Source of the DNA: an uncultured Clostridia bacterium
GTDB lineage: Bacteria; Bacillota; Clostridia; Oscillospirales; Acutalibacteraceae
Direction of reading: 5' to 3'
NCBI GenBank assembly: GCA_944384705.1
Contig: CALWUI010000012.1
Span: forward strand, 62,001-126,000
DNA length: 64,000 nt
In this document: in pieces, positions 1-64,000 of the stretch
Layout: each line of letters opens with the position of its first letter
Position numbering within the stretch: the stretch's first letter is position 1
The notes under the pieces: model-generated
What the model was told of the DNA's origin: nothing
Databases searched by the model: none
Seen by the model: only the letters and a program-made list of their open reading frames with translations
Program-made: the position numbers and the translations under genes

Positions 1-629
1 AAGCTTTAAATGAATTGATGTCAATTTTAAAACCTGGAATGAGCGAAAAAGAAATTGCTTTTAATTTGGAGTTTTTACTCAGAAAAAAGGGAGCACAGAG
101 CATAGCTTTCGATTTAATCGTTGCCAGCGGAAAAAATAGTTCTATGCCTCATGCTACGCCAACAGATAAACGGTTAGAAATTGGCGATTTTGTTACAATT
201 GATATGGGAGCAGTGTACAATGGATACTGTAGCGATATGACAAGAACTGTAGCTTTGGGTAAAATTTCTGAAAAGCAACGTTCAGTTTATAATTTGGTTT
301 TAGCTGCTCAGAATAAAGCCATACAGTCAATAAAAAGTGGAGTTTTATGCAAAAAGATTGACAAAATTGCAAGAAATTTTATTTATGAAAATGGTTATGA
401 AGGTTGTTTCGGTCATGCATTAGGTCATGGTGTAGGTTTAGAAATTCACGAAGGTCCTTTTTTGTCGACAAGATCAGAAGATGTTTTGAAATCTGGTATG
501 GTTGTTACTATTGAACCGGGAATATACTTAAAAAATGAATTTGGTGTTAGAATAGAAGACATGATTGTTGTTACTGAACAAGGCTGTCAAAATCTAACGT
601 TTGCAAATAAGGAGTTAATCGTTTTATAA
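1..629 (+). CDS. Xaa-Pro aminopeptidase (M24 family), 5'-truncated by the window edge
   Basis: The reading frame is open back to the first base, so the start lies upstream and only about 208 C-terminal residues are visible. They match the catalytic pita-bread domain of M24 peptidases such as PepP/PepQ, which remove N-terminal residues preceding proline. Metal-ligand motifs are readable: the Asp of VTIDMGAVYNGYCSDMTRT (two Asp ligands), His in GHALGHGVGLEIHE, Glu in TIEPGIY and Glu in VRIEDM. The N-terminal creatinase-like domain must lie off the window. The gene ends 24 bp before an AI-2E family gene on the same strand, so the two may be co-transcribed. In Firmicutes this peptidase is often next to efp; that cannot be tested here. 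Confidence 0.9.
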   Translation, partial: ALNELMSILKPGMSEKEIAFNLEFLLRKKGAQSIAFDLIVASGKNSSMPHATPTDKRLEIGDFVTIDMGAVYNGYCSDMTRTVALGKISEKQRSVYNLVLAAQNKAIQSIKSGVLCKKIDKIARNFIYENGYEGCFGHALGHGVGLEIHEGPFLSTRSEDVLKSGMVVTIEPGIYLKNEFGVRIEDMIVVTEQGCQNLTFANKELIVL

Positions 630-653
630 TGATAAAAAGGGAGTTACGTCGTA

Positions 654-1742
654 GTGGATAAAAATTTAAAAAACAAATTGATTCTTATTACATATGCTAT
701 TGCTATATTTTTTATATTTAAAAATATTTTTACTTTTTGGCAGTGCTTGTGCAAATTTATTGCATTATTAATGCCATTTATATATGGTTTTGTGCTTGCT
801 TATATTGTTAACTGGCCAGCTAATTTTTTTGAAAAAAACATCTTTGAGAATTATTGCAAAAATGAAAAAGGCAGAAAAATTTTATCCATATTTTCTGCAT
901 ACTTAATTGTATTTGGAATATGCTCATTTATTTTTATTATTATTGTTCCTCAAATTATTGTAAGTTTAAATCAGTTAATTTCTAACTCTGGAAGTTATGC
1001 GATTTCTTTTAGAAATTTTATGGAAGAGATTCTCTCAATTTTACATATAAAAAATTTTGTGCAGCTAGACAATTTAACTGAAAAAGCTTTGACTTTTTTT
1101 AGTAACGAAACTTTTGTTGTTAAACTTTTAGACTTTCTGCGAAACCTTGCGACAGTGACTTATAACTGGGTTATTGGAATTATTATATCGTTTTATTTTA
1201 TGTTTAATAAAGAAAATCTTCTGCATAAGTTGAGTAAAGTTTCCAGCCTTTGTCTAGAGTCAAAAACATATAAAAATACAATAGATATTTTGAATATGTC
1301 GCATAATGTAGTTGGAAAATTTATCATCGGTAAAATTATTGATTCCTTTATCATTGGAGTTTTGTGTTTTATTGGAACAACCATTTTAATGATTCCTTAT
1401 TCTTTGCTTATAAGCGTAATTGTTGGAGTCACAAATATTATACCTTTTTTTGGGCCTTTTTTGGGAGCAATCCCTTGTATAATTATTTTATTAGTAATTG
1501 ACCCAGTAAAAGCTCTTTGGTTTTCTATATTTATTTTTATTTTGCAGCAAATTGATGGAAATATTATTGGCCCTAAAATTTTAGGCAGTTCTATTGGAAT
1601 ATCTGCTATATTTATAATGTTTAGTGTTATAATTGGTGGTGGATTATTTGGAATTCCTGGAATGATTTTAGGGGTTCCGGGTTTTGCAATCTTATATAAT
1701 TTAGGTTCAGCTTTTCTTAATAAATTAGAGCAAGGGGAGTAG
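654..1742 (+). CDS. AI-2E family transporter (PerM/YtvI-type membrane protein)
   Basis: A 362-residue polytopic membrane protein of the AI-2E/PerM (formerly UPF0118) family. Hydrophobic segments occur near residues 8-25, 30-50, 75-100, then after a soluble stretch at about 165-185, 215-300 and 305-345. The C-terminal half carries the typical proline/glycine-rich segment around IIPFFGPFLGAIP, followed by QQIDGNIIGPKILGSSIGIS, a strong family signature. Members have been linked to export of autoinducer-2 or to Na+/H+ antiport, but the substrate cannot be read from the sequence. The start is a GTG preceded by AAAAAGGGAG. It ends 4 bp before the mannose-1-phosphate guanylyltransferase start, suggesting an operon. 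Confidence 0.88.
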   Translation: MDKNLKNKLILITYAIAIFFIFKNIFTFWQCLCKFIALLMPFIYGFVLAYIVNWPANFFEKNIFENYCKNEKGRKILSIFSAYLIVFGICSFIFIIIVPQIIVSLNQLISNSGSYAISFRNFMEEILSILHIKNFVQLDNLTEKALTFFSNETFVVKLLDFLRNLATVTYNWVIGIIISFYFMFNKENLLHKLSKVSSLCLESKTYKNTIDILNMSHNVVGKFIIGKIIDSFIIGVLCFIGTTILMIPYSLLISVIVGVTNIIPFFGPFLGAIPCIIILLVIDPVKALWFSIFIFILQQIDGNIIGPKILGSSIGISAIFIMFSVIIGGGLFGIPGMILGVPGFAILYNLGSAFLNKLEQGE

Positions 1743-1746
1743 CTAT

Positions 1747-2826
1747 ATGAAAAAAGTAGCATTAATAATGGCTGGTGGCCGTGGCGAACGGTTTTGGCCT
1801 AAAAGCAGAAAAAATATGCCAAAACAGTTTCTATCGTTAACCGAGGATGGAGTTACTATGATTCAACATACTATAAACAGAATTCTGCCTATTGTTGACG
1901 TAGAAGATATTTTTATCTCTACGAACAAAGAATATGTTGAACTAGTAAAGGCTCAACTTCCTATTGTGCTAGACGAAAACATTATATGCGAACCTGTTTC
2001 TAAAAACACTGCACCTTGTATTGCAATGGCAGCTGGGCATATAAAAAATAAATATGATGACGCTATAATGATAGTATTGCCTTCGGATCACCTAATAAAA
2101 AATAATGAGATATATTTGGATACGTTAAAAGACGCATGTAAAATTGCTAAAATAAATACTAATTTAGTAACTATTGGAATACTTCCAACTCATCCAGAAA
2201 CAGGCTATGGATATATTAAATTTAATAACAAGAAAGAAATTTTTGAAAACATCTCTGCCTTTAAAGTTGAATGTTTCGTAGAAAAACCTAATATAGATAA
2301 AGCAAAAGAATATTTATCTTGTGGAACATATTTATGGAATAGTGGAATTTTTGTCTGGAAACTTTCTTCGATAATTGAAAATTTTAGGTTAAATTTGTCA
2401 AACATTTATGAGGGTATACAGTCAATAATATCCGAAAAAGATTCAAAAAATTATGAGGATATCTTAGAAAAAATTTTTAATAAATTTGAATCTATTTCTA
2501 TAGATTATGGCATATTAGAAAAAGCTAAGAATATCTTTGTAATCCCTGGCACATTTGGTTGGGATGATGTTGGGTCATGGCTTTCGATTGAAAGACTAAA
2601 TAAAACAGATGATTCAAATAATGTTATCAATGGTAACGTTATAGCAATTGATACAAAAAACAGTATTATCGAGTGTGAAAAAAAATTATTTGCTCTGGTT
2701 GGAGTAGAAGATTTAATCATTGTGGACACTAAAGATGCAACACTAATTTGCAGAAAATCAGATTCTAATAAAATAAAAAAAATCATAGAAAATTTAAAAA
2801 TCTGCAACAGAAAAGAATATTTGTAA
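1747..2826 (+). CDS. manC: mannose-1-phosphate guanylyltransferase
   Basis: A 359-residue nucleotidyltransferase that makes GDP-mannose from mannose-1-phosphate and GTP, a cytoplasmic step feeding cell-surface glycans. The N-terminal pyrophosphorylase signature GGRGERFWPKSRKNMPKQFL is intact (residues 9-28). GYGYI, CFVEKP and the LWNSGIFVWK motif typical of GDP-mannose pyrophosphorylases follow. The length fits the single-function enzyme; the C-terminal isomerase cupin found in bifunctional ManC is absent. That activity is supplied by a separate manA-type gene near 58.4 kb. No phosphomannomutase is visible in the window. Start ATG lies 4 bp after the preceding stop. Confidence 0.92.
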   Translation: MKKVALIMAGGRGERFWPKSRKNMPKQFLSLTEDGVTMIQHTINRILPIVDVEDIFISTNKEYVELVKAQLPIVLDENIICEPVSKNTAPCIAMAAGHIKNKYDDAIMIVLPSDHLIKNNEIYLDTLKDACKIAKINTNLVTIGILPTHPETGYGYIKFNNKKEIFENISAFKVECFVEKPNIDKAKEYLSCGTYLWNSGIFVWKLSSIIENFRLNLSNIYEGIQSIISEKDSKNYEDILEKIFNKFESISIDYGILEKAKNIFVIPGTFGWDDVGSWLSIERLNKTDDSNNVINGNVIAIDTKNSIIECEKKLFALVGVEDLIIVDTKDATLICRKSDSNKIKKIIENLKICNRKEYL

Positions 2827-2852
2827 AATTGTTTTTATAGATATAGAATATA

Positions 2853-2888
2853 ATTAATTATACAAAAGATTTATTTTGTATAATTAAT
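2853..2888. terminator. 15-bp AT-rich hairpin between manC and a tyrosine recombinase
   Basis: A perfect inverted repeat with 15-bp arms (2853-2867 and 2874-2888) and a 6-base loop, made almost only of A and T. It lies 27 bp after the manC stop and 27 bp before the recombinase start. It could end manC transcription or be a protein-binding operator; the low GC makes it weak as an intrinsic terminator. Confidence 0.4.
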
Positions 2889-2914
2889 AATTAGATTAGA
2901 AAGGGAAAAATTAT

Positions 2915-3889
2915 ATGAAAACAAGTATAATTTATGAAGCACCTCAAATTTTAATCGATTTTTTAGGATATATGCAAACAGTAAAAGGTAAATCACCTAA
3001 AACTGTAGATGAATATTATATTGATTTACGAACTTTTTTTAGATATGTTAAATATTCAAAAAAATTAGTTCCAGAAAATATTTTATTTGAAAAAATTTCT
3101 ATTAATGATATAACAATTGATATAATAAAAGAAATAAGTACCATTGACATATATGAGTATTTAAATTATCTTTTGGTGGAACGCAATAATAATGCTGCAA
3201 CTAGATCAAGAAAAATTTCTAGTTTAAAATCGTTTTTTGATTACCTCGTCAATAAGGTAAGACTTCTAGAAGAAAACCCTACAAAAGATTTAGACATGCC
3301 TAAAAAAAAATCTGCTCTGCCTAAATTTTTAACTTTAGAACAAAGCATAGATCTTTTAAAAAGTATAAATGGCCCTTTTAAAGAACGAGATTATTGTATA
3401 GTTACTTTATTTTTAAACTGTGGAATGCGACTTTCGGAACTTGTTGGAATAAATTTAACTGATATAAGAAATGATAATACATTAAAACTCACAGGAAAAG
3501 GCAACAAAGAACGGATTGTATATTTGAATGAAGCCTGCTTGTCAGCGTTATCAGGCTATATAAAGATTCGACCTAAAGATAATTTAAAGGATAAAAATGC
3601 GTTATTTATTAGCAAATTTAATAAAAGAATTAGCCCAAAAACAGTTCAATTTATAATAAAAAAATATCTAAAAAAAATTGACTTAGATAATTTAGGATAT
3701 TCTGTTCATAAGCTTCGCCATACAGCGGCAACTTTAATGTATCAATACGGTAACGTTGACATTAGAGTTCTAAAAGATATTTTGGGTCATTCTAACCTTG
3801 GAACAACAGAAATCTATACGCACCTCTCTAATAAACAATTACAAAAAGCAGCATCTGCTAATCCCTTGTCAAAAATATCTTCTAATTAA
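2915..3889 (+). CDS. tyrosine recombinase, XerC/XerD-like
   Basis: A 324-residue site-specific recombinase with an N-terminal SAM-like core-binding domain (about residues 10-115) and a C-terminal catalytic domain. All catalytic residues are present: Arg172 in CGMRLSEL, Lys195 in TGKGNKER, His265 and Arg268 in HKLRHT, His292 in LGHSNLGTTEIYTH and the nucleophile Tyr301. Length and motif spacing fit XerC/XerD proteins, which resolve chromosome dimers at dif, although Xer-like paralogues in Clostridia have other roles. No dif-like site was recognised nearby. Start ATG follows AGAAAGGGAAAAATTAT. The gene converges on a Tim44-like pseudogene with a 4-bp overlap of stop regions. Confidence 0.88.
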   Translation: MKTSIIYEAPQILIDFLGYMQTVKGKSPKTVDEYYIDLRTFFRYVKYSKKLVPENILFEKISINDITIDIIKEISTIDIYEYLNYLLVERNNNAATRSRKISSLKSFFDYLVNKVRLLEENPTKDLDMPKKKSALPKFLTLEQSIDLLKSINGPFKERDYCIVTLFLNCGMRLSELVGINLTDIRNDNTLKLTGKGNKERIVYLNEACLSALSGYIKIRPKDNLKDKNALFISKFNKRISPKTVQFIIKKYLKKIDLDNLGYSVHKLRHTAATLMYQYGNVDIRVLKDILGHSNLGTTEIYTHLSNKQLQKAASANPLSKISSN

Positions 3890-4257
3890 TATAGTATCTT
3901 ATTATATTCGTTTTTTTGCAAAATTTTACTTAACACCCATTGATTATTCTCATTCTTACTAAAACACCAATACTCTACAAAAGATTTACTTACGTTATTT
4001 CCGCTTACAATTTCGTTACTATTAAGGTCTAAAATATAATCGATCATCTTCCCTTTTATATAAACCCAAATTTGAAAATCTTCTATATAACTTATAGAAA
4101 TGGGATAAGCATCTAATAATTTTATATTTTTCATTACATTTTTTCTATTACAATATTTTTGCCTATTTATTTTTGATTCAAACTGTTCAAGTAAATCTTT
4201 ATCCATATAGTCCTTAGCCAAAGCCATATTTTCATCAGCCCATGCGTTCTGAACCAC
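3886..4257 (-). CDS. C-terminal Tim44-like domain of the frameshifted gene
   Basis: The frame gives a Tim44-like domain: FVVQNAWADENMALAKDYM, then NVMKNIKLLDAYP, the conserved VYIKGKMIDYILDL strand pair and SFVEYWCFSKNENNQWVLSKI near the end. The GTG at 4257 has no ribosome-binding site, and the frame is open upstream into the preceding half. This argues that it was never an independent gene. In the family this domain probably binds a ligand or membrane partner; its function is unknown. Confidence 0.7.
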   Translation of the reverse strand: MVQNAWADENMALAKDYMDKDLLEQFESKINRQKYCNRKNVMKNIKLLDAYPISISYIEDFQIWVYIKGKMIDYILDLNSNEIVSGNNVSKSFVEYWCFSKNENNQWVLSKILQKNEYNKILY

Positions 4258-4298
4258 AAAATATGTTTTTATAATTCTTTTTATTATTTGTCTATAAT

Positions 4299-4595
4299 TT
4301 AGCTTATTTTTTTAATCATCAGTTTAGTTTTTATTTTTGCTTTAAACATTTTCGCCTTAAAAACTAAAATTGTTTCGAAAAGCAAACATGTAAAAAATAA
4401 CATATTAATGAAGTTGGATAGCACAGAGCCACTACCACAAGAATCACTGTAATAATTGGAAGATTCATTACTTTCTGAATCTGAGTTACTTGTATTGCTG
4501 CTACTATCTCCTCCTCCAGCCCTTGCATAAGTTATATTATATGTAGCAAACATTGTATATAATATAATAAGTATCAAAGTCATAGATTTTCTCAT
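4299..4595 (-). CDS. N-terminal part of the frameshifted Tim44-like protein
   Basis: This 98-residue frame starts at an ATG preceded by AAAGGGGAAAATTTT and a good promoter about 50 bp upstream. It begins with a signal peptide or signal anchor (hydrophobic residues 5-22), followed by ARAGGGDSSS and a Ser/Asn-rich stretch to about residue 55. A second hydrophobic helix spans about residues 59-80, and a Lys-rich tail follows. This is the usual N-terminal architecture of the Tim44-like family; alone it would make a short membrane peptide without the globular domain. Confidence 0.7.
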   Translation of the reverse strand: MRKSMTLILIILYTMFATYNITYARAGGGDSSSNTSNSDSESNESSNYYSDSCGSGSVLSNFINMLFFTCLLFETILVFKAKMFKAKIKTKLMIKKIS

Positions 4596-4645
4596 AAAAT
4601 TTTCCCCTTTATTTAGTTACCAATCTAATCACTAAAGACAGACTT

Positions 4646-4674
4646 ATTATAACATACATTGTTCAAATTTTCAA
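4646..4674 (-). promoter_or_regulatory. sigma-A type promoter for the Tim44-like gene
   Basis: Reading the minus strand, TTGAAA (4674-4669) and TATAAT (4651-4646) are separated by 17 bp. The predicted start is about 45 bp before the ATG at 4595. An intact promoter on a broken gene fits a recent or a slippage-tolerated frameshift. Confidence 0.6.
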
Positions 4675-4766
4675 TCTTATTTGACAAAAAATTAAAATAT
4701 ATTTATCAATTTTGCATAAAATTATATATGATTGTATTTAATTTTAAAATATCTTCCACCTCAATT

Positions 4767-5489
4767 TCATCCAACTTTTTCTAAATCTCTTTTTAGACGC
4801 TGAAATATTCTTTTTTCAAGTCTAGATATGTAAGACTGAGATATACCTAAAGAATCTGCAACTTCTTTTTGAGTATGTTCTTGATTGCCAGAAAGGCCAA
4901 ATCTCAGCTCCATAATGCTTCTTTCTCTGTTTGATAGTTTTGAAATAGCCCTAAGCAAAATTTGGCTCTCGACTTCTTGCTCTATACGTCTATTTACGAG
5001 ATCATATTCGCTTCCTAAAATATCAGATAGTAACAATTCATTTCCGTCCCAATCAACTTTAAGTGGCTCATCAATAGAAATGTCATTTTTTATTTGCGAG
5101 CTTTTTCTAAGATACATTAAAATTTCATTTTCGATACATCTTGACGCATAAGTGGCGAGCTTAATATTTTTTTCTGGGCAAAAAGTATTTACTGCTTTAA
5201 TAAGTCCTATAGTTCCGATAGAAACTAGATCCTCCACATTTGTGCCTGTAGAGTCAAATTTTTTAGCAATATAAACAACAAGCCTTAAATTATGAGTTAT
5301 AAGAGGTTCCCTTGCTCCTTTTACGCCATTTTTTATATCATTCATTATTTTTAATTCTTGAGATTTTGTCAAGGGCGGTGGCAAAGTTTCTGAGCCATTT
5401 ATATAATAGATTTCACAAACTAAATTTAATTTTTTTATAATATTAATCAAAAAAATCGAAATTTTATTTGAAATAAAATAATGTTGCAT
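4767..5489 (-). CDS. sigE: RNA polymerase sporulation sigma-E factor
   Basis: A 240-residue sigma-70 family protein. Region 2 is clear ([48 protein letters not shown]), and region 4 ends in a helix-turn-helix ([24 protein letters not shown]). The first ~30 residues are hydrophobic and Lys-containing, like the pro-sequence of pro-sigma-E that SpoIIGA removes. Sigma-E directs the first mother-cell transcription programme of sporulation. The gene begins 15 bp after the spoIIGA stop with AAGGAG eight bases before ATG, the conserved spoIIG arrangement. The sigG gene that usually follows is not here; a Tim44-like gene follows instead. Confidence 0.95.
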
Positions 5490-5504
5490 TTAAATTGCTC
5501 CTTT

Positions 5505-6392
5505 TTATTCTACAAGATCAGGATTAATTAGGGCATGATATTCATCGTTAAATATTTTTTCTTTACAAACTGCAATATAGGCTTCTTTTTTTATTGACTG
5601 ATTGCTAAAAGTCAAGATTTTTATGTAATCTGCTTTAAATGCCGGAAGAAGACCACTTCCAGATACGGTTTTAAAAGGAATCAATCTAAAATCTTTAAAT
5701 TTTTGTATATCATACAAAATTTTTTCCTGCGAATTCAACATCATATTACATACACAAAAATATTCTTTGATTGATTCAGGCAGAATTTCTTTAATAAATT
5801 TATAATGAGCAACAACTACAGGCAAGCCAGAGAATGGCTCTCTTAGATTATTACCCGTGTCAACCTTGCCTTTTAATATTATTGACTTATTTTTAAACTC
5901 TATAAGAACTTCATGGTCAGATAGTATTCCATTTTTATGTCCACAGAACCTATCAAATAAGCGTATTATTAGATAAGAAGCGAATGTTGTAAAAATTAAA
6001 AAAGTTGGCGATAAATTCAAGTATATCATGTTATTATTAATAAAAATTCCATTTGGAGTTACAAAATACCATAGGCAAAATATAAATCCTCCAAAAAGAA
6101 AATTTATTCCATAAAAAATAATAATAATTTTACTAAATAATCTAATGTTTACCCATCTAAACGCCAAAATCACTATAGACGCCGACATAACGAGTTTTAT
6201 AAGCAGAGAAAAAATAGAATTTATTTTAGGCAAAAAAATAATCAGAGAGTAAACTGCTCCCACAAAAGAAGCTAAAACTAATCGTTTTCGTATAACTTTT
6301 AAATTCAATATCTTTGCAACAGATAAAAGCAAAAAATAATTTATAAAAAGATTTATGGATATAAGTACATCTATGTATATAGTCTGCTTCAT
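5505..6392 (-). CDS. spoIIGA: sporulation sigma-E factor processing peptidase
   Basis: A 295-residue membrane-embedded aspartic protease. About five hydrophobic helices fill residues 1-145 and a soluble domain follows. That domain carries the pepsin/retropepsin-like active-site motif D-T-G-N at residues 178-181 (context GKVDTGNNLREPFSG). SpoIIGA is inserted into the septal membrane and, when the forespore sends SpoIIR, cleaves the pro-sequence of sigma-E. The start ATG sits just after a very strong GGGGAGGAGG. It is the first gene of the two-gene operon with sigE. A possible Spo0A box lies about 60 bp upstream. Confidence 0.93.
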   Translation of the reverse strand: MKQTIYIDVLISINLFINYFLLLSVAKILNLKVIRKRLVLASFVGAVYSLIIFLPKINSIFSLLIKLVMSASIVILAFRWVNIRLFSKIIIIFYGINFLFGGFIFCLWYFVTPNGIFINNNMIYLNLSPTFLIFTTFASYLIIRLFDRFCGHKNGILSDHEVLIEFKNKSIILKGKVDTGNNLREPFSGLPVVVAHYKFIKEILPESIKEYFCVCNMMLNSQEKILYDIQKFKDFRLIPFKTVSGSGLLPAFKADYIKILTFSNQSIKKEAYIAVCKEKIFNDEYHALINPDLVE

Positions 6393-6426
6393 ATCCTCCT
6401 CCCCACAACTGTATTCAATTAACCAT

Positions 6427-6460
6427 ATTATCTTCTATGCTGTTTATTTTTTTTGTCGCA
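6427..6460 (-). promoter_or_regulatory. spoIIGA: possible Spo0A-activated promoter of spoIIGA-sigE
   Basis: On the minus strand a GATAAT -10-like element (6432-6427) has no good -35. A 6-of-7 match to the Spo0A box TGTCGAA (TGTCGCA, plus strand 6454-6460) sits where the -35 region would be. In Bacillus the spoIIG promoter is activated by Spo0A bound at this position. The match is imperfect, so this is a hypothesis. Confidence 0.3.
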
Positions 6461-6573
6461 ATATAGTAATAAGAAAAAGGCACAGCAATAAATTTTGCCA
6501 ATAAAATTCCCCTTTTTTCTCTTGAATACATACTAATCTTAGTACTAAATCTATTTATAGTGAGGTGAGTTTT

Positions 6574-6708
6574 ATGTCTTTGATTTTTTGTGATAATGAC
6601 TGTGTTTATCAAAAAGACGGATATTGCGTTTTAGAAACTCCTACAATTGTAAGCAAAGACCAAAATCAATGCGAAAATTGTGCACATTATAAAAAATCGT
6701 ATGTATAA
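6574..6708 (+). CDS. small cysteine-rich protein, DUF1540-like
   Basis: A 44-residue gene with start ATG seven bases after GAGGTG and a stop directly abutting the convergent plsC stop. The product contains five cysteines (C6, C10, C18, C33, C36) in a C-x3-C-x7-C ... C-x2-C pattern around a DGYC motif. This resembles the short Cys-rich DUF1540-type proteins of Clostridia, which are often wrongly annotated as hydroxymyristoyl-ACP dehydratase. Metal binding is likely from the cysteine spacing, but the function is unknown. The ribosome-binding site, lack of alternative frames and Cys spacing support a real gene. Confidence 0.75.
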   Translation: MSLIFCDNDCVYQKDGYCVLETPTIVSKDQNQCENCAHYKKSYV

Positions 6709-7320
6709 TTAATTTATTTGAGGACCTAATTTTTTTATATTTTCCATAACAACTCTGCTTGCAGCCCGAATTGATTTACTACTGTCGTCCGCAATATTAA
6801 GTTGAGAAATATTTATTGGTTCTCCAATAGAAATTATATTCTTCTTAAGAAGTTTAACTTTATGCTCATTTTTTCCAGTCATACAAACAGGAAGAATAGG
6901 TACCCCTGTTTTATAAGCAATAGCCACACACCCAGTTTTAGGGCGTAAAAATTCATTATTTTTAGATCGTGTACCTTCTATAAAGAGCCCAAGCTGTTTA
7001 CCATTTTTTAATATTTTTTCTGCACTTTCGATTGCTGAGGTATCTCCCTTACCTCGATTTACTGGGAAGGCTCCAACAGCTTTAAAAATTTTCCCTAAAA
7101 ATTTAAATTTAAATAATTCCGCTTTAGCCATAAAATAAATTTGTCTTTTAAAAATAATAGCAAGCAAAACCGGATCAGCGTTTGAAGTATGGTTAGGACA
7201 AATAATAACCCCGCCATTATTAGGAATATTTTCCAATCCTTTTACATCAATTCTATACAAAAGCTTAACAAAAGGCCTTATAACAGTTATAATAAACCAG
7301 TACAATTTACTTTCTTTCAT
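6709..7320 (-). CDS. plsC: 1-acyl-sn-glycerol-3-phosphate acyltransferase
   Basis: A 203-residue membrane-associated acyltransferase that makes phosphatidic acid from lysophosphatidic acid. The catalytic HX4D motif is present as NHTSNADP (about residues 42-49). The glycerophosphate-binding motif FIEGTRSKNN lies near residue 114. The GAFPVNRGKGD segment, also typical, lies near residue 85. A short hydrophobic N-terminal segment may anchor it to the membrane. Its ATG begins one base after the cmk stop, so cmk and plsC are almost certainly one transcript; this pairing is frequent in Firmicutes. Confidence 0.92.
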   Translation of the reverse strand: MKESKLYWFIITVIRPFVKLLYRIDVKGLENIPNNGGVIICPNHTSNADPVLLAIIFKRQIYFMAKAELFKFKFLGKIFKAVGAFPVNRGKGDTSAIESAEKILKNGKQLGLFIEGTRSKNNEFLRPKTGCVAIAYKTGVPILPVCMTGKNEHKVKLLKKNIISIGEPINISQLNIADDSSKSIRAASRVVMENIKKLGPQIN

Positions 7321-7321
7321 A

Positions 7322-7990
7322 CTAATCTAATTTTCCTAACTTATTTTTTATTACGTTCAAAACCAAATCCACAGATTCTTCAAAATTATAATCACTAGTA
7401 TCTAAAATAACGGCATCTGCAGCATGTTTTAACGGAGCAACAGATCTATTTGAGTCATTATAATCTCTTTTTACTATATCATTAAAAACCTCATCATAAG
7501 TAGTATTACAATTTTTTTCAATTAATTCTTTATAACGTCTTTTTGAACGTTCCTCCAACGAAGCTGTAAGGAATATTTTAACATTAGCATCTGGTAGAAT
7601 TACAGTTCCAATATCCCTGCCATCCATTATAATATTATTTTTTTTAGCTATGCCTCTTTGCAAATCTAACAAAAACCTTCTTACACTTGAAAATGCAGAG
7701 ACTTTTGATGCCATCATAGAAATTTCAGGAGTTCTTATTTTATCTGAAACATCTTCATCAAACAAAAACACCTTTTGTTCTCCGTTTATAAATTTTAAAT
7801 TCAGCTTAATTTCGTTTAACTTTAGTTTAATATTTTCTTCATCGATTAATTTATTTCGTATAACATAAAGTCCAACAACTCGATATAAAGCTCCAGTATC
7901 TACATAAATATAAGAAAGTTTTTTAGAAACAGCCTTTGCAACAGTACTTTTTCCAGCTCCAGCAGGCCCATCTATTGCTATTGAAATCAC
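7322..7990 (-). CDS. cmk: cytidylate kinase
   Basis: A 222-residue cytoplasmic kinase that phosphorylates CMP and dCMP using ATP. The P-loop GPAGAGKST is at residues 8-16, and the DTGALYR segment, part of the CMP-binding region, follows at about 32-38. GRDIGTVILPDA and the lid-like RYKE/RSVAPL regions are present. Start is a GTG six bases after AAGGAG. Its length matches the bacterial family (about 220-230). It stands upstream of plsC in an apparent operon. Confidence 0.95.
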   Translation of the reverse strand: MISIAIDGPAGAGKSTVAKAVSKKLSYIYVDTGALYRVVGLYVIRNKLIDEENIKLKLNEIKLNLKFINGEQKVFLFDEDVSDKIRTPEISMMASKVSAFSSVRRFLLDLQRGIAKKNNIIMDGRDIGTVILPDANVKIFLTASLEERSKRRYKELIEKNCNTTYDEVFNDIVKRDYNDSNRSVAPLKHAADAVILDTSDYNFEESVDLVLNVIKNKLGKLD

Positions 7991-8015
7991 ATTTTACTCC
8001 TTATCATAAAAAAAT

Positions 8016-8702
8016 TTATTTTATAATTATCATATTAGGGTACATTACCTTCAAAAAATCATCAGTATAGTTTTGGTCTAAAAAAGTAGAAATTACAGAA
8101 TTAGAATTAATTCCAAGAGCTCTTTGAGATTGGCGCCAAACTGCTAAAGCAGAAATAGCCATATTTATTACCATATAAATAAAAAGAAGCCAAGTTAAAA
8201 CTCTACCTATTTTGGATGGTATTTTTTCTATAATTTTAGAAAGTCTTGGATACACAATTTTCAACCAGACAATTCCCAAAATTCCCCAAAAAATAGCAAA
8301 TAAAATGCTTGTTCGACCGCCAAAGTTATAATCAACATCGCTATAATCCCAAGATGTAGTTTTAAATATAATTTCTTGAAATAGACTACATAAATATTCG
8401 AAGCTTGCACCGATGATCATACATATTAAAAATATCCAATAATCTTTTAGAAAGCTTATTTTACTCAAGCAAACTGTTAATATTACAGCACCAAAACCAT
8501 AAATCGGGTTAAATGGACCATATATAAGTCCCCATCTAATTTCAAATTTATGTTGAACAATTAAGCACCATAAAGTTTCTGCAAGGACTCCTAAAAAACT
8601 GCCTATCAAAAAGATCCAAAAAAGCTTATAAAAATTTAGGCCATGCGCAAAAGATATTTTTTTTGTTCTTGTATTTAATACTTTATAATGCTTTTGCTTC
8701 AT
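8016..8702 (-). CDS. putative ABC-transporter type IV membrane protein (CmpB-like)
   Basis: A 228-residue integral membrane protein with six predicted helices. It carries conserved motifs of the family annotated as putative ABC-transporter type IV (PF06541): GSFLGVLAETLWCL, WGLIYGPFNPIYGFGAV and SFEYLCSLFQEIIFKTTSWDYS. Members occur widely in Clostridia without an attached ATPase, and the transport assignment is weak. Nothing in this neighbourhood supplies an ABC ATPase. Start ATG follows AAAAGGAGATAAAT. The gene lies 26 bp upstream of cmk's start, and upp precedes it. Confidence 0.75.
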   Translation of the reverse strand: MKQKHYKVLNTRTKKISFAHGLNFYKLFWIFLIGSFLGVLAETLWCLIVQHKFEIRWGLIYGPFNPIYGFGAVILTVCLSKISFLKDYWIFLICMIIGASFEYLCSLFQEIIFKTTSWDYSDVDYNFGGRTSILFAIFWGILGIVWLKIVYPRLSKIIEKIPSKIGRVLTWLLFIYMVINMAISALAVWRQSQRALGINSNSVISTFLDQNYTDDFLKVMYPNMIIIK

Positions 8703-8730
8703 ATTTATCTCCTTTTAGAGAAAAATTAAC

Positions 8731-9363
8731 TTATTTAGTACCAAAAATCCGATCCCCAGCATCACCAAGTCCAGGCACTATAAATCCTTGATCATTTAAT
8801 TTTTCATCCATCGCAGCACAATAAACTTGAACATCCGGATGTTTTTCAGTCAAGGCCCTAACACCTTCAGGAGCTGCAATTATACACATAAATTTAATAC
8901 TTTTTGGTTTTTCTTTTTTTATAATACCGATCGCATCAACTGCCGTACCGCCAGTTGCCAACATTGGATCCAAAACGATCACATCGCGATCATATATATC
9001 CGAAGGGAGTTTACTATAATATTTAACAGGCTTTAACGTTTCAGGATCGCGATATAGACCAATATGACCAATTTTTGCAGCTGGAATCAACGCCATAACA
9101 CCATCAACCATACCTATTCCGGCTCTTAAAATAGGAATAAACGCTATTTTTCTGCCTGCAAGTATTTTTGTTTTAGCCACAGCCAACGGAGTTTCAATTT
9201 CTACTTCTTTTAGAGGCAAATCTCTAGTTGCCTCATAGCACATTAGCATTGTAATTTCGCTTATCATTTCACGAAATTCTTTTACACCAGTAGCTTTGTC
9301 TCTCAGCAGAGAAATTTTGTGTTGAATAAGCGGATGGTTCATAATAAAGATTTGACTTTTCAT
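8731..9363 (-). CDS. upp: uracil phosphoribosyltransferase
   Basis: A 210-residue salvage enzyme converting uracil and PRPP to UMP. The PRPP-binding loop [14 protein letters not shown] (about residues 124-137) is intact, as is the uracil-binding [17 protein letters not shown] at the C terminus. The ATG at 9363 gives a length close to the Bacillus and E. coli enzymes (about 209). A GTG four codons upstream (9375) is an alternative, but it sits only two bases from the AAAGG and is less likely. Confidence 0.93.
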
Positions 9364-9396
9364 ATTTTGTTGCACAACCTTTAATAAAAATAAATA

Positions 9397-9849
9397 TTAG
9401 ACTTTAAATTTGCCTTTTTCTATTTGTTCAATTTGCAAAACTCTCCAATAGTGTCTTCCTCCATCAAATGGTGTATTCAAAAAAATATTAGTCAATAATA
9501 TAGCTTTATTTTCATCAATAATTCTACCTCCAAGACATAAAATATTTGCATCATTGTGTTTTCTTGTCATTTCGGTAGAAAATTCATCTTGGCAAACTGC
9601 AGCTCTAACCCCGTTTACTTTATTTGCAGCAATAGAGATTCCAATTCCTGTTCCGCAACACAAAATACCCTTTTCGCACTTACCTTCTGAAACTTCTTTA
9701 GCAACTAAATAAGCATACTTAGGGTAATCTACGGATTTTTCTATGTCATCCGTCCCAAAATCCACATATTCTATATTTTTTTTCTCAAAATAATTAATTA
9801 TTGCTTTTTTTAATAAAAAACCTCCATGGTCGCAGCCTATGGCTATCAT
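9397..9849 (-). CDS. rpiB: ribose-5-phosphate isomerase B
   Basis: A 150-residue RpiB/LacAB family isomerase interconverting ribose-5-phosphate and ribulose-5-phosphate. Family landmarks are the N-terminal IAIGCDHGGFLLKK, the catalytic Cys in GILCCGTGIGISIAANK (about residues 62-78), and HNDANILCLGGRII. The start ATG overlaps the tsaB stop by four bases (ATGA), indicating translational coupling. upp lies 34 bp downstream, so pentose-phosphate and uracil salvage genes appear to share a transcript. Confidence 0.93.
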   Translation of the reverse strand: MIAIGCDHGGFLLKKAIINYFEKKNIEYVDFGTDDIEKSVDYPKYAYLVAKEVSEGKCEKGILCCGTGIGISIAANKVNGVRAAVCQDEFSTEMTRKHNDANILCLGGRIIDENKAILLTNIFLNTPFDGGRHYWRVLQIEQIEKGKFKV

Positions 9850-10559
9850 AACAGTATCTCCTTTTTACTATCTACTATTAAATTTCTCTCAGCCTGAGAT
9901 TTTCTTAAATAAACAGGTTTCAATTCAGACGGACAAATAACAGCATCTCCATTTGAATAGGATGCATAAGCAGCTAAGGCAACACTACTTGCACGTTGAT
10001 TTTGTTTATTTTCTAAAGCCAAACGCACTTTTAATTTCTTTTTATTTTTATTATAACATAAAACAGCGCCATCTCCAACTAAAATAACTTCTTTTTCTAA
10101 TTTTTCAACCTCTGAATATAAATCTTCTATAGACATTAGCCTATCTTGAGTTATTCTTGTTATTTTACTTTCAGAAATCTCAAAAATCGCGGTGTATACA
10201 TTATTGCATTTAGCATCCATTACTACACAGACAGTTTTATTTTCTCTCCAAAAATTGTATGCTATAGAATTTAACGTAGAAACTCCAATACAAGGCGTGT
10301 TATTGGCAAAAGCCAATCCCTTAATCGTAGCAATTCCTATTCTTAAACCAGTAAACGAACCCGGGCCTAATGAAACTGCAAATAGATCGATACCATTTAT
10401 ATTAATTTTTAATACTTTTAAAATATCTGCAACCATAGGAGCTAATGTTTGGCTATGAGTTAAACCATTATTAATAAAAAATTCTCCTAACAGATTTTGA
10501 TCTTCTGATACAGCTACAGAAACCGGTTTAGCTGAAGAATCAATCGCTAAAATTTTCAT
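9846..10559 (-). CDS. tsaB: tRNA threonylcarbamoyladenosine biosynthesis protein TsaB
   Basis: A 237-residue ASKHA-fold protein that acts as scaffold for TsaD in forming t6A37 on ANN-decoding tRNAs. Characteristic features are the N-terminal ILAIDSSAKPVSVAV, SLGPGSFTGLRIGIATIKGLA (about residues 64-84) and the VVMDAKCNNVYTA stretch. It overlaps tsaE by about 20 bp upstream and rpiB by 4 bp downstream. The tsaE-tsaB pairing is conserved in Firmicutes, where rimI and tsaD often follow; neither is present here. Confidence 0.92.
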   Translation of the reverse strand: MKILAIDSSAKPVSVAVSEDQNLLGEFFINNGLTHSQTLAPMVADILKVLKININGIDLFAVSLGPGSFTGLRIGIATIKGLAFANNTPCIGVSTLNSIAYNFWRENKTVCVVMDAKCNNVYTAIFEISESKITRITQDRLMSIEDLYSEVEKLEKEVILVGDGAVLCYNKNKKKLKVRLALENKQNQRASSVALAAYASYSNGDAVICPSELKPVYLRKSQAERNLIVDSKKEILL

Positions 10560-10980
10560 TCATATTTACTCCCTCAAAGTTAAAAATTCTTTGATTTTCA
10601 CAGTTGCCATATTCAATAAAAATTTTTATTGAATTTTGTGGTAATATTTTTTCTATATTTTCACTCCACTCAATAATAATAATACCGTTACCAATATAAT
10701 CAAAAAATCCAGTAGAATATAAATCATCCATATTTTTAACTCTATACATGTCAAAATGGTAAACTTTATGCCTACCATCGTACTCATTAATTATAGAAAA
10801 AGTAGGACTGCAAACATTAGTTTTTATATCTAGACCCAAACAAATTCCTTTAGTAAATGTAGTTTTGCCCACACCAAGATCTCCAAAAAGAGCGATAATT
10901 TCTGTACCAAACAATTTGTGTGCAAAATTTTTTCCAATTTTCTCGGTCTGTTTGCAGGAGTTACTTATAATTCTTAGCAA
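10540..10980 (-). CDS. tsaE: tRNA threonylcarbamoyladenosine biosynthesis ATPase TsaE
   Basis: A 146-residue P-loop ATPase required for the t6A tRNA modification cycle, partner of TsaB and TsaD. The Walker A motif GDLGVGKTTFTKGI is at about residues 33-46. SPTFSIINEY, DMYRV and IIIIEWSENI, all typical of the family, follow. Start is TTG, ten bases after GGAG. It heads the tsaE-tsaB-rpiB group and lies 29 bp after fhs ends, so the run may be transcribed with fhs. Confidence 0.92.
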   Translation of the reverse strand: MLRIISNSCKQTEKIGKNFAHKLFGTEIIALFGDLGVGKTTFTKGICLGLDIKTNVCSPTFSIINEYDGRHKVYHFDMYRVKNMDDLYSTGFFDYIGNGIIIIEWSENIEKILPQNSIKIFIEYGNCENQRIFNFEGVNMNENFSD

Positions 10981-11009
10981 AATTAAAAATCTCCTTTATT
11001 TTATTAAAA

Positions 11010-12677
11010 TCAAAAAAGCCCGGTTATTTTTGCGTCCTTATCGATGCCTATACAGTTAGCGGCAGGGACTTTAGGTAGTCCAGGCATAGTCATAATGTCT
11101 CCGGTAAAAACAACTATAAATCCAGCTCCATTAGAAAGTTTTACATCTCTAACCGTTATATTAAAATTTTTTGGTGCTCCCAAAAGTTTCGGATTATCAG
11201 AAAATGAATACTGCGTTTTTGCTATGCATATAGGAAGGTTACCTGCACCTATATCTTCTATCAATTTTATAGATTTATTAGCCAAATCAGTATAAACAAC
11301 AGAGTCAGCCCCATAAATTTCTCTGCTTATAGTTTCTATCTTTTCTTTTATTGATAAATTAACATCATATAAAGGTTTAAAATTAGATTTTTTTTCAGCT
11401 GCCTTGCATACAATTTTAGCAAGTTCTATTCCCCCATTTCCTCCTTTAGAAAATACTTCAGACAGGGCAAAATCCACACCTAATTTTGTGCAATATTGTT
11501 TTATATAATTTAATTCAGCTTCACTGTCAGTATCAAATTTATTTATTGCAACAACTACAGGAACAGAGAATTTTTTCATATTCTCTATATGTCTTCCAAG
11601 ATTTATGATTCCTTTTTTTAAAGCCTCTAAATTTTCTTCTTTTAAAAGCTCTCTAGGAATATCGCCATTGTATTTTAATGCACGCACAGTTGCAACTATA
11701 ACAACGGCAGCCGGATTTAATTCTGCACCTCTACATTTTATATCAAAAAACTTTTCTGCTCCTAAATCCGACCCGAATCCAGCTTCTGTTATACAGTAAT
11801 CTGCTAATTTTAATGCTAATTTTGTTGCTCTTACAGAGTTGCAACCATGAGCGATATTTGCAAAGGGGCCGCCATGCATAATAGCCGGAGTCCCTTCTAA
11901 TGTTTGAATAAAATTAGGTTTAAAAGCTTCTTTTAAAAGCACTGTCATAGCTTCATTTGCATTTAGCTCTCTTGCATAAATTGGTTTTTCATCATAGCTA
12001 TATGCTACTAAAATTTTTCCTAACCTCTGCTTTAGATCCATCAGATCATTTGCCAAGCATAAAATAGCCATAATTTCGCTTGCAACTGTTATAATAAATC
12101 CGTCTTCTCGTGGAACTCCATTAATTTTACCACCCAGTCCAATCACTATATTTCTTAAAGCACGGTCATTTATATCTAAACAACGCTTTATTAATATTCT
12201 TCTTGGATCAATTTTTAAAAGATTTCCCTGATGAATATGATTATCTAAAAGTGCGCAAAGCAAATTATTTGCGCTTGTTATCGCGTGCATATCTCCGGTA
12301 AAGTGAAGGTTTATATCCTCCATAGGCACAACCTGAGAATATCCTCCACCAGCAGCACCGCCTTTTACCCCAAATACAGGCCCCAACGAAGGCTCTCTTA
12401 AAGCTATAATAGCTTTTTTATTAATCTTTGCCATAGCTTGTCCTAACCCTATGGTTGTGGTAGTTTTACCCTCTCCTGCCGGAGTTGGATTTATTGCTGT
12501 GACCAAAATTAATTTTCCGTTATTTTTATTTTTTAATCTTTCAATAAGCTTATCATTAAGTTTTGCTTTATATTTGCCATAAAGTTCGATTTCGGCTTCG
12601 TCTATTTCAAGATCTTTTGCAATCTCGTTAATATTTTTTATTTTAGCATTCTGCACTATTTTAATATCTGTTAGCAT
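11010..12677 (-). CDS. fhs: formate--tetrahydrofolate ligase
   Basis: A 555-residue enzyme making 10-formyl-tetrahydrofolate from formate, THF and ATP, central to one-carbon metabolism. The ATP-binding segment [20 protein letters not shown] lies near residues 60-79. [21 protein letters not shown] and [17 protein letters not shown] are diagnostic. The length equals that of the monofunctional clostridial enzyme. Start ATG follows AAGGATGGTACAGA. The gene is divergent from rodA, with about 127 bp between them containing promoters for both. Confidence 0.96.
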
Positions 12678-12714
12678 TCTGTACCATCCTTAAAATAAAA
12701 AATAAATTTTTAAA

Positions 12715-12720
12715 ATTATA
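12715..12720 (-). promoter_or_regulatory. fhs: extended -10 element for fhs
   Basis: On the minus strand TATAAT (12720-12715) is preceded by TG one base upstream, giving an extended -10. No convincing -35 lies at standard spacing. The predicted leader to the fhs ATG at 12677 is about 30 bases. Confidence 0.35.
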
Positions 12721-12751
12721 TCATACTTGAGTTCAAATTAAAAGCAAAGAC

Positions 12752-12780
12752 TTGAACTTATCGCATAATAATAATATAAT
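12752..12780 (+). promoter_or_regulatory. sigma-A type promoter for the rodA/ftsW gene
   Basis: TTGAAC (12752-12757) and TATAAT (12775-12780) are separated by 17 bp, with the start codon 25 bp downstream at 12805. It lies back to back with the fhs promoter. Confidence 0.65.
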
Positions 12781-12804
12781 ATTTTAAATTAAAGAGGTGA
12801 AGCT

Positions 12805-13974
12805 ATGAGAAACTTTTTTTATAAAGTTAAAGACTATTTTAAACAAACTGACCTTATTTTTTGGATTATTTCAATTTTAATATCTATATTTTCATTACTT
12901 CTTTTGCTCAGTGTTTCTAGAACATCGAACTTTAACTATTTTAAAACACAGTTAATTGCTATTCTTATAGGATATATTAGTGCATTTATTATAACTAAAT
13001 CTGATTATAGAATCATAGCTAAACACTACATTATCATTTCTACAGTTTGTATTTTGCTTATATTTTGTACACTAATTTTTGGAAGTGCTATAACAGGAAA
13101 TTCTGGAATAGATGCTAAAGCTTGGATAAAACTACCTGGCGGCATATCTTTTCAACCATCTGAGCTCGCTAAAATTGGATTTATTTTAACTTTTTCAAAA
13201 CATTTGTCCGTTTTAAAAGAAAGGAACGAGTTAAAATCCTTTTTTAATGTTACGCTTTTGGGGGTTCACGCATTGATTCCAATACTTTTAACACATCTAC
13301 AAGGTGATGACGGTGCAGCTATAATTTTCTTTTTTATTTTTCTGTTTATGTCTTTTGGAGCCGGCATACAGTTGCGATATTTTTTTGCTGTTTTCGCAGG
13401 CATAGTACTTTTAATTCCGATTTTATGGAATTATGTTTTTGCAGAATATCAAAAACAGCGAATACTCAATCAAATAAATCCCGAAGCAGATCCGCTTAAT
13501 TCTGGATTTCAACAAATTCAAGGAAAAATCTCTATAGGTTCTGGCAAAATTTGGGGAGAGGGTTTATTTAATGGTTCTCGCGTTGGTAACAATTCCGTAC
13601 CGATTCAAGAGAGTGATTTTATTTTTTCTGCTGCCGGAGAAGAACTTGGATTTATAGGTTGTCTTTTAATTATTGTCCTATTAATTTTCATGTTATTTAG
13701 AATATTAAAAATCGCCTCATTATCGTCAGATGTTCTCGGAACATATATTTGTTTCGGATTTTTCGGATTAATTGCCTCACAGGCTATTTTTAATCTTGGC
13801 ATGTGCTTGAGCATTCTTCCTGTAATGGGCGTAACGCTACCTTTTTTTAGCGCAGGAGGTTCTTCTTCTGCATGCTTATATTTAGGTGTTGGACTCGTTC
13901 AAAGCGTATTTATGCAGAGGTATGACAACGACTTAAATGAACTTTTAAAGCAGGAGAATAATATGGTAATTTAA
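12805..13974 (+). CDS. FtsW/RodA/SpoVE family peptidoglycan glycosyltransferase
   Basis: A 389-residue SEDS-family polytopic protein with about ten helices that polymerises lipid II into glycan strands together with a class B penicillin-binding protein. Family motifs seen are AWIKLPGGISFQPSELAKI (about residues 111-129), the long periplasmic loop with GKISIGSGKIWGEG, VPIQESDFIFSAAGEELGFIG (about residues 266-286) and LPVMGVTLPFFSAGGSS. RodA is favoured over FtsW by the short cytoplasmic N terminus and the lone location outside a division cluster, but the subtype is not certain. Start ATG follows AGAGGTGAAGCT. Confidence 0.9.
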   Translation: MRNFFYKVKDYFKQTDLIFWIISILISIFSLLLLLSVSRTSNFNYFKTQLIAILIGYISAFIITKSDYRIIAKHYIIISTVCILLIFCTLIFGSAITGNSGIDAKAWIKLPGGISFQPSELAKIGFILTFSKHLSVLKERNELKSFFNVTLLGVHALIPILLTHLQGDDGAAIIFFFIFLFMSFGAGIQLRYFFAVFAGIVLLIPILWNYVFAEYQKQRILNQINPEADPLNSGFQQIQGKISIGSGKIWGEGLFNGSRVGNNSVPIQESDFIFSAAGEELGFIGCLLIIVLLIFMLFRILKIASLSSDVLGTYICFGFFGLIASQAIFNLGMCLSILPVMGVTLPFFSAGGSSSACLYLGVGLVQSVFMQRYDNDLNELLKQENNMVI

Positions 13975-13993
13975 AAATTTTTTATTATATAAT

Positions 13994-14575
13994 TTACTTT
14001 ATTGATTCTTCTATTACTGCCTTTAAATTTTCTAATCCTTCACCACTACTAGAAGAAAAAATAATAAAGTCAATGTTTTCAAAAGGAAAGTTATCCTTTA
14101 GATTATCCAAACATTCTTTTCTTTGAGTTCTATTAAGTTTATCGCTTTTCGTTAAAACAATTATAAATTTTAGTTTTCGCTCAATTAAAAATTTTATCAT
14201 AGTAATATCGTCCATAGATGGCTTATGGCGGATGTCTATGATCTGTATAACCAGAACAATATTTGGACCACTGTTAAAATATCCTTCAACTAAATCAGAC
14301 CAACGCAATTTTTCACTTTCAGATACTTTTGCATATCCGTACCCTGGCAAATCGACCAATCTTACATAATCATTTACTTTATAAAGATTTATAGTAGAAG
14401 TTTTTCCTGGTCTAGAACTAACTCTAGCGAGCGATTTCTTATTTATCAATTTGTTAATAAGAGATGATTTACCAACATTAGAACGGCCTGAAAAAACTAT
14501 TTCTTTGCAATTAGACTTTTTAAATTGTTTTTTTTCTCCATAAGATGTTAAAAATATTGTATTATTAAAATTCAT
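13994..14575 (-). CDS. engB: ribosome biogenesis GTP-binding protein EngB (YsxC/YihA)
   Basis: A 193-residue TrmE-Era-EngA-EngB-type GTPase needed for late assembly of the 50S subunit. G1 is GRSNVGKSSLINKL (about residues 28-41), G2 is around PGKTSTINLY, G3 is LVDLPGYGYAKV and G4 is TKSD. The start at 14575 was chosen because GGAG lies seven bases upstream and MNFNNTIFL matches family N termini. A longer frame to 14662 would run into clpX. It is the last gene of tig-clpP-clpX-engB, as in Bacillus. Confidence 0.93.
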   Translation of the reverse strand: MNFNNTIFLTSYGEKKQFKKSNCKEIVFSGRSNVGKSSLINKLINKKSLARVSSRPGKTSTINLYKVNDYVRLVDLPGYGYAKVSESEKLRWSDLVEGYFNSGPNIVLVIQIIDIRHKPSMDDITMIKFLIERKLKFIIVLTKSDKLNRTQRKECLDNLKDNFPFENIDFIIFSSSSGEGLENLKAVIEESIK

Positions 14576-14651
14576 ACAAAACTCCAATAAATATTTATAA
14601 TTTAAAATGACTGCAACACTATAAATGTTACAGCCTAAATTTTTGTCAAGA

Positions 14652-15983
14652 CTACGAAACAAAGCTATTTCCGTTTCTAATCTTATTATTTACAGTAATA
14701 TTAAACGGTACACGATTTTCATTTCGAATAATTTTTGCATCTTCTTTATTATTAACAGTTTTTTCTGTTATAATAACTTTTTCTATAGTATGGTCTCCAG
14801 GAACTTCATACATTAGTTTAGATAAAATATCTTCCATAATTGCGCGTAACCCTCTTGCTCCAGTGTTTCTCTCTAAAGCTTTTTGAGCTACCGCCTCTAA
14901 TGCTTTATCTTCAAATTCAAGCTCAACTTTATCCAAAGAAAATAACTTCTGATATTGTTTTAATATTGAATCCTTTGGTTCTTTTAAAATTCTTATCAAA
15001 GATTTCTGATCAAGTCCATTAAGAGAAGTAATCACAGGTAACCTTCCAACAAGTTCTGGAATTAATCCATATTTGACTAAATCGTGAGGCAGTACATCCT
15101 TCATCCAATGAGTAGAATCGAGTTCTTTTTTAGTTTTTATATCCGCTCCAAACCCCAATGTAGATGAGCCCATTCTTTTTTCAACAATTTTTTCTAGCCC
15201 ATCAAATGCTCCTCCACAAATAAATAAAATATTTGTAGTATCTATATGGATGAATTCCTGCTGAGGATGTTTTCTTCCTCCTTGTGGAGGAACACTAGAA
15301 ACAGTTCCTTCCAAAATTTTCAAAAGTGCCTGTTGTACCCCTTCTCCACTAACATCTCTGGTTATGGATGGATTTTCTGATTTTCGGGCGATTTTATCAA
15401 GTTCATCAATATAAATAATTCCTCGCTCAGCTTTTTCTATATCAAAATTAGCAGCTTGAATTAGCCGCAAAAGGATATTTTCTACATCCTCTCCAACATA
15501 TCCCGCCTCGGTTAATGTAGTCGCGTCAGCAATAGCAAATGGTACATTAAGAGCTTTTGCTAAAGTTTGTGCCAAAAGAGTTTTGCCAACTCCAGTTGGC
15601 CCCAGCAACAAAACATTACTTTTTTTTAGTTCAACATCTCCGTGCCTATCAGAGTCACCAAAATATATTCTTTTGTAATGGTTGTAAACAGCCACAGATA
15701 AAGCGACTTTAGCACTCTCTTGCCCAATAACATAGTCATCCAATATAGCTTTTATCTCTTTAGGCCGTGGTAATTTTATTTCTTCTAAATCGATTTTATC
15801 AAACTTACTAGTTTTTGAGTTTTTCTTTAAAAATTCGTCCTCCAGTATAGACATACACAAAGTAACGCATTCATCACAAATATAAACTCCAGGCCCTGCA
15901 ATAAGTTTATTCGCTTGTTCTTGAGGCTTATTGCAGAACGAACAGCAAATATTCTTATCCCTGTTTTCATTCTTAATAGACAT
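14652..15983 (-). CDS. clpX: ATP-dependent Clp protease ATP-binding subunit ClpX
   Basis: A 443-residue AAA+ unfoldase that recognises substrates and feeds them to ClpP. The N-terminal zinc-binding domain has four cysteines ([10 protein letters not shown] ... CDECV, about residues 15-40). Walker A is [15 protein letters not shown] (about residue 128), Walker B is [11 protein letters not shown], and sensor/arginine-finger motifs lie in [17 protein letters not shown] and [13 protein letters not shown]. The IGF-type ClpP-docking loop appears as TLGFGAD, an L-G-F variant as in many Firmicutes. It lies 14 bp after clpP. Confidence 0.96.
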
Positions 15984-15997
15984 ACTATCACCAATTC

Positions 15998-16603
15998 CTA
16001 TCTTTTATAAATAACCTTGTCAACAATCCCATATTCTTTGGCTTCAAGTGCAGTCATAAAGTTATCACGCTCAGTATCTCGCGCAATTACTTCAATAGGT
16101 TGCCCTGTGCGTTCAGATAATATTTCATTTAATTTTTTCTTAGTCTGAATGATATGATCGGCATGAATCATAATATCAGTTGCCTGACCTTTAGCACCAC
16201 CACTTGGCTGGTGGATCATAATATCACTATTTGGCAAGGCATAACGTTTTCCTTTAGTTCCAGCAGCCAATAAGAACGCACCCATACTAGCGGCCAAACC
16301 CATGCATATAGTAGATACATCACATTTTATATATTGCATCGTGTCATAAATTGATAAACCGTCTGTAACTGATCCACCAGGGCTATTAATATAAAGGCTT
16401 ATATCCTTAGATGGATCTTGCCCCTCTAAATACAATAGTTGAGCAACAACTAAGCTGGCAGTCGTACTATTTACTTCTTCAGTCAACATAACAATTCTGT
16501 CATTTAATAGTCTAGAATATATGTCATAAGATCGCTCACCTCGGCTAGTTTGCTCTACAACATAAGGTACTAAACTCATTTTTATGTCATTATATTTACT
16601 CAA
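15998..16603 (-). CDS. clpP: ATP-dependent Clp protease proteolytic subunit ClpP
   Basis: A 201-residue serine peptidase that forms the 14-subunit degradation chamber. The catalytic Ser106 lies in GLAASMGA, His131 in [15 protein letters not shown], and the Asp in ARDTERDN. The TTG at 16603 is preferred because GGAGG lies eight bases before it. The internal ATG ([10 protein letters not shown], 8 codons on), the usual N terminus of mature ClpP, has no ribosome-binding site. The extra MSKYNDIK may be removed by self-processing. clpX follows. Confidence 0.95.
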
Positions 16604-16678
16604 ACAAAAAACCTCCATAAAAAACAAGACATTTTTAATAATTAACAAAATTTATAATTTTTATTCAAAATCAAAAAG

Positions 16679-17959
16679 TTATTTATCAATACAATTTTCT
16701 CGCAAAAAGTCGACAGCTTTTTCAACGGCAATATCTTTTAATAAATCTTTCTCATTTATCATTTTTTTTGCTTTTTCAAGATCAATTTTATACTGTTCAG
16801 CCAAATTTTTATATTTTTCTTCTAAATCTTCTTTAGTAGCGGATAAATTTTCAAGTTCTGCAATTTTTTCAAGAGCTAGTCTCAGTTTAACTTGACGTTC
16901 AGCCTGCGGTCTAAATTGTTTTTTTATCGCATTGTTATCCATACCAGTATATTTCATATAAGATTCTAGTGTTAATCCCTGAGCATGTAATTTATAAGCA
17001 AAATCACGTACAATATCTTCTAACTTGTTTTCAAACATAGCTTCAGGAATATCCGCCTTTAAAAGGTTAACTACCTTATCGATCATTTGATCATCAGCAT
17101 CCATATCTGATTCTCGTGTTTTTAAATCTATAAGTTGTTTTTTTATTGATTCTTTATACTCATCCAAAGTATCAAATTCACTAACATCTTTTACGAATTC
17201 GTCATCAAGGTCTGGTAATTCACGATGTTTTATTTCATGTAATTTGATTTTAAAAACTGCTGGTTTGCCAGCCAAAGATTTTTCTTGATAAGTTTCTGGA
17301 AAAGTAACATTGATGTCAAAATCTTCTCCTATCGCATGTCCCACCAATTGTTCTTCAAAACCATGAATAAATTGCCCTTTACCAATAGTTAACGTATAAT
17401 TTTCAGCTTCTCCTCCATCAAAAATTTTTCCATCGATAAATCCTTTAAAGTCAAAAACGACAACGTCTCCATCCTGAGATTTTCTGTTTTCAACCGCAAC
17501 AAGGCGGGAATTTCTTTCTCTAATTCGGTCAATTTCTTTATTTATATCATCTTCAGTAACTTCAACAGGTTTACGTGTTATTTTAATACCCTTATAGTTC
17601 TCAATTTCGACTTCAGGCTTAACGGTTACAGCTGCTTTAAATAAAAAACCATCTTTGCCAATTTTAAGTATATTAAAATCGATTTTATCATCTATAACGT
17701 CCAAACCAGCTTCGTCGATAGCTTCCTGCAAAGCTTCTGGATAAATTTCATTAACAGCATCTTCATAAAAGACATTTTCTCCATAATATTTTTCAACAAA
17801 AGCTCTAGGAGCTTTGCCTTTTCTGAATCCTGGAATAGAAATTTTTTTAATATTTTTCTTAAATGAATTATTTACAGCTTTTTCAAACTCTTTAGCACCA
17901 ACTTCAACTTCTAATTCGTAACGATTTGTCTTTATTTTTTTTGATGATTTTAAACTCAT
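16679..17959 (-). CDS. tig: trigger factor, ribosome-associated peptidyl-prolyl isomerase
   Basis: A 426-residue chaperone that binds ribosomal protein L23 at the tunnel exit. The N-terminal ribosome-binding domain contains the signature GFRKGKAPRAFVEKYYG (about residues 43-59). A FKBP-type PPIase domain lies at about residues 150-245 (DGDVVVFDFKGFIDG ... FINVTFPETYQ-type region). A long helical C-terminal arm domain completes the family length. It is first in tig-clpP-clpX-engB. An extended -10 (TGCTATAAT) lies about 35 bp upstream on the minus strand. Confidence 0.96.
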   Translation of the reverse strand: MSLKSSKKIKTNRYELEVEVGAKEFEKAVNNSFKKNIKKISIPGFRKGKAPRAFVEKYYGENVFYEDAVNEIYPEALQEAIDEAGLDVIDDKIDFNILKIGKDGFLFKAAVTVKPEVEIENYKGIKITRKPVEVTEDDINKEIDRIRERNSRLVAVENRKSQDGDVVVFDFKGFIDGKIFDGGEAENYTLTIGKGQFIHGFEEQLVGHAIGEDFDINVTFPETYQEKSLAGKPAVFKIKLHEIKHRELPDLDDEFVKDVSEFDTLDEYKESIKKQLIDLKTRESDMDADDQMIDKVVNLLKADIPEAMFENKLEDIVRDFAYKLHAQGLTLESYMKYTGMDNNAIKKQFRPQAERQVKLRLALEKIAELENLSATKEDLEEKYKNLAEQYKIDLEKAKKMINEKDLLKDIAVEKAVDFLRENCIDK

Positions 17960-18042
17960 TATTATCCTCCAAAGAATACAAGTAATTTAATAATTATAGC
18001 ACAAAAAAAAATTTTTTTCTACAATTTTATAAAATATTAAAC

Positions 18043-18732
18043 TCACGATACCAAAACAGGCGTAAAATTTATTTGATCGCATGAAATCATATTAAAATTT
18101 ATTCCCTTATAATTGCCAATTATTGCCTTGCTTTCTATTTTTTCACCATGAAGATGTCCATAATAACATTTTTTTACATTATATTTTTGCAGGACATTTA
18201 AGATTTCTTTGCATTCATATCCTGAAAATACTGGCGGGTAGTGTAAAAAAGCAATAATTTCTCTGTTGAATTTCTTCGCCTGTTCTATAGAACAAGTAAG
18301 GCGACCCACTTCCCTGTTTAAAATCTTAATATCCTCTTTGCTACTACAATCGTAAAACCAGCCTCTAGTCCCACAAACCGCAAAGTTATCAACGATTTCT
18401 GCAGAGTTAAACAATATTGAAATCGAATTAAAATTATTTTTTTTTAAATATTCTTCGATTTTTTTTCGAGTTGTCCACCAATAATCGTGATTTCCTTTTA
18501 AAAATATTTTTTTCCCTGGCAAATTTTCTATAAAGGCAAAATCATTAAAAGTTTGCTCTAATTTCATCGCCCAGGAAATATCCCCAGCAACAACTACCGT
18601 ATCATTATTTTTTATAGTATTTATCCAATTACTTTTTAGTCTATTAATATAATTATTCCAACCACCAAAAATGTCCATTGGTTTATTTGTGCCTAAAGAT
18701 AAATGCAAGTCTGCTATTGCATAAAGTGACAT
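18043..18732 (-). CDS. calcineurin-like metallophosphoesterase
   Basis: A 229-residue phosphoesterase. Dinuclear metal-site motifs are visible: D-L-H in YAIADLHLSL (residues 4-13), GDISWAM, GNHDYWW, and GHLHGE near the C terminus. Proteins of this type in Clostridia are single-gene cytoplasmic enzymes of unknown substrate. The ATG at 18732 is chosen because GGGAGG lies five bases before it; the longer frame overlaps the upstream dipeptidase. It follows an M19 dipeptidase gene by 16 bp. Confidence 0.85.
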   Translation of the reverse strand: MSLYAIADLHLSLGTNKPMDIFGGWNNYINRLKSNWINTIKNNDTVVVAGDISWAMKLEQTFNDFAFIENLPGKKIFLKGNHDYWWTTRKKIEEYLKKNNFNSISILFNSAEIVDNFAVCGTRGWFYDCSSKEDIKILNREVGRLTCSIEQAKKFNREIIAFLHYPPVFSGYECKEILNVLQKYNVKKCYYGHLHGEKIESKAIIGNYKGINFNMISCDQINFTPVLVS

Positions 18733-18748
18733 TTTTGCCTCCCTAAAA

Positions 18749-19678
18749 TTACACAAATTTTAAAAAAAAATTAAAAGCATTATTAAAAAATATATCTTCA
18801 ACTAAGCTTTCTTTATAATTATGCCGTAAAAATAGTTCATACAAATTTTCCATGGATTCGATACCCAAAATGCCTTCTGGCATATCTGCGCCATCAAAAT
18901 CAGTTCCTATGCAAATAATTTTTTCTCCACCTAAAGATAAAAAATAATCCGCATGTTTTATTATATCATATGCCGAAGCTTTTTTATTTTCTCTTAAGAA
19001 AATATTTGCAAAATTTAGTCCAACTAAACCTTCTCGCGATTTAATAATATTAAACTGTTCATCTGTTAGGTTCCTTTTGTTATTACAAACCGTTCTAGAA
19101 TTTGAATGACTAGCAACGATTGGTACATCGACTTCATTAGCAACATCAAAGAATAAATTATCACTAGCATGCGAAATATCAATCACAATGGATAATTCGG
19201 TCATTTTCCGAATAACTTCTTTGCCAAAACTTGTTATACCATTTTTTTCTGTAGTTAAAGCACCTCCACCTGCTTCACACCAGCCGTTCCAAGTGAGCGT
19301 AATCATTCTTACCCCGCACTTTTTTAGATAGTCAAGATTATTTAACTCTCCAGCTAATACAGCACTTCCCTCTACTGTTAAAACTGCAGCACATTTATTA
19401 TCTTTTATAGCATTTATTATATCGTCTAAGTTTTTACAATGAATAATTAAATCTTGATTTTTATTTATTTCTTCATCAAACTTTAATTTCGCGCGTTTAA
19501 AAAGATTAAAAGCTTCATCTTTTCTATATTCGTCAGGTATCCAAACCGCAAAACATTGAACCCATTTATCATACCTATTACCTTTTAAAACAGACAAATG
19601 ATAGTTATTATCAATAATGCTTCCGTTTTCATCAACTGCACGATATAAAGTGTCGCAATGCAAATCAAAAAGCTTCAA
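18749..19678 (-). CDS. membrane dipeptidase (peptidase family M19)
   Basis: A 309-residue member of the renal dipeptidase family, zinc enzymes that hydrolyse dipeptides including D-amino-acid forms. The H-x-D metal motif is FDLHCDTL (residues 3-10), followed by VLTVEGSAVL (bridging Glu), DISHASD and VASHSNSRTV (two His ligands), and CIGTDFDGADMPEGI. Start is TTG, nine bases after AAGGAG, and overlaps the yraN 3' end by about 14 bp, so the two are likely coupled. The length is typical for bacterial M19. Confidence 0.9.
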   Translation of the reverse strand: MKLFDLHCDTLYRAVDENGSIIDNNYHLSVLKGNRYDKWVQCFAVWIPDEYRKDEAFNLFKRAKLKFDEEINKNQDLIIHCKNLDDIINAIKDNKCAAVLTVEGSAVLAGELNNLDYLKKCGVRMITLTWNGWCEAGGGALTTEKNGITSFGKEVIRKMTELSIVIDISHASDNLFFDVANEVDVPIVASHSNSRTVCNNKRNLTDEQFNIIKSREGLVGLNFANIFLRENKKASAYDIIKHADYFLSLGGEKIICIGTDFDGADMPEGILGIESMENLYELFLRHNYKESLVEDIFFNNAFNFFLKFV

Positions 19679-20051
19679 AAAAATCTACTCCTTCAAAAGC
19701 ATTTTTTATATGATTAATTTCTTTTACATTTTTTAAATTGGTGTCAAATAGAACAGCAATTACATCAAATCTAGGCTGCAAACTTAAAGATTTTTCTTTT
19801 AAATAAATCATTGCAGTTTTTATAATCTTTTTCTGTTTAATTGCATCTACTGCTTCAAATGCATTAAAATTCGTATTTATTTTTCTAGTTTTTACTTCAA
19901 CAAATATTATGTAATTTTCTTTTTTAGTAATTATATCAATTTCTCCAAAGCGACTATAATAGTTACGGTTAACGATTTTATATCCATTATTTTCAAGATA
20001 TTCAATCGCGATACTTTCGCCTTTTTTCCCTAAGTTTGAACGCATTTTCAT
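19665..20051 (-). CDS. YraN family (UPF0102) endonuclease-like protein
   Basis: A 128-residue protein of the UPF0102/YraN family, with a restriction-endonuclease-like core. The motifs are LGKKGESIAIEYLENNGYKIVNRNYYSRFGEIDII (written across residues 6-41) and FVEVKTRK near residue 50, carrying the E, D and ExK positions of the fold. Its function is unproven; it is usually found next to rnhB, as here. Start ATG lies seven bases after AGGTGA. It begins 3 bp after the rnhB stop. Confidence 0.9.
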   Translation of the reverse strand: MKMRSNLGKKGESIAIEYLENNGYKIVNRNYYSRFGEIDIITKKENYIIFVEVKTRKINTNFNAFEAVDAIKQKKIIKTAMIYLKEKSLSLQPRFDVIAVLFDTNLKNVKEINHIKNAFEGVDFFEAF

Positions 20052-20054
20052 AGA

Positions 20055-20663
20055 TTATTCACCTAAAATTTTTTTCAAAAAACTTTTTCTATGTATTTTA
20101 GACGGCCCATATTTTTTTATTAATTCAATATGTAGTTTCGTACCGTATCCTTTGTGCTTTTCAAGAGCATATTGATAGTATTTTTGGCTCAACACTTTCA
20201 TTAATTTATCTCGTTCAACTTTAGCTAGAATCGAAGCCGCAGCAATCGAAACAGACAAAGAGTCTCCTTTTACTATCGTATCTGAAGCTATAGCTAAGTC
20301 AGGCTTCTTATTGCCATCGATCAAAACAAAATCTGGCCTAACTTTTAACCCTTCAACAGCTCTTTTCATCGCAAGCAACGTTGCATTTAATATGTTAATT
20401 TTATCAATTTCTTTTTCAGTTGCCAACGAAATATTATATGCAATAGCTTGAGTTTTTATTTTATCGTATAGAACTTCACGTTTTCGTTCGCTTAATTTTT
20501 TTGAATCATTAATTTCATCTATCACCAAATTGTGCGGCAAAATAACAGCAGCCGCAAAAACAGGTCCAGCCAAAGGACCTCTTCCTGCCTCATCAACACC
20601 ACATATTAATTTATAGCCAGACGTATGCGCCAAATTTTCATATAAAAACCAATCTTTTTTCAT
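20055..20663 (-). CDS. rnhB: ribonuclease HII
   Basis: A 202-residue RNase HII, which nicks RNA-DNA hybrids and excises misincorporated ribonucleotides. Catalytic acidic residues are in CGVDEAGRGPLAGPV (D, E), FVLIDGN (D) and DSLSVSIAAASILAKVERD (D). The ATG at 20663 is preferred over a TTG three codons upstream that sits too close to GAGG. It follows rbgA, repeating the Firmicute order rplS-lepB-rbgA-rnhB-yraN. Confidence 0.95.
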   Translation of the reverse strand: MKKDWFLYENLAHTSGYKLICGVDEAGRGPLAGPVFAAAVILPHNLVIDEINDSKKLSERKREVLYDKIKTQAIAYNISLATEKEIDKINILNATLLAMKRAVEGLKVRPDFVLIDGNKKPDLAIASDTIVKGDSLSVSIAAASILAKVERDKLMKVLSQKYYQYALEKHKGYGTKLHIELIKKYGPSKIHRKSFLKKILGE

Positions 20664-20685
20664 TATTATCAAAACCTCATATAAA

Positions 20686-21546
20686 TTAAAACGAATCTAG
20701 AGTTATTTTACCTAACTTTGCTTCTCTAAACTCATCCAACAGCATTATTGCAGCTCTTTCCACGTCAATTTTTCCTCCAGAGATCAGCATACCTCTTTTT
20801 TTTGCGATAATAGATAAAATTTCCTTTTCTGTTTTTTTGTCTGTATCATAGTTTTCTAATTTATATCTATGAATTAAATTTGATTGATAATTATCATTTA
20901 AATATTTTATAAGTCTGCACGCAAGATTTTCTGTATCCATAATTTGATCTTTAATTGCTCCGATAAAAGCTAATTTTTCGCTTACAGAAGCGTCATCAAT
21001 TCTAGGCCATAAAATTCCGGGCGTATCCAGCAATTCAATATTTTTATCAATTGTAAACCACTGATTTCCCCTAGTAACTCCCGGACGATCTTCTACCTTA
21101 GCTTTTTTCCCCCGAGATAATCTATTAATAAACGACGATTTTCCAACATTAGGAATGCCTACAACCATAACACGTAAAGTTTTTTTTATACCTTTTGCAT
21201 TTGCAGATTCAATTTTTTTATTAAGAATTTTTTTTATCATTGGCACAAATAATTTAATTCCTTTTCCACTTTTACAATCGACATATAATGTAAAAATTTT
21301 TTGTTTTTTATAGAAATTAATCCAATCTAAAGTTCTATTGTTATCAGCAAGATCTATTTTGTTTAAAATAATAATTCTTGGCTTATTACCGATAAGTTCA
21401 TTCAAAAGAGGATTCCGACTACTTTTAGGAGTTCTTGCATCTACTATTTCTGCAACTACGTCTACAAGCTTTAATTTTTCATAAAGTATCCTAATAGTTT
21501 TTGCCATATGTCCAGGAAACCACTGCATCACCTGTGTGTCACTCAT
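20686..21546 (-). CDS. rbgA: ribosome biogenesis GTPase RbgA (YlqF)
   Basis: A 286-residue circularly permuted GTPase for late 50S assembly. The motif order is G4 (ILNKIDLAD), then G5, then G1 (GIPNVGKSSFINRL, about residues 132-145), G2 and G3 (LLDTPGIL), which is diagnostic of the permuted class. The N terminus QVMQWFPGHMAKT is the family hallmark. The ATG at 21546 follows TAAGGGTTGATTTTT. An intrinsic terminator lies between lepB and this gene. Confidence 0.94.
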   Translation of the reverse strand: MSDTQVMQWFPGHMAKTIRILYEKLKLVDVVAEIVDARTPKSSRNPLLNELIGNKPRIIILNKIDLADNNRTLDWINFYKKQKIFTLYVDCKSGKGIKLFVPMIKKILNKKIESANAKGIKKTLRVMVVGIPNVGKSSFINRLSRGKKAKVEDRPGVTRGNQWFTIDKNIELLDTPGILWPRIDDASVSEKLAFIGAIKDQIMDTENLACRLIKYLNDNYQSNLIHRYKLENYDTDKKTEKEILSIIAKKRGMLISGGKIDVERAAIMLLDEFREAKLGKITLDSF

Positions 21547-21612
21547 AAAAATCAACCCTTATTAACTTTTCTTAATAAAAAATAAAATTAAGCATGTTAT
21601 TAAATATAACAT

Positions 21613-21635
21613 AAAAAAAGGACCTTATAAGTCCC
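21613..21635 (-). terminator. intrinsic terminator after lepB
   Basis: Minus-strand hairpin of six base pairs (arms within 21620-21634, three-base loop) followed by seven T. It lies 29 bp after the lepB stop and would limit read-through into rbgA. Confidence 0.65.
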
Positions 21636-21663
21636 TTAATAAGTAAAAATGAAAAGACAAAAA

Positions 21664-22254
21664 TCAGATAAATCTCAATCTATCCAACGGCCAGTGAATA
21701 ACAAAAGCACGTCCATAAATTTTATTATAGCTAACAAGGCCAATTTCTTCATATCTGCTATCTATAGAATGATTGCGATTATCTCCTAAAACTATAACAT
21801 GTTCAGCTGGCACAGTAATTAAAGTATTGCTAGGAATAGTTCCATCGCCTCTAGAAATCGTAGGTTCATTAATATAATTTTCGTTTAAAATTTGGCCGTT
21901 AACATAAACTTCATGCTTATCATAATCAATCTTAAATGTATCTCCAGGAGTAGCTATAACACGTTTTATAATATTTTTTTTCAATCTTTCATTAGTATCT
22001 ATAGTAACAACATCACCTTTTTGAGGCACATACATAAACTTACTTACTAACAATCTGTCACCATCGTGCAATGTAGGCAACATAGACTTGCCAGAAACTG
22101 TAAAAAACATAATAAAAACAGTAATAAAAAAGCATATAGAAAAAGCAAACAGTAATGAGCTCCCCCACTCAAAAACTTCTTTTACAGTTTTAGAGACTTC
22201 CTCATTATCAATATTTCCTTTGACAACAACACCAGTAGAATTATATTCTCTCAT
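21664..22254 (-). CDS. lepB: signal peptidase I
   Basis: A 196-residue membrane serine protease that removes signal peptides. One N-terminal transmembrane helix (about residues 33-53) is followed by the catalytic serine in SGKSMLPTLHDGD, then the general-base lysine in KKNIIKRVIATPGD and the box E motif VLGDNRNHSIDSRY. The ATG at 22254 is chosen for its GGAGGTG six bases upstream. It is the gene after rplS, as in Bacillus and many Clostridia. Confidence 0.94.
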   Translation of the reverse strand: MREYNSTGVVVKGNIDNEEVSKTVKEVFEWGSSLLFAFSICFFITVFIMFFTVSGKSMLPTLHDGDRLLVSKFMYVPQKGDVVTIDTNERLKKNIIKRVIATPGDTFKIDYDKHEVYVNGQILNENYINEPTISRGDGTIPSNTLITVPAEHVIVLGDNRNHSIDSRYEEIGLVSYNKIYGRAFVIHWPLDRLRFI

Positions 22255-22278
22255 AAAAACACCTCCAGCAATATAAAC

Positions 22279-22300
22279 AAAAAGGGACAATCAAAGCCCC
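22279..22300 (-). terminator. attenuating terminator between rplS and lepB
   Basis: Minus-strand hairpin GGGGC / GTCCC with one G-T wobble (22300-22284) followed by TTTTT. It lies just after the rplS stop and just before the lepB start, so it probably lets ribosomal protein L19 be made in excess of signal peptidase. Confidence 0.55.
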
Positions 22301-22320
22301 TTTCTTTCTTTATAATAAAA

Positions 22321-22665
22321 TTAATTAATTTTTTCTTTTACCTTAGCAGCCTTACCCATTCTGTCTCGCAAATAATAAAGCTTACTCCTACGAACCTTAC
22401 CGAACCTAATAACTTTAATATCCTTTACATTTGGTGAGTTTAAAGGAAAAATTCTTTCAACTCCAACTCCATAAGAGACTCTTCTAACGGTAAAAGTTTC
22501 GCTAACACCACTGCCCTTTCGAGCAATAACTGTTCCTTCAAACAGCTGAATTCTTTCTCTATCTCCCTCTTTAATATTTACACTTACTCTAACAGTGTCA
22601 CCAATATTAAATTCCGGAATTTTGTTTTTAATTGAATTTTGTGAAATAAGCTTTAACATATCCAT
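22321..22665 (-). CDS. rplS: 50S ribosomal protein L19
   Basis: A 114-residue ribosomal protein at the 30S-50S interface. [30 protein letters not shown] and [21 protein letters not shown], as well as the basic C-terminal [20 protein letters not shown], match the family throughout. The ATG at 22665 follows GGAGG by eight bases. It has its own promoter and a structured leader, apart from the rpsP-rimM-trmD genes that often precede it elsewhere. Confidence 0.97.
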
Positions 22666-22669
22666 AAAT

Positions 22670-22785
22670 AAATCCTCCAAAATATAAAACAGTCGTGAAC
22701 AATAACAGAGGACTGTTCGTTTTAATATTAGAAAAAAATAAATATTAAACCTCACAGATAAAAATACCTGCGGTAATTTTAAAAT
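22670..22785 (-). ncRNA. putative L19 mRNA leader structure
   Basis: The transcribed spacer upstream of rplS folds into two hairpins on the minus strand. ACCGCAG pairs in part with CTGTGAGGT (22774-22749), and AACAGTC pairs with GACTGTT (22717-22688). Position and hairpin order resemble the autoregulatory L19 leader described in Firmicutes. The match is from memory of the motif and was not scored with a covariance model. Confidence 0.45.
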
Positions 22786-22814
22786 ATTATAACATAAAAA
22801 AAAAGTTATTGCAA
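22786..22814 (-). promoter_or_regulatory. rplS: promoter of rplS
   Basis: Minus strand TTGCAA (22814-22809) and TATAAT (22791-22786), spacer 17 bp, starting right after the ispH-S1 stop. It gives a leader of about 115 bases. Confidence 0.6.
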
Positions 22815-22820
22815 TACAGT

Positions 22821-24830
22821 TTATTCTTCTTTCTTTTCAGAAACATCATTATTTTCTTTCATTTTATTGGTTTCACTAGAATTTTCACTTTTATTTTCTC
22901 TCAATAAATCTCTAATTGATAAACTAATTCTATGTTTTTCAAAGTCAATATCCTTTATCATAACATCAACCTTGTCGCCAATTGATAGTACATCCTGAGG
23001 CTTATTGATTCTTTTATTTGATATTTGAGAAACATGAATTAATCCATCAACACCCGGCAAAATATTTGCAAAAGCTCCATAATCCGTTAGCCCAACAATT
23101 TTTGCTTCAACAGTTGATCCAATAGGATAATCATTTTTTAATTTTTCCCATGGATTATCCTCATCTTTTTTATATCTAAGTGAAATTTTTCTAGATTCTT
23201 TATCAAAATTCTTTACCGAAACTTCTATTTCATCACCTATTTTTAAAATCTCTGATGGATCTTTAATTTTCCCCCAAGACAATTCAGAAATATGGATTAA
23301 TCCATCCACAAGGCCCAAATCTACAAAGACGCCATAATTTTTAAATGTTTTAACTTTGCCTTTAAGAATTTTTCCATTTTCAAGGCTATTAAAAAATTCA
23401 TCAATAGCCTCATTTTTTTCCTCAAGCAAAACAGAACGTATCGAACCGATTGCTCTCCTACGTCGTTCATTTACTTCTATAATTCTAAATTTAACTTCAT
23501 TATTTCTTAATTTTTCCAAATCTTTATCTCTAGAATCAGTAGCTAACGATGCTGGAATAAAAATTTTGATTCCGTTAGTTAAAACAATAATACCACCTTT
23601 TATCACATCAACAACACAGCCTGTTAAAATCGTGTTATTATTTTTAGCATCAATTATTTTCTTAAAGCCTTTAGCTACATCAACACGCTTTTTAGACAGC
23701 ATAACTGTTCCGTCCTGATCATTAGTCTTCATGATTAAAAGATCCAGTTCATCTCCGATTTTCACAATATCCTCTGGTCTAACATTAGATTCGTTCGAAA
23801 GTTCTGCTAAAGGAATAAATCCAGCATGTTTTCTTCCAATATCAACATAAACTTCATTTGGTGCTATTCCAACAACAACGCCTTTTACCTGATCGTCAGT
23901 ATTTAAAGTTTTTAAAGATTCCTCCAGCATCTGTTCAAAATCCAATTCCTCCTCTTGTTCCGCCTCGTTTTCCTTATTTTTTAATATGTCTTCCATTTTT
24001 TGTTTTACCTCCTCTATAATATCAGCCGGAGTAGACGCACCAGCAGTAATTCCTATAAATTTCGAATTTTTTATATCATCGAACTGCAAATCTTCAGTTT
24101 TTTCAATAAATATAGACTTACAATTTTTTTTACAAATATCAAATAATTTAGCCGTGTTAGAACTCTTTTTCCCACCAATCACAATCATTAAATCTACTTT
24201 TTTAGATAAAGCCTCTGCTTCACTTTGTCTTTTTGCGGTAGCGCTACAAATCGTATTAAAAACAGAAACATTTTTATAATTAGACTTTAATAAATCCAAG
24301 CAAACCTGCCATTTTCTTAAACTAAAAGTAGTTTGAGCAACAAATATAATATTAAATTGAGAAAGTTTTTTATTATTTTTTATTATATCCAATAATTCAT
24401 CATAATTGTTAAAAACGAAAAACACCGCATTACAATGCCCTATTATCCCTTTAACTTCTGGATGATTTTTATCTCCAGCAATAAATATAATGTCCTTGTT
24501 TAAAGAAGTATTAGCTACGATATTATGTATTTTTTTTACAAAAGGACAAGTTGCATCAATGTATTCTAGATTTAGATTATTTATATTTTTTTCTACATTT
24601 CTTGCAATTCCATGAGCACGTATGACTAAAACCGTATCTTTACTAGCATCTTCAGGAGACTCAACTATTTTTACACCTTTTTTTAACATATCATCAATAA
24701 TTTGAGGATTATGTATTATAGACCCCAAAGTACAAACATTCTTGCCACTACCTAAAAGGTCATAAACCGTATTCACTGCTCTGTTCACTCCAAAGCAAAA
24801 GCCCGCACTAGAAGCTACTTCTATGTGCAA
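22821..24830 (-). CDS. ispH: fusion of HMBPP reductase (IspH) and ribosomal protein S1-type RNA-binding domains
   Basis: A 669-residue two-part protein. Residues 1-285 are IspH, the last enzyme of the MEP isoprenoid pathway, with the three Fe-S cysteines C12 (AGFCFGV), C95 (DATCPFV) and C195 ([11 protein letters not shown]). After an acidic linker (about 285-312), four S1 domains follow, seen in [46 protein letters not shown] and [15 protein letters not shown]. This fusion is known in Clostridia. The TTG at 24830 is chosen for GGAGG eight bases before it. It would tie isoprenoid metabolism to a translation or RNA factor in one polypeptide. Confidence 0.95.
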
Positions 24831-24898
24831 AAATAAAACCTCCAAATTTATATAAAATTTAAGAATTAAATTAATTATAAAATATATAAAATTAAAAA

Positions 24899-25345
24899 TC
24901 AAGGATAATCCTTATAGAAAGAGTGATTATTATTATAATTATTATAATCCAGATAATACTGTAAAATAATTGCTGCAGCAACCGCGTCTATAATTTTTTT
25001 ACGTCTTTTGCCGTGAGTATTTGTCTCATTTAAAATATTGTTAGCAGAAACTGTTGTTTTTCTTTCATCAACCATTAAAACAGGTAACTTTAAAAAATTC
25101 TCTAATTGATCTGCAAAAGAACGAGCTTTTTTTGCCGCGTCTCCTTCCGAACCATTCATATTTTTAGGCAGGCCTACAACAATTTTTTTTATATTTTCGT
25201 TACAGCAAATTCGGTCTATTTTTTGTATTAACATGTCTAAGTCTGTCTCTTCTATAACACAAAATGGCGAAGCCAAAACTTCATTAAAATCAGAAATAGC
25301 AATTCCTGTCCTTGCCAATCCTAAATCGATTCCAAGTATTTTCAT
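24899..25345 (-). CDS. ruvX: putative Holliday junction resolvase RuvX (YqgF)
   Basis: A 148-residue RNase H-fold protein. MKILGIDLGLARTGIAISD carries the first catalytic Asp, VVGLPKNMNGSEG the characteristic loop, and VDERKTTVSA and DAVAAAIILQYYLD the other acidic residues. The family has been tied to 16S rRNA 5' processing and to Holliday-junction cleavage; the role here is not separable. The ATG at 25345 follows AAGGAGTTGTTG. It lies between valS and the ispH-S1 fusion on the same strand. Confidence 0.9.
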   Translation of the reverse strand: MKILGIDLGLARTGIAISDFNEVLASPFCVIEETDLDMLIQKIDRICCNENIKKIVVGLPKNMNGSEGDAAKKARSFADQLENFLKLPVLMVDERKTTVSANNILNETNTHGKRRKKIIDAVAAAIILQYYLDYNNYNNNHSFYKDYP

Positions 25346-25377
25346 CAACAACTCCTTAAAGCGGGTCTCCGACGACA

Positions 25378-25408
25378 AAAGGAAACTTTTTAAGGAAAAG
25401 TTTCCTTT
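25378..25408 (-). terminator. long perfect hairpin after valS
   Basis: Arms of 13 bp (25378-25390 and 25396-25408) match perfectly around a five-base loop. It lies 43 bp after the valS stop and about 33 bp before the ruvX start. The following T-tract is short (TTTT), so termination may be partial. Confidence 0.55.
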
Positions 25409-25450
25409 TAAATCCTTCAAAACCTTTTTATCGCTTGTTCACCTTAATAT

Positions 25451-28081
25451 TTACTTTCTCTTATTAAGCTCTTCAAGTGATTTTTTCAAGTTTATAAATT
25501 TTTCATTCAAATCATCGACATTCTTCTTTACGCTTTTTACTACTTGTTCAGGTGCCTTATTTAAAAAGTTTTTATTATTTAACTTAGACAAATTTATATT
25601 AAGTTCATTCTGTAATTTTTCGTATTCTTTATTTAAACGAGAAAGTTCAAATTCTTTGTCAATAAGGTCATTCATAGGAATAAATATTTTTGATTGGCTG
25701 TTCACAACAATAACAGCTTCGTCTATCTCAAAGCATTTAGAAATTTTTAGACTTTTAGCATAAGCTAATTTTTTTATAAACATCTCACACTTTTCAAAAA
25801 GACCTGTATTTTCTGTTGCAATAAATAGATCGGTTTTTGTAGAAGGTTTCACATTTTTTTCTGCACGAACATTTCTAATTGACTTTATTGTATCGATTAT
25901 AATTTTCATATCGTTTTCGGCATTATAATCAGAAAATTTTTCAAAGAATTTAGGATATTCAGAAAGCATAATAGATTCGCCACAATGAGGGAAGGATTGC
26001 CAGATCTCTTCCGTAATAAAAGGCATAAAAGGATGCAGCAATCGTAAAATTTTATCAATTATATAAATAAGAGTGCATCTAGTATCATGTTCAGCATTAA
26101 TATCAGAATGAATACGTATTTTAGCAAGTTCAATATACCAATCGCAAAAATAGTCCCAAACAAAGTCATAAATTTTTTGTATAGCCAAACCTAGCTCAAA
26201 CTTTTCAATATTTTCTGTAACATTAAAAATAACTGAATTTAATAAACTTAATATCCATTTATCTTCAATATTTAGTTTTTCAGGAAGTTTATTTTCCACA
26301 TTATATTCATCCACGTTCATATGAATAAACCTTGCAGCATTCCACAATTTATTTGCAAAGTTTCTGCTAGCACTAACTTTTTCTTCAGAAAAACGCATAT
26401 CGTTGCCCGGGCTATTTCCAGTAGCCAACGCAAACCTTAATGCATCTGCACCATATTTATCTATAATTTCAATTGGATCTATTCCATTGCCCAACGATTT
26501 AGACATTTTTCTTCCCATAGAATCCCTTACAAGGCCGTGGATTAAAACGTTTTTAAAAGGAACCTTCCCAGTATGCTCTAAAGCAGAAAAAACCATTCTA
26601 ACTACCCAAAAGAAAATTATGTCGTATCCTGTAACTAGAGTATCTGTAGGGTAAAAATATTCATATTCTGGAGTTCTATTAGGCCAGCCCAAAGCTGCAA
26701 AAGGCCACAAAGCAGAAGAAAACCACGTATCGAGAGTATCTTCATCTTGTTTTATTTTGTTAGAACCACATTTTTCACAAACTAACACTGGATTCTTAGA
26801 TACCTTGAGATGTCCACAATTTTGGCAATAATAAGCAGGAATCTTATGCCCCCACCAAAGCTGTCGTGAAATACACCAGTCTTTTATATTTTTTAACCAA
26901 TTAAAATATATTTTATCAAAACGTGCAGGAATAAAATTTATTTCTCCATTTTCTACACATTTTATTGCTGGTTTTGCAAGCGGTTCCATTTTGACAAACC
27001 ATTGTTCAGATATTCTAGGCTCAATAATCTCGTTGCAGCGGTAACAACAACCCACGTTGTGTTTAATTGCTTCAATTTTAACTAGTAAGCCAGATAGCTT
27101 TAAATCTTCTAATATTTTTTTTCTTGCAGATGATCGATCTGAACCAGAATATTTTCCACCATTTTCATTTATAACAGCATTTTCATCCATAATGTTGATT
27201 ATTGGCAAGTTGTGTCTCAAGCCTACCTCAAAGTCATTTGGATCATGTGCAGGAGTTATCTTAACTACGCCTGTACCAAAATCCATTTCAACATAAGAAT
27301 CTGCAATTATAGGAATCTCTCGTTCGATGATAGGAACAATAACCGTTTTGCCGATTAATTTTTTATATCGACTATCGTCCGGATTAACTGCAATAGCGGT
27401 ATCTCCCAAAATAGTTTCAGGACGTGTTGTCGCAATTTCTATAAAGCCAGAATCATCAGATAATTTATATTTTAAATAATAGAAATTTCCATTATGTTCT
27501 GCAAAATTTACTTCCGCGTCCGATATTGAAGTTTTGCAATGAGGGCACCAATTTATTATTCTTTCGCCTCTGTATATAAGGCCTTTTTCATAAAGACCAA
27601 CAAAAACCTCATTAACAGCTTCTTTATTGCCATCATCCATAGTAAAACGTTCTTTTTCCCAGTCACAAGAAGAGCCTAATTTTTTTATTTGTTCAATAAT
27701 TTTTCCACCGTATTTTTTCTTCCAATCATACGCACGTTTTATGAACTCATCACGTCCGATGATTTCTTTTTTCAATCCTTCTTTTTGCATCTCGTTTACA
27801 ATTTTGGCTTCTGTTGCAATCGATGCATGATCTGTGCCAGGCAACCAAAGAGTACTGTATCCTTGCATTCGTTTAAATCTAATTATTATATCCTGAAGAG
27901 TTTCATCCAAGGCGTGTCCCATATGCAAGTTACCCGTTATATTTGGTGGCGGCATTACTATTGTATAAGGTTTCTTATTTTTTTCAATTTTAGCTTTAAA
28001 ATAGCCATTATTTTGCCAAAAATCATATATTTTATTTTCAATTTTATTTGGTTCATAAAATTTCGATAATTCTGATTTCAT
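25451..28081 (-). CDS. valS: valine--tRNA ligase
   Basis: An 876-residue class I aminoacyl-tRNA synthetase. HIGH region PPPNITGNLHMGHAL is at about residues 37-51, the editing (CP1) domain lies at about 170-350, KMSKS motif MGRKMSKSLGNGIDP is near 515, and the C-terminal coiled coil (about 805-870) is present. WWGHKIPAYYCQNCGH and CEKCGS show a zinc-binding insertion. The ATG at 28081 is preferred for AAGGAG ten bases upstream. The 170 bp upstream show no T-box leader, unlike many clostridial valS genes. Confidence 0.96.
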   Translation of the reverse strand: MKSELSKFYEPNKIENKIYDFWQNNGYFKAKIEKNKKPYTIVMPPPNITGNLHMGHALDETLQDIIIRFKRMQGYSTLWLPGTDHASIATEAKIVNEMQKEGLKKEIIGRDEFIKRAYDWKKKYGGKIIEQIKKLGSSCDWEKERFTMDDGNKEAVNEVFVGLYEKGLIYRGERIINWCPHCKTSISDAEVNFAEHNGNFYYLKYKLSDDSGFIEIATTRPETILGDTAIAVNPDDSRYKKLIGKTVIVPIIEREIPIIADSYVEMDFGTGVVKITPAHDPNDFEVGLRHNLPIINIMDENAVINENGGKYSGSDRSSARKKILEDLKLSGLLVKIEAIKHNVGCCYRCNEIIEPRISEQWFVKMEPLAKPAIKCVENGEINFIPARFDKIYFNWLKNIKDWCISRQLWWGHKIPAYYCQNCGHLKVSKNPVLVCEKCGSNKIKQDEDTLDTWFSSALWPFAALGWPNRTPEYEYFYPTDTLVTGYDIIFFWVVRMVFSALEHTGKVPFKNVLIHGLVRDSMGRKMSKSLGNGIDPIEIIDKYGADALRFALATGNSPGNDMRFSEEKVSASRNFANKLWNAARFIHMNVDEYNVENKLPEKLNIEDKWILSLLNSVIFNVTENIEKFELGLAIQKIYDFVWDYFCDWYIELAKIRIHSDINAEHDTRCTLIYIIDKILRLLHPFMPFITEEIWQSFPHCGESIMLSEYPKFFEKFSDYNAENDMKIIIDTIKSIRNVRAEKNVKPSTKTDLFIATENTGLFEKCEMFIKKLAYAKSLKISKCFEIDEAVIVVNSQSKIFIPMNDLIDKEFELSRLNKEYEKLQNELNINLSKLNNKNFLNKAPEQVVKSVKKNVDDLNEKFINLKKSLEELNKRK

Positions 28082-28194
28082 ACTTTTTAAACTCCTTTTG
28101 TAATTTTTTTGCATTTATTTAATTATCTCATTGCAAAATTTAGTTGTCAATAAAAATAGCAATACATAAATTTAAAGTGCTCTTTATGTAAAAC

Positions 28195-28224
28195 TTGTTA
28201 TTTGTTTAAAATCTATGGTATAAT
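28195..28224 (+). promoter_or_regulatory. xth: promoter of the exonuclease III gene
   Basis: TTGTTA (28195-28200) and TATAAT (28219-28224) with an 18-bp spacer, 28 bp before the TTG start at 28252. Confidence 0.55.
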
Positions 28225-28251
28225 GTTCTAATAAAAATTGGAGGTGCTGCA

Positions 28252-29007
28252 TTGAATATAATTTCGTGGAACGTTAATGGCCTGCGAGCCTGTATAAATA
28301 AAGGTTTTTGGGATTTCTTTAAAGAAAGAAATGCTGACATCTTTTGTATACAAGAAACAAAAATGCAACAAAGCCAGGCAGAAATAACTTTGCCAAATTA
28401 TAAACAGTATTGGAATAGTGCCAATAAAAAAGGCTACTCCGGTACGGCAATATTTACAAAACTAAAACCGATAAGCGTCTCTTACGATATAAATATAGAT
28501 GAACATTCACATGAGGGCCGAGTAATAACACTCGAATTAAAAGATTTTTACATTGTAAATTGCTATACTCCTAATTCAAAACGAGAACTGGCTCGTCTTG
28601 ACTATAGGATGAAATGGGAGGATGATTTTAGAAAATATCTTTTAATGTTAGATAAGAAAAAGCCTGTAGTCTTATGTGGAGACTTAAATGTTGCTCATAA
28701 TGAAATAGATCTTAAAAATCCAGCATCAAATCATAAAAATGCAGGTTTTTCTGATGAGGAACGCTCAAAAATGACTCAGCTTTTATCCGCTGGATTTATA
28801 GATACTTTTAGATATTTGTATCCAAATAGAAAATCTGCATATACTTGGTGGTCATATATGTTTAATGCCAGAGCCAATAATGCTGGGTGGCGCATAGATT
28901 ATTTTATTGTGTCAGATATATTAAAAGAAAAAGTAAAAGACTCGATAATTCACAACAAAATTATGGGTAGCGACCACTGCCCTGTAGAGCTAATTTTAGA
29001 GGTGTAA
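28252..29007 (+). CDS. xth: exodeoxyribonuclease III / AP endonuclease
   Basis: A 251-residue exonuclease-endonuclease-phosphatase-fold enzyme for base-excision repair. SWNVNGLRA, IFCIQETKMQ (catalytic Glu), YTPNSKREL, LCGDLNVAHNEIDL (Asp/Asn), WRIDYFIVS and GSDHCPVEL (Asp-His) form the complete active site. Start is TTG after GGAGGTGCTGCA. It is first of a plus-strand series; a small membrane gene starts 5 bp after its stop. Confidence 0.95.
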   Translation: MNIISWNVNGLRACINKGFWDFFKERNADIFCIQETKMQQSQAEITLPNYKQYWNSANKKGYSGTAIFTKLKPISVSYDINIDEHSHEGRVITLELKDFYIVNCYTPNSKRELARLDYRMKWEDDFRKYLLMLDKKKPVVLCGDLNVAHNEIDLKNPASNHKNAGFSDEERSKMTQLLSAGFIDTFRYLYPNRKSAYTWWSYMFNARANNAGWRIDYFIVSDILKEKVKDSIIHNKIMGSDHCPVELILEV

Positions 29008-29012
29008 ATATA

Positions 29013-29330
29013 ATGAGTAGTAAAAGCAAAGCTATATTGTCATATTTAGGAATGTACTTTACTGGTATTTTATTTTTAGCTGCGGAAAAAAAAGATGAAT
29101 TCGTAAGAAAATCTGCAGCACAATCATTTGTACTTAGTGTTGTAGCAATGCTTTTTAGAGTTTTTTTCTCGTTTGTTCCTATTATTGGTTCTATTCTTGT
29201 TATTATATTTGACATTTTTTTTATGATATTGTTATTATTTTTAATAATAAAAGCATCTAAAAACATATATTTTAAATTGCCTTTTATTAGTGATTTGTCT
29301 GAAAAATACGTTTTAGACTGGTTTAAATAA
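29013..29330 (+). CDS. small membrane protein, DUF4870-like
   Basis: A 105-residue protein with three hydrophobic helices (about residues 8-25, 38-60 and 62-85). LSYLGMYFTGILFLAAEKKDEFVRKSAAQSFVLSV resembles DUF4870/Tic20-like proteins, in which a stretch around FVRFHAAQS is typical; here it reads FVRKSAAQS. Function unknown. Start ATG lies eight bases after AGAGGTG. It sits between xth and the ABC module, which suggests co-transcription rather than a shared role. Confidence 0.7.
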   Translation: MSSKSKAILSYLGMYFTGILFLAAEKKDEFVRKSAAQSFVLSVVAMLFRVFFSFVPIIGSILVIIFDIFFMILLLFLIIKASKNIYFKLPFISDLSEKYVLDWFK

Positions 29331-29358
29331 AGTTTATAATCAAAGGAGTTTTTGTTAT

Positions 29359-30291
29359 ATGGTTGAAATTAAAAATTTAAGTAAAAAATATGGTAATAAG
29401 AATGCTTTATGTGATATTAATTTCTCTTTGGATGATGGAGAAGTGCTAGGTTTTTTAGGCCCAAATGGCGCGGGCAAATCTACAACTATGAATATAATTA
29501 CTGGATATATATCGTCAACTACAGGAACTGTTACAGTTGATGGTGATGAAATTTTAGAAAATCCTATTGCTGTAAAAAGAAAAATTGGATATTTACCAGA
29601 ACAACCTCCTCTATACGCTGATATGACTGTTAAAGCGTATTTGAGCTTTATGTATGACTTAAAAAAAGTAAAACTTAATAAAAAGCAACATATTGAAGAA
29701 ATTTGTAAGCTTGTAAAAATAGATAATGTATATGATAGAATTATTAAACATCTATCAAAAGGCTACAAACAACGTGTAGGTATTGCTCAGGCTTTATTGG
29801 GCAAGCCCAGATTGCTTATCTTGGATGAGCCAACTGTTGGACTTGATCCTAATCAAATAGTAGAGATACGAAATTTAATAAAAACTTTAGGAGAAAAACA
29901 TACCATTATACTTTCGTCCCATGTTTTGTCAGAAGTACAGTCGGTCTGCAATAGGATTATAGTTATAAATAACGGCAAAATTGTTGCAGATGATACTACG
30001 TCGAATTTATCCAGCGATTTTTCTACAGAAAATAGATTGATTTTATCTGTTGAAGGAGACAAAGACAAAATACTAAGTGAACTAAAGAGTATTTTGGGAG
30101 TTAAAAATGTTACTGTTAATAAATTGGGATCTGACTCTGCTGCTGAGTATACAGTTATTTATGACAAAAATAATGATATTAGAAGCACCGTATTTTCTAA
30201 AATGGCAGAAATAAACTGCCCTATAATTTCTATGAACAGCAATAATATTACTCTCGAAGATGTATTTAGAAAATTAACTAGTAAAAATTAA
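29359..30291 (+). CDS. ABC transporter ATP-binding protein, GldA-like
   Basis: A 310-residue ABC-2 type ATPase. Walker A GPNGAGKST lies at residues 35-43, Q-loop around YLPEQPPLY, signature LSKGYKQRVGIAQAL near residue 138, Walker B LLILDEPTVGLD near 155-166 and the H-loop SSHVLSEV. The C-terminal ~85 residues form a regulatory extension as in GldA/NatA-type proteins. It is the first of four genes (ATPase, permease, GldG-like, DUF4340) seen as a unit in Clostridia; the cargo is unknown. Confidence 0.93.
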   Translation: MVEIKNLSKKYGNKNALCDINFSLDDGEVLGFLGPNGAGKSTTMNIITGYISSTTGTVTVDGDEILENPIAVKRKIGYLPEQPPLYADMTVKAYLSFMYDLKKVKLNKKQHIEEICKLVKIDNVYDRIIKHLSKGYKQRVGIAQALLGKPRLLILDEPTVGLDPNQIVEIRNLIKTLGEKHTIILSSHVLSEVQSVCNRIIVINNGKIVADDTTSNLSSDFSTENRLILSVEGDKDKILSELKSILGVKNVTVNKLGSDSAAEYTVIYDKNNDIRSTVFSKMAEINCPIISMNSNNITLEDVFRKLTSKN

Positions 30292-30321
30292 TTAAATTTA
30301 TTTTAAATGGAGGACAAAATA

Positions 30322-31026
30322 ATGCTTGCAATAATAAAACGCGAGATTTTATCTTATTTTTCTTCGGCAACTGGATATATAATTTTAGCTGCATTTTATA
30401 TTTTTGGTGGGTTTTATTTTTACATGACTTCACTAGCTTATAATACGACGGACTTATCTTATACGTTTAGTAACTTGTTTATTATTCTTATATTTATTAT
30501 CCCTATTTTAACCATGAAATTATTTAGCGAAGAGAAAAAACAAAAAACAGATCAGGCGCTTTTAACAGCACCAATAAGTTTGACTGCGATAGCACTCGGA
30601 AAATATTTTGCGGCAGTAATTATGTATTTGTTTTGTATTTTTATTACTTTGATTTATGCTATTATAATTTCTTTTTTTAATTCTCCAGATTGGGCAATTT
30701 TTGCCAGCAACTTTCTTGGGATTTTTCTTTTAGGTTCGGCCCTAATTGCTATCGGAATGTTTTTATCGTCTATTACAGAAAGTCAGATTGTAGCTGCAAT
30801 CGCTGGAATAGTTGTTGGTGTTTTGATGCTGTTTATGGATTCTATAGCTCACAGTGTATCTGTAGATTTTATAAGCAAATTTTTAAGTAGAATCTCCTTT
30901 ATGAATTACTACAATGATTTTACTTTAGGAATACTCAGTTTGGATGGTATTGTGTTTTTTTTAATTATATGCATATTGTTTGTCTTTTTTACAGTTAGAG
31001 TCTTTGAAAAAAAGAGATGGAGCTAA
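30322..31026 (+). CDS. ABC-2 type permease, GldF-like
   Basis: A 234-residue membrane protein with six hydrophobic helices, partner of the upstream ATPase. LAIIKREILSYFSSATGYIILAAFYIFGGFYFY at the N terminus and TMKLFSEEKKQKTDQALLTAPIS, the conserved cytoplasmic loop of GldF-type permeases, are both present. The ATG at 30322 is chosen since the earlier ATG (30307) overlaps the GGAGG. Transported substrate unknown. Confidence 0.88.
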   Translation: MLAIIKREILSYFSSATGYIILAAFYIFGGFYFYMTSLAYNTTDLSYTFSNLFIILIFIIPILTMKLFSEEKKQKTDQALLTAPISLTAIALGKYFAAVIMYLFCIFITLIYAIIISFFNSPDWAIFASNFLGIFLLGSALIAIGMFLSSITESQIVAAIAGIVVGVLMLFMDSIAHSVSVDFISKFLSRISFMNYYNDFTLGILSLDGIVFFLIICILFVFFTVRVFEKKRWS

Positions 31027-31042
31027 GAAGGAGAAATATTAA

Positions 31043-32479
31043 ATGAAAAAAAATAGTACAATATTTTCTAATTTAAAATCAAGAAAGTTTAAAGTTGGCA
31101 GTTTGGCTACAGCAATAACAATAATAGTGGTTGCTGTATTTGTTGTTATAAATTTAATTGTTGGTCAAGTTACAGATAAATTTAGCTTGAACTTAGACTT
31201 AACACAAAATAAGATATTCTCTCTTACTGATCAAACTATTAATTTTATAAAAAATTTGGACAAAGATGTAGAAATAATACTTTTGAGTGATGAGGATTCT
31301 TTTGCAAAAACAAACTCGTATTTTACTCAAGCTAACTCTGTTTTGAAAAAATATGCTTTAAACTCTAACAAAATCAAAGTTACATACGTGGATGTGGTTA
31401 AAAATCCTACGTATTTAAATGAATATCAGAATGAAAATTTAAACGAAAATAGTATTATAGTTAAATCTAGCGATAGACATAAGATAATAACAGTACAAGA
31501 TATATTTGATATACAAAGAAGTTACTACGGAAGCGCTATTACTGGTTCAAAAGCCGAACAAGAATTAACCTCTGCAATTTTATATGTTACAAGTGATGAG
31601 CAAACAAAAATTGTATTATTAAATGGCTATGGCGAGCAAGATTATAGCGCTTTTTCTGAATTATTAAAAAAGAATAACTTCAATGTTGTTACTATATCTC
31701 TTTTGACTGAGGATATACCTGAGGATGCTTCACTTGCTATAATTTTTGGTTCAGAGCGTGATTTTGATACATCTTCTATAGATAAATTAGAAAAATTTTT
31801 ATTATCAGGAAATAAAAGTTTAATATATGCTATAAATCCAAATCAAAAAGAAGCTCCAAATCTTAATGTTTTTTTAGAAAGACATAATATAAAAATTAAA
31901 GATGGCCTTATATATGAAACTAATATGAAAAATGTAGTTTCAAACACTTTTGAAGCTATTAATGAATATGTAGACAAAGACTATAAAAATGAGCTTAAAA
32001 ATCAAGAAATTCCAGTATTGATGCCATACTGTAAACCTCTTGAAGCTACTGATGCTGAAAATGTTAAAACTTTATTACAATTTTCAAAAACGTCAGGAAT
32101 TTTGCCTAAAGGTGCTAGCAAAGATTTTGACTTTTCTAAAAATGTCTCCGGACCCATTCCTTCTGTTTTGATTTCAAGTATAAAAACTGAATCTGAAAAA
32201 GATTCTAACTTAGCTGTTGTTGGTTCTTACGCTGCTTTGTTGCAAGATTATTTATCATCAAACGCACTTAATAACTCGGCCTACTTTATAAATATGATTA
32301 ACAAAATGACAAATAGAGAAGATGTTGGCATAACAATAGAATCAAAAAGTTTAGGTGGTAACGAACTTGGAATCAGTAAAGCTGTTGCAGATACCATAGG
32401 TATTCTTATGGCAATTATTTTGCCAATCGCTATTTTAATTATTGGTATTGTAGTTTTCTTTAAAAGGAAAAACAAATAG
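31043..32479 (+). CDS. GldG-like auxiliary protein of the ABC exporter
   Basis: A 478-residue protein with a transmembrane helix near the N terminus (about residues 21-42) and another at the C terminus (about 448-472). The extracytoplasmic domain between them resembles GldG/ABC-type uncharacterised transport proteins (DUF7088 and PF09822-type). Landmarks are SLNLDLTQNKIFSLTDQT and VVLLNGYGEQDY-like ILLNGYGEQDYSAF. In Bacteroidetes the GldFG complex acts in gliding and type IX secretion; in Firmicutes its role is not known. Start ATG follows AAGGAGAAATATTAA. Confidence 0.85.
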   Translation: MKKNSTIFSNLKSRKFKVGSLATAITIIVVAVFVVINLIVGQVTDKFSLNLDLTQNKIFSLTDQTINFIKNLDKDVEIILLSDEDSFAKTNSYFTQANSVLKKYALNSNKIKVTYVDVVKNPTYLNEYQNENLNENSIIVKSSDRHKIITVQDIFDIQRSYYGSAITGSKAEQELTSAILYVTSDEQTKIVLLNGYGEQDYSAFSELLKKNNFNVVTISLLTEDIPEDASLAIIFGSERDFDTSSIDKLEKFLLSGNKSLIYAINPNQKEAPNLNVFLERHNIKIKDGLIYETNMKNVVSNTFEAINEYVDKDYKNELKNQEIPVLMPYCKPLEATDAENVKTLLQFSKTSGILPKGASKDFDFSKNVSGPIPSVLISSIKTESEKDSNLAVVGSYAALLQDYLSSNALNNSAYFINMINKMTNREDVGITIESKSLGGNELGISKAVADTIGILMAIILPIAILIIGIVVFFKRKNK

Positions 32480-32495
32480 ATTTTAGGTGATTGCT

Positions 32496-33053
32496 ATGAC
32501 GAAAAGAAAACAGAATTTAATAATATTTTCTATTCTATTTGCACTGTTACTGGTATTATTGTTTTTTTTGATTTCTTTGCCTAATCCTCAAAAATCTTCT
32601 ACACATTATGAAAAAAAAGCTGAATATGAAAATATTATTGATATCAAAGATAAAAAAATAGTCAACGTCGCTGTTAAAAACTCAAATGAAAATTATGATA
32701 TTAGTGTAGAAAATAAAAATGATAAATCGGTTTATATTTTATCTCGCAACGATGAATTTAGCACATCTCAAACTAATGCTAGAGTTTTATATGACAGCCT
32801 GGCTAATTTAAGACCCGAGCAAACAATCGAGAGTGAAGATAGTTTGTCTGTTTATGGCTTAGAAAATCCAACAGCTAGACTAACTTTAACTTTTGACAAT
32901 AGCGAGAATATTGTCTTGCTTTTAGGCAATGATGCGCCTCTTTCTAAAGGAGCTTATATGAAAATCGATAGTGATTCTAAGATTTTTTTAATAAGCCAAA
33001 CAGATAAAGAAATCTTTTTGAATGAAAAAAGCTTTTATCAAGAAAAAGAATAA
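32496..33053 (+). CDS. DUF4340 domain protein, short form
   Basis: A 185-residue protein: an N-terminal signal anchor (about residues 7-26) and one DUF4340-like unit (YGLENPTARLTLTFDNSENIVLLLGNDAPLSKGAYMKIDSDSKIFLIS, described across about residues 117-165). Relatives in Gld-type clusters are usually 300-500 residues with a further domain; this one stops soon after the first unit (ending FYQEKE). It may be a true short form or a C-terminally deleted gene. Start ATG at 32496 has AGGTGAT five bases upstream; a GTG at 32487 is an alternative. Confidence 0.75.
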   Translation: MTKRKQNLIIFSILFALLLVLLFFLISLPNPQKSSTHYEKKAEYENIIDIKDKKIVNVAVKNSNENYDISVENKNDKSVYILSRNDEFSTSQTNARVLYDSLANLRPEQTIESEDSLSVYGLENPTARLTLTFDNSENIVLLLGNDAPLSKGAYMKIDSDSKIFLISQTDKEIFLNEKSFYQEKE

Positions 33054-33064
33054 ATTTAATATTT

Positions 33065-33110
33065 AGGAGGGATAGTGTGATAATTAAAATTATCATGCAA
33101 ACATTATATG
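33065..33110 (+). promoter_or_regulatory. ribosome-binding site, hairpin and short upstream frame before the first M42 gene
   Basis: A strong AGGAGG (33065-33070) lies 37 bases before the ATG at 33108, too far to serve it directly. Between them GATAAT and ATTATC (33079-33094) can pair as a 6-bp hairpin. A 13-codon frame beginning GTG at 33077 ends at TGA 33118, overlapping the gene start. Either hairpin looping or translational coupling could deliver ribosomes to the M42 gene. Confidence 0.4.
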
Positions 33111-34130
33111 ATAAGTGATTTGTTGTTTCGTCTTTGTGACACATTTGCTGGCTCTGGAAGAGAAGAAAAAATTGCAAATTTAATAAAAACAGAAATGCAA
33201 ATTTTTTCAAATAAAATTATAATCGATAAAAATAAAAATACTATATGTCATTTAGGCAAATCAAATGCTAAAAAAAATATCTTAATTGAGGCACATATTG
33301 ACCAAATCAGTATGGTTATTACTGCTATAGATAATGGTTTTTTAAATATCTCTCCTTGTGGCGGCATAGACTGCAGAGTTTTGCCTGGATCTACTGTTAT
33401 TATTCATGGGAAAAAACTTATAACAGGAATAGTCTGTACTACTCCCCCACATTTAAGAATTAAAGAGGATATCAAATTTGAAAAAACAGAAAATTTAATT
33501 ATCGACACCGGTTTAAACGATAAAGAACTTAAAGATGTAATTTCTGTTGGAGATTATGTGTATTTTGATGTAAAACCTGAAAAATTACTAGATAACAAAA
33601 TTACAGCTCCTGGCCTTGATAACCGGGCTGGTGTAGCAGTGTTAATTCGATGTGCTCAGATGCTAGAATCTGAAAAAATTGATTGCAGTGTAACACTTCT
33701 ATTTAGTACGCAAGAGGAAATAAATGCTCTTGGCGCAAAAACTGCTGTATTTGATTTAAATCCTACTGAAGCCATAGCTGTAGATGTAAGTTTCGCAAAG
33801 CAAGCTAATAACTTAGAAGAAAGATGCGGAGAATTGTCTCACGGACCTATGATAGGTATTGCACCATCTTTATCGAGAAAAATGTCAGATAAATTTATAA
33901 AATTAGCCGAGCAGAATAATGTTCCGCGTCAATTAGAAATTATGAGCTCATTAACTGGTACTACCGCTGATTCGATTACTGTTTCTAGAGGTGGAATACC
34001 TTGTGGACTGCTGTCCGTTCCTCTGCGATATATGCACACTCCAGTTGAGGTTATTGATTGCAATGATGTTGAATTTACAGCCAAGCTGTTATCTCTATAT
34101 ATTTTAGCTGGGGATGATAAATATGAATGA
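33108..34130 (+). CDS. M42 family metallopeptidase (glutamyl aminopeptidase-like), copy 1
   Basis: A 340-residue member of peptidase family M42, dinuclear metal aminopeptidases that often form dodecameric shells. Metal ligands and catalytic residues are seen in IEAHIDQISMV (His, Asp), APGLDNRAG (bridging Asp), STQEEINALGAKTA (catalytic Glu plus ligand Glu), AVDVSF (Asp) and RYMHTPVE (His). It is a diverged paralogue of the next gene, with which it overlaps by 8 bp. Such peptidases trim oligopeptides in the cytoplasm. Confidence 0.9.
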   Translation: MISDLLFRLCDTFAGSGREEKIANLIKTEMQIFSNKIIIDKNKNTICHLGKSNAKKNILIEAHIDQISMVITAIDNGFLNISPCGGIDCRVLPGSTVIIHGKKLITGIVCTTPPHLRIKEDIKFEKTENLIIDTGLNDKELKDVISVGDYVYFDVKPEKLLDNKITAPGLDNRAGVAVLIRCAQMLESEKIDCSVTLLFSTQEEINALGAKTAVFDLNPTEAIAVDVSFAKQANNLEERCGELSHGPMIGIAPSLSRKMSDKFIKLAEQNNVPRQLEIMSSLTGTTADSITVSRGGIPCGLLSVPLRYMHTPVEVIDCNDVEFTAKLLSLYILAGDDKYE

Positions 34131-35148
34131 CTTAAGTTTATTGCAAAAACTTTGTGACGCTTACGGTATCTCTGGAAACGAAGCTTGTGTTAGAGATATA
34201 ATTTTAAAAGAAATTACTCCTTTTGTAAATAGTGTTAATGTTGACAACCTCGGCAATGTTATTGCTTTTAAGAAGGGGGCAAAACAAAACAAAACAAAAT
34301 TGATGCTTTCTGCCCATATGGATGAAGTCGGGTTTATTATAACTTATATTAATGATGATGGGATGTTAAAATTTGAAGCTGTTGGCGGAATCAATTCAGA
34401 CGTTATTTGTGGTAAAAGAGTTGTAGTTGGAAAAAGTAAAATTCCTGGCGTTATTGGCCTTAAGCCTGTACATCTTTTAAGTCCAGAAGAACGTCAGAAA
34501 AACGTTTCAATAAAAGATTTATATGTAGATATAGGTGCAACAAGTAGGGATGACGCTTTAAAATATATTTCTCAAGGCGATACTGTGTATTTTAATGCAA
34601 ATTATAGAGTTGAAAATAATATGATCAAATCTAAAGCTATTGATGATCGTGTTGGATGCTTTGTTTTAATTAACCTAATAAAGCAAGATTTGCCTTTTGA
34701 TATGTATTTTGTTTTTTCGGTTCAAGAAGAGATCGGACTGCGAGGAGCAAAGGTTGCTACGTTTAGAGTAAACCCTGATGCTGCTATTGTTGTTGAAGCA
34801 ACTACTGCTGCAGATATAAAAGGAACTTCTAATGAAAGACAGGTTTGCAAGGTTGGAGAAGGTGCTGTTATCTCTTTTATGGATAAAAGCACTATATACG
34901 ATAGGGATTATTACAATTTTGCACTAGAGCTTGCTAAAAAAAATAATATAAAGGTTCAAATAAAATCTGCTGTAACTGGAGGAAATGATTCTGGAGCTAT
35001 TCATCTATCTCGCTCCGGAGTAAAAACTATCGCGGTTTCTTTGCCCTGCAGATATTTACACAGCGCTTGTGGAATGATTTGTGTTGATGATTTATGTGCT
35101 GTAGAGAATTTAGTTCAAAAACTTTCAAGCAAAATTTGTAGCAATTAA
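34123..35148 (+). CDS. M42 family metallopeptidase, copy 2
   Basis: A 341-residue paralogue of the preceding protein with all M42 landmarks: LSAHMDEVGFI, KAIDDRVGCFVL, FSVQEEIGLRGAKVA, IVVEATTAADI and RYLHSACGM. Third-ligand position is Glu/Asp-like VVEA instead of the VDV of copy 1. The ATG at 34123 overlaps the first gene's stop and lies nine bases after GGGG. Tandem M42 genes are common in Clostridia and may form mixed or separate particles with different specificities. Confidence 0.92.
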   Translation: MNDLSLLQKLCDAYGISGNEACVRDIILKEITPFVNSVNVDNLGNVIAFKKGAKQNKTKLMLSAHMDEVGFIITYINDDGMLKFEAVGGINSDVICGKRVVVGKSKIPGVIGLKPVHLLSPEERQKNVSIKDLYVDIGATSRDDALKYISQGDTVYFNANYRVENNMIKSKAIDDRVGCFVLINLIKQDLPFDMYFVFSVQEEIGLRGAKVATFRVNPDAAIVVEATTAADIKGTSNERQVCKVGEGAVISFMDKSTIYDRDYYNFALELAKKNNIKVQIKSAVTGGNDSGAIHLSRSGVKTIAVSLPCRYLHSACGMICVDDLCAVENLVQKLSSKICSN

Positions 35149-35167
35149 TTTTTTTAGGAGATTGTTA

Positions 35168-36421
35168 ATGTTTAATATAAGCAAAAAAATTAAAGATTTA
35201 TCTCAAAAAGCAATGATCTTATGTGAAAATGAATTTAAAAAAATTGACAAGCAAACAGAATATAATCAGCAAAAGGTTTTAAAGGCATTTATTGATAATA
35301 GAGTAAGCGAAACACATTTTTCTGCGTCTACCGGATACGGCTATGGAGATACTGGAAGGGATATCTTAGACAAAGTTTTTGCACAGATTTTTGGTGCCGA
35401 AGATGCATTAGTCAGGCATAATTTTGTGAGCGGAACGCACGCATTAACAGTGGCTCTTTTTGGGATACTGCGCCCAGGAGATACAATTCTAAATATAACC
35501 GGACAGCCATACGATACCTTGCAAGAAGTTATTGGTATTAATAGTAGCAAAAAAGATTTCGGATCGTTACAAGATTTTGGAGTTAATTATAAGCAAATTT
35601 CTTTAATTGAAAACGGCTCAATTAATTTTAAAGAATTGGAAAAAACACTTACAAAAAATATAAAATTGGTCTACATGCAGAGATCTCGCGGCTATTCTAT
35701 AAGACCGGCTTTGTCTATAAACAGTATAAAAGAAATTACGCAAATCATAAAAAAAATTGCACCACAATGTATTATTCTTCTAGATAATTGTTATGGAGAA
35801 TTTGTAGGCTACGAAGAACCGCTTTTAAATGGAGTTGATTTAATTGCAGGCTCATTAATAAAAAATCCCGGAGGAGGGATTGCGCCCACCGGTGGATATA
35901 TAGCCGGAAAAAACTATTTAATAGAAAGATGTTCCTATAGGCTTACAACACCCGGAACAGGTAAAGAAATCGGTGCAACACTTGGCTTTAATCGAGAATT
36001 TTTTATGGGGATTTTTAATGCACCTCATGTTGTAGGAGAAGCACTTAAAACTGCTGTATTTTCTGCAGCGTTGTTTGAGCTTTTAGGTTATAGCGTTACG
36101 CCCAAATATAATGAGCCTCGTGACGATATAATTCAAGTTTTAAAACTTGATAATAAAGAGGATTTAATTTTATTTTGTCAAAGTATTCAATCCGCCTCTC
36201 CAATTGATTCATTTGTAAATCCCGAGCCATGGAATATGCCAGGATATGAAAGTCAAGTTATTATGGCTGCAGGAACATTTACGCTAGGTGCTTCAATTGA
36301 ATTATCTGCTGATGCCCCACTTAGAGAACCTTATGCTGTCTTTTTGCAGGGTGGAATAAATTTTCACAGCGCAAAAATTGCTATTATGGCAGCGGCTGAT
36401 AAACTCATAAATAAAAATTAA
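35168..36421 (+). CDS. methionine gamma-lyase family protein (PLP enzyme, YnbB/aluminium-resistance type)
   Basis: A 417-residue PLP-dependent fold-type I protein. The family motif STGYGYGDTGRDILDKVFA is near residue 55. FVSGTHALTVALFGILRPGD surrounds the cofactor region, and SLIKNPGGGIAPTGGYIAG holds the likely PLP lysine. The family is annotated as methionine gamma-lyase or aluminium resistance protein, but its true reaction is not established. The ATG at 35168 lies seven bases after AGGAG. It sits between the M42 pair and tadA; the more usual neighbours hfq/miaA are not present. Confidence 0.88.
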   Translation: MFNISKKIKDLSQKAMILCENEFKKIDKQTEYNQQKVLKAFIDNRVSETHFSASTGYGYGDTGRDILDKVFAQIFGAEDALVRHNFVSGTHALTVALFGILRPGDTILNITGQPYDTLQEVIGINSSKKDFGSLQDFGVNYKQISLIENGSINFKELEKTLTKNIKLVYMQRSRGYSIRPALSINSIKEITQIIKKIAPQCIILLDNCYGEFVGYEEPLLNGVDLIAGSLIKNPGGGIAPTGGYIAGKNYLIERCSYRLTTPGTGKEIGATLGFNREFFMGIFNAPHVVGEALKTAVFSAALFELLGYSVTPKYNEPRDDIIQVLKLDNKEDLILFCQSIQSASPIDSFVNPEPWNMPGYESQVIMAAGTFTLGASIELSADAPLREPYAVFLQGGINFHSAKIAIMAAADKLINKN

Positions 36422-36453
36422 TTTTTATTATTGTTACTTTTGGAGGAAATTTT

Positions 36454-36909
36454 TTGATTTTAGATGATAATTATTTTATGAATGAAGCACTAAAACTTGC
36501 AAATATGTCCTATATTGAGGAGGAAGTCCCTGTAGGTGCAGTCATAGTTAAAAATTACAGCATAATAGCAATGGGCAGAAATAGACGAGAGAAACAAAGG
36601 AATGTAATCAGCCATGCAGAAGTTGAAGCTATAAGTAACGCTTGCAGAGTTTTAAATGGTTGGCGTTTATTTGAGTGCGAACTTTTTGTAACGCTGGAAC
36701 CTTGTCCTATGTGTGCTGGTGCTATTATAAATTCTCGCATTAAACGAGTCGTTTTTGGTGCTAAAGATCCAAAATCTGGCTCGTTTGGATCTATTATAGA
36801 TTTGTTAAAATATGATTATAATCATAAACCCAAAATAAAAAGTGGCATTCTAAAAAAAGAATGCTCACAGATATTAATTAATTTTTTTAAAAATCTAAGA
36901 TCAAAATGA
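36454..36909 (+). CDS. tadA: tRNA-specific adenosine deaminase
   Basis: A 151-residue zinc deaminase converting A34 to inosine in tRNA-Arg(ACG). Zinc/catalytic motifs H-A-E in VISHAEVEAI (about residue 55) and P-C-x2-C in LEPCPMCAGAI (about residues 84-90) are intact, and the length is normal. Start is TTG, seven bases after GGAGG. It ends the plus-strand group and converges on a short orphan gene. Confidence 0.93.
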   Translation: MILDDNYFMNEALKLANMSYIEEEVPVGAVIVKNYSIIAMGRNRREKQRNVISHAEVEAISNACRVLNGWRLFECELFVTLEPCPMCAGAIINSRIKRVVFGAKDPKSGSFGSIIDLLKYDYNHKPKIKSGILKKECSQILINFFKNLRSK

Positions 36910-36914
36910 AATTC

Positions 36915-37202
36915 TTATTTAACTTCGATATATTGCACAGAAAGATCCTGTAGTATATCTAAAAAGTTACCTGCACCAATACTATTTTCATACATAAAAA
37001 GCAGTATGTTTTTAGCTTCTAGTTCATTAATATTTTTGCATAAACATTTTATATGATAATTATCTTGCGCTTGTATATGTAAAATATTTAAAAAGATGTC
37101 GTTCACTAGCACGTCTGCAAAATAAATTACTTCATGTTCATCTTGTATTTTTTCAATTTTAGAATAGTTTTTTACGTATTTACATATTTGAACTCTTTTC
37201 AT
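36915..37202 (-). CDS. hypothetical protein, 95 residues
   Basis: I do not recognise this gene with confidence. The ATG at 37202 has AGGAG eight bases upstream, supporting translation. The product is a small, soluble, mixed alpha/beta protein without signal peptide: an N-terminal basic segment, two predicted strands around residues 22-45, then helices ending NFLDILQDLSVQYIEVK. The overall plan loosely recalls short clostridial DUF6514 proteins, but the similarity is weak. It is convergent with tadA (5-bp gap) and its 5' side faces a 443-bp non-coding interval. Confidence 0.55.
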   Translation of the reverse strand: MKRVQICKYVKNYSKIEKIQDEHEVIYFADVLVNDIFLNILHIQAQDNYHIKCLCKNINELEAKNILLFMYENSIGAGNFLDILQDLSVQYIEVK

Positions 37203-37267
37203 GATTAATTCTCCTTGCACAAAATAAATTTACTCTCTAAAGTATAATTAAAGTTGAACTTGTTTTC

Positions 37268-37274
37268 TGTCGAA
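37268..37274 (+). promoter_or_regulatory. exact Spo0A-box heptamer
   Basis: TGTCGAA lies 15 bp upstream of the -35 element at 37290. A heptamer of this composition is expected several times by chance in 64 kb of both strands, so its position next to a good promoter is the only support. Confidence 0.25.
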
Positions 37275-37289
37275 GTTTTTAGAGTCTCG

Positions 37290-37318
37290 TTGACTTTATA
37301 AAAAAAATATATTAAAAT
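37290..37318 (+). promoter_or_regulatory. sigma-A type promoter in the 37.2-37.6 kb intergenic interval
   Basis: TTGACT (37290-37295) and TAAAAT (37313-37318), each 5 of 6 to consensus, with a 17-bp spacer. Transcription would begin near 37325, with no gene until 37646 and an intrinsic terminator at 37548. Confidence 0.55.
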
Positions 37319-37457
37319 AATTTATGTATATTTCTGTAAATAAGCCAAATAAAAATATTTTGATTTGCTTTTTGAAAATATATTTTTTTTGAGCATGGAG
37401 CAGGATTTGTGAGTTAATATATTATAGTAGTATGTTTTTGTTTGGCACCCTTTCTGA

Positions 37458-37485
37458 TTATAAAATAATTATAATTATTTTATAA
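37458..37485. repeat. 28-bp perfect palindrome, all A/T
   Basis: Every base from 37458 pairs with its partner up to 37485, giving uninterrupted two-fold symmetry. It lies 161 bp upstream of the XRE gene and inside the predicted transcript. It could be a dimeric repressor operator or an RNA hairpin with a 12-bp stem. Confidence 0.6.
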
Positions 37486-37547
37486 AAATTTTACTACGGA
37501 TTCCAAAATATGTCAGCTAATTTAAAGATACACTTTATTTATTTTTT

Positions 37548-37580
37548 GGGGGTCATTATGACTCCCTATTTTTTATATTT
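37548..37580 (+). terminator. intrinsic terminator upstream of the XRE gene
   Basis: GGGGGTCA pairs with TGACTCCC (37548-37566, one G-T wobble, loop TTA) and is followed by TATTTTTT. It lies 66 bp before the ATG of the XRE gene, so it either ends an independent RNA or attenuates the regulator. Confidence 0.7.
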
Positions 37581-37645
37581 TTAGTTAGAAATTTTTTACT
37601 TTATTTTTTGTTTATTTGGATAATTATTTTTCGGTGGTGTAAAAA

Positions 37646-38266
37646 ATGTTTGAAAATGAATCTAGAATAGATCGAGTTAAACGGTTTTCTAAAATTTGGT
37701 GGAAGTCCAGGGCTGATGCAGGCAAATCGCAAGAATTTATGGCGCTTGGTATCGGTGTTTCAAGAAAAACCATACAGAATTGGGAAAAAGGCCTCAGCTC
37801 ACCAAGTTTTTTTCAGGCAACTGAATGGTTTCGTCTTTTGGGAATTAGCCCTAGAAAATATTTTCTCGAGTTTTTGTACCCAAATCTTTTTGCTGTAAAA
37901 AATTCAGATGGTGAAACAAGGTTAGACGAAATCCTTATAAATATGATAAAAAATTTTAGTGTTGTCGAAAAAGAGCAGCTTATCTATCTTATGACAGGCA
38001 ATCATGGCAGTTCTTGGCTTGCACTTCTACAGTTATTTTCTATATACTGTCAAATATCTTTTCAATCAAGAGCAACTATTGCTAGAAGTATATTAGAAAA
38101 TTATGAAATAGAAAAAATAACCGAAAAACTTATTAATCCAAATAAAACTAAAATAGATTTGGATATGTTAGAGGCAGCAATTTTGCAATGTAAGGCTGCT
38201 GCCAAGAACAAAGATTCAGGATATTCAACCATTAATTATGAGAATAATAATATTGACATTTTTTAA
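37646..38266 (+). CDS. XRE-family helix-turn-helix regulator
   Basis: A 206-residue protein with an N-terminal Cro/CI-type HTH (about residues 24-75: GKSQEFMALGIGVSRKTIQNWEKGLSSPS). A helical C-terminal region of unknown fold follows (EKEQLIYLMTGNHGSSWLALLQLFSIYCQ). I recall similar proteins in Ruminococcaceae, with the N-terminal RIDRVKRFSKIWWKSRADAGKSQEF highly conserved (25 residues, described here by its start IDRVKRF and end KSQEF). Target genes are unknown. The start ATG follows GGTGGTGTAAAAA, a weak ribosome-binding site. The palindrome upstream is a plausible operator. Confidence 0.8.
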   Translation: MFENESRIDRVKRFSKIWWKSRADAGKSQEFMALGIGVSRKTIQNWEKGLSSPSFFQATEWFRLLGISPRKYFLEFLYPNLFAVKNSDGETRLDEILINMIKNFSVVEKEQLIYLMTGNHGSSWLALLQLFSIYCQISFQSRATIARSILENYEIEKITEKLINPNKTKIDLDMLEAAILQCKAAAKNKDSGYSTINYENNNIDIF

Positions 38267-38311
38267 AACGGAAACAAAAATGTAGATTTTTTTATACTAA
38301 ACTTTAGTAAT

Positions 38312-39184
38312 TTACTTTGATTTTATATAATCAGAATATTCCTCTAAACACATTGATAAAGTCCTCATCTTATATGCATGATACTTTCCCACAAAGCGAA
38401 AACAGTAAGGATTGCAATCTTTACCTGTTTTGTCAACTTTGTCAGATGGATATCTCTGTATAAAACCGTAATTTACACAATTATTTACAAGCCATTTATA
38501 GGCAGCAGAAGATAGAAATTCAATCTCGTTTTTATTTGGAGAATAAATATCAACCAGTAATCCGGTTTGATATTCTGATTTGCCAGGAGATGAAACAAGT
38601 CTTTCTGCATAAGCTTCTGCCCTAACTATTGTGAAACCTTCATTTAAAAATTTGTTTAATTTTTTATTGTAATTTTCATTTATAACATTTTCTGGAACGT
38701 ATCCTTTGGAAAGGCTCAGTTCATATCCTAGGGCTTTAGCTTCATTTAAAAGTTTATCAAGATTTTCAGACAAAACCACATCGCATTCAATTTGCATATA
38801 ATGAATCAAATTTGGTTTATAATTTTTAGGTATAGGTGTTTTCGAATTAACAACTAATAAATAATTTTTATTATATTCTTCATCTTTTAAAAAACATTTT
38901 TTTATGTTAATATCTTTATGGGAATCAGGAACAAGTTTTTCTTTTACAGAAGCACATAATCCTCCTGTTAAAATTAATATTGAAGTTAAAGGTAAAGCTA
39001 TTAGTAGTATTTTTATAAAATTTTTTCTACTCCATTTTCTACAAACAAATTCATTTCTTTTTTCTGGTAATGAAAATATTTTAGACTTTCTTTTTTGGCA
39101 TGCGAATAAAGGTTCGGCAGAAATATCTTCAAAACGTTTGATGCGAATTGGTAATAAATTCTTTTTTAATATAAATTTTTTCAT
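38312..39184 (-). CDS. VanY-like (M15B) protein with degenerate zinc site
   Basis: A 290-residue type II membrane protein: about 50 basic cytoplasmic residues, one helix (about residues 55-78) and an extracellular domain similar to D-alanyl-D-alanine carboxypeptidases of family M15B. The usual SEHQTGLA-D motif reads SEYQTGLLVDI, so the His ligand is Tyr. The usual EPWHFRYVG reads NPYCFRFVG, replacing the catalytic Glu and the His ligand. The SGYRS motif reads KGYVPE. Hydrolysis is therefore unlikely; a peptidoglycan-binding role is possible. The ATG at 39184 has AGGGAG twelve bases upstream. Confidence 0.75.
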   Translation of the reverse strand: MKKFILKKNLLPIRIKRFEDISAEPLFACQKRKSKIFSLPEKRNEFVCRKWSRKNFIKILLIALPLTSILILTGGLCASVKEKLVPDSHKDINIKKCFLKDEEYNKNYLLVVNSKTPIPKNYKPNLIHYMQIECDVVLSENLDKLLNEAKALGYELSLSKGYVPENVINENYNKKLNKFLNEGFTIVRAEAYAERLVSSPGKSEYQTGLLVDIYSPNKNEIEFLSSAAYKWLVNNCVNYGFIQRYPSDKVDKTGKDCNPYCFRFVGKYHAYKMRTLSMCLEEYSDYIKSK

Positions 39185-39270
39185 ATAATGACTAAACTCC
39201 CTAAAAAACACATTATTTTTAGTTTACATCCTAAAAAATATGTTTTCAAGAAAAACTTTTAGTATTGATT

Positions 39271-39299
39271 TTGTAAAATTTAGTATGTTATACTATAAT
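39271..39299 (+). promoter_or_regulatory. pyk: promoter of pyruvate kinase
   Basis: TTGTAA (39271-39276) and TATAAT (39294-39299), spacer 17 bp, with the AGGAGGTG ribosome-binding site just downstream. Confidence 0.65.
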
Positions 39300-39326
39300 A
39301 TCAAAAATTCAGGAGGTGAATTTACT

Positions 39327-41069
39327 TTGAGGAAAACAAAAATTGTATGTACCCTCGGTCCTTCTACTGATAATGTTAATATACTGAAAGAATTAATGTT
39401 AAATGGTATGGATGTTGTAAGAATCAATGTGTCTCATCAAGATCATCAAAAACATCTAGAACGAGTAGAAATGGTTAAAAGTTTAAGAGAAAAACTAGAT
39501 CTGCCTATTGCATTACTACTCGATACCAAAGGTCCAGAGATACGAATTGGAAAATTTAAATTAGATAAAATAGAATTAAAAAAAGGACAAACTTTTACTT
39601 TAACTTCTGATGAACTCTTAGGTGATAGTTCTATTGTAAGCGTCAGTTTTAAAAACCTCATAAATGAGGTTATGGTTGGAACCAAAATTCTTATTGATGA
39701 CGGGTTAATTGGTCTTTTGGTAAAAAAAATCGAAAATAAAAATATAATTTGTAAAGTGCTCAACAGCGGTTTTTTGTCTGCAAACAAGAGCATTAACATT
39801 CCTGGAATAAAACTTTCAATTCCTTTTATCGACAAGAAAGATATCGATGATATAAAATTTGCTGTAGAGCAGGATTTCGACTTTATTGCAGCGTCATTTA
39901 CAAGAAGCGCTGATGATATTATAAAACTACAAAAGGAATTATCAAAATTTGGTGGCAATAATATAAAAATAATAGCTAAAATAGAAAACTCTGATGGAAT
40001 AAATAATATTGACGAAATTATCAAAATTTCGGACGGCATTATGGTTGCAAGAGGTGATTTAGGTGTTGAGGTGCCACTTGAGAATATTCCTATCATACAG
40101 AAACAGTTAATAAAAAAAGCTTGTGACGCTGGGAAACATGTAATAACTGCAACTCAAATGCTAGACTCTATGATAAAAAATCCTAGACCAACTCGCGCAG
40201 AAGTAAATGATGTAGCTAACGCTATTTATGATGGTACAGGTGCAATAATGCTATCAGGAGAAACTGCCGCAGGGTTTTATCCAATCGAAGCAGTAAAGAT
40301 TATGGCATCGATTGCTAAAAAAACAGAATCCGATGTTGATTATAAAGAGAGATTTTTTAAATTACCTATTGAGTCAAAAAAAGCTATTCCCTCTGCTGTG
40401 TCTCATGCAACTTGTACTACTGCGATCGATTTGGGTGCGGCATTTATATTGACAGTTACAAAATCTGGAACGACAGCTCAATTTGTCTCCAGATATCGAC
40501 CTAACTGTCCCATAATTGCATGTTCTACAGAAGCTTCTGTGGTTCGCCAAATGAACCTCTTATGGGGGGTTATTCCTCTTAAAATAAAAAAAGAGGGAGA
40601 GAATTTAAATCAGCTTTTTGATAATGCTATAAATGCCGCTTATGAGAAAAAATATATAAAATCTGGAGACCTGGTTATAATAACTGCAGGTCTTCCCCTT
40701 GGTCATGTATATGGTACAAATTTTTTAAAAGTTCACGTTGTTGGTAAGACTCTAATTTGGGGTGATGGAATTAATAATGCTTCTATAAAAGGACGTTTAT
40801 GCATATGTAAAAGTGAATCTGAGGCTTTAAAAAAATTTCAGTTTGGAGATATACTAGTTATTCCAGAAGTTTCAAAAAGACTTATAAAAATAATAGATAA
40901 TGCCAGTGCTGTTATTGTAGAAGCTTCTAGTGTTAATTTTTATGCAAGCATTCCAGAGATTTCTTATAACAAGCCAATTATAACTGGGGCAAAAAATGCT
41001 ACAAATATCTTAAAAGATGGTAACTTTGTAACTGTAGATGCTCAAAGGGGAATTGTTTTTGAAGATTAA
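39327..41069 (+). CDS. pyk: pyruvate kinase with C-terminal PEP-mobilising-like domain
   Basis: A 580-residue glycolytic enzyme making pyruvate and ATP. KTKIVCTLGPSTD, RINVSHQ, LLDTKGPEIRIG, KIENSDGI, MVARGDLGVE (signature) and ITATQMLDSMIKNPRPTRAE cover the catalytic barrel; TKSGTTAQFVSRYRP is in the allosteric domain. An extra C-terminal domain (about residues 470-580), as in Bacillus Pyk, is present. However, its TSHAA motif is replaced by VNFYAS, so the swivelling His is absent. Start TTG follows AGGAGGTGAATTTAC. The 3' end overlaps convergent ispE by four bases. Confidence 0.95.
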   Translation: MRKTKIVCTLGPSTDNVNILKELMLNGMDVVRINVSHQDHQKHLERVEMVKSLREKLDLPIALLLDTKGPEIRIGKFKLDKIELKKGQTFTLTSDELLGDSSIVSVSFKNLINEVMVGTKILIDDGLIGLLVKKIENKNIICKVLNSGFLSANKSINIPGIKLSIPFIDKKDIDDIKFAVEQDFDFIAASFTRSADDIIKLQKELSKFGGNNIKIIAKIENSDGINNIDEIIKISDGIMVARGDLGVEVPLENIPIIQKQLIKKACDAGKHVITATQMLDSMIKNPRPTRAEVNDVANAIYDGTGAIMLSGETAAGFYPIEAVKIMASIAKKTESDVDYKERFFKLPIESKKAIPSAVSHATCTTAIDLGAAFILTVTKSGTTAQFVSRYRPNCPIIACSTEASVVRQMNLLWGVIPLKIKKEGENLNQLFDNAINAAYEKKYIKSGDLVIITAGLPLGHVYGTNFLKVHVVGKTLIWGDGINNASIKGRLCICKSESEALKKFQFGDILVIPEVSKRLIKIIDNASAVIVEASSVNFYASIPEISYNKPIITGAKNATNILKDGNFVTVDAQRGIVFED

Positions 41070-41941
41070 TTCTGCAGATGGCAACCATAATTTAATGACG
41101 TTACTAGAAAAACTTCATTATAATTCATTTTTAACTTGATTGCACAAAGTCTTGCTTTTTTTCTCGTATCAAATATACCATAAACTGCAGAACCAGTTCC
41201 TGTCATGCATGCATTTAAAGCACCATTTTCAATCAAAAAATTTTTAAGATTTGTTATTTCTTTACCATCAATTACATTTTCAAATTTGTTATAAATACTT
41301 TTAGCTGTAGCTAACAGGTTTTTTGCATTTAAAGCAGAGATTACATCAGCTACAGTTTTATTTTTTTCTACATTTAGAAAAGCGTCACAAGCTTGGTATG
41401 CGGTTTTTGTCGATATTGAAAAATCAGGCTTTACAATGACCATATAGCATTGCATAATTTGTGCTACCGACGAAAGTTCTGTTCCTATTCCAGAAGCTAA
41501 CATCGTCCCACCCAAAATATTAAAAGGAACATCTGTGCCTATTTTGGCTCCAATAGCAATTAAATCATTTTTAGAAATTTTACAATTAAATAGTTCATTA
41601 AGTCCAATAAGTGTAGCTGCTGCGTCACTACTGCCACCAGCTAATCCAGCACCAATAGGAATAGATTTTTTTATCCTTATATTTATTCCTGGATTTAAAA
41701 TTTTGGTAAAGGCAAAAAATTCTTGTGCGGCAATATAAGCTGTATTTTTCTCAAGATCCACTGGAATTTTGGGGTTGCTTATTATTTGAATATCTTTTTT
41801 GTCTGTTTTTTTTATAATTATTTGATCAAATAAACTTACTGATTGCATTATCATATTAACTTCATGATATCCATCTTTGCGTTTTTTAATAACATCTAAG
41901 TATAAATTAATTTTAGCCGGTGCATTAACTATAACTTTCAT
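41066..41941 (-). CDS. ispE: 4-diphosphocytidyl-2-C-methyl-D-erythritol kinase
   Basis: A 291-residue GHMP-family kinase of the MEP pathway. VNAPAKINLYLDV at the N terminus, the ATP-binding IPIGAGLAGGSSDAAATL (about residues 90-107) and GTGSAVYGIF near the C terminus are conserved. With the IspH fusion at 22.8 kb it shows that the organism makes isoprenoids by the MEP route. Start ATG is seven bases after GGGAG. It overlaps the pyk stop by four bases on the opposite strand. Confidence 0.94.
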   Translation of the reverse strand: MKVIVNAPAKINLYLDVIKKRKDGYHEVNMIMQSVSLFDQIIIKKTDKKDIQIISNPKIPVDLEKNTAYIAAQEFFAFTKILNPGINIRIKKSIPIGAGLAGGSSDAAATLIGLNELFNCKISKNDLIAIGAKIGTDVPFNILGGTMLASGIGTELSSVAQIMQCYMVIVKPDFSISTKTAYQACDAFLNVEKNKTVADVISALNAKNLLATAKSIYNKFENVIDGKEITNLKNFLIENGALNACMTGTGSAVYGIFDTRKKARLCAIKLKMNYNEVFLVTSLNYGCHLQN

Positions 41942-41992
41942 ATTTTCGCTCCCAAACTCATTTTAACAATTAAATTTTATTATATTTTTTAA

Positions 41993-42856
41993 TTATCTAT
42001 TTTTCCCCATAAAGAAAAGTGCAACTGTTCCTGGGCCAGCATGTGCACCAATAACTGAACCTATATAATTAATCTTTACTTCTTTAACATCAAAATTTTT
42101 TAAAATAAGGTCTTTAACAAAATTGGCATCTGCAAGAGCATCTCCATGGGATATAAAGACAACATCATTTGTTGTGACTTCAGCAGAATTTTTCATATGA
42201 TCTACCAATGAAATTAATGCGGCCTTTCTTCCCCTAACCTTTTCAGTCGTGATCAATTTGCCTGCGTTATCAACGTGCAATATAGGTTTAATTCCGAGCA
42301 TACTTCCAAATAAGGCTGATGCTGAAGAAACTCTTCCACCTCTTTTTAAATGGAATAAATCATCAACTGTAAACCAGTGGCAAACATTAAGTTTATTTTT
42401 TTCAATCCATTCAGATAAGTCGTCAATAGAAAGACCTTCTTTTTTCTTTTGTGCCGCATAGTATACCAAAAGGCCTTCTCCCATAGAAGCAGAACGCGAA
42501 TCAACGACAATTATTTTTCTTTCTGGATACTGTTCAATAAGTTCATTTTTAGCAATTTCTGCACAAGAAAATGTACCACTAAGTGCAGACGAAAAAGCTA
42601 TGTAAAGAATATCCATTTGTTGATTTAAATAAGGTTCAAATTCTTTAATAAACGTTTCAGTATTTACTTGACTTGTTTTAACATTCTTTTTCTCTCTCAA
42701 TAAATTATAAAAATCTTTATACGACATTCCTGTGCCATCATAATAAGATTTTTCTTCATATATAAATTTTAGTGGAATTACTTTTACATCGAGCTCGTTC
42801 AAATAATCAGAAGTTAAGTCGCAAGTAGAATCAGTAATAATAACGTAATCTTTCAT
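41993..42856 (-). CDS. DegV family fatty-acid binding protein
   Basis: A 287-residue DegV protein. These bind a fatty acid and, as FakB, present it to FakA kinase for phospholipid synthesis. IITDSTCDLTSDY, KTSQVNTETF, FSSALSGTFSCAEIA, DSRSASMGEGLLV, LFHLKRGGRVSSASALFGSMLGIKPIL and SVIGAHAGPGTVALFF are diagnostic. The ATG at 42856 follows AAGGAG. No fakA gene is in the window, so fatty-acid delivery is an inference from the family. Confidence 0.92.
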   Translation of the reverse strand: MKDYVIITDSTCDLTSDYLNELDVKVIPLKFIYEEKSYYDGTGMSYKDFYNLLREKKNVKTSQVNTETFIKEFEPYLNQQMDILYIAFSSALSGTFSCAEIAKNELIEQYPERKIIVVDSRSASMGEGLLVYYAAQKKKEGLSIDDLSEWIEKNKLNVCHWFTVDDLFHLKRGGRVSSASALFGSMLGIKPILHVDNAGKLITTEKVRGRKAALISLVDHMKNSAEVTTNDVVFISHGDALADANFVKDLILKNFDVKEVKINYIGSVIGAHAGPGTVALFFMGKNR

Positions 42857-42886
42857 AAATAAAAACTCCTTAAAAAACATAGGTAG

Positions 42887-43396
42887 TTAAATTTTTGCTC
42901 CATATATATTATCGTAAATTTCTCTTTTATAGTCAATAAAAGTTTTTTCATCTATCAACGTAGGATAGCTCATTATCAACAAATGTTGAGATTTTTCAGT
43001 TTTTCTTAAAGGTGGTTGCTCATAAAAAAATTTATTTAGATTGAATCCAAGTCGTTTATAAAAATTAATTCTCTTTTTAGATATTTCTGAAATTGGTGGT
43101 TCTACCTCTAAAAATATAAATTCTCTTATATTTTTTAAATTCTTTAAATTAAATTCAATTATTTTTGTTCCTATTCCTTTGCCTCTAGAATTTTTTGAAA
43201 CAGCTAAGTGCTCAAAAAATATACAATTTTTCAATATCCAATAAGCTAAAAAGCCAACTATAGCTCCACTATTATCGTTCTCTATGTATATGTTATACTT
43301 ATCATTATTTAATAGTTTTTTTTGTTCTTCATAAGTTCTTATTTCACTATTAGGAAATGACTCATCCATTATTTTAAAAATTTCATCAAAATTCAA
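42887..43396 (-). CDS. GNAT family N-acetyltransferase
   Basis: A 169-residue acetyltransferase. The acetyl-CoA binding loop is SKNSRGKGIGTKIIEFNL (about residues 83-100), preceded by the beta-4 strand IFFEHLAV, and RINFYKRLGFNLN near residue 130 is the usual beta-6/alpha-4 region. The substrate cannot be inferred. Start is TTG, eight bases after AGGAGG. It lies 30 bp upstream of degV on the same strand and diverges from spoVB. Confidence 0.85.
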   Translation of the reverse strand: MNFDEIFKIMDESFPNSEIRTYEEQKKLLNNDKYNIYIENDNSGAIVGFLAYWILKNCIFFEHLAVSKNSRGKGIGTKIIEFNLKNLKNIREFIFLEVEPPISEISKKRINFYKRLGFNLNKFFYEQPPLRKTEKSQHLLIMSYPTLIDEKTFIDYKREIYDNIYGAKI

Positions 43397-43465
43397 GATC
43401 TGCGCCTCCTTAATTTCCTTATAGTAATTTTACATTATACTAATAAAGATTTCCAGAACATAATA

Positions 43466-43503
43466 AAAAAATACTCCGCATATACCTAAGTATGAAACGG
43501 AGT
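43466..43503. promoter_or_regulatory. hairpin covering the spoVB ribosome-binding site; minus-strand terminator-like
   Basis: ACTCCG (43473-43478) pairs with CGGAGT (43498-43503), with further pairing (CATA/TATG type) inside. The right arm contains the only GGAG before the spoVB ATG (14 bases away), so folding of the plus-strand mRNA would hide it. On the minus strand the same hairpin is followed by ATTTTTTT, which looks like an intrinsic terminator for antisense transcripts. Confidence 0.5.
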
Positions 43504-43516
43504 GTAAAATAAATTT

Positions 43517-45097
43517 ATGAAAAAGAAAACTTTTTTAATAAATGCACTAATATTAACCGTAACTTCTCTTATAAATATGTCTATTGGTTTAATTTTTCGT
43601 ATATATATGTCCAATAAGATTGGAGCGGAAGGTATCGGAATTTATCAATTAGTTACTTCAGTTTATTTTTTTGCAACAACTTTTTCCACTACAGGCATAA
43701 GCCTTACTGTGACACGTCTTGTAACAGACAACATTGCTCAAAAACAATATTCTCGAGCAAAAATGGTATTAAAAAAATGTCTTGCTTTAGGAGTTGGAAT
43801 AAGTCTTTTTATAGGTTTTTTCATGTTTATTTTTGCAAAACAAATCGGCATATTTATTTTAAAAGACAGCCGTACTATTTTATCCTTAAAAATTTTAGCA
43901 ATTAGTTTACCTTTTGTCGCTATTTCCTCATGTTTTAGAGGTTATTTTTATGCTGTACGGCGTGTTATAAAAACTGCAAGCGAGCAATTACTCGAACAAA
44001 TTATTGAGATTATTGTTTTTTTTATTTTAATAGAAAATTTTGTACCCTGCAAAATAGAATTCGCCTGTGCAGCAATAGTTACAGGAACAACTCTTGCAGA
44101 AATTTTATCTAGTTTATATTCATACGTCCTTTATATTTACGACATAAAAAAATTAAAATTTTCTCAAGACTTTAAAGATAGCCGCTCAAACTCAAAAATA
44201 CTTCCTATTTTTTTGCCTTTTACAGCAAGTGCATCACTCAGAGCTGGACTTAACACCCTTGAAAACATACTCATTCCTTCCGGATTAAAAAGCTACGGAG
44301 CCTCAAGCACCAAGGCATTATCCACCTATGGACTAATCTTAGGAATGGTTATGCCAATAATTACATTTCCAGCATTAATTTTATTATCGTTTTCTATGCT
44401 ATTAATACCAGAAATGTCAGAAGCTAACTCAATAAACAAAAATTCAGACATTAATTATGTGTCTGAAAAGGCTATAAAGCTCACATTAATTTTTTCTATA
44501 ATAGTAATGAATATTTTTTTATTTTTTTCAAAAGATCTATGTCAAGCTATATATTCAAATTACGAAAGCAGTTTTTATTTAAAAATTTTAGCACCACTTG
44601 TTCCTTTAATGTATATAGACAAAATTGTAGATGGCATTTTAAAAGGCTTAAACCAGCAGATTTATTATCTATCGTGCAACATAATAGACTCCCTAGTACG
44701 GGTCACTTTAATTTTCATCTTGCTGCCAATCATAGGTATAAAAGGACTACTAATTATGATGTTTACAAGCACAATTCTAAATTCTACATTAAGCATTTTA
44801 AAACTAATCCAGATTACAACTTTAAAAATCAGTTTAAAAAAATACGTATTTTTTCCTATAATTTTTTCGGGTTTTGCTACATACTTTTCTAAATTGCTAT
44901 TTACAAATTATAATTCTCCTATTTTAAGAGCTTTAACTGAAATTACTTTTAGTATATTGACGTATTCAATTTTAGCATTCCTATATTATATTAAGCCTTC
45001 AAAAATAGATAATAAAAGTGCAATATCTAACAATATTATTATATCCAAATTAAAACTAAATTTTATTAAAACAAAAAGAACTCAAAGAAACATCTAA
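43517..45097 (+). CDS. SpoVB/MurJ-like polysaccharide (lipid II) flippase
   Basis: A 526-residue MVF/MATE-fold membrane protein with 14 predicted helices, similar to stage V sporulation protein B. N-terminal INMSIGLIFRIYMSNKIGAEGIGIYQL and SCFRGYFYAVRRVIKTASEQLLEQIIE (loop with conserved FRGYFxG-type motif, here FRGYFYA) match the SpoVB branch. SpoVB is needed for spore cortex synthesis and probably flips lipid-linked precursors. The start ATG has a distant GGAG. Its last codons overlap the terminator of the opposite rplA operon. Confidence 0.88.
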   Translation: MKKKTFLINALILTVTSLINMSIGLIFRIYMSNKIGAEGIGIYQLVTSVYFFATTFSTTGISLTVTRLVTDNIAQKQYSRAKMVLKKCLALGVGISLFIGFFMFIFAKQIGIFILKDSRTILSLKILAISLPFVAISSCFRGYFYAVRRVIKTASEQLLEQIIEIIVFFILIENFVPCKIEFACAAIVTGTTLAEILSSLYSYVLYIYDIKKLKFSQDFKDSRSNSKILPIFLPFTASASLRAGLNTLENILIPSGLKSYGASSTKALSTYGLILGMVMPIITFPALILLSFSMLLIPEMSEANSINKNSDINYVSEKAIKLTLIFSIIVMNIFLFFSKDLCQAIYSNYESSFYLKILAPLVPLMYIDKIVDGILKGLNQQIYYLSCNIIDSLVRVTLIFILLPIIGIKGLLIMMFTSTILNSTLSILKLIQITTLKISLKKYVFFPIIFSGFATYFSKLLFTNYNSPILRALTEITFSILTYSILAFLYYIKPSKIDNKSAISNNIIISKLKLNFIKTKRTQRNI

Positions 45098-45114
45098 AGC
45101 ACCTTTAAGTTCTT
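45071..45114 (-). terminator. terminator of the rpmG-secE-nusG-rplK-rplA operon
   Basis: Minus strand: a 12-bp stem with one wobble (45114-45103 with 45087-45076) followed by TTTTTGTTTT. The hairpin lies 24 bp after the rplA stop and inside the last codons of spoVB. Confidence 0.7.
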
Positions 45115-45137
45115 CTAATTTGAATTAAAATTAAAAA

Positions 45138-45833
45138 TTATATTCCTACTTTATTCGGATTCAGCCTAATTCCTGGTCCCATTGTAGTAGAAACTGCACA
45201 AGAGCGAATATATTGGCCCTTTGCAGCTGAAGGTTTTGCTTTTACAATAGCTCCAAGCAAAGCATTAAAGTTTTCAATTAATTTTTCCTTGCCAAAAGAA
45301 ACCTTTCCAATAGGACAGTGAATAATATTTGTTTTATCCAAACGATATTCAATTTTTCCCGCCTTAGCATCTTTAATCGCTTTAGCAATATCGGTTGTAA
45401 CCGTTCCTGCCTTAGGGTTAGGCATTAGTCCTCTCGGACCTAAAATTTTACCTAAACGACCAACTAAAGGCATCATATCTGGGGTAGTAATCAAAACATC
45501 GAAATCCATCCAGCCATCATTTTGTATTTTAGCAATATATTCGTCTGAACCAACAAAATCCGCACCAGAAGACTCTGCCAAACCCACATTGTCTCCTTTA
45601 CATATAGCAAGTATCTTAACAGTTTTTCCCGTACCATTTGGTAAAACAATAGCACCACGCACTTGTTGATCAGCATGACGTGAATCAACACCTAGTTTAA
45701 CATGCACTTCCACAGTTTCATCAAATTTAGCTGTGGCTGTTTTAACACATAAATCTATAGCTTCATCATTTTCATATAATTTTTTTTTATCGACAAGCTT
45801 TGCGCTCTCGATATATTTTTTACCATGTTTCAT
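45138..45833 (-). CDS. rplA: 50S ribosomal protein L1
   Basis: A 231-residue protein of the ribosomal L1 stalk. [19 protein letters not shown]-type [44 protein letters not shown] (signature, near residue 125) and [17 protein letters not shown] at the end are conserved. Start ATG is preceded by GGGAGG. It is last in its operon and is followed by a terminator; rplJ and rplL, which normally follow, are not adjacent. Confidence 0.97.
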
Positions 45834-45889
45834 TGGTTTTCCTCCCTCTAAAGTGGTAAATCGGATTATTTCCTCCCACCTGGGCTAAA

Positions 45890-46315
45890 TCAGTTAACAA
45901 CCTCAACGCCCATACTACGTGCAGTACCCGCAATCATGCTAATAGCACTCTCAACTGATGCCGCATTTAAATCTGGCATTTTTTGTTCAGCTATTTTTTG
46001 CAGTTGCTCACGGGTAATTTTAGCTACCTTATTTTTATTAGGCACTCCAGATCCACTATCGATTCCGCAAGCTTTTTTTATAAGCACAGCAGCCGGTGGA
46101 GTTTTTGTAACAAAAGTAAATGATCTGTCAGCATAAACCGTAATTACAACTGGAATAATCAATCCCACATCATTTTTAGTACGTTCATTAAATTCCTTAG
46201 TAAACGCCATAATATTAACGCCATGCTGTCCCAAAGCGGGGCCAACAGGCGGTGCCGGAGTCGCCTTTCCAGCAGGGATCTGTAACTTAATAAAGCCAGT
46301 AACTTTTTGAGCCAT
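45890..46315 (-). CDS. rplK: 50S ribosomal protein L11
   Basis: A 141-residue protein of the GTPase-associated centre. [28 protein letters not shown] and [20 protein letters not shown] are textbook L11 sequences, and [12 protein letters not shown] ends the C-terminal rRNA-binding domain. The exact family length and GGAGGTGTAAATA upstream support the start. It stands between nusG and rplA. Confidence 0.97.
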
Positions 46316-46423
46316 TTATTTACACCTCCAAAATTAGTGGTAATTAACGAAACATTAAATTAAAAAGTTTCTTCCACCCGAGATTTTACTCCCTCGCAGT
46401 AAATATAAACTTACTACTAAAAA

Positions 46424-46948
46424 TTAATCATCCATCAATTCAACCTGAGATAATTCGAGTTCAACCGGAGTACTACGGCCAAACATATTCACCAAAACAC
46501 GCACGTAATTATTTTCTATATCAATAGCCTCAACTGTTCCAGTGTTATCTTCAAGAGGCCCTTCAGTAATAATAACCGTGTCAGCAATTTTATAAGGAAC
46601 TTCCACAGAACTTCTGCCAATACCAAATCGACGAACTTCTTCGTCAGTTAATGGAACTGGTTTAGAAGATGGCCCCACAAACCCCGTACATCCACGGATA
46701 TTTCTTACAACATACCAAGTTTCATCCGTTAAAACCATTTTAATAATAACATAACCTGGAAAGACCTTACGTTCAACCGTACGTTTTTTGTTGTCTCTCA
46801 ATTCTGTAACAGTCTCAGTTGGAACAATAACCTCTTGAATTAAATCCTCAAGCCCTCTATTTTCTATAGTTTTTTCAAGGTTAGAAGCGACTTTATTTTC
46901 ATATCCCGAATAAGTATGCACAATGTACCACTTAGCTTCTTCTGGCAT
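46424..46948 (-). CDS. nusG: transcription termination/antitermination protein NusG
   Basis: A 174-residue RNA-polymerase-binding elongation factor. The NGN domain has KWYIVHTYSGYENKV, KKRTVERKVFPGYVIIKM and WYVVRNIRGCTGFVG; the C-terminal KOW domain shows VIITEGPLEDNTGTVEAID and FGRSTPVELELSQVE. It couples polymerase to ribosome (S10) or Rho. The position between secE and rplK is universally conserved. Confidence 0.96.
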   Translation of the reverse strand: MPEEAKWYIVHTYSGYENKVASNLEKTIENRGLEDLIQEVIVPTETVTELRDNKKRTVERKVFPGYVIIKMVLTDETWYVVRNIRGCTGFVGPSSKPVPLTDEEVRRFGIGRSSVEVPYKIADTVIITEGPLEDNTGTVEAIDIENNYVRVLVNMFGRSTPVELELSQVELMDD

Positions 46949-46966
46949 GATATTCCTCCCAGATAA

Positions 46967-47197
46967 TTAATTGGCAATATGCATTATAGTACCAAGAAGT
47001 TTAGTCAAACCAAAATCTAAAGCACCCACAAATATTGCACTAATAATAATTGACGATAATACAACACCAGTATTTTTAAAAGTGGATTTAACTGTTGGCC
47101 AAACTATCTTTTTTAGTTCATTTTTACAATCAATAAAAAAGCTGCCTATTTTTTGAAAAATATTTATTTTTGCATCAGTATTTTTCTTTTTTGCCAT
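46967..47197 (-). CDS. secE: preprotein translocase subunit SecE
   Basis: A 76-residue single-helix SecE. FFIDCKNELKKIVWPTVKSTFKNTGVVLSSIIISAIFVGALDFGLTKLL contains the conserved amphipathic W-P motif (KKIVWPT) and the transmembrane helix (about residues 43-65). It stabilises SecY in the translocon. It lies between rpmG and nusG. Confidence 0.94.
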   Translation of the reverse strand: MAKKKNTDAKINIFQKIGSFFIDCKNELKKIVWPTVKSTFKNTGVVLSSIIISAIFVGALDFGLTKLLGTIMHIAN

Positions 47198-47221
47198 AGT
47201 TTTTATCCCTTCCCGTCCAAA

Positions 47222-47371
47222 TTATTTTGTTTCTTTATGCACAGTATGCTTTTTGCAAAACCTACAGTATTTATTCATTTCTAATCTGTCAGGATCACTT
47301 TTTTTATTTTTCATAGTATTATAATTACGCTGTTTGCACTCAGTGCAGGCTAATGTAACTTTTACTCGCAT
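47222..47371 (-). CDS. rpmG: 50S ribosomal protein L33
   Basis: A 49-residue protein starting [19 protein letters not shown] and ending KHTVHKETK. Two CxxC pairs (C9/C12 and C36/C39) form a zinc ribbon, marking it as the C+ form of L33. GGGAGGTG lies five bases before ATG. It heads rpmG-secE-nusG-rplK-rplA, as in many Firmicutes. Confidence 0.95.
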
Positions 47372-47433
47372 GGCGGCACCTCCCGGAACGTCGGAATTTT
47401 TTAGCCTCCCTCTAAAGGATACAAAAATAAAGC

Positions 47434-47445
47434 CCTCTTAAGAGG
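47434..47445 (-). terminator. small palindromic hairpin in the rpmG leader
   Basis: CCTCTTAAGAGG is a perfect 12-base palindrome; on the minus strand it is followed by GCTTTATTTTTG. It lies just after the rpmG promoter and 45 bp after the stop of the upstream gene, so it may end that gene's transcript or act as an attenuator. Confidence 0.35.
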
Positions 47446-47452
47446 TGTATAT

Positions 47453-47482
47453 ACTATACCACATAAAGCAACTCTTAGTCAA
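47453..47482 (-). promoter_or_regulatory. rpmG: promoter of the rpmG operon
   Basis: Minus strand TTGACT (47482-47477) and TATAGT (47458-47453) with an 18-bp spacer, between the stop of the upstream gene and rpmG. Confidence 0.6.
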
Positions 47483-47491
47483 GCAATTTTG

Positions 47492-48274
47492 CTAATTTTT
47501 TTGTGCTGCATTCAGAGTGTCTGAGATAAACGTACTTTTTTTCTTTATTTTTTCTGGTTTTATTTTTTTCCCTTTTAGTTTATATGCCTCTCTCATTGCT
47601 ATTTTTAATTCATTACTAACAGTGGCAGCAATATTTTCTCGTGCTGAAACATTTTCTATTTCATTTAAAAATACAATAGTTATTATAGCTTTTGTATCGA
47701 GATTTCCAGAAGAATACGAATTACTAAAAATTGTACATAATTTTTTAAATTTATCTTTAGGATCACCGTCTGCTAAAACTTTTTTTATAATTGGTAAAAT
47801 AATTGTCCTAGAAAAGGTTACATACCTAAAGTTCTGATAATTTTTTGTTTCTTCTCGAACCATATCTTTCAATTCAGGAAAAATATTAGCTATTCTGTTT
47901 ATTAAAAAAATAGGCATTGTATTATTGTCATCATCGGATTTTTTTTTCTTTTTAATATTCTTTTGGCAAGTTATTTTAGAATTATCTCTAATAGTTATAA
48001 CAAAATCCGCAGCAATATCCTTAGCTTCTTTTTCAGTATCATTTTGAGGATCAAAAAGCCATGTAGACAAAATTTTTTCTGATGTTATCTCTTTATTCTG
48101 CAACATACAATAAAACAGCTCAAAGTTATTTTTACTCTCGTTAAAACTTATTTTATAAGCATTTTCTTCTTTCATAAATATGATATTGCTTTCATTTATA
48201 ATTTTTTCAAATCCTTTTTTTATTAACAGTTCACTTAATTTTTCATCTATTATTTTAAAAGCCTTATTTATCAA
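47492..48274 (-). CDS. hypothetical protein with Lys/Asp-rich linker
   Basis: I do not recognise this family. The TTG at 48274 (nine bases after GGGAG) gives 260 residues; a GTG at 48316 without a ribosome-binding site is less likely. There is no signal peptide or membrane helix. The first ~110 residues form a mixed alpha/beta domain (LLIKKGFEKIINES, AYKISFNESKNNFELFY). A charged linker KKKKKSDDDNN follows, and the last ~130 residues are mostly helical with a basic tail. It lies upstream of the rpmG operon and diverges from ddl. Confidence 0.65.
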   Translation of the reverse strand: MINKAFKIIDEKLSELLIKKGFEKIINESNIIFMKEENAYKISFNESKNNFELFYCMLQNKEITSEKILSTWLFDPQNDTEKEAKDIAADFVITIRDNSKITCQKNIKKKKKSDDDNNTMPIFLINRIANIFPELKDMVREETKNYQNFRYVTFSRTIILPIIKKVLADGDPKDKFKKLCTIFSNSYSSGNLDTKAIITIVFLNEIENVSARENIAATVSNELKIAMREAYKLKGKKIKPEKIKKKSTFISDTLNAAQKN

Positions 48275-48425
48275 AGAATATTCACTCCCAAAAAATTTAT
48301 AAAAACATTTTAACACATTTTTCTAACACTTGTCATTAATGTTTAATAAATTATTGAATAAAATTTGCTTAATCTTGCACCGCACGTTTTAATGTGATAA
48401 TATTTATTTATTATAGGAGGTTTTT

Positions 48426-49502
48426 ATGAACAAAAAAGTAATTGCTATTTTATTTGGGGGCGCTTCTTCTGAGCACGAAATTTCTAGAATTTCTGCCTCA
48501 TCAATTATAAAAAACATATCTAAAGAAAAATACGAACTTATTTTAGTTGGAATCACAAAACATGGTGAATGGTTTTTGTATACTGGAGATGTCTCAAAAA
48601 TTGCTAACGGCGAATGGGAAACTGATGATATAAACAAAAAATCTGCTTCTATTTCACCTGATTCTTCAATTGGCGGGCTAATTGTATACGAAAACGGCAA
48701 ATACTCCATAATTAAGCTTGATGCTGTCATTCCTGCTCTTCATGGCAAAAACGGCGAGGATGGAACTATTCAAGGTCTACTGAAGCTTGCCAAAATTCCA
48801 TTTGTAGGATGCGATACTTTCTCATCTGCGGCTTGCATGGATAAAATAACAACAAATATTACTTTGACTTATGCGGGAATAAAGAAACCTAAATTCGCCT
48901 TTATAACTAAAAATTACTTCAATTCTAACAAAGAGAAATGCATGGATTATATTAAAAAGACTTTACCGCTCTTTCCACTTTTTGTAAAACCCTCAAATGC
49001 AGGGTCTTCTGTTGGAATAACTAAAGTTCATTCTCAAAAAGATTTGATTAAGGCTATAGAAACTGCTTTTCTCGAAGATAACAGAGTGCTAATTGAAGAA
49101 GGTATTAATGGGCAAGAAGTTGAGTGTGCAGTTTTAGGCAACAAAACTCCAATTGTATCTATATGCGGTGAGATTGTTCCATCAAATGAATTTTATGATT
49201 ATGAAGCAAAGTATATTAGTAATGACTCTAAACTATACATTCCGGCACATTTAGACGAAGAAATTTCTAATAAAATACGCAAAATAGCTTCAAAAGCATA
49301 TAAGATCATGAGTTGTTGCGGTCTTGCTAGAATTGACTTCTTTGTTGAAAAAGATACTAATGAGGTTTATTTAAATGAAGTAAATACTTTTCCAGGGTTC
49401 ACCAGTATTAGTATGTATCCAAAATTATTTGAATATACGGGCATCTCTTATTCAGATTTAATTGATAAATTAATTAATCTTGCTTTTGAAAGGGCAAAAT
49501 AA
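48426..49502 (+). CDS. ddl: D-alanine--D-alanine ligase
   Basis: A 358-residue ATP-grasp enzyme forming the D-Ala-D-Ala end of peptidoglycan stem peptides. IAILFGGASSEHEIS, PALHGKNGEDGTIQGLLKLAKIPFVGC, LFVKPSNAGSSVGITKV and LARIDFFVEKDTNEVYLNEVNTFPGFT are diagnostic. Tyr in the omega-loop region (EFYDYEAKY) argues for D-Ala rather than D-lactate specificity. The ATG follows ATAGGAGGTTTTT. murI follows at once, forming a wall-precursor pair. Confidence 0.95.
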   Translation: MNKKVIAILFGGASSEHEISRISASSIIKNISKEKYELILVGITKHGEWFLYTGDVSKIANGEWETDDINKKSASISPDSSIGGLIVYENGKYSIIKLDAVIPALHGKNGEDGTIQGLLKLAKIPFVGCDTFSSAACMDKITTNITLTYAGIKKPKFAFITKNYFNSNKEKCMDYIKKTLPLFPLFVKPSNAGSSVGITKVHSQKDLIKAIETAFLEDNRVLIEEGINGQEVECAVLGNKTPIVSICGEIVPSNEFYDYEAKYISNDSKLYIPAHLDEEISNKIRKIASKAYKIMSCCGLARIDFFVEKDTNEVYLNEVNTFPGFTSISMYPKLFEYTGISYSDLIDKLINLAFERAK

Positions 49503-49503
49503 A

Positions 49504-50349
49504 ATGAACAACAAAGCTATCGGAGTTTTTGACTCTGGTCTTGGAGGGCTTACCGCTGTTAAAGAATTAATGAAAGTTTTGCCCAACGAAAATATCGTTT
49601 ATTTTGGCGATACAGGGCGAGTTCCATATGGAGATAAAAGCCAACAAACTATTCTAAAGTACGCCCTTCAGGATATCGAATTTTTAAAATCTCTTAATGT
49701 AAAAATGATCTTAGCTGCATGTGGGACTGTAAGTTCTATAATTGAAGAAAGTAATGTTAATATTGATGTCCCATTTACTGGCGTAGTTGCGCCTACTGCA
49801 AATGCTGCAGCAAGTGCTACTAGAAATAATAAAATTGGAATAATCGGAACTACGGCAACCATTAAAAGTGGAGCTTATAAACGAGAACTTCTTAAAATTA
49901 ATTCAGAATTACAGATATTTGAGCAGGACTGCCCTTTATTTGTCCCGCTGGTTGAAAATGGATTTATAGAAAAAGATAATAAGGCTACGCTAATTATAGC
50001 AGAAAAATATCTTGCTGGTTTACGGAGCAAAAAAATTGATACTTTAATTCTTGGATGCACACATTACCCTATTATTAGCGAGATTATTTCCAGAGTTATT
50101 GGCCAGGACGTCAAGTTGATTGATTCTGGCAAAGAGGCTGCTATGTTTGCTGCAAACGCTCTGAGCTTTTCTGAATGTTTAACAGAACGTAAAAATAACG
50201 GGTCTTGTACATTCTATGTCAGCGATACCGTTAGTAGTTTTTCTAAAAGTGCTGGATTATTTTTGCAACAAAATGTCTCTCAAAAAGTAAAAATGATTGA
50301 CATTGCAAAATACTCGGCCAATATTGAAATAATCAATGATTGTAAATAA
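49504..50349 (+). CDS. murI: glutamate racemase
   Basis: A 281-residue racemase giving D-glutamate for peptidoglycan. Both catalytic cysteines are present, in LAACGTVSS and ILGCTHYP. The N-terminal IGVFDSGLGGLTAVKEL and YFGDTGRVPYGDKS motifs are typical. One deviation is AACGT where many enzymes have ACNT. The ATG at 49504 follows GAAAGGGCAAAATAA, one base after the ddl stop. Confidence 0.94.
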   Translation: MNNKAIGVFDSGLGGLTAVKELMKVLPNENIVYFGDTGRVPYGDKSQQTILKYALQDIEFLKSLNVKMILAACGTVSSIIEESNVNIDVPFTGVVAPTANAAASATRNNKIGIIGTTATIKSGAYKRELLKINSELQIFEQDCPLFVPLVENGFIEKDNKATLIIAEKYLAGLRSKKIDTLILGCTHYPIISEIISRVIGQDVKLIDSGKEAAMFAANALSFSECLTERKNNGSCTFYVSDTVSSFSKSAGLFLQQNVSQKVKMIDIAKYSANIEIINDCK

Positions 50350-50773
50350 AATGTATTTTATAACTATATTTAGTGTAATAAAAGAAAATAATAAACAAAT
50401 AAGTTCGTCTAAAATAACTACACCTTGTGAAATTGAATTTATAAATAAACCTTATCTAATTGCTTACAAAGAGATTATCGATGGTATTAAATTTTATTCT
50501 AATATAAAAATTTATAATGATAACTTGATTATTATTTCTCGAACGAGTGGTCAATCCGTTAAGTTTATCTTCGAAAAAAATAAAAATCATAAATGTAACT
50601 ATATTACAAAAATTGGCTTAATCGAACTGGAAATTTTTACTAGCAAAATTAAATTTAATTTTGAAAAAGATTCTTGTTACATAGAGATCGCTTACTCTAT
50701 TAGTTCAAATGGATTAATTTTTAGTAAAAATAAAATTATTATAAACGTCAAGGAGGCAACTAATAATGTCTAA
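50336..50773 (+). CDS. DUF1934 (YwiB-like) beta-barrel protein
   Basis: A 145-residue protein of the DUF1934 family, small lipocalin-like beta-barrels of unknown role found upstream of argS in Firmicutes, as here. Landmarks are the IEFINKPYLIAYKE strand, a middle IISRTSGQSVKFIFEKN, and LIELEIFTSKIKFNFEKDSCYIEIAYSIS near the C terminus. The start is uncertain: ATG at 50336 or 50351, neither with a good ribosome-binding site, which suggests coupling to murI (14-bp overlap). It overlaps argS by eight bases. Confidence 0.8.
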   Translation: MIVNKMYFITIFSVIKENNKQISSSKITTPCEIEFINKPYLIAYKEIIDGIKFYSNIKIYNDNLIIISRTSGQSVKFIFEKNKNHKCNYITKIGLIELEIFTSKIKFNFEKDSCYIEIAYSISSNGLIFSKNKIIINVKEATNNV

Positions 50774-52463
50774 AATAGTTTCTAAATTAATTGATGATTT
50801 GAAATCTATGATTGATCTAGCCGTTAATGATGCTATAAATGCAGGAGAACTTCCGCAAATTTCTGAGAAATTTGATTTCAATATTGAAATTCCTGCCGAT
50901 CATCAAAACGGTGATTTTGCTAGTAATGTGGCTATGGTGAATGCAAAAAAGTTTAAAATACCTCCTATAAAAATTGCAAATGCTATATGTAAAAACTTAA
51001 AATTAAATAACAAAATGATTGATCGATTTGAGATTGCTGGACCTGGATTTATAAATTTTTTTCTTTCTAAAAACTTTTTTGCTTCTGTCATTAATGAAAT
51101 TCTAGAGTTAAAAGAAGACTATGGGCATTCAAATTTTGGTAATGGCAAAAAAGTTTTAGTTGAGTTTGTTTCTGCCAATCCTACCGGACCTATGCATATG
51201 GGCAATGCTAGAGGTGGTGCACTTGGAGATTGTTTGGCAGCGGTACTAGATGCTGCAGGATATAATGTTAAAAGAGAATTTTATATAAATGATGCTGGAA
51301 ATCAGATAGAAAAATTTGCTATGTCACTTGATATTAGATATCTTCAATTATTTTTCGGAGAAGAAAGCTATACTTTGCCGGAAGATAGCTATCATGGCGA
51401 GGATATTAAGGATTTGGCCAAAGATTTTATGGATATAAATGGCAATAGTTATTTAAATGTTGATTCTGAAATTAGAAAAAAAGCTTTAGTAGACTTTGCT
51501 CTTCCTAAAAATATAAATAAAATGAAATCTGACCTTGAAAAATACAGAATTAAATTCGATCGGTGGTTCCATGAGATTGATTTGTATAATAACGGCGAAA
51601 TAGCTGAAACTATACAGATTTTAAAAGATAACAATATGACTTATGATTTGGATGGTGCGCTTTGGTATAAAGCTACCAAATCTGGAGCTGAAAAAGATGA
51701 AGTTTTAATTCGTCAAAATGGGAATCCTACCTATTTTGCAGCTGATATTGCCTATCATAGAAATAAATTTTTTAAACGCGGTTTTGATATATGTATAGAT
51801 ATTTGGGGAGCTGATCATCATGGGCATGTTGCCCGAATGAAAGGTGCTATGAATGCTATAGGTCTTGACGGAAACAACCTCGATATTATTTTAATGCAGC
51901 TTGTTAAACTTGTTAAAGATGGCAAAGTTGTTCGAATGAGCAAACGGACGGGAAAAGCAATCCAGTTATCTGACCTTTTAGATGAGGTTCCTGTAGACTC
52001 TGCAAGATTTTTATTCAATATGCGGGAGGCTAGCTCTCAGATGGATTTTGACCTTAATCTAGCCGTTAAAGAAGACGCTCAAAATCCGGTTTATTATGTT
52101 CAATATGCTCATGCTAGAATATGCAGTATTTTAAAAAACCTAGAAAAAGAAAATATCAAACCTAAAAGCTGTTCGGATAAAGAACTTTTTCTTCTTAACT
52201 CAGAAGAAGAAATTGATTTAATTCGACATCTTTCGCTTTACACTACAGAAATAATTAACGCAGCTAAAAGTTATGATCCAGCTAAAATTACTCGTTATGT
52301 TATTACTTTGGCTACTTTGTTTCATAAATTTTATAACTCTTGTCGAGTTAAATGCGAAAATGAAGATTTAATGTCTGCTCGAATCAATCTTTGCTTGTGT
52401 GTAAAAATAGTTATATGTAATATCCTAAATATGTTTAAAATAAACGTTCCAGAAAGCATGTAA
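50766..52463 (+). CDS. argS: arginine--tRNA ligase
   Basis: A 565-residue class I synthetase. The N-terminal Add-1 domain (about residues 1-120) precedes the HIGH-type motif ANPTGPMHMGNARGG, the IWGADHHGHVARMK segment, the KMSKS-equivalent VVRMSKRTGKAI, and the DALR anticodon-binding domain (QNPVYYVQYAHARICSI ...). AAGGAGG lies nine bases before ATG. The length fits the family. No T-box leader precedes it; it is expressed with murI and DUF1934. Confidence 0.96.
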   Translation: MSKIVSKLIDDLKSMIDLAVNDAINAGELPQISEKFDFNIEIPADHQNGDFASNVAMVNAKKFKIPPIKIANAICKNLKLNNKMIDRFEIAGPGFINFFLSKNFFASVINEILELKEDYGHSNFGNGKKVLVEFVSANPTGPMHMGNARGGALGDCLAAVLDAAGYNVKREFYINDAGNQIEKFAMSLDIRYLQLFFGEESYTLPEDSYHGEDIKDLAKDFMDINGNSYLNVDSEIRKKALVDFALPKNINKMKSDLEKYRIKFDRWFHEIDLYNNGEIAETIQILKDNNMTYDLDGALWYKATKSGAEKDEVLIRQNGNPTYFAADIAYHRNKFFKRGFDICIDIWGADHHGHVARMKGAMNAIGLDGNNLDIILMQLVKLVKDGKVVRMSKRTGKAIQLSDLLDEVPVDSARFLFNMREASSQMDFDLNLAVKEDAQNPVYYVQYAHARICSILKNLEKENIKPKSCSDKELFLLNSEEEIDLIRHLSLYTTEIINAAKSYDPAKITRYVITLATLFHKFYNSCRVKCENEDLMSARINLCLCVKIVICNILNMFKINVPESM

Positions 52464-52471
52464 GAATGTTG

Positions 52472-52520
52472 CAAAGTAAAATCGCGCCGCACTATATCGC
52501 GCGGCACTTTAATTTTTATT
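52472..52520. terminator. convergent terminator between argS and a flavodoxin-like gene
   Basis: A GC-rich hairpin stands out in AT-rich surroundings: GCCGC pairs with GCGGC, flanked by AAAGT / ACTTT. It is followed by TTTAATTTTTATT on the plus strand. It lies 9 bp after the argS stop and reaches into the last codons of the opposite gene. Confidence 0.6.
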
Positions 52521-53049
52521 CATTTGATATAATTTCTTTTACAAATTTTTTCAATCGTTCATCTTGGCCTTTATAAATCTTTATTGCATGTACTTCATTT
52601 AAAGAATCGACTAAAACTTTCAGATCATTCAAATCAGTAACTTCATTTACATTTGGAGCAACTGTATATACAATTACTTTTTTATTTTTGAACCTGTTCT
52701 TCAGCATATAACTTCCTAATATAGGAGAGAATCTCCCGATATAAACAGCAGAACCAAAAATCAGAAGATCGTACTCACTTAAAATATAATTAAGCTCATC
52801 AGAGGGATAATTTATAGTAACTGTATAGCCATATTGAGCCAAACAATCAGCAATAACTTTAGTTAAGTTTGTAGCCACATTATTCTTACTGGGTTGATAG
52901 ATAATAAGTGCCTTTTTGGCTCCCTCACCCACTATTTTTTCATCTGAAGCATGCGTAAAATTCAGTATTTTTAAATTATTCTTTAGCCAAAATGAAACAA
53001 TAAACAGCACAAATAAAGCAACGAAAAATAGTATCCCTAAAAATTCCAC
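52516..53049 (-). CDS. membrane-anchored flavodoxin-domain protein
   Basis: A 177-residue protein with an N-terminal transmembrane helix (about residues 3-22) and a flavodoxin-type domain beginning KALIIYQPSKNNVATNLTKVIAD (FMN-phosphate loop region) followed by LLIFGSAVYIGRFSPILGSYM. It resembles short flavodoxins/HemG-like proteins, but the membrane anchor is unusual. The GTG at 53049 is preferred with GGAG nine bases upstream; a TTG at 53064 overlaps that site. It lies 33 bp after the thioesterase gene, probably the same transcript. Confidence 0.75.
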   Translation of the reverse strand: MEFLGILFFVALFVLFIVSFWLKNNLKILNFTHASDEKIVGEGAKKALIIYQPSKNNVATNLTKVIADCLAQYGYTVTINYPSDELNYILSEYDLLIFGSAVYIGRFSPILGSYMLKNRFKNKKVIVYTVAPNVNEVTDLNDLKVLVDSLNEVHAIKIYKGQDERLKKFVKEIISNE

Positions 53050-53082
53050 TTTAATCGTCTCCAAAAATATTCATATACAAAA

Positions 53083-53472
53083 CTATTTTGCCTTCTTCAC
53101 AAGAGCTTTCATAGTAAAATATTGTATGTCAACTATTTTCCTTTCATGAATTCCCGCACCCATAACGCCAAAAGGGTCCAATGCCCTTACTTCAAAAGTT
53201 AAAATTTTGCCATCTATTTTTATAAGTTCTGATTCAAATTTTACAGTGGTTCCAACAGGTGTAGGGCAAAAATGTTGAATATTCATTGATTTCCCAACTG
53301 TACATAGACCCGCATCAAGATGCTCTGCCAAGCTTCTGCATGCAGTGGATTCCATTAAAGCAATCATTGCAGAAGTCGCAAAAACATCTAACCCTCCTGT
53401 ACACATAGCTTTAGCCGTATCCTTATCTTGTATAGTATAAGTTAATTCTCCTTTTATACCTAAATTCAACAA
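53083..53472 (-). CDS. FlK-like hotdog-fold thioesterase
   Basis: A 129-residue single hotdog domain similar to fluoroacetyl-CoA thioesterase-like proteins. The putative catalytic set is Thr33 (FATSAMIALME), Glu41 and His67 (NIQHFCPTPVG), matching the Thr/Glu/His triad of FlK. GTTVKFESELIKIDGKILTFEVRALD and the DPFGVMGAGIHERKIVD segment complete the fold. The natural substrate of the clostridial members is unknown. Start TTG lies six bases after GGAGGG, under a consensus promoter. Confidence 0.82.
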   Translation of the reverse strand: MLNLGIKGELTYTIQDKDTAKAMCTGGLDVFATSAMIALMESTACRSLAEHLDAGLCTVGKSMNIQHFCPTPVGTTVKFESELIKIDGKILTFEVRALDPFGVMGAGIHERKIVDIQYFTMKALVKKAK

Positions 53473-53539
53473 AATAATCCCTCCTCACACATGTATTTAT
53501 CAACTAATCGTCCAACTTTTTAATTAAATAAACATATTG

Positions 53540-53568
53540 ATTATATAACAATTAAACTAATTTGTCAA
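53540..53568 (-). promoter_or_regulatory. fully consensus sigma-A promoter
   Basis: Minus strand TTGACA (53568-53563), 17-bp spacer, TATAAT (53545-53540): the only promoter in the window matching the consensus at all 12 positions. It drives the thioesterase-flavodoxin pair with a leader of about 60 bases. Confidence 0.75.
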
Positions 53569-53660
53569 CAAAAACCTATTAAATTATAATAATTTTATTG
53601 TATAGATATTTGCTAAAGTTTATTCTTTAAATTTAAAAAATATGATTCCAGATATAATTT

Positions 53661-54032
53661 TTAATCATATAATTTTTTCAAATAATTGACTCCTTCTTCG
53701 ATTTCTTTACTAGAGTAATTATACTTTGACAGGAACTCATCACTAAACTGATGTAGTTCATTAAAAAAGTTCAAAGCGAGTTCAAAGCGCCGTACAGTTT
53801 TTTCTTTTTCTATAGCATTAAAAATAAGATTTTCAGCCTCATTAAAATTTTTTTCAGATAGATATTTTTTTGTCATTCTTTCTAGAATATCATCTTCCAT
53901 TTGAGTTGCAGTATTATCCTCTTCATCCATTTCAAGAATAGATTTAACTTTATCCTTGCCCAATAATATAGCTGCAAAAGTATTTGAAATTGCCTCAATT
54001 TGCCGCTCCATCCAATCTTTTTTTATACTCAT
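53661..54032 (-). CDS. DUF6483-like helical protein
   Basis: A 123-residue, almost wholly alpha-helical soluble protein. WMERQIEAISNTFAAILLGKD at the N terminus resembles the clostridial DUF6483 family, and a tetratricopeptide-like pattern follows (YLSEKNFNEAENLIFNAIE ... ALNFFNELHQFSDEFLSKYNYS). Function unknown. It lies 12 bp after parC on the same strand and may be co-transcribed with it. The stretch downstream to 53473 (188 bp) contains only the thioesterase promoter. Confidence 0.7.
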   Translation of the reverse strand: MSIKKDWMERQIEAISNTFAAILLGKDKVKSILEMDEEDNTATQMEDDILERMTKKYLSEKNFNEAENLIFNAIEKEKTVRRFELALNFFNELHQFSDEFLSKYNYSSKEIEEGVNYLKKLYD

Positions 54033-54044
54033 TTTTTATTCTCC

Positions 54045-56288
54045 TTACAAAGATAATTGTCCCAACTTAATGTCGTCTGTATTTTGTAGACTTCCTGCTG
54101 CAGGTAAATTTTTAGGTCTATACCTTAGCTCATTTTTTAAATCGCCAGGCTGTAGTTTAGATACTTTTATAACACGTTGTCCTTTTTTTAAACTCATAAC
54201 AGATACACCTAGTGTCGTCTTTGTTGATTTAGTCTGAAGCATTCCTGTATTAAAAATTAATATTCTTCCGTCCGAAGAAGCTAATAATACGTCTTTCTCT
54301 TTATCAAAATATTTTATACGCACTAATTTTGATTTATTAGAATATGCACTAATAAGTTTTTTTCTATTTGTTTTTGTTTTATAAGAATCAAGTGATATTT
54401 TCGCAACCTTTCCATTCTCAAAGAAAAATAACATGTTCCCAGAATAATCCTTTGTTGCTACCATATACAATATAGATTCATCTTTGTCAACATCTAGTCT
54501 AGCCGGCATAAACTCACCTAATACACTTGCCTTCATATCTTGAAATTCAGAGACTTTTGATTTATAAACTTGTTGCTTGTCTGTAAAAAATAATAAATCA
54601 AAAGTATTGGTTGCGTCAATAGTCTGAATAATTTCGTCTCCATCTTTTAATTTTTGTTCACTATTCATTCTTAACGATTGAGGCGTAATCTTTTTTAAAT
54701 ATTGATGCTTAGTAAAGAACAAACATACCGGATAATCACGTATCTCTTCAGTTAAAATCGGCTCTTCTATGTCTTCTTTATACAGTAACATAGTCTTTCT
54801 AGGTTTTCCATATTTTTCAGAAATATCTAAAAGCTCTTTGATAATAATTTCTTTTATTTTATTTTCGTCATTAATGATTGACTCTAACTTTTCTATTGAC
54901 TCTTTTAATTTTTTTATTTCATCAATACGATTTAAAATATACTCTCGATTTAAATGTCTTAATTTTATTTCCGCAACGTAGTTGGCTTGAATTTCGTCTA
55001 TAGAAAAGCCATTCATCAAATTTGGCACAACCATAGCCTCTTCTTTGGTATTTCTAATAATTTCTATTGCTTTATCTATATCAATAAGAATTTTCTCTAG
55101 CGCTTTTAACAAATGTAGCTTACTTTTTTGTCCATCAAGTTCAAACTTAGTTCTACGTTTAACACATTTTATTCTAAAATTAATCCACTCACAAATTAAC
55201 GACTTTATTCCTAAAACCTTTGGTACGTCATCAATAAGAACATTAAAATTGCAAGAAAAAGAATCTTCAAGTGGAGTTAATTTATAAAGTTTTCGCATTA
55301 AATTATCTAAAACCACGCCTCTTTTTAAATCTATCGTAATTTTTAAACCATCTATTCCTGTTTCATCACGAATATCTGAAATTTCTTTCAAAGATCCTTT
55401 TTTTATTAATTCAATTACTTTATCTATAATAGCTTCAGAAGTTGTCGTTGGTGGTATACTACTAATATCTATACAATTTTGTGTTTTATCATATGTATAC
55501 CTAGCTCGTATTCTTATGCTACCTTTGCCAGTATTATAAATATCATCCATGATTTTCTCATCATATATAATACTTCCCCCACCAGCAAAGTCTGGAGCCA
55601 AAAGTATTTTACGAATATCTGCTTTAGGGTTTTTAATAAGTGCAATAGTAGCTTTGCAGATTTCCTTAAGATTAAAAGAACAGATAGAGCTTGCCATACC
55701 AACAGCTATACCAGTATTTGCATTGACCAAAATGGAAGGAAATCTTGCTGGCAGCAAAACTGGTTCTTTTAATGTATTATCATAATTATCGACAAAATCC
55801 ACAGTATCTTTGTCTATATCTTTAAACAACTCCTCGCAGATATTATCCAGGCGTGCTTCAGTATATCTTGAAGCCGCACACATCATATCTCGAGAATAGA
55901 ACTTTCCGAAATTACCTTTAGAATCAATATATGGATGCAACAATGCTTCGTATCCGCGACTTAACCTAACCATAGTATCATAAATCGCACTATCTCCATG
56001 TGGATTGAGTTTCATAGTCTGTCCTACGATGTTTGCAGATTTTGTCCGTGCAGAACCAAGCAATCCCATTTTATACATAGTATAGAGTAATTTTCTATGA
56101 GAAGGTTTAAATCCATCTATTTGTGGAATAGCCCTAGATAAAATAACACTAATTGCATACGGCATATAATTTTGTTCTAATGTACTTACAATTTTTTGTT
56201 CTACAATTTCTCCGGCACCATTAATAACACCGTGATTTTTTTCAATATGGCCCATATTGCTTGAAGAATTTTTCCTTTTTGGCGCCAA
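54045..56288 (-). CDS. parC: DNA topoisomerase IV / gyrase-like subunit A
   Basis: A 747-residue type IIA topoisomerase subunit. IPQIDGFKPSHRKLLYTMYKMG, LNPHGDSAIYDTMVRLSR (quinolone-resistance region) and AASRYTEARL with the active-site Tyr are present, followed by the coiled coil and a C-terminal beta-pinwheel with degenerate blades. A gyrase-box QRRGGRG is not seen and the protein is shorter than GyrA, so ParC is favoured. Start TTG lies six bases after AGGTGA. It follows parE by 33 bp. Confidence 0.9.
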   Translation of the reverse strand: MAPKRKNSSSNMGHIEKNHGVINGAGEIVEQKIVSTLEQNYMPYAISVILSRAIPQIDGFKPSHRKLLYTMYKMGLLGSARTKSANIVGQTMKLNPHGDSAIYDTMVRLSRGYEALLHPYIDSKGNFGKFYSRDMMCAASRYTEARLDNICEELFKDIDKDTVDFVDNYDNTLKEPVLLPARFPSILVNANTGIAVGMASSICSFNLKEICKATIALIKNPKADIRKILLAPDFAGGGSIIYDEKIMDDIYNTGKGSIRIRARYTYDKTQNCIDISSIPPTTTSEAIIDKVIELIKKGSLKEISDIRDETGIDGLKITIDLKRGVVLDNLMRKLYKLTPLEDSFSCNFNVLIDDVPKVLGIKSLICEWINFRIKCVKRRTKFELDGQKSKLHLLKALEKILIDIDKAIEIIRNTKEEAMVVPNLMNGFSIDEIQANYVAEIKLRHLNREYILNRIDEIKKLKESIEKLESIINDENKIKEIIIKELLDISEKYGKPRKTMLLYKEDIEEPILTEEIRDYPVCLFFTKHQYLKKITPQSLRMNSEQKLKDGDEIIQTIDATNTFDLLFFTDKQQVYKSKVSEFQDMKASVLGEFMPARLDVDKDESILYMVATKDYSGNMLFFFENGKVAKISLDSYKTKTNRKKLISAYSNKSKLVRIKYFDKEKDVLLASSDGRILIFNTGMLQTKSTKTTLGVSVMSLKKGQRVIKVSKLQPGDLKNELRYRPKNLPAAGSLQNTDDIKLGQLSL

Positions 56289-56321
56289 AATTTTTCACCT
56301 CCATATGCTTTAAATAAATTA

Positions 56322-58304
56322 TTAACTAACATCTGCAACGTCTATATACAGATGTCCATATTTTACAATAAAATTTTTTCTTCCGGCTATGTCATCCCCT
56401 AATAAAACATCAAACATTTGAGCTGTTTTTTGAGCTTCTTCTGGCATAATTTTAATTAACCTACGTGTTTTAGGATTCATCGTAGTTAAATTCATCATAT
56501 CTGGTTCATTTTCGCCCAAGCCTTTAGAGCGCTGTATAGTATATTTTTGATTGTCGATTTTTTCAATAAAGTCGTCTTTTTCCTTTTCAGTATAAGCAAA
56601 ATAAGTTTCGCTTTTTGTATTTATTTCGTATAATGGTGATTCCGCTATAAAGACTTTCCCATCTTCAATAAGCTTTGGCATCAATCTATATATCATCGTA
56701 AGCAAAAGAGTTCTTATCTGAAAGCCGTCCACATCAGCATCGGTACATAAAATAACCTTGCTCCATCTAAGAAGATTGCTGTCAAAAGAATTTAATTCTT
56801 TATTAGCCTTTGATTTAATCTGTACTCCGCAGCCCAAAACTTTTATAAGATCAGTGATGATGTCACTTTTAAAAATTTTATTATAATCTGCTTTTAAACA
56901 ATTTAAAATTTTGCCTCTTATAGGAATAATCGCCTGAAAGTTTGGGTCTCTCGCTTGCTTGCAAGCACCTAAAGCGGAGTCTCCCTCAACAATAAAAAGT
57001 TCGCGCTCATTAACATTTCTGCTCCTACAATCCACAAATTTTGAAACCCGATTCGTTATATCCATATTGCTTGATAATTTCTTTTTTATATTAAGCCGAG
57101 TTTTTTCAGCGTCCTCGCGGCTTCTTTTATTTACAAGCACCTGAGTTGCAATTTTTTCTGCATCAGTAGGATTTTCTATAAAATAAACTTCTAACCTATG
57201 CTTGAACATGTCAGTCATAGCATCTTGAATACCTTTGTTCGTTATAGATTTTTTCGTCTGGTTCTCATAAGAAGTAACGTTTGAAAAAGACGAGACCACA
57301 ATTACCAAACAGTCTTCAACATCGGCAAAAGTTATTTTACTCTCATTTTTGTTATATTTTCCATTTTGTTTTAGATAAGCATCTATCTGAGACACAAACG
57401 AACTCTTTACAGCTTTTTCTGGAGCGCCACCATATTCCAGCCAACTTGAATTATGATAATATTCCGATAAACTTATTTTGTTTGAAAACGCGAAAGCAAC
57501 ATTTATTTTTGTTTTATAAAATGGCTTATCTTCACGATCTCTAACCTTTTTTTCATCTGACCAAAACTGAACAGGCGTTAAATAGTCCTCACCCACCAAT
57601 TCTTTTACATGATCTATAATGCCATTTTTGTATTTAAATTCTGTTACATCAAAAGTTTCTCCAACTTGATTTTTAAACACAAACTTTAAGCCAGCATTAA
57701 CAATAGCTTGCCGTTTTATTGTATCCAAAAAGTATTCTGGTTTAACATCTATATCTGTAAAAACATCAATATCAGGCTTCCAATGGATTTTTGTTCCCGT
57801 GTCAGGTTTATCATAAGGTTCTTTTTTTAACCCACCGATATTTTCTCCTTTTTCAAAGCGCAAAAAATAAATAAATCCGTCACGTTTTATTTCAACATTC
57901 ATGTACTCAGAAGCATACTGTGTTGAACACAAACCTAGCCCATTTAGTCCTAAAGAATATTCATAATTTTGCTCTGAATTATTATTATATTTTCCTCCTG
58001 CATACAGTTCACAAAAAAGGAGTTGCCAATTAAATTTATTTTCATTTTTATTAAAGTCAACAGGAATACCTCTACCATGGTCTTCTACTTCAATCGAGCC
58101 ATCTTCAAATAAAGTTACAATTATTTCGTTTCCAAAGCCTTCTCTTGCTTCATCTATAGAATTCGATAAAATTTCAAAAATAGAATGCTGACAGCCTTCT
58201 ATTCCATCCGAACCAAAAATAACAGCCGGTCGCTTACGAACTCGCTCCGCCCCTTTTAGTGAAGAGATGCTTTCATTTCCATAAGATTTATTTTTTAATT
58301 CCAT
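56322..58304 (-). CDS. parE: DNA topoisomerase IV / gyrase-like subunit B
   Basis: A 660-residue GHKL ATPase subunit. SNSIDEAREGFGNEIIV (Asn/Glu/Asp of ATP site), DHGRGIPVDF, GLNGLGLCSTQYASEYMNV and the TOPRIM elements LFIVEGDSALGACKQARD and VILCTDADVDGFQIRTLLLT are intact, and RSKGLGENEPDMM is near the C terminus. Together with the next gene it forms the chromosome-decatenating enzyme. A strong -35 (TTGACA) lies about 60 bp upstream. Confidence 0.92.
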   Translation of the reverse strand: MELKNKSYGNESISSLKGAERVRKRPAVIFGSDGIEGCQHSIFEILSNSIDEAREGFGNEIIVTLFEDGSIEVEDHGRGIPVDFNKNENKFNWQLLFCELYAGGKYNNNSEQNYEYSLGLNGLGLCSTQYASEYMNVEIKRDGFIYFLRFEKGENIGGLKKEPYDKPDTGTKIHWKPDIDVFTDIDVKPEYFLDTIKRQAIVNAGLKFVFKNQVGETFDVTEFKYKNGIIDHVKELVGEDYLTPVQFWSDEKKVRDREDKPFYKTKINVAFAFSNKISLSEYYHNSSWLEYGGAPEKAVKSSFVSQIDAYLKQNGKYNKNESKITFADVEDCLVIVVSSFSNVTSYENQTKKSITNKGIQDAMTDMFKHRLEVYFIENPTDAEKIATQVLVNKRSREDAEKTRLNIKKKLSSNMDITNRVSKFVDCRSRNVNERELFIVEGDSALGACKQARDPNFQAIIPIRGKILNCLKADYNKIFKSDIITDLIKVLGCGVQIKSKANKELNSFDSNLLRWSKVILCTDADVDGFQIRTLLLTMIYRLMPKLIEDGKVFIAESPLYEINTKSETYFAYTEKEKDDFIEKIDNQKYTIQRSKGLGENEPDMMNLTTMNPKTRRLIKIMPEEAQKTAQMFDVLLGDDIAGRKNFIVKYGHLYIDVADVS

Positions 58305-58338
58305 AACTTCACTCCAACTTTACATCTTTTACTTTATA

Positions 58339-58368
58339 ATCCTATCTCAAACGTCCAAGTTTTGTCAA
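58339..58368 (-). promoter_or_regulatory. parE: promoter of parE-parC
   Basis: Minus strand TTGACA (58368-58363) and TAGGAT (58344-58339) with an 18-bp spacer, leaving a leader of about 30 bases. Confidence 0.5.
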
Positions 58369-58437
58369 GTTTAAGCATCTAAACAAATATTCACTAAAGC
58401 TCGAAGTAATCTCTAATAATTAAAGATTTTTTAATAT

Positions 58438-59391
58438 CTAAGCCTGAGTAATTAACAAATCACATTGACCTTTTATATAATAATTCTTTATTTTTGCCGG
58501 AATAAAAAACGTATCTCCTAAATTAGCATTATAATAGATATTGTTATAAACAATGATTCCTTTTCCAGAAATAAATTGAATAATATCAAAATTATCTCTA
58601 CTTTTATTAAAAACCATGTCTTTACTAATTGTTATCTTTCTAACTTTAAAATATTCACATTCAAAATTAGAAAAATTCTCCTTTAGTTGCAAATTTACAT
58701 CAGTCCTTTTAAAGTTTAAAATCTCCACCGCTCTATCGATATGAAGCTCTCTTAACTTGCCGTTACAATCAACTCTATCATAGTCATAGATTCTAAATGT
58801 AGTATTAGAATTTTGCTGTATTTCTGCCACTAAAGCGCCTTTTCCTAATGCATGTATTGTTCCTGCTGGAATATAATACGCCTCTCCTTTTTTTATATTT
58901 ATTTTATTAAGAAGGCCACAAGTTGTTTTAGTTTTTATGCTGTTTATAAATTCTTTTTTAGAAATATCCTCCTTAAATCCGTAGTATATATAAGAATCTT
59001 TATCGCAGTCTACTATATACCAAAATTCTGATTTAGCTGATTCACCCATATCTGTATTAGCATTACCCTCTGATGGGTGCACTTGAATAGAAAGGTCTTT
59101 TTGAGCATCTATAAGCTTTACAATTATAGGAAACACCAAATTGTTTTTTCCTAAAAAATCAGATTTAGAAAGATTCACGATTTCTTGCAAAGTTTTTCCT
59201 CTAAAAATGCCATCTGAAATTGTAGTAAGACCTGCTAAATTACAAGATACTTCCCAGCTTTCTGCAATGGTAGAAAATTCACTGTCTTTATCTTTATTAA
59301 AATGTTCTAGTAATCTAGTTCCTCCCCAAATATAATTTTTATAAACAGGCTGCATTTTCATTGGATAATAGTTTAATTCTTGTTTTTTCAT
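58438..59391 (-). CDS. manA: mannose-6-phosphate isomerase, class I
   Basis: A 317-residue cupin isomerase interconverting fructose-6-phosphate and mannose-6-phosphate. Zinc-site and active-site motifs are KLIDAQKDLSIQVHPSE (Gln, His), KSEFWYIVDC (Glu) and YYIPAGTIHALGKGALVAEIQQNSNTTFRIYDYDR (His and Arg). Length fits the short Firmicute type. With manC at 1.7 kb it supplies GDP-mannose precursors. Start ATG follows AAAGAGTATAAAT. It is downstream of a GT8 gene on the same strand, separated by a terminator. Confidence 0.92.
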   Translation of the reverse strand: MKKQELNYYPMKMQPVYKNYIWGGTRLLEHFNKDKDSEFSTIAESWEVSCNLAGLTTISDGIFRGKTLQEIVNLSKSDFLGKNNLVFPIIVKLIDAQKDLSIQVHPSEGNANTDMGESAKSEFWYIVDCDKDSYIYYGFKEDISKKEFINSIKTKTTCGLLNKINIKKGEAYYIPAGTIHALGKGALVAEIQQNSNTTFRIYDYDRVDCNGKLRELHIDRAVEILNFKRTDVNLQLKENFSNFECEYFKVRKITISKDMVFNKSRDNFDIIQFISGKGIIVYNNIYYNANLGDTFFIPAKIKNYYIKGQCDLLITQA

Positions 59392-59413
59392 ATTTATACT
59401 CTTTTCTTTTGAT

Positions 59414-59449
59414 AAAAAAATACAAGGAAGCCAGCCTCCAAATTGGCTT
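59414..59449 (-). terminator. terminator after the GT8 gene
   Basis: Minus strand AAGCCA pairs with TGGCTT (59449-59428) and is followed by CCTTGTATTTTTTT. It lies 15 bp after the glycosyltransferase stop and ahead of manA. Confidence 0.6.
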
Positions 59450-59463
59450 ACAGAAAGTTTTTA

Positions 59464-60429
59464 TCATATCGCATACTTTTCTCTAATTTCGCTAAAATAA
59501 TCTGTTTTAGCAGCATATTCCCACCACAAGCTTTTTCTATTAACCTCTTCTTTAGACCATGGCTTATACACATAATGCAATATTATTGGATTTTTATAAG
59601 CGCTCCATATTTCTTCTTCTGAATATCTATCTGATGCTATTAACCTATTTGAATAATCATTAACCATGTTTGCATCAGTAAAATTAAACATTCCATATTT
59701 TGCTGGCAAAGCACCTATATAACCATTACATAATACATTTATAACCGTTTGATCATGTTGTATGAGTTTCTCATTATTTTTTGCAATAAATTTTTCAAAT
59801 TCCGTTTCCATATTGTTTTCTCTTAAATTTTTTAAGTTTATTAACATTACTCCTGCACATATGTAATGATCACCTTTAAAATTAAAGCAAGGCATAGGAT
59901 AAGGATAGTCTAAAAAACACCTATAATACAGATTTTCCATATTTAAACTAAACATATCACTCAAATCATCAAAAATCAATGTATCTCCGTCTAACCAAAT
60001 AATACTATCCTGTTCAGGTAATAAACTCGATAAAGATAAGCGGTAATATGAAGGTGTTGATAATGGAGTCCTAATATGGTCTGCGACATTTGCATTTTTA
60101 TATTTATCTTGCATATCAATTAAAGTAATTTTGCATCTATTTTCATATTTTCTTTGCAAACTTAATATTTTTTGTTTATTTTCTTCCTCAAAATTTCCAG
60201 GAATCATAATATAAATGTCGTAATAAGTATCATTTTTTGAATTTGTCAGCAAAGAGGTTATAGATACTATCGTAGGGTAAGTATAGTTATCGTCAGCAGC
60301 CATGGCAACTGCAATATTATTTTGAGCTTTTGTTCCTTTGCTTTTAAAAAAAGTAAAACCAATACTAACCAAAATTGCAACACAAATCACTATTATGCTC
60401 CAAATTTTAGCCTTGGGAAACTTTTTCAT
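59464..60429 (-). CDS. GT8-family glycosyltransferase with N-terminal membrane anchor
   Basis: A 321-residue protein. Residues 11-29 are a hydrophobic helix after a Lys-rich start (MKKFPKAK). The rest is a GT8 domain with NIAVAMAADDNYTYPTIVSI, the metal-binding D-x-D in WLDGDTLIFDDLSDMF, YICAGVMLINLKNLRE and HYVYKPWSKE. GT8 enzymes transfer galactose or glucose from UDP-sugars in the cytoplasm; a signal-anchor in front of the domain is unusual for bacteria. Start ATG follows AGAGGAGTTTGCTTAC. tRNA-Ser lies upstream. Confidence 0.85.
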   Translation of the reverse strand: MKKFPKAKIWSIIVICVAILVSIGFTFFKSKGTKAQNNIAVAMAADDNYTYPTIVSITSLLTNSKNDTYYDIYIMIPGNFEEENKQKILSLQRKYENRCKITLIDMQDKYKNANVADHIRTPLSTPSYYRLSLSSLLPEQDSIIWLDGDTLIFDDLSDMFSLNMENLYYRCFLDYPYPMPCFNFKGDHYICAGVMLINLKNLRENNMETEFEKFIAKNNEKLIQHDQTVINVLCNGYIGALPAKYGMFNFTDANMVNDYSNRLIASDRYSEEEIWSAYKNPIILHYVYKPWSKEEVNRKSLWWEYAAKTDYFSEIREKYAI

Positions 60430-60492
60430 GTAAGCAAACTCCTCTTATTATAATAATATATTTAATTTTTGATCAGGTAAGATTTTCTACAT

Positions 60493-60585
60493 TGGCGGAG
60501 AGATGGGGATTCGAACCCCAGAAACCGCTTTAACGGTTTACACGATTTCCAGTCGTGCTCCTTCGGCCAGCTCGGACATCTCTCC
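60493..60585 (-). tRNA. tRNA-Ser(GGA)
   Basis: Minus strand, 93 bases including an encoded CCA. The 7-bp acceptor stem GGAGAGA/TCTCTCC pairs. The anticodon stem CACGA/TCGTG encloses loop CTGGAAA with anticodon GGA. A long variable arm (AACCG/CGGTT) marks a class II serine tRNA, and the T-loop reads GTTCGAATC. It decodes UCC and UCU. Confidence 0.97.
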
Positions 60586-60599
60586 AAATTAATAGCTTA

Positions 60600-60628
60600 A
60601 TTATAAATAACCTCAATATAAAAGTCAA
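60600..60628 (-). promoter_or_regulatory. promoter of tRNA-Ser
   Basis: Minus strand TTGACT (60628-60623), 17-bp spacer, TATAAT (60605-60600), ending 15 bp before the tRNA 5' end. Confidence 0.7.
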
Positions 60629-60677
60629 GCTAAAAATCGCCAAAATAAAAATCATAATAAGTACCATTTTTCTGGTT

Positions 60678-61901
60678 TTAACATCTTCTTTTTCGCAAAT
60701 ATGCTCCAGGTATTATAGCACTTTCAACAGGAATAAATAGCTTTTGCATTGCATGTGGCGCAGATTCTAATTCATTTCCCCATTCATCTAAAATTTTTTC
60801 AACTTTTAAGTCAAAGGGCTTATTTTTAGGATTTAAAATCTCCAAAATGTCTCCCTTAAAAAATTTATTACGTTGAGACACTTCCATTATTCCATCTCTA
60901 TAAGCATCACATACCGCAACAACATCATATTCTCGTATATATCCTCCATTAGAATGCACCTGCCCTGGTTCATTACCAAGGAAGAAGCCCGTGCTGTATT
61001 CCCTATGACTAATTTTTTCTAATTCTTGCCTAATCCAAGGTTCAAAAGGCTTTTTATTCATAAACAAATCAAGAGCATTTTTATACGCATTTGTTGTAAC
61101 TGCAGCATAATATGCAGATTTTGCTCTACCTTCAATTTTTAGACTTGTTGCTCCTGCCTTTATAATTTCAGGAATATGTTCTATCATACAAAGATCACGA
61201 GAATTAAATAAATACGTACCACCATTTTCTTCTACAATAGGAAAAAGCTGATCTTTTCTATTTTCTTCAACTAAACTATATTTCCAGCGGCAAGGCTGTG
61301 CACAATCTCCTCTATTCGCATCTCTACCAGTTAAATAACTAGATATCAAGCATCTTCCCGAAAAAGATACACACATAGAGCCATGAACAAAAACTTCCAA
61401 TTCCAAATTTTTGTCTGTTTTTGCTCTAATAGTAGCAATATCGTCCAAAGTTAATTCTCTTGCAAGAATTACTCGCTTTGCTCCAAGGTCGTATAATGCT
61501 TGCGCATTCAAATAATTAACCACCCCAGCCTGTGTAGAAATATGGATATCTACTCCTGGTGCATATTTTTTTACAATCTGCAGCACACCGATGTCAGCAA
61601 CAATAATAGCATCCACTTCGGCCGATTTTGCATACTCAATAAATTCAGGTAGTTTATCGACTTCCTCATTAGTCGGTAAAGTATTACACGTTAAATATAC
61701 TTTTACATTATTTTTATGTGCAAAACTTACAGCTTTTATGAGTTCATTTTGAGTAAAATTGCTTGATGAAGTTCTCATGCCAAAGTCACGGCCTGCAAGA
61801 TAAACAGCGTCTGCACCAAAATTCACAGCGGTAATTAGTCTTTCCATATCTCCAGCCGGAGATAATATTTCTGGTTTTATACTAAAAAAATTGCTTTCCA
61901 A
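60678..61901 (-). CDS. peptidase U32 family protein
   Basis: A 407-residue U32 family protein. The N-terminal ILSPAGDMERLITAVNFGADAVYLAG and the core EVFVHGSMCVSFSGRCLISSYLTGRDANRGDCAQPCRW (four cysteines, described by its ends EVFVHG and QPCRW) are hallmarks, followed by a C-terminal beta domain. Recent work links U32 proteins to radical-free hydroxylation of RNA or tRNA (RlhA, TrhP) rather than proteolysis. The true role here is open. Start TTG follows GAGGAGTATT. It lies 29 bp after mltG, a conserved pairing in Firmicutes. Confidence 0.88.
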   Translation of the reverse strand: MESNFFSIKPEILSPAGDMERLITAVNFGADAVYLAGRDFGMRTSSSNFTQNELIKAVSFAHKNNVKVYLTCNTLPTNEEVDKLPEFIEYAKSAEVDAIIVADIGVLQIVKKYAPGVDIHISTQAGVVNYLNAQALYDLGAKRVILARELTLDDIATIRAKTDKNLELEVFVHGSMCVSFSGRCLISSYLTGRDANRGDCAQPCRWKYSLVEENRKDQLFPIVEENGGTYLFNSRDLCMIEHIPEIIKAGATSLKIEGRAKSAYYAAVTTNAYKNALDLFMNKKPFEPWIRQELEKISHREYSTGFFLGNEPGQVHSNGGYIREYDVVAVCDAYRDGIMEVSQRNKFFKGDILEILNPKNKPFDLKVEKILDEWGNELESAPHAMQKLFIPVESAIIPGAYLRKRRC

Positions 61902-61930
61902 AATACTCCTCTTTCTTAAATATAAAAAGT

Positions 61931-63232
61931 TTAGGATAGCCCAGCTTTTTTCAAATTTACTCCATGTTCAGCAAATGTCTTCGCAAAAAAAGTTTTACCT
62001 TCCTTGTTATGACAATAAAAATAATATTGCGTTGACTTATGATTAAGTACAGCTTCTATAGCAGTCATTCCAGGATTACAAATTGGCCCTTTAGGCAAAC
62101 CACTAAACTTATACGTATCATATGGACTTTCATAATTTTCTAAAATATCTTTTGGAACTTTATCTCTGTTCCTATAAGGGTACCAGATTGTAGCATCTAC
62201 AGACAAACAACCATTTATGGCATCTCCAAAGCTAGACTTGCCGCCATTTTTTAAAGTATTTAGCCTATTTTCTAAAACAGAAGCAATTTCAAGCATATCT
62301 GCATCATTTGAGGCCTCCGCCTGAATTAACGATGCTAAATTTATCAAGTCTCCCAAAGAAATGGACTTCTTTTCTGCAAAAGTTAGCACACTAACTTTCT
62401 CATTAGATTCATTAGTAATTAACTTTTTTGAAATTTTATTATTAAAATTATTTAAAAACTTTTTTATTACATATCTAGGCTCAATATTTTTGTAAAAAGT
62501 ATAAGTATCCGGAAATAAATAGCCTTCCAATTTATAAATCACGTCATCAGATTTTATATCTTTAAAAAAGCTATAATTCTTTTCAAATTCATTAGAATTA
62601 CAAGCAGACGTAAACTCGTCCAGCGAACAAATCTGATTATCTTCAAGGATCTTTGCTATTTCCAACACGTTTTTTCCTTCGGGAATCGTCACATCAACTA
62701 CATCCGAATCGAGTCTATTTGCATTAGATTCCAAATAATTAACTATAGCTTCATAATCAAGATTAGTTTTTATCTCGAACTTGCCAGGAATAAATTTTTG
62801 AGAGCCTTTAGTCAAAAATAAGTATAATTTAAAAAACGTTGGCTGGGTTATAACGCCATTTTCGTACAAAATATTAACTACATCTAATTTTTTTGCTCCT
62901 TTAGGTATTTCTATAGTCAAGAGCTTATCCTCTCTAGTAATTGCCAACATATCCAATGCTCCAAACACAACAAACTGCCCTAACATTAAACATGTTGAAA
63001 TAATCATCGCAAACCAAGTTGATTTAAAGAATTTCTTATTTTTCAATGACTTTTTTATTTTTATGATACTTTCGTGACCTTTTTTAGAATAGTGATGATC
63101 TCTTTTATTATCACTATAACTCATAATATCATTTTTAATTTCCTCGCCATCATATTTATGATTAATTTTCAGTTCGAAGTTTTCTATTTTACTACTTCTT
63201 CCATTATAGTCAAAATCTTTATCGTCCTGCAT
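61931..63232 (-). CDS. mltG: endolytic transglycosylase MltG
   Basis: A 433-residue membrane protein that cleaves nascent glycan strands. About 85 cytoplasmic residues precede a transmembrane helix (about 92-112), then a LysM-like subdomain (TIEIPKGAKKLDVVNILYENGVI) and the YceG domain: EGYLFPDTYTFY, the catalytic Glu in NLASLIQAEASN, NRLNTLKNGGKSS and YDTYKFSGLPKGPICNPG. The ATG follows AAGGAGGGTTAAAAA. It lies between a thymidylate-kinase-like gene and the U32 gene. Confidence 0.93.
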   Translation of the reverse strand: MQDDKDFDYNGRSSKIENFELKINHKYDGEEIKNDIMSYSDNKRDHHYSKKGHESIIKIKKSLKNKKFFKSTWFAMIISTCLMLGQFVVFGALDMLAITREDKLLTIEIPKGAKKLDVVNILYENGVITQPTFFKLYLFLTKGSQKFIPGKFEIKTNLDYEAIVNYLESNANRLDSDVVDVTIPEGKNVLEIAKILEDNQICSLDEFTSACNSNEFEKNYSFFKDIKSDDVIYKLEGYLFPDTYTFYKNIEPRYVIKKFLNNFNNKISKKLITNESNEKVSVLTFAEKKSISLGDLINLASLIQAEASNDADMLEIASVLENRLNTLKNGGKSSFGDAINGCLSVDATIWYPYRNRDKVPKDILENYESPYDTYKFSGLPKGPICNPGMTAIEAVLNHKSTQYYFYCHNKEGKTFFAKTFAEHGVNLKKAGLS

Positions 63233-63274
63233 TTTTTAACCCTCCTTTTTTACTTCTTAAATAACTTTGAAAAA

Positions 63275-63943
63275 TCAAATAATCTTTCTTAATTTTTCTT
63301 CAATCATAAAATTTATTTCTTTAATTGGTTTTGGTTTTTCATTTTCGCTACAAGCGATATTTTCCCAGCCTAATTTCTTAGAAGTGTACTTAGCAGCTTC
63401 ATAGCATTTTCTTAAAAAGTTCACATTTTTTTCATATAAGTCTTTTTTATCTTCATTTCCATTATAACGATTATAAATTAATTTTTGCGAAACTTCTATA
63501 GGCATATCAAGATAAATAACCAAGTCTGGTTTAGGCAATTCAAGTTTATTATACTCATAATCTTCAAGCCAGGTCAAATAGCTGTCCCACATTTGCCTTG
63601 GCAGTCTGCAAAGCTGATATATAGCATTAGAGGTAGTATATCTATCTGCAATTATGGTTTCTCCATTTTTATAATTGTTCTTCCAAAATTTTTTATAGCT
63701 CGCGTATCTATCTACTGCAAAAAAAGACGTTGCCGCATAAGCACTTACATCACTCAAAGAATTACCGAATTCTCCATTTAAATACATTTTCACAAGAACA
63801 CTCGAAAGCTCATTATAATCCGGAAAGCTAAGTTTATAGACTTTTTTATTTTTCTGCTGCATTTTTTTGCAAATTAACTCTACCTGGGTTGCTTTTCCGC
63901 TACCGTCCAGCCCTTCTATAACAATCAGTTTCCCTTTTTGCAT
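63275..63943 (-). CDS. thymidylate kinase-like nucleoside monophosphate kinase
   Basis: A 222-residue P-loop kinase. The P-loop reads EGLDGSGKATQ (residues 9-19), with Ala in place of the usual Ser/Thr after GK; ATQ is otherwise normal for dTMP kinases. DRY in IIADRYTTSN (about residue 101), a LID region RYNGNEDKK and DLVIYLDMP follow. This atypical clostridial Tmk-like group is longer than standard Tmk in the substrate region (RLPRQMWDSYLTWLEDYEY). dTMP kinase is likely but not certain. The ATG overlaps an upstream stop by one base. Confidence 0.82.
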   Translation of the reverse strand: MQKGKLIVIEGLDGSGKATQVELICKKMQQKNKKVYKLSFPDYNELSSVLVKMYLNGEFGNSLSDVSAYAATSFFAVDRYASYKKFWKNNYKNGETIIADRYTTSNAIYQLCRLPRQMWDSYLTWLEDYEYNKLELPKPDLVIYLDMPIEVSQKLIYNRYNGNEDKKDLYEKNVNFLRKCYEAAKYTSKKLGWENIACSENEKPKPIKEINFMIEEKLRKII

Positions 63944-64000
63944 TATAATTCTCCCTTTATTTTAGAAAAATCCTCTCGCACTTTAAGCTGTTCTCCACAA
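63943..64000 (-). CDS. 3' end of an unidentified gene cut by the window edge
   Basis: The last 18 codons of a minus-strand frame are visible (ending REDFSKIKGEL) with stop TAA sharing its final A with the ATG of the kinase gene. Such overlap suggests translational coupling. Too little is seen to name the product. Confidence 0.45.
   Translation of the reverse strand, partial: CGEQLKVREDFSKIKGEL

Follow-up and report, generated by a model that had tools for sequence, protein, structure and literature searches.

What does a long gene-free interval do in a compact bacterial genome when it separates two divergent genes and carries both promoter-like and terminator-like elements? We asked this of positions 37203-37645 of the window, the whole 64,000-nt stretch of DNA that was analysed, which comes from a 1.09 Mb genome (30 contigs, 99.5% complete). 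The interval lies between a leftward 95-aa gene with its ATG at 37202 and a rightward gene, here called xre, whose 206-aa product starts at an ATG at 37646 (Table 1). A sequence-only reading had proposed that it gives rise to a discrete RNA or acts as a terminator-controlled leader. The promoter and hairpin on which that proposal drew are both kept in a related genome, but the evidence from distant XRE homologues points to DNA sites more than to RNA, and we judge it fairly probable that the interval is a divergent promoter-operator region shared by a DUF6514-like gene and an autoregulated XRE gene.

Table 1. Features in and beside the interval, in window coordinates
Feature	Positions	Strand	Basis or comment
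95-aa DUF6514-like protein gene	36915-37202	-	ORF; ATG at 37202, AAGGAG ribosome site
TGTCGAA, exact Spo0A-box heptamer	37268-37274	+	Conserved; any role inferred
Sigma-A-type promoter-like site, TTGACT-17-TAAAAT	37290-37318	+	Sequence scan; kept in G002
28-bp perfect AT palindrome	37458-37485		Not conserved in G002
Divergent promoter (predicted), CTGACA-17-TAAAAT	37516-37488	-	Reads toward DUF6514-like gene; predicted start near 37481
O1, XRE operator-like palindrome with intrinsic-terminator shape, T-tract next	37548-37566	+	Homologue-trained motif; hairpin energy
O2, operator-like site	37584-37600	+	35 bp from O1; overlaps -35 of proposed xre promoter
Proposed xre promoter, TTTACT-18-GATAAT	37595-37624	+	9/12, weak; spacer 19 in G002
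O3, operator-like site	37617-37633	+	33 bp from O2; overlaps -10; second-best site upstream of xre
xre ribosome-binding site, GGTGGTG	37633-37639	+	Sequence; conserved in G002
XRE-family regulator, 206 aa, HTH_3 and all-helical C-terminal half	37646-38266	+	Pfam HTH_3, 6.5e-9

Setting and conservation of the interval

The entire arrangement is present and syntenic in G002, a genome of the same genus and the single relative that has the interval; in the third genome of the genus, G001, we found neither the XRE gene nor the interval, and no match to the promoter-terminator arrangement. Identity between the window and G002 intervals is 90%, against 68% at fourfold-degenerate sites (5441 sites in the aligned 60 kb), which indicates that the interval is under constraint. 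Judged from these alignments, the constraint is like that in most gaps of this compact genome, where other alignable intergenic gaps of at least 100 bp range in identity from 0.63 to 0.93, but the interval is longer. The sequence-only reading was right to place a conserved non-coding regulatory region here, and slightly off in calling it the only gene-free stretch above 300 bp: by ORFs of at least 90 aa, two others exceed that length, at 6393-6708 (316 bp) and at 46949-47491 (543 bp, with two short ORFs resembling secE and rpmG). The interval itself contains no ORF of at least 60 aa, and two shorter frames picked out by eye were rejected as hidden genes, a 24-codon minus-strand frame because an indel in G002 breaks it and a five-codon ATG frame near 37396 because it is without a ribosome site.

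The best-conserved 400 bp in the 58.6 kb aligned to G002 lie at 36915-37325, covering the leftward gene and its 5′ side; they are 95.5% identical overall and at 15 of 16 fourfold sites, compared with the 68% average, and either recombination or extra constraint could account for this. The reported near-consensus promoter at 37290-37318 is indeed present, and G002 has the identical -35 and spacer length with TAGAAT as the -10. Promoter-like sites number 13 in the scan against 8.9 +/- 3.5 in shuffles, so this promoter alone is not significant, and its conservation is not specific evidence because it sits in the window's most conserved 400-bp neighbourhood. The exact heptamer upstream of it was also confirmed and is identical in G002; TGTCGAA occurs three times across the window with 4.5 expected, hence shows no enrichment, and no other copies of the heptamer block were found in the genus, all three genomes of which encode spo0A. 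As for the 28-bp palindrome, it is perfect as described and the longest in the 64 kb, but G002 has lost it through indels and substitutions (it is missing from that genome's palindrome list), and we rejected it as a conserved element.

Palindromic sites upstream of the regulator gene

The XRE protein, whose structure model has a pLDDT of 83.9, belongs to a family that appears uncharacterised. A pattern scan confirmed by tblastn located about 20 full-length homologue loci, 36-83% identical and scattered over Clostridia and other gut genomes; in an even sample of the class, 2 of 391 genomes carry the family, one of them being this genome. A scan of viral contigs found no relative of the protein, and defence-system models returned a weak HTH match only.

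To derive a binding motif independently of the locus, we took the 260-bp upstream regions of 18 homologues as the training set and left out both the window and G002. Motif discovery by EM yielded a 17-bp palindrome, GgGaAAATaATTTtCcC, with a score of 73, compared with 30-35 for shuffled sets; the corresponding contrast at the same loci was 69 for xre upstreams and 29-41 for the upstreams of other genes, and the same palindrome emerged (GaGAAAtAaTTTTCgCc) when symmetry was not imposed. Nine homologues (L043, L044, L049, L050, L051, L052, L053, L054 and L056) have a second site at a distance of 32-36 bp, while a clear second site is missing in L046, L047, L048, L057, L058, L059 and L061. By this comparison, a conserved palindromic motif stands upstream of the regulator gene across the homologues.

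When the motif was applied to the 260 bp upstream of xre in the window, the top site was 37549-37565, inside the supposed terminator, with partners at +35 and then a further +33 bp. The motif thus recurs at the expected place and spacing with moderate strength: the score of the O1-O2 pair was equalled in 3 of 500 shuffles and that of the best G002 pair in 2 of 500, the score of O1 as a single site was modest (equalled in 20 of 500), and the O1-O2-O3 triple tied for the top among spaced triples in the 64 kb. Across the full 64 kb, motif scores were too unspecific to be useful for finding a regulon. The O1 core in the window is GTCATTATGAC and differs from that of the homologues, GAAATAATTTC, despite nearly identical recognition helices.

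These results change how the GC-rich terminator reported at the same place is to be read. Its hairpin and T-tract are real, with an 8-bp stem (5 GC, -11.0 kcal/mol) followed by TATTTTTTAT; all 8 pairs are kept in G002 with two stem-preserving changes (-9.0 kcal/mol), the T-tract is there as well, and terminator-like sites in the scan are commoner than chance (3 versus 0.4 +/- 0.6 in shuffles). The element coincides, however, with the first of the operator-like palindromes spaced by about 34 bp. O1 forms a strong hairpin with a T-tract only in this genus, where no other copies of its sequence were found, and folds weakly in most homologues, so the feature that is shared is the DNA palindrome and not the terminator.

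The predicted divergent promoter and its gene

On the opposite side of O1, the minus-strand promoter has identical hexamers and spacing in G002. Its pattern, CTGACA-N16..18-TANNNT, recurs on the minus strand upstream of xre in 6 of 18 homologues (L043, L044, L045, L049, L050 and L056), as against a mean of 0.04 loci and a maximum of 1 in 500 shuffled sets, and never on the opposite strand. The 95-aa protein that it would serve is 94% identical in G002. It has no Pfam match itself and aligns to two members that match DUF6514 (PF20124), genus paralogues matching that family at 7e-9. Homologues of the protein are also divergent from xre in L050 (2e-12) and L044 (9e-6), two loci whose gene surroundings differ, and therefore the pairing of the two genes and the promoter-operator layout recur in unrelated surroundings. 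The papers searched contained no mention of DUF6514, and the partner of xre appears uncharacterised.

Several further observations concern the leftward gene. In L043 and L049 the gene beside xre resembles, by eye, a short Spo0A C-terminal-like protein and not DUF6514, which suggests that the divergent promoter may have changed partners. Of 148 related genomes, 79 carry DUF6514, a far wider spread than that of the XRE family, and one DUF6514 paralogue (L071, G000:C27:50929-51201) has no xre in the surrounding 3 kb. A terminator-like hairpin on the minus strand at 36864-36845, in the 3′ end of tadA, is well placed to end a leftward transcript of the DUF6514-like gene.

From the recurrence of motif, spacing, promoter and gene pairing, we infer XRE binding, autoregulation, its direction and the transcripts. 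XRE dimers would probably occupy the palindromes O1, O2 and O3 (37548-37633), whose spacing of about 34 bp corresponds to three helical turns, and thereby regulate the gene's own promoter at 37595-37624. The simplest outcome would be negative autoregulation: with the -35 under O2 and the -10 under O3, repression is the most likely effect. The proposed promoter is a poor match to consensus; L047 and L048 have better ones in the same place after O1 (TTGACA-17-TACACT and TTGACA-17-TAAACT). The minus promoter at 37516-37488, just beyond O1, would drive leftward transcription to the DUF6514-like gene with roughly 280 nt of leader, and its activity may depend on whether O1 is occupied. Given its GC-rich stem and T-tract in this genus, O1 may in addition terminate rightward transcription that starts at 37290 and in this way shield xre from it; the 37290 promoter itself is left unexplained by the divergent operator model.

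Could the rightward elements instead define an RNA? A separate small RNA, about 245 nt long, running from the 37290 promoter to the hairpin at 37548-37566 and overlapping the leftward leader in antisense, would account for the kept promoter, the stem-preserving changes in the terminator, its stem (-11.0 and -9.0 kcal/mol) and T-tract in both genomes, and the 90% identity of the interval. A two-sequence consensus fold of the window and G002 is also better than 193 of 200 column-shuffled alignments (7 of 200 were as stable); the terminator hairpin stands out most clearly in this fold. Against this, the plain fold of 37325-37575 is of ordinary stability (z -1.4, with -0.9 for the opposite strand), its main stem, GCCAAAUAAAAA with UUUUUGUUUGGC, is disrupted in G002, where the palindrome is lost too, and no counterpart promoter-terminator pair was recognised upstream of the distant xre homologues. 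A covariance search of the interval against Rfam, as the sequence-only reading had advised, gave no match, either with gathering cutoffs or with the E value relaxed to 10, and we accordingly rejected any Rfam family for it; 6S RNA and SRP RNA, which one might suspect from the position beside tadA, are encoded on other contigs. We regard a small RNA as rather unlikely. If it were combined with the operator, such that O1 is an XRE site and also ends, as an intrinsic terminator, an antisense or leader RNA from 37290, the result would in our estimate be unlikely as well.

A long xre leader from 37290 with conditional termination at 37548-37566 would make use of the order of promoter, leader, terminator, ribosome site and gene on one strand, which G002 repeats. 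Attenuation nonetheless seems improbable to us: the fold shows no evident antiterminator alternative, Rfam offers no leader, a promoter candidate lies downstream of the terminator, and the homologues do not in general share a terminator-shaped O1, their O1 hairpins being mostly weak. We consider it very improbable that the interval serves mainly the DUF6514-like gene, as its promoter and leader under Spo0A control, with incidental rightward elements. The heptamer is exact and conserved, the genome encodes Spo0A, and the top-conserved 400 bp include this side, but TGTCGAA shows no window-wide enrichment, inspection by eye revealed no 0A box in the corresponding intervals of L044 and L050, and the general minus promoter is located elsewhere (37516-37488).

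Relation to known regulators

A divergent promoter-operator region is a familiar, ordinary kind of local biology, and two groups of regulators offer the nearest parallels. In lambda CI-type arrays, several regulator sites of 17-19 bp lie between divergent promoters; several predicted regulator sites are likewise found between divergent promoters here, although no phage genes were recognised in the immediate neighbourhood, where Pfam identifies tadA, pyruvate kinase, a VanY-type peptidase and a member of the methionine gamma-lyase family. C-protein controllers (C.BclI, C.Esp1396I, C.Kpn2I) autoregulate from palindromic sites. They provide the closest PDB folds to the XRE HTH domain (Foldseek top hits 2b5a and 1y7y, both weak), and they resemble the present locus in having palindromic sites by their own promoter and a divergent arrangement. 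Unlike these proteins of about 80 aa, the XRE protein is 206 aa long and its C-terminal half is large and helical, a Pfam search of adjacent genes found no restriction-modification genes directly beside xre, and the predicted XRE sites differ from C-protein operators in lying about 34 bp apart. A C-protein controller of a restriction-modification system was ruled out by the length of the protein and its neighbours. C.Kpn2I works as an elongation roadblock, from a site within its own transcribed region (PMC6237814). Compared with sRNAs and terminator-controlled leaders that end at intrinsic terminators, the interval is alike in having a promoter-like site and then a terminator on one strand, and different in that the conserved RNA structure seen is confined to the terminator, which overlaps an operator motif.

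For this locus, a testable operator model replaces a plausible small-RNA call. It offers a motif that an XRE family of Clostridia, apparently uncharacterised so far, is predicted to bind, and it connects this family with DUF6514-like proteins. If O1 were truly dual, protein binding and RNA termination would take place at one spot between two divergent genes. In an AT-rich genome, a GC-rich palindrome followed by a T-tract may be an operator and not a terminator alone.
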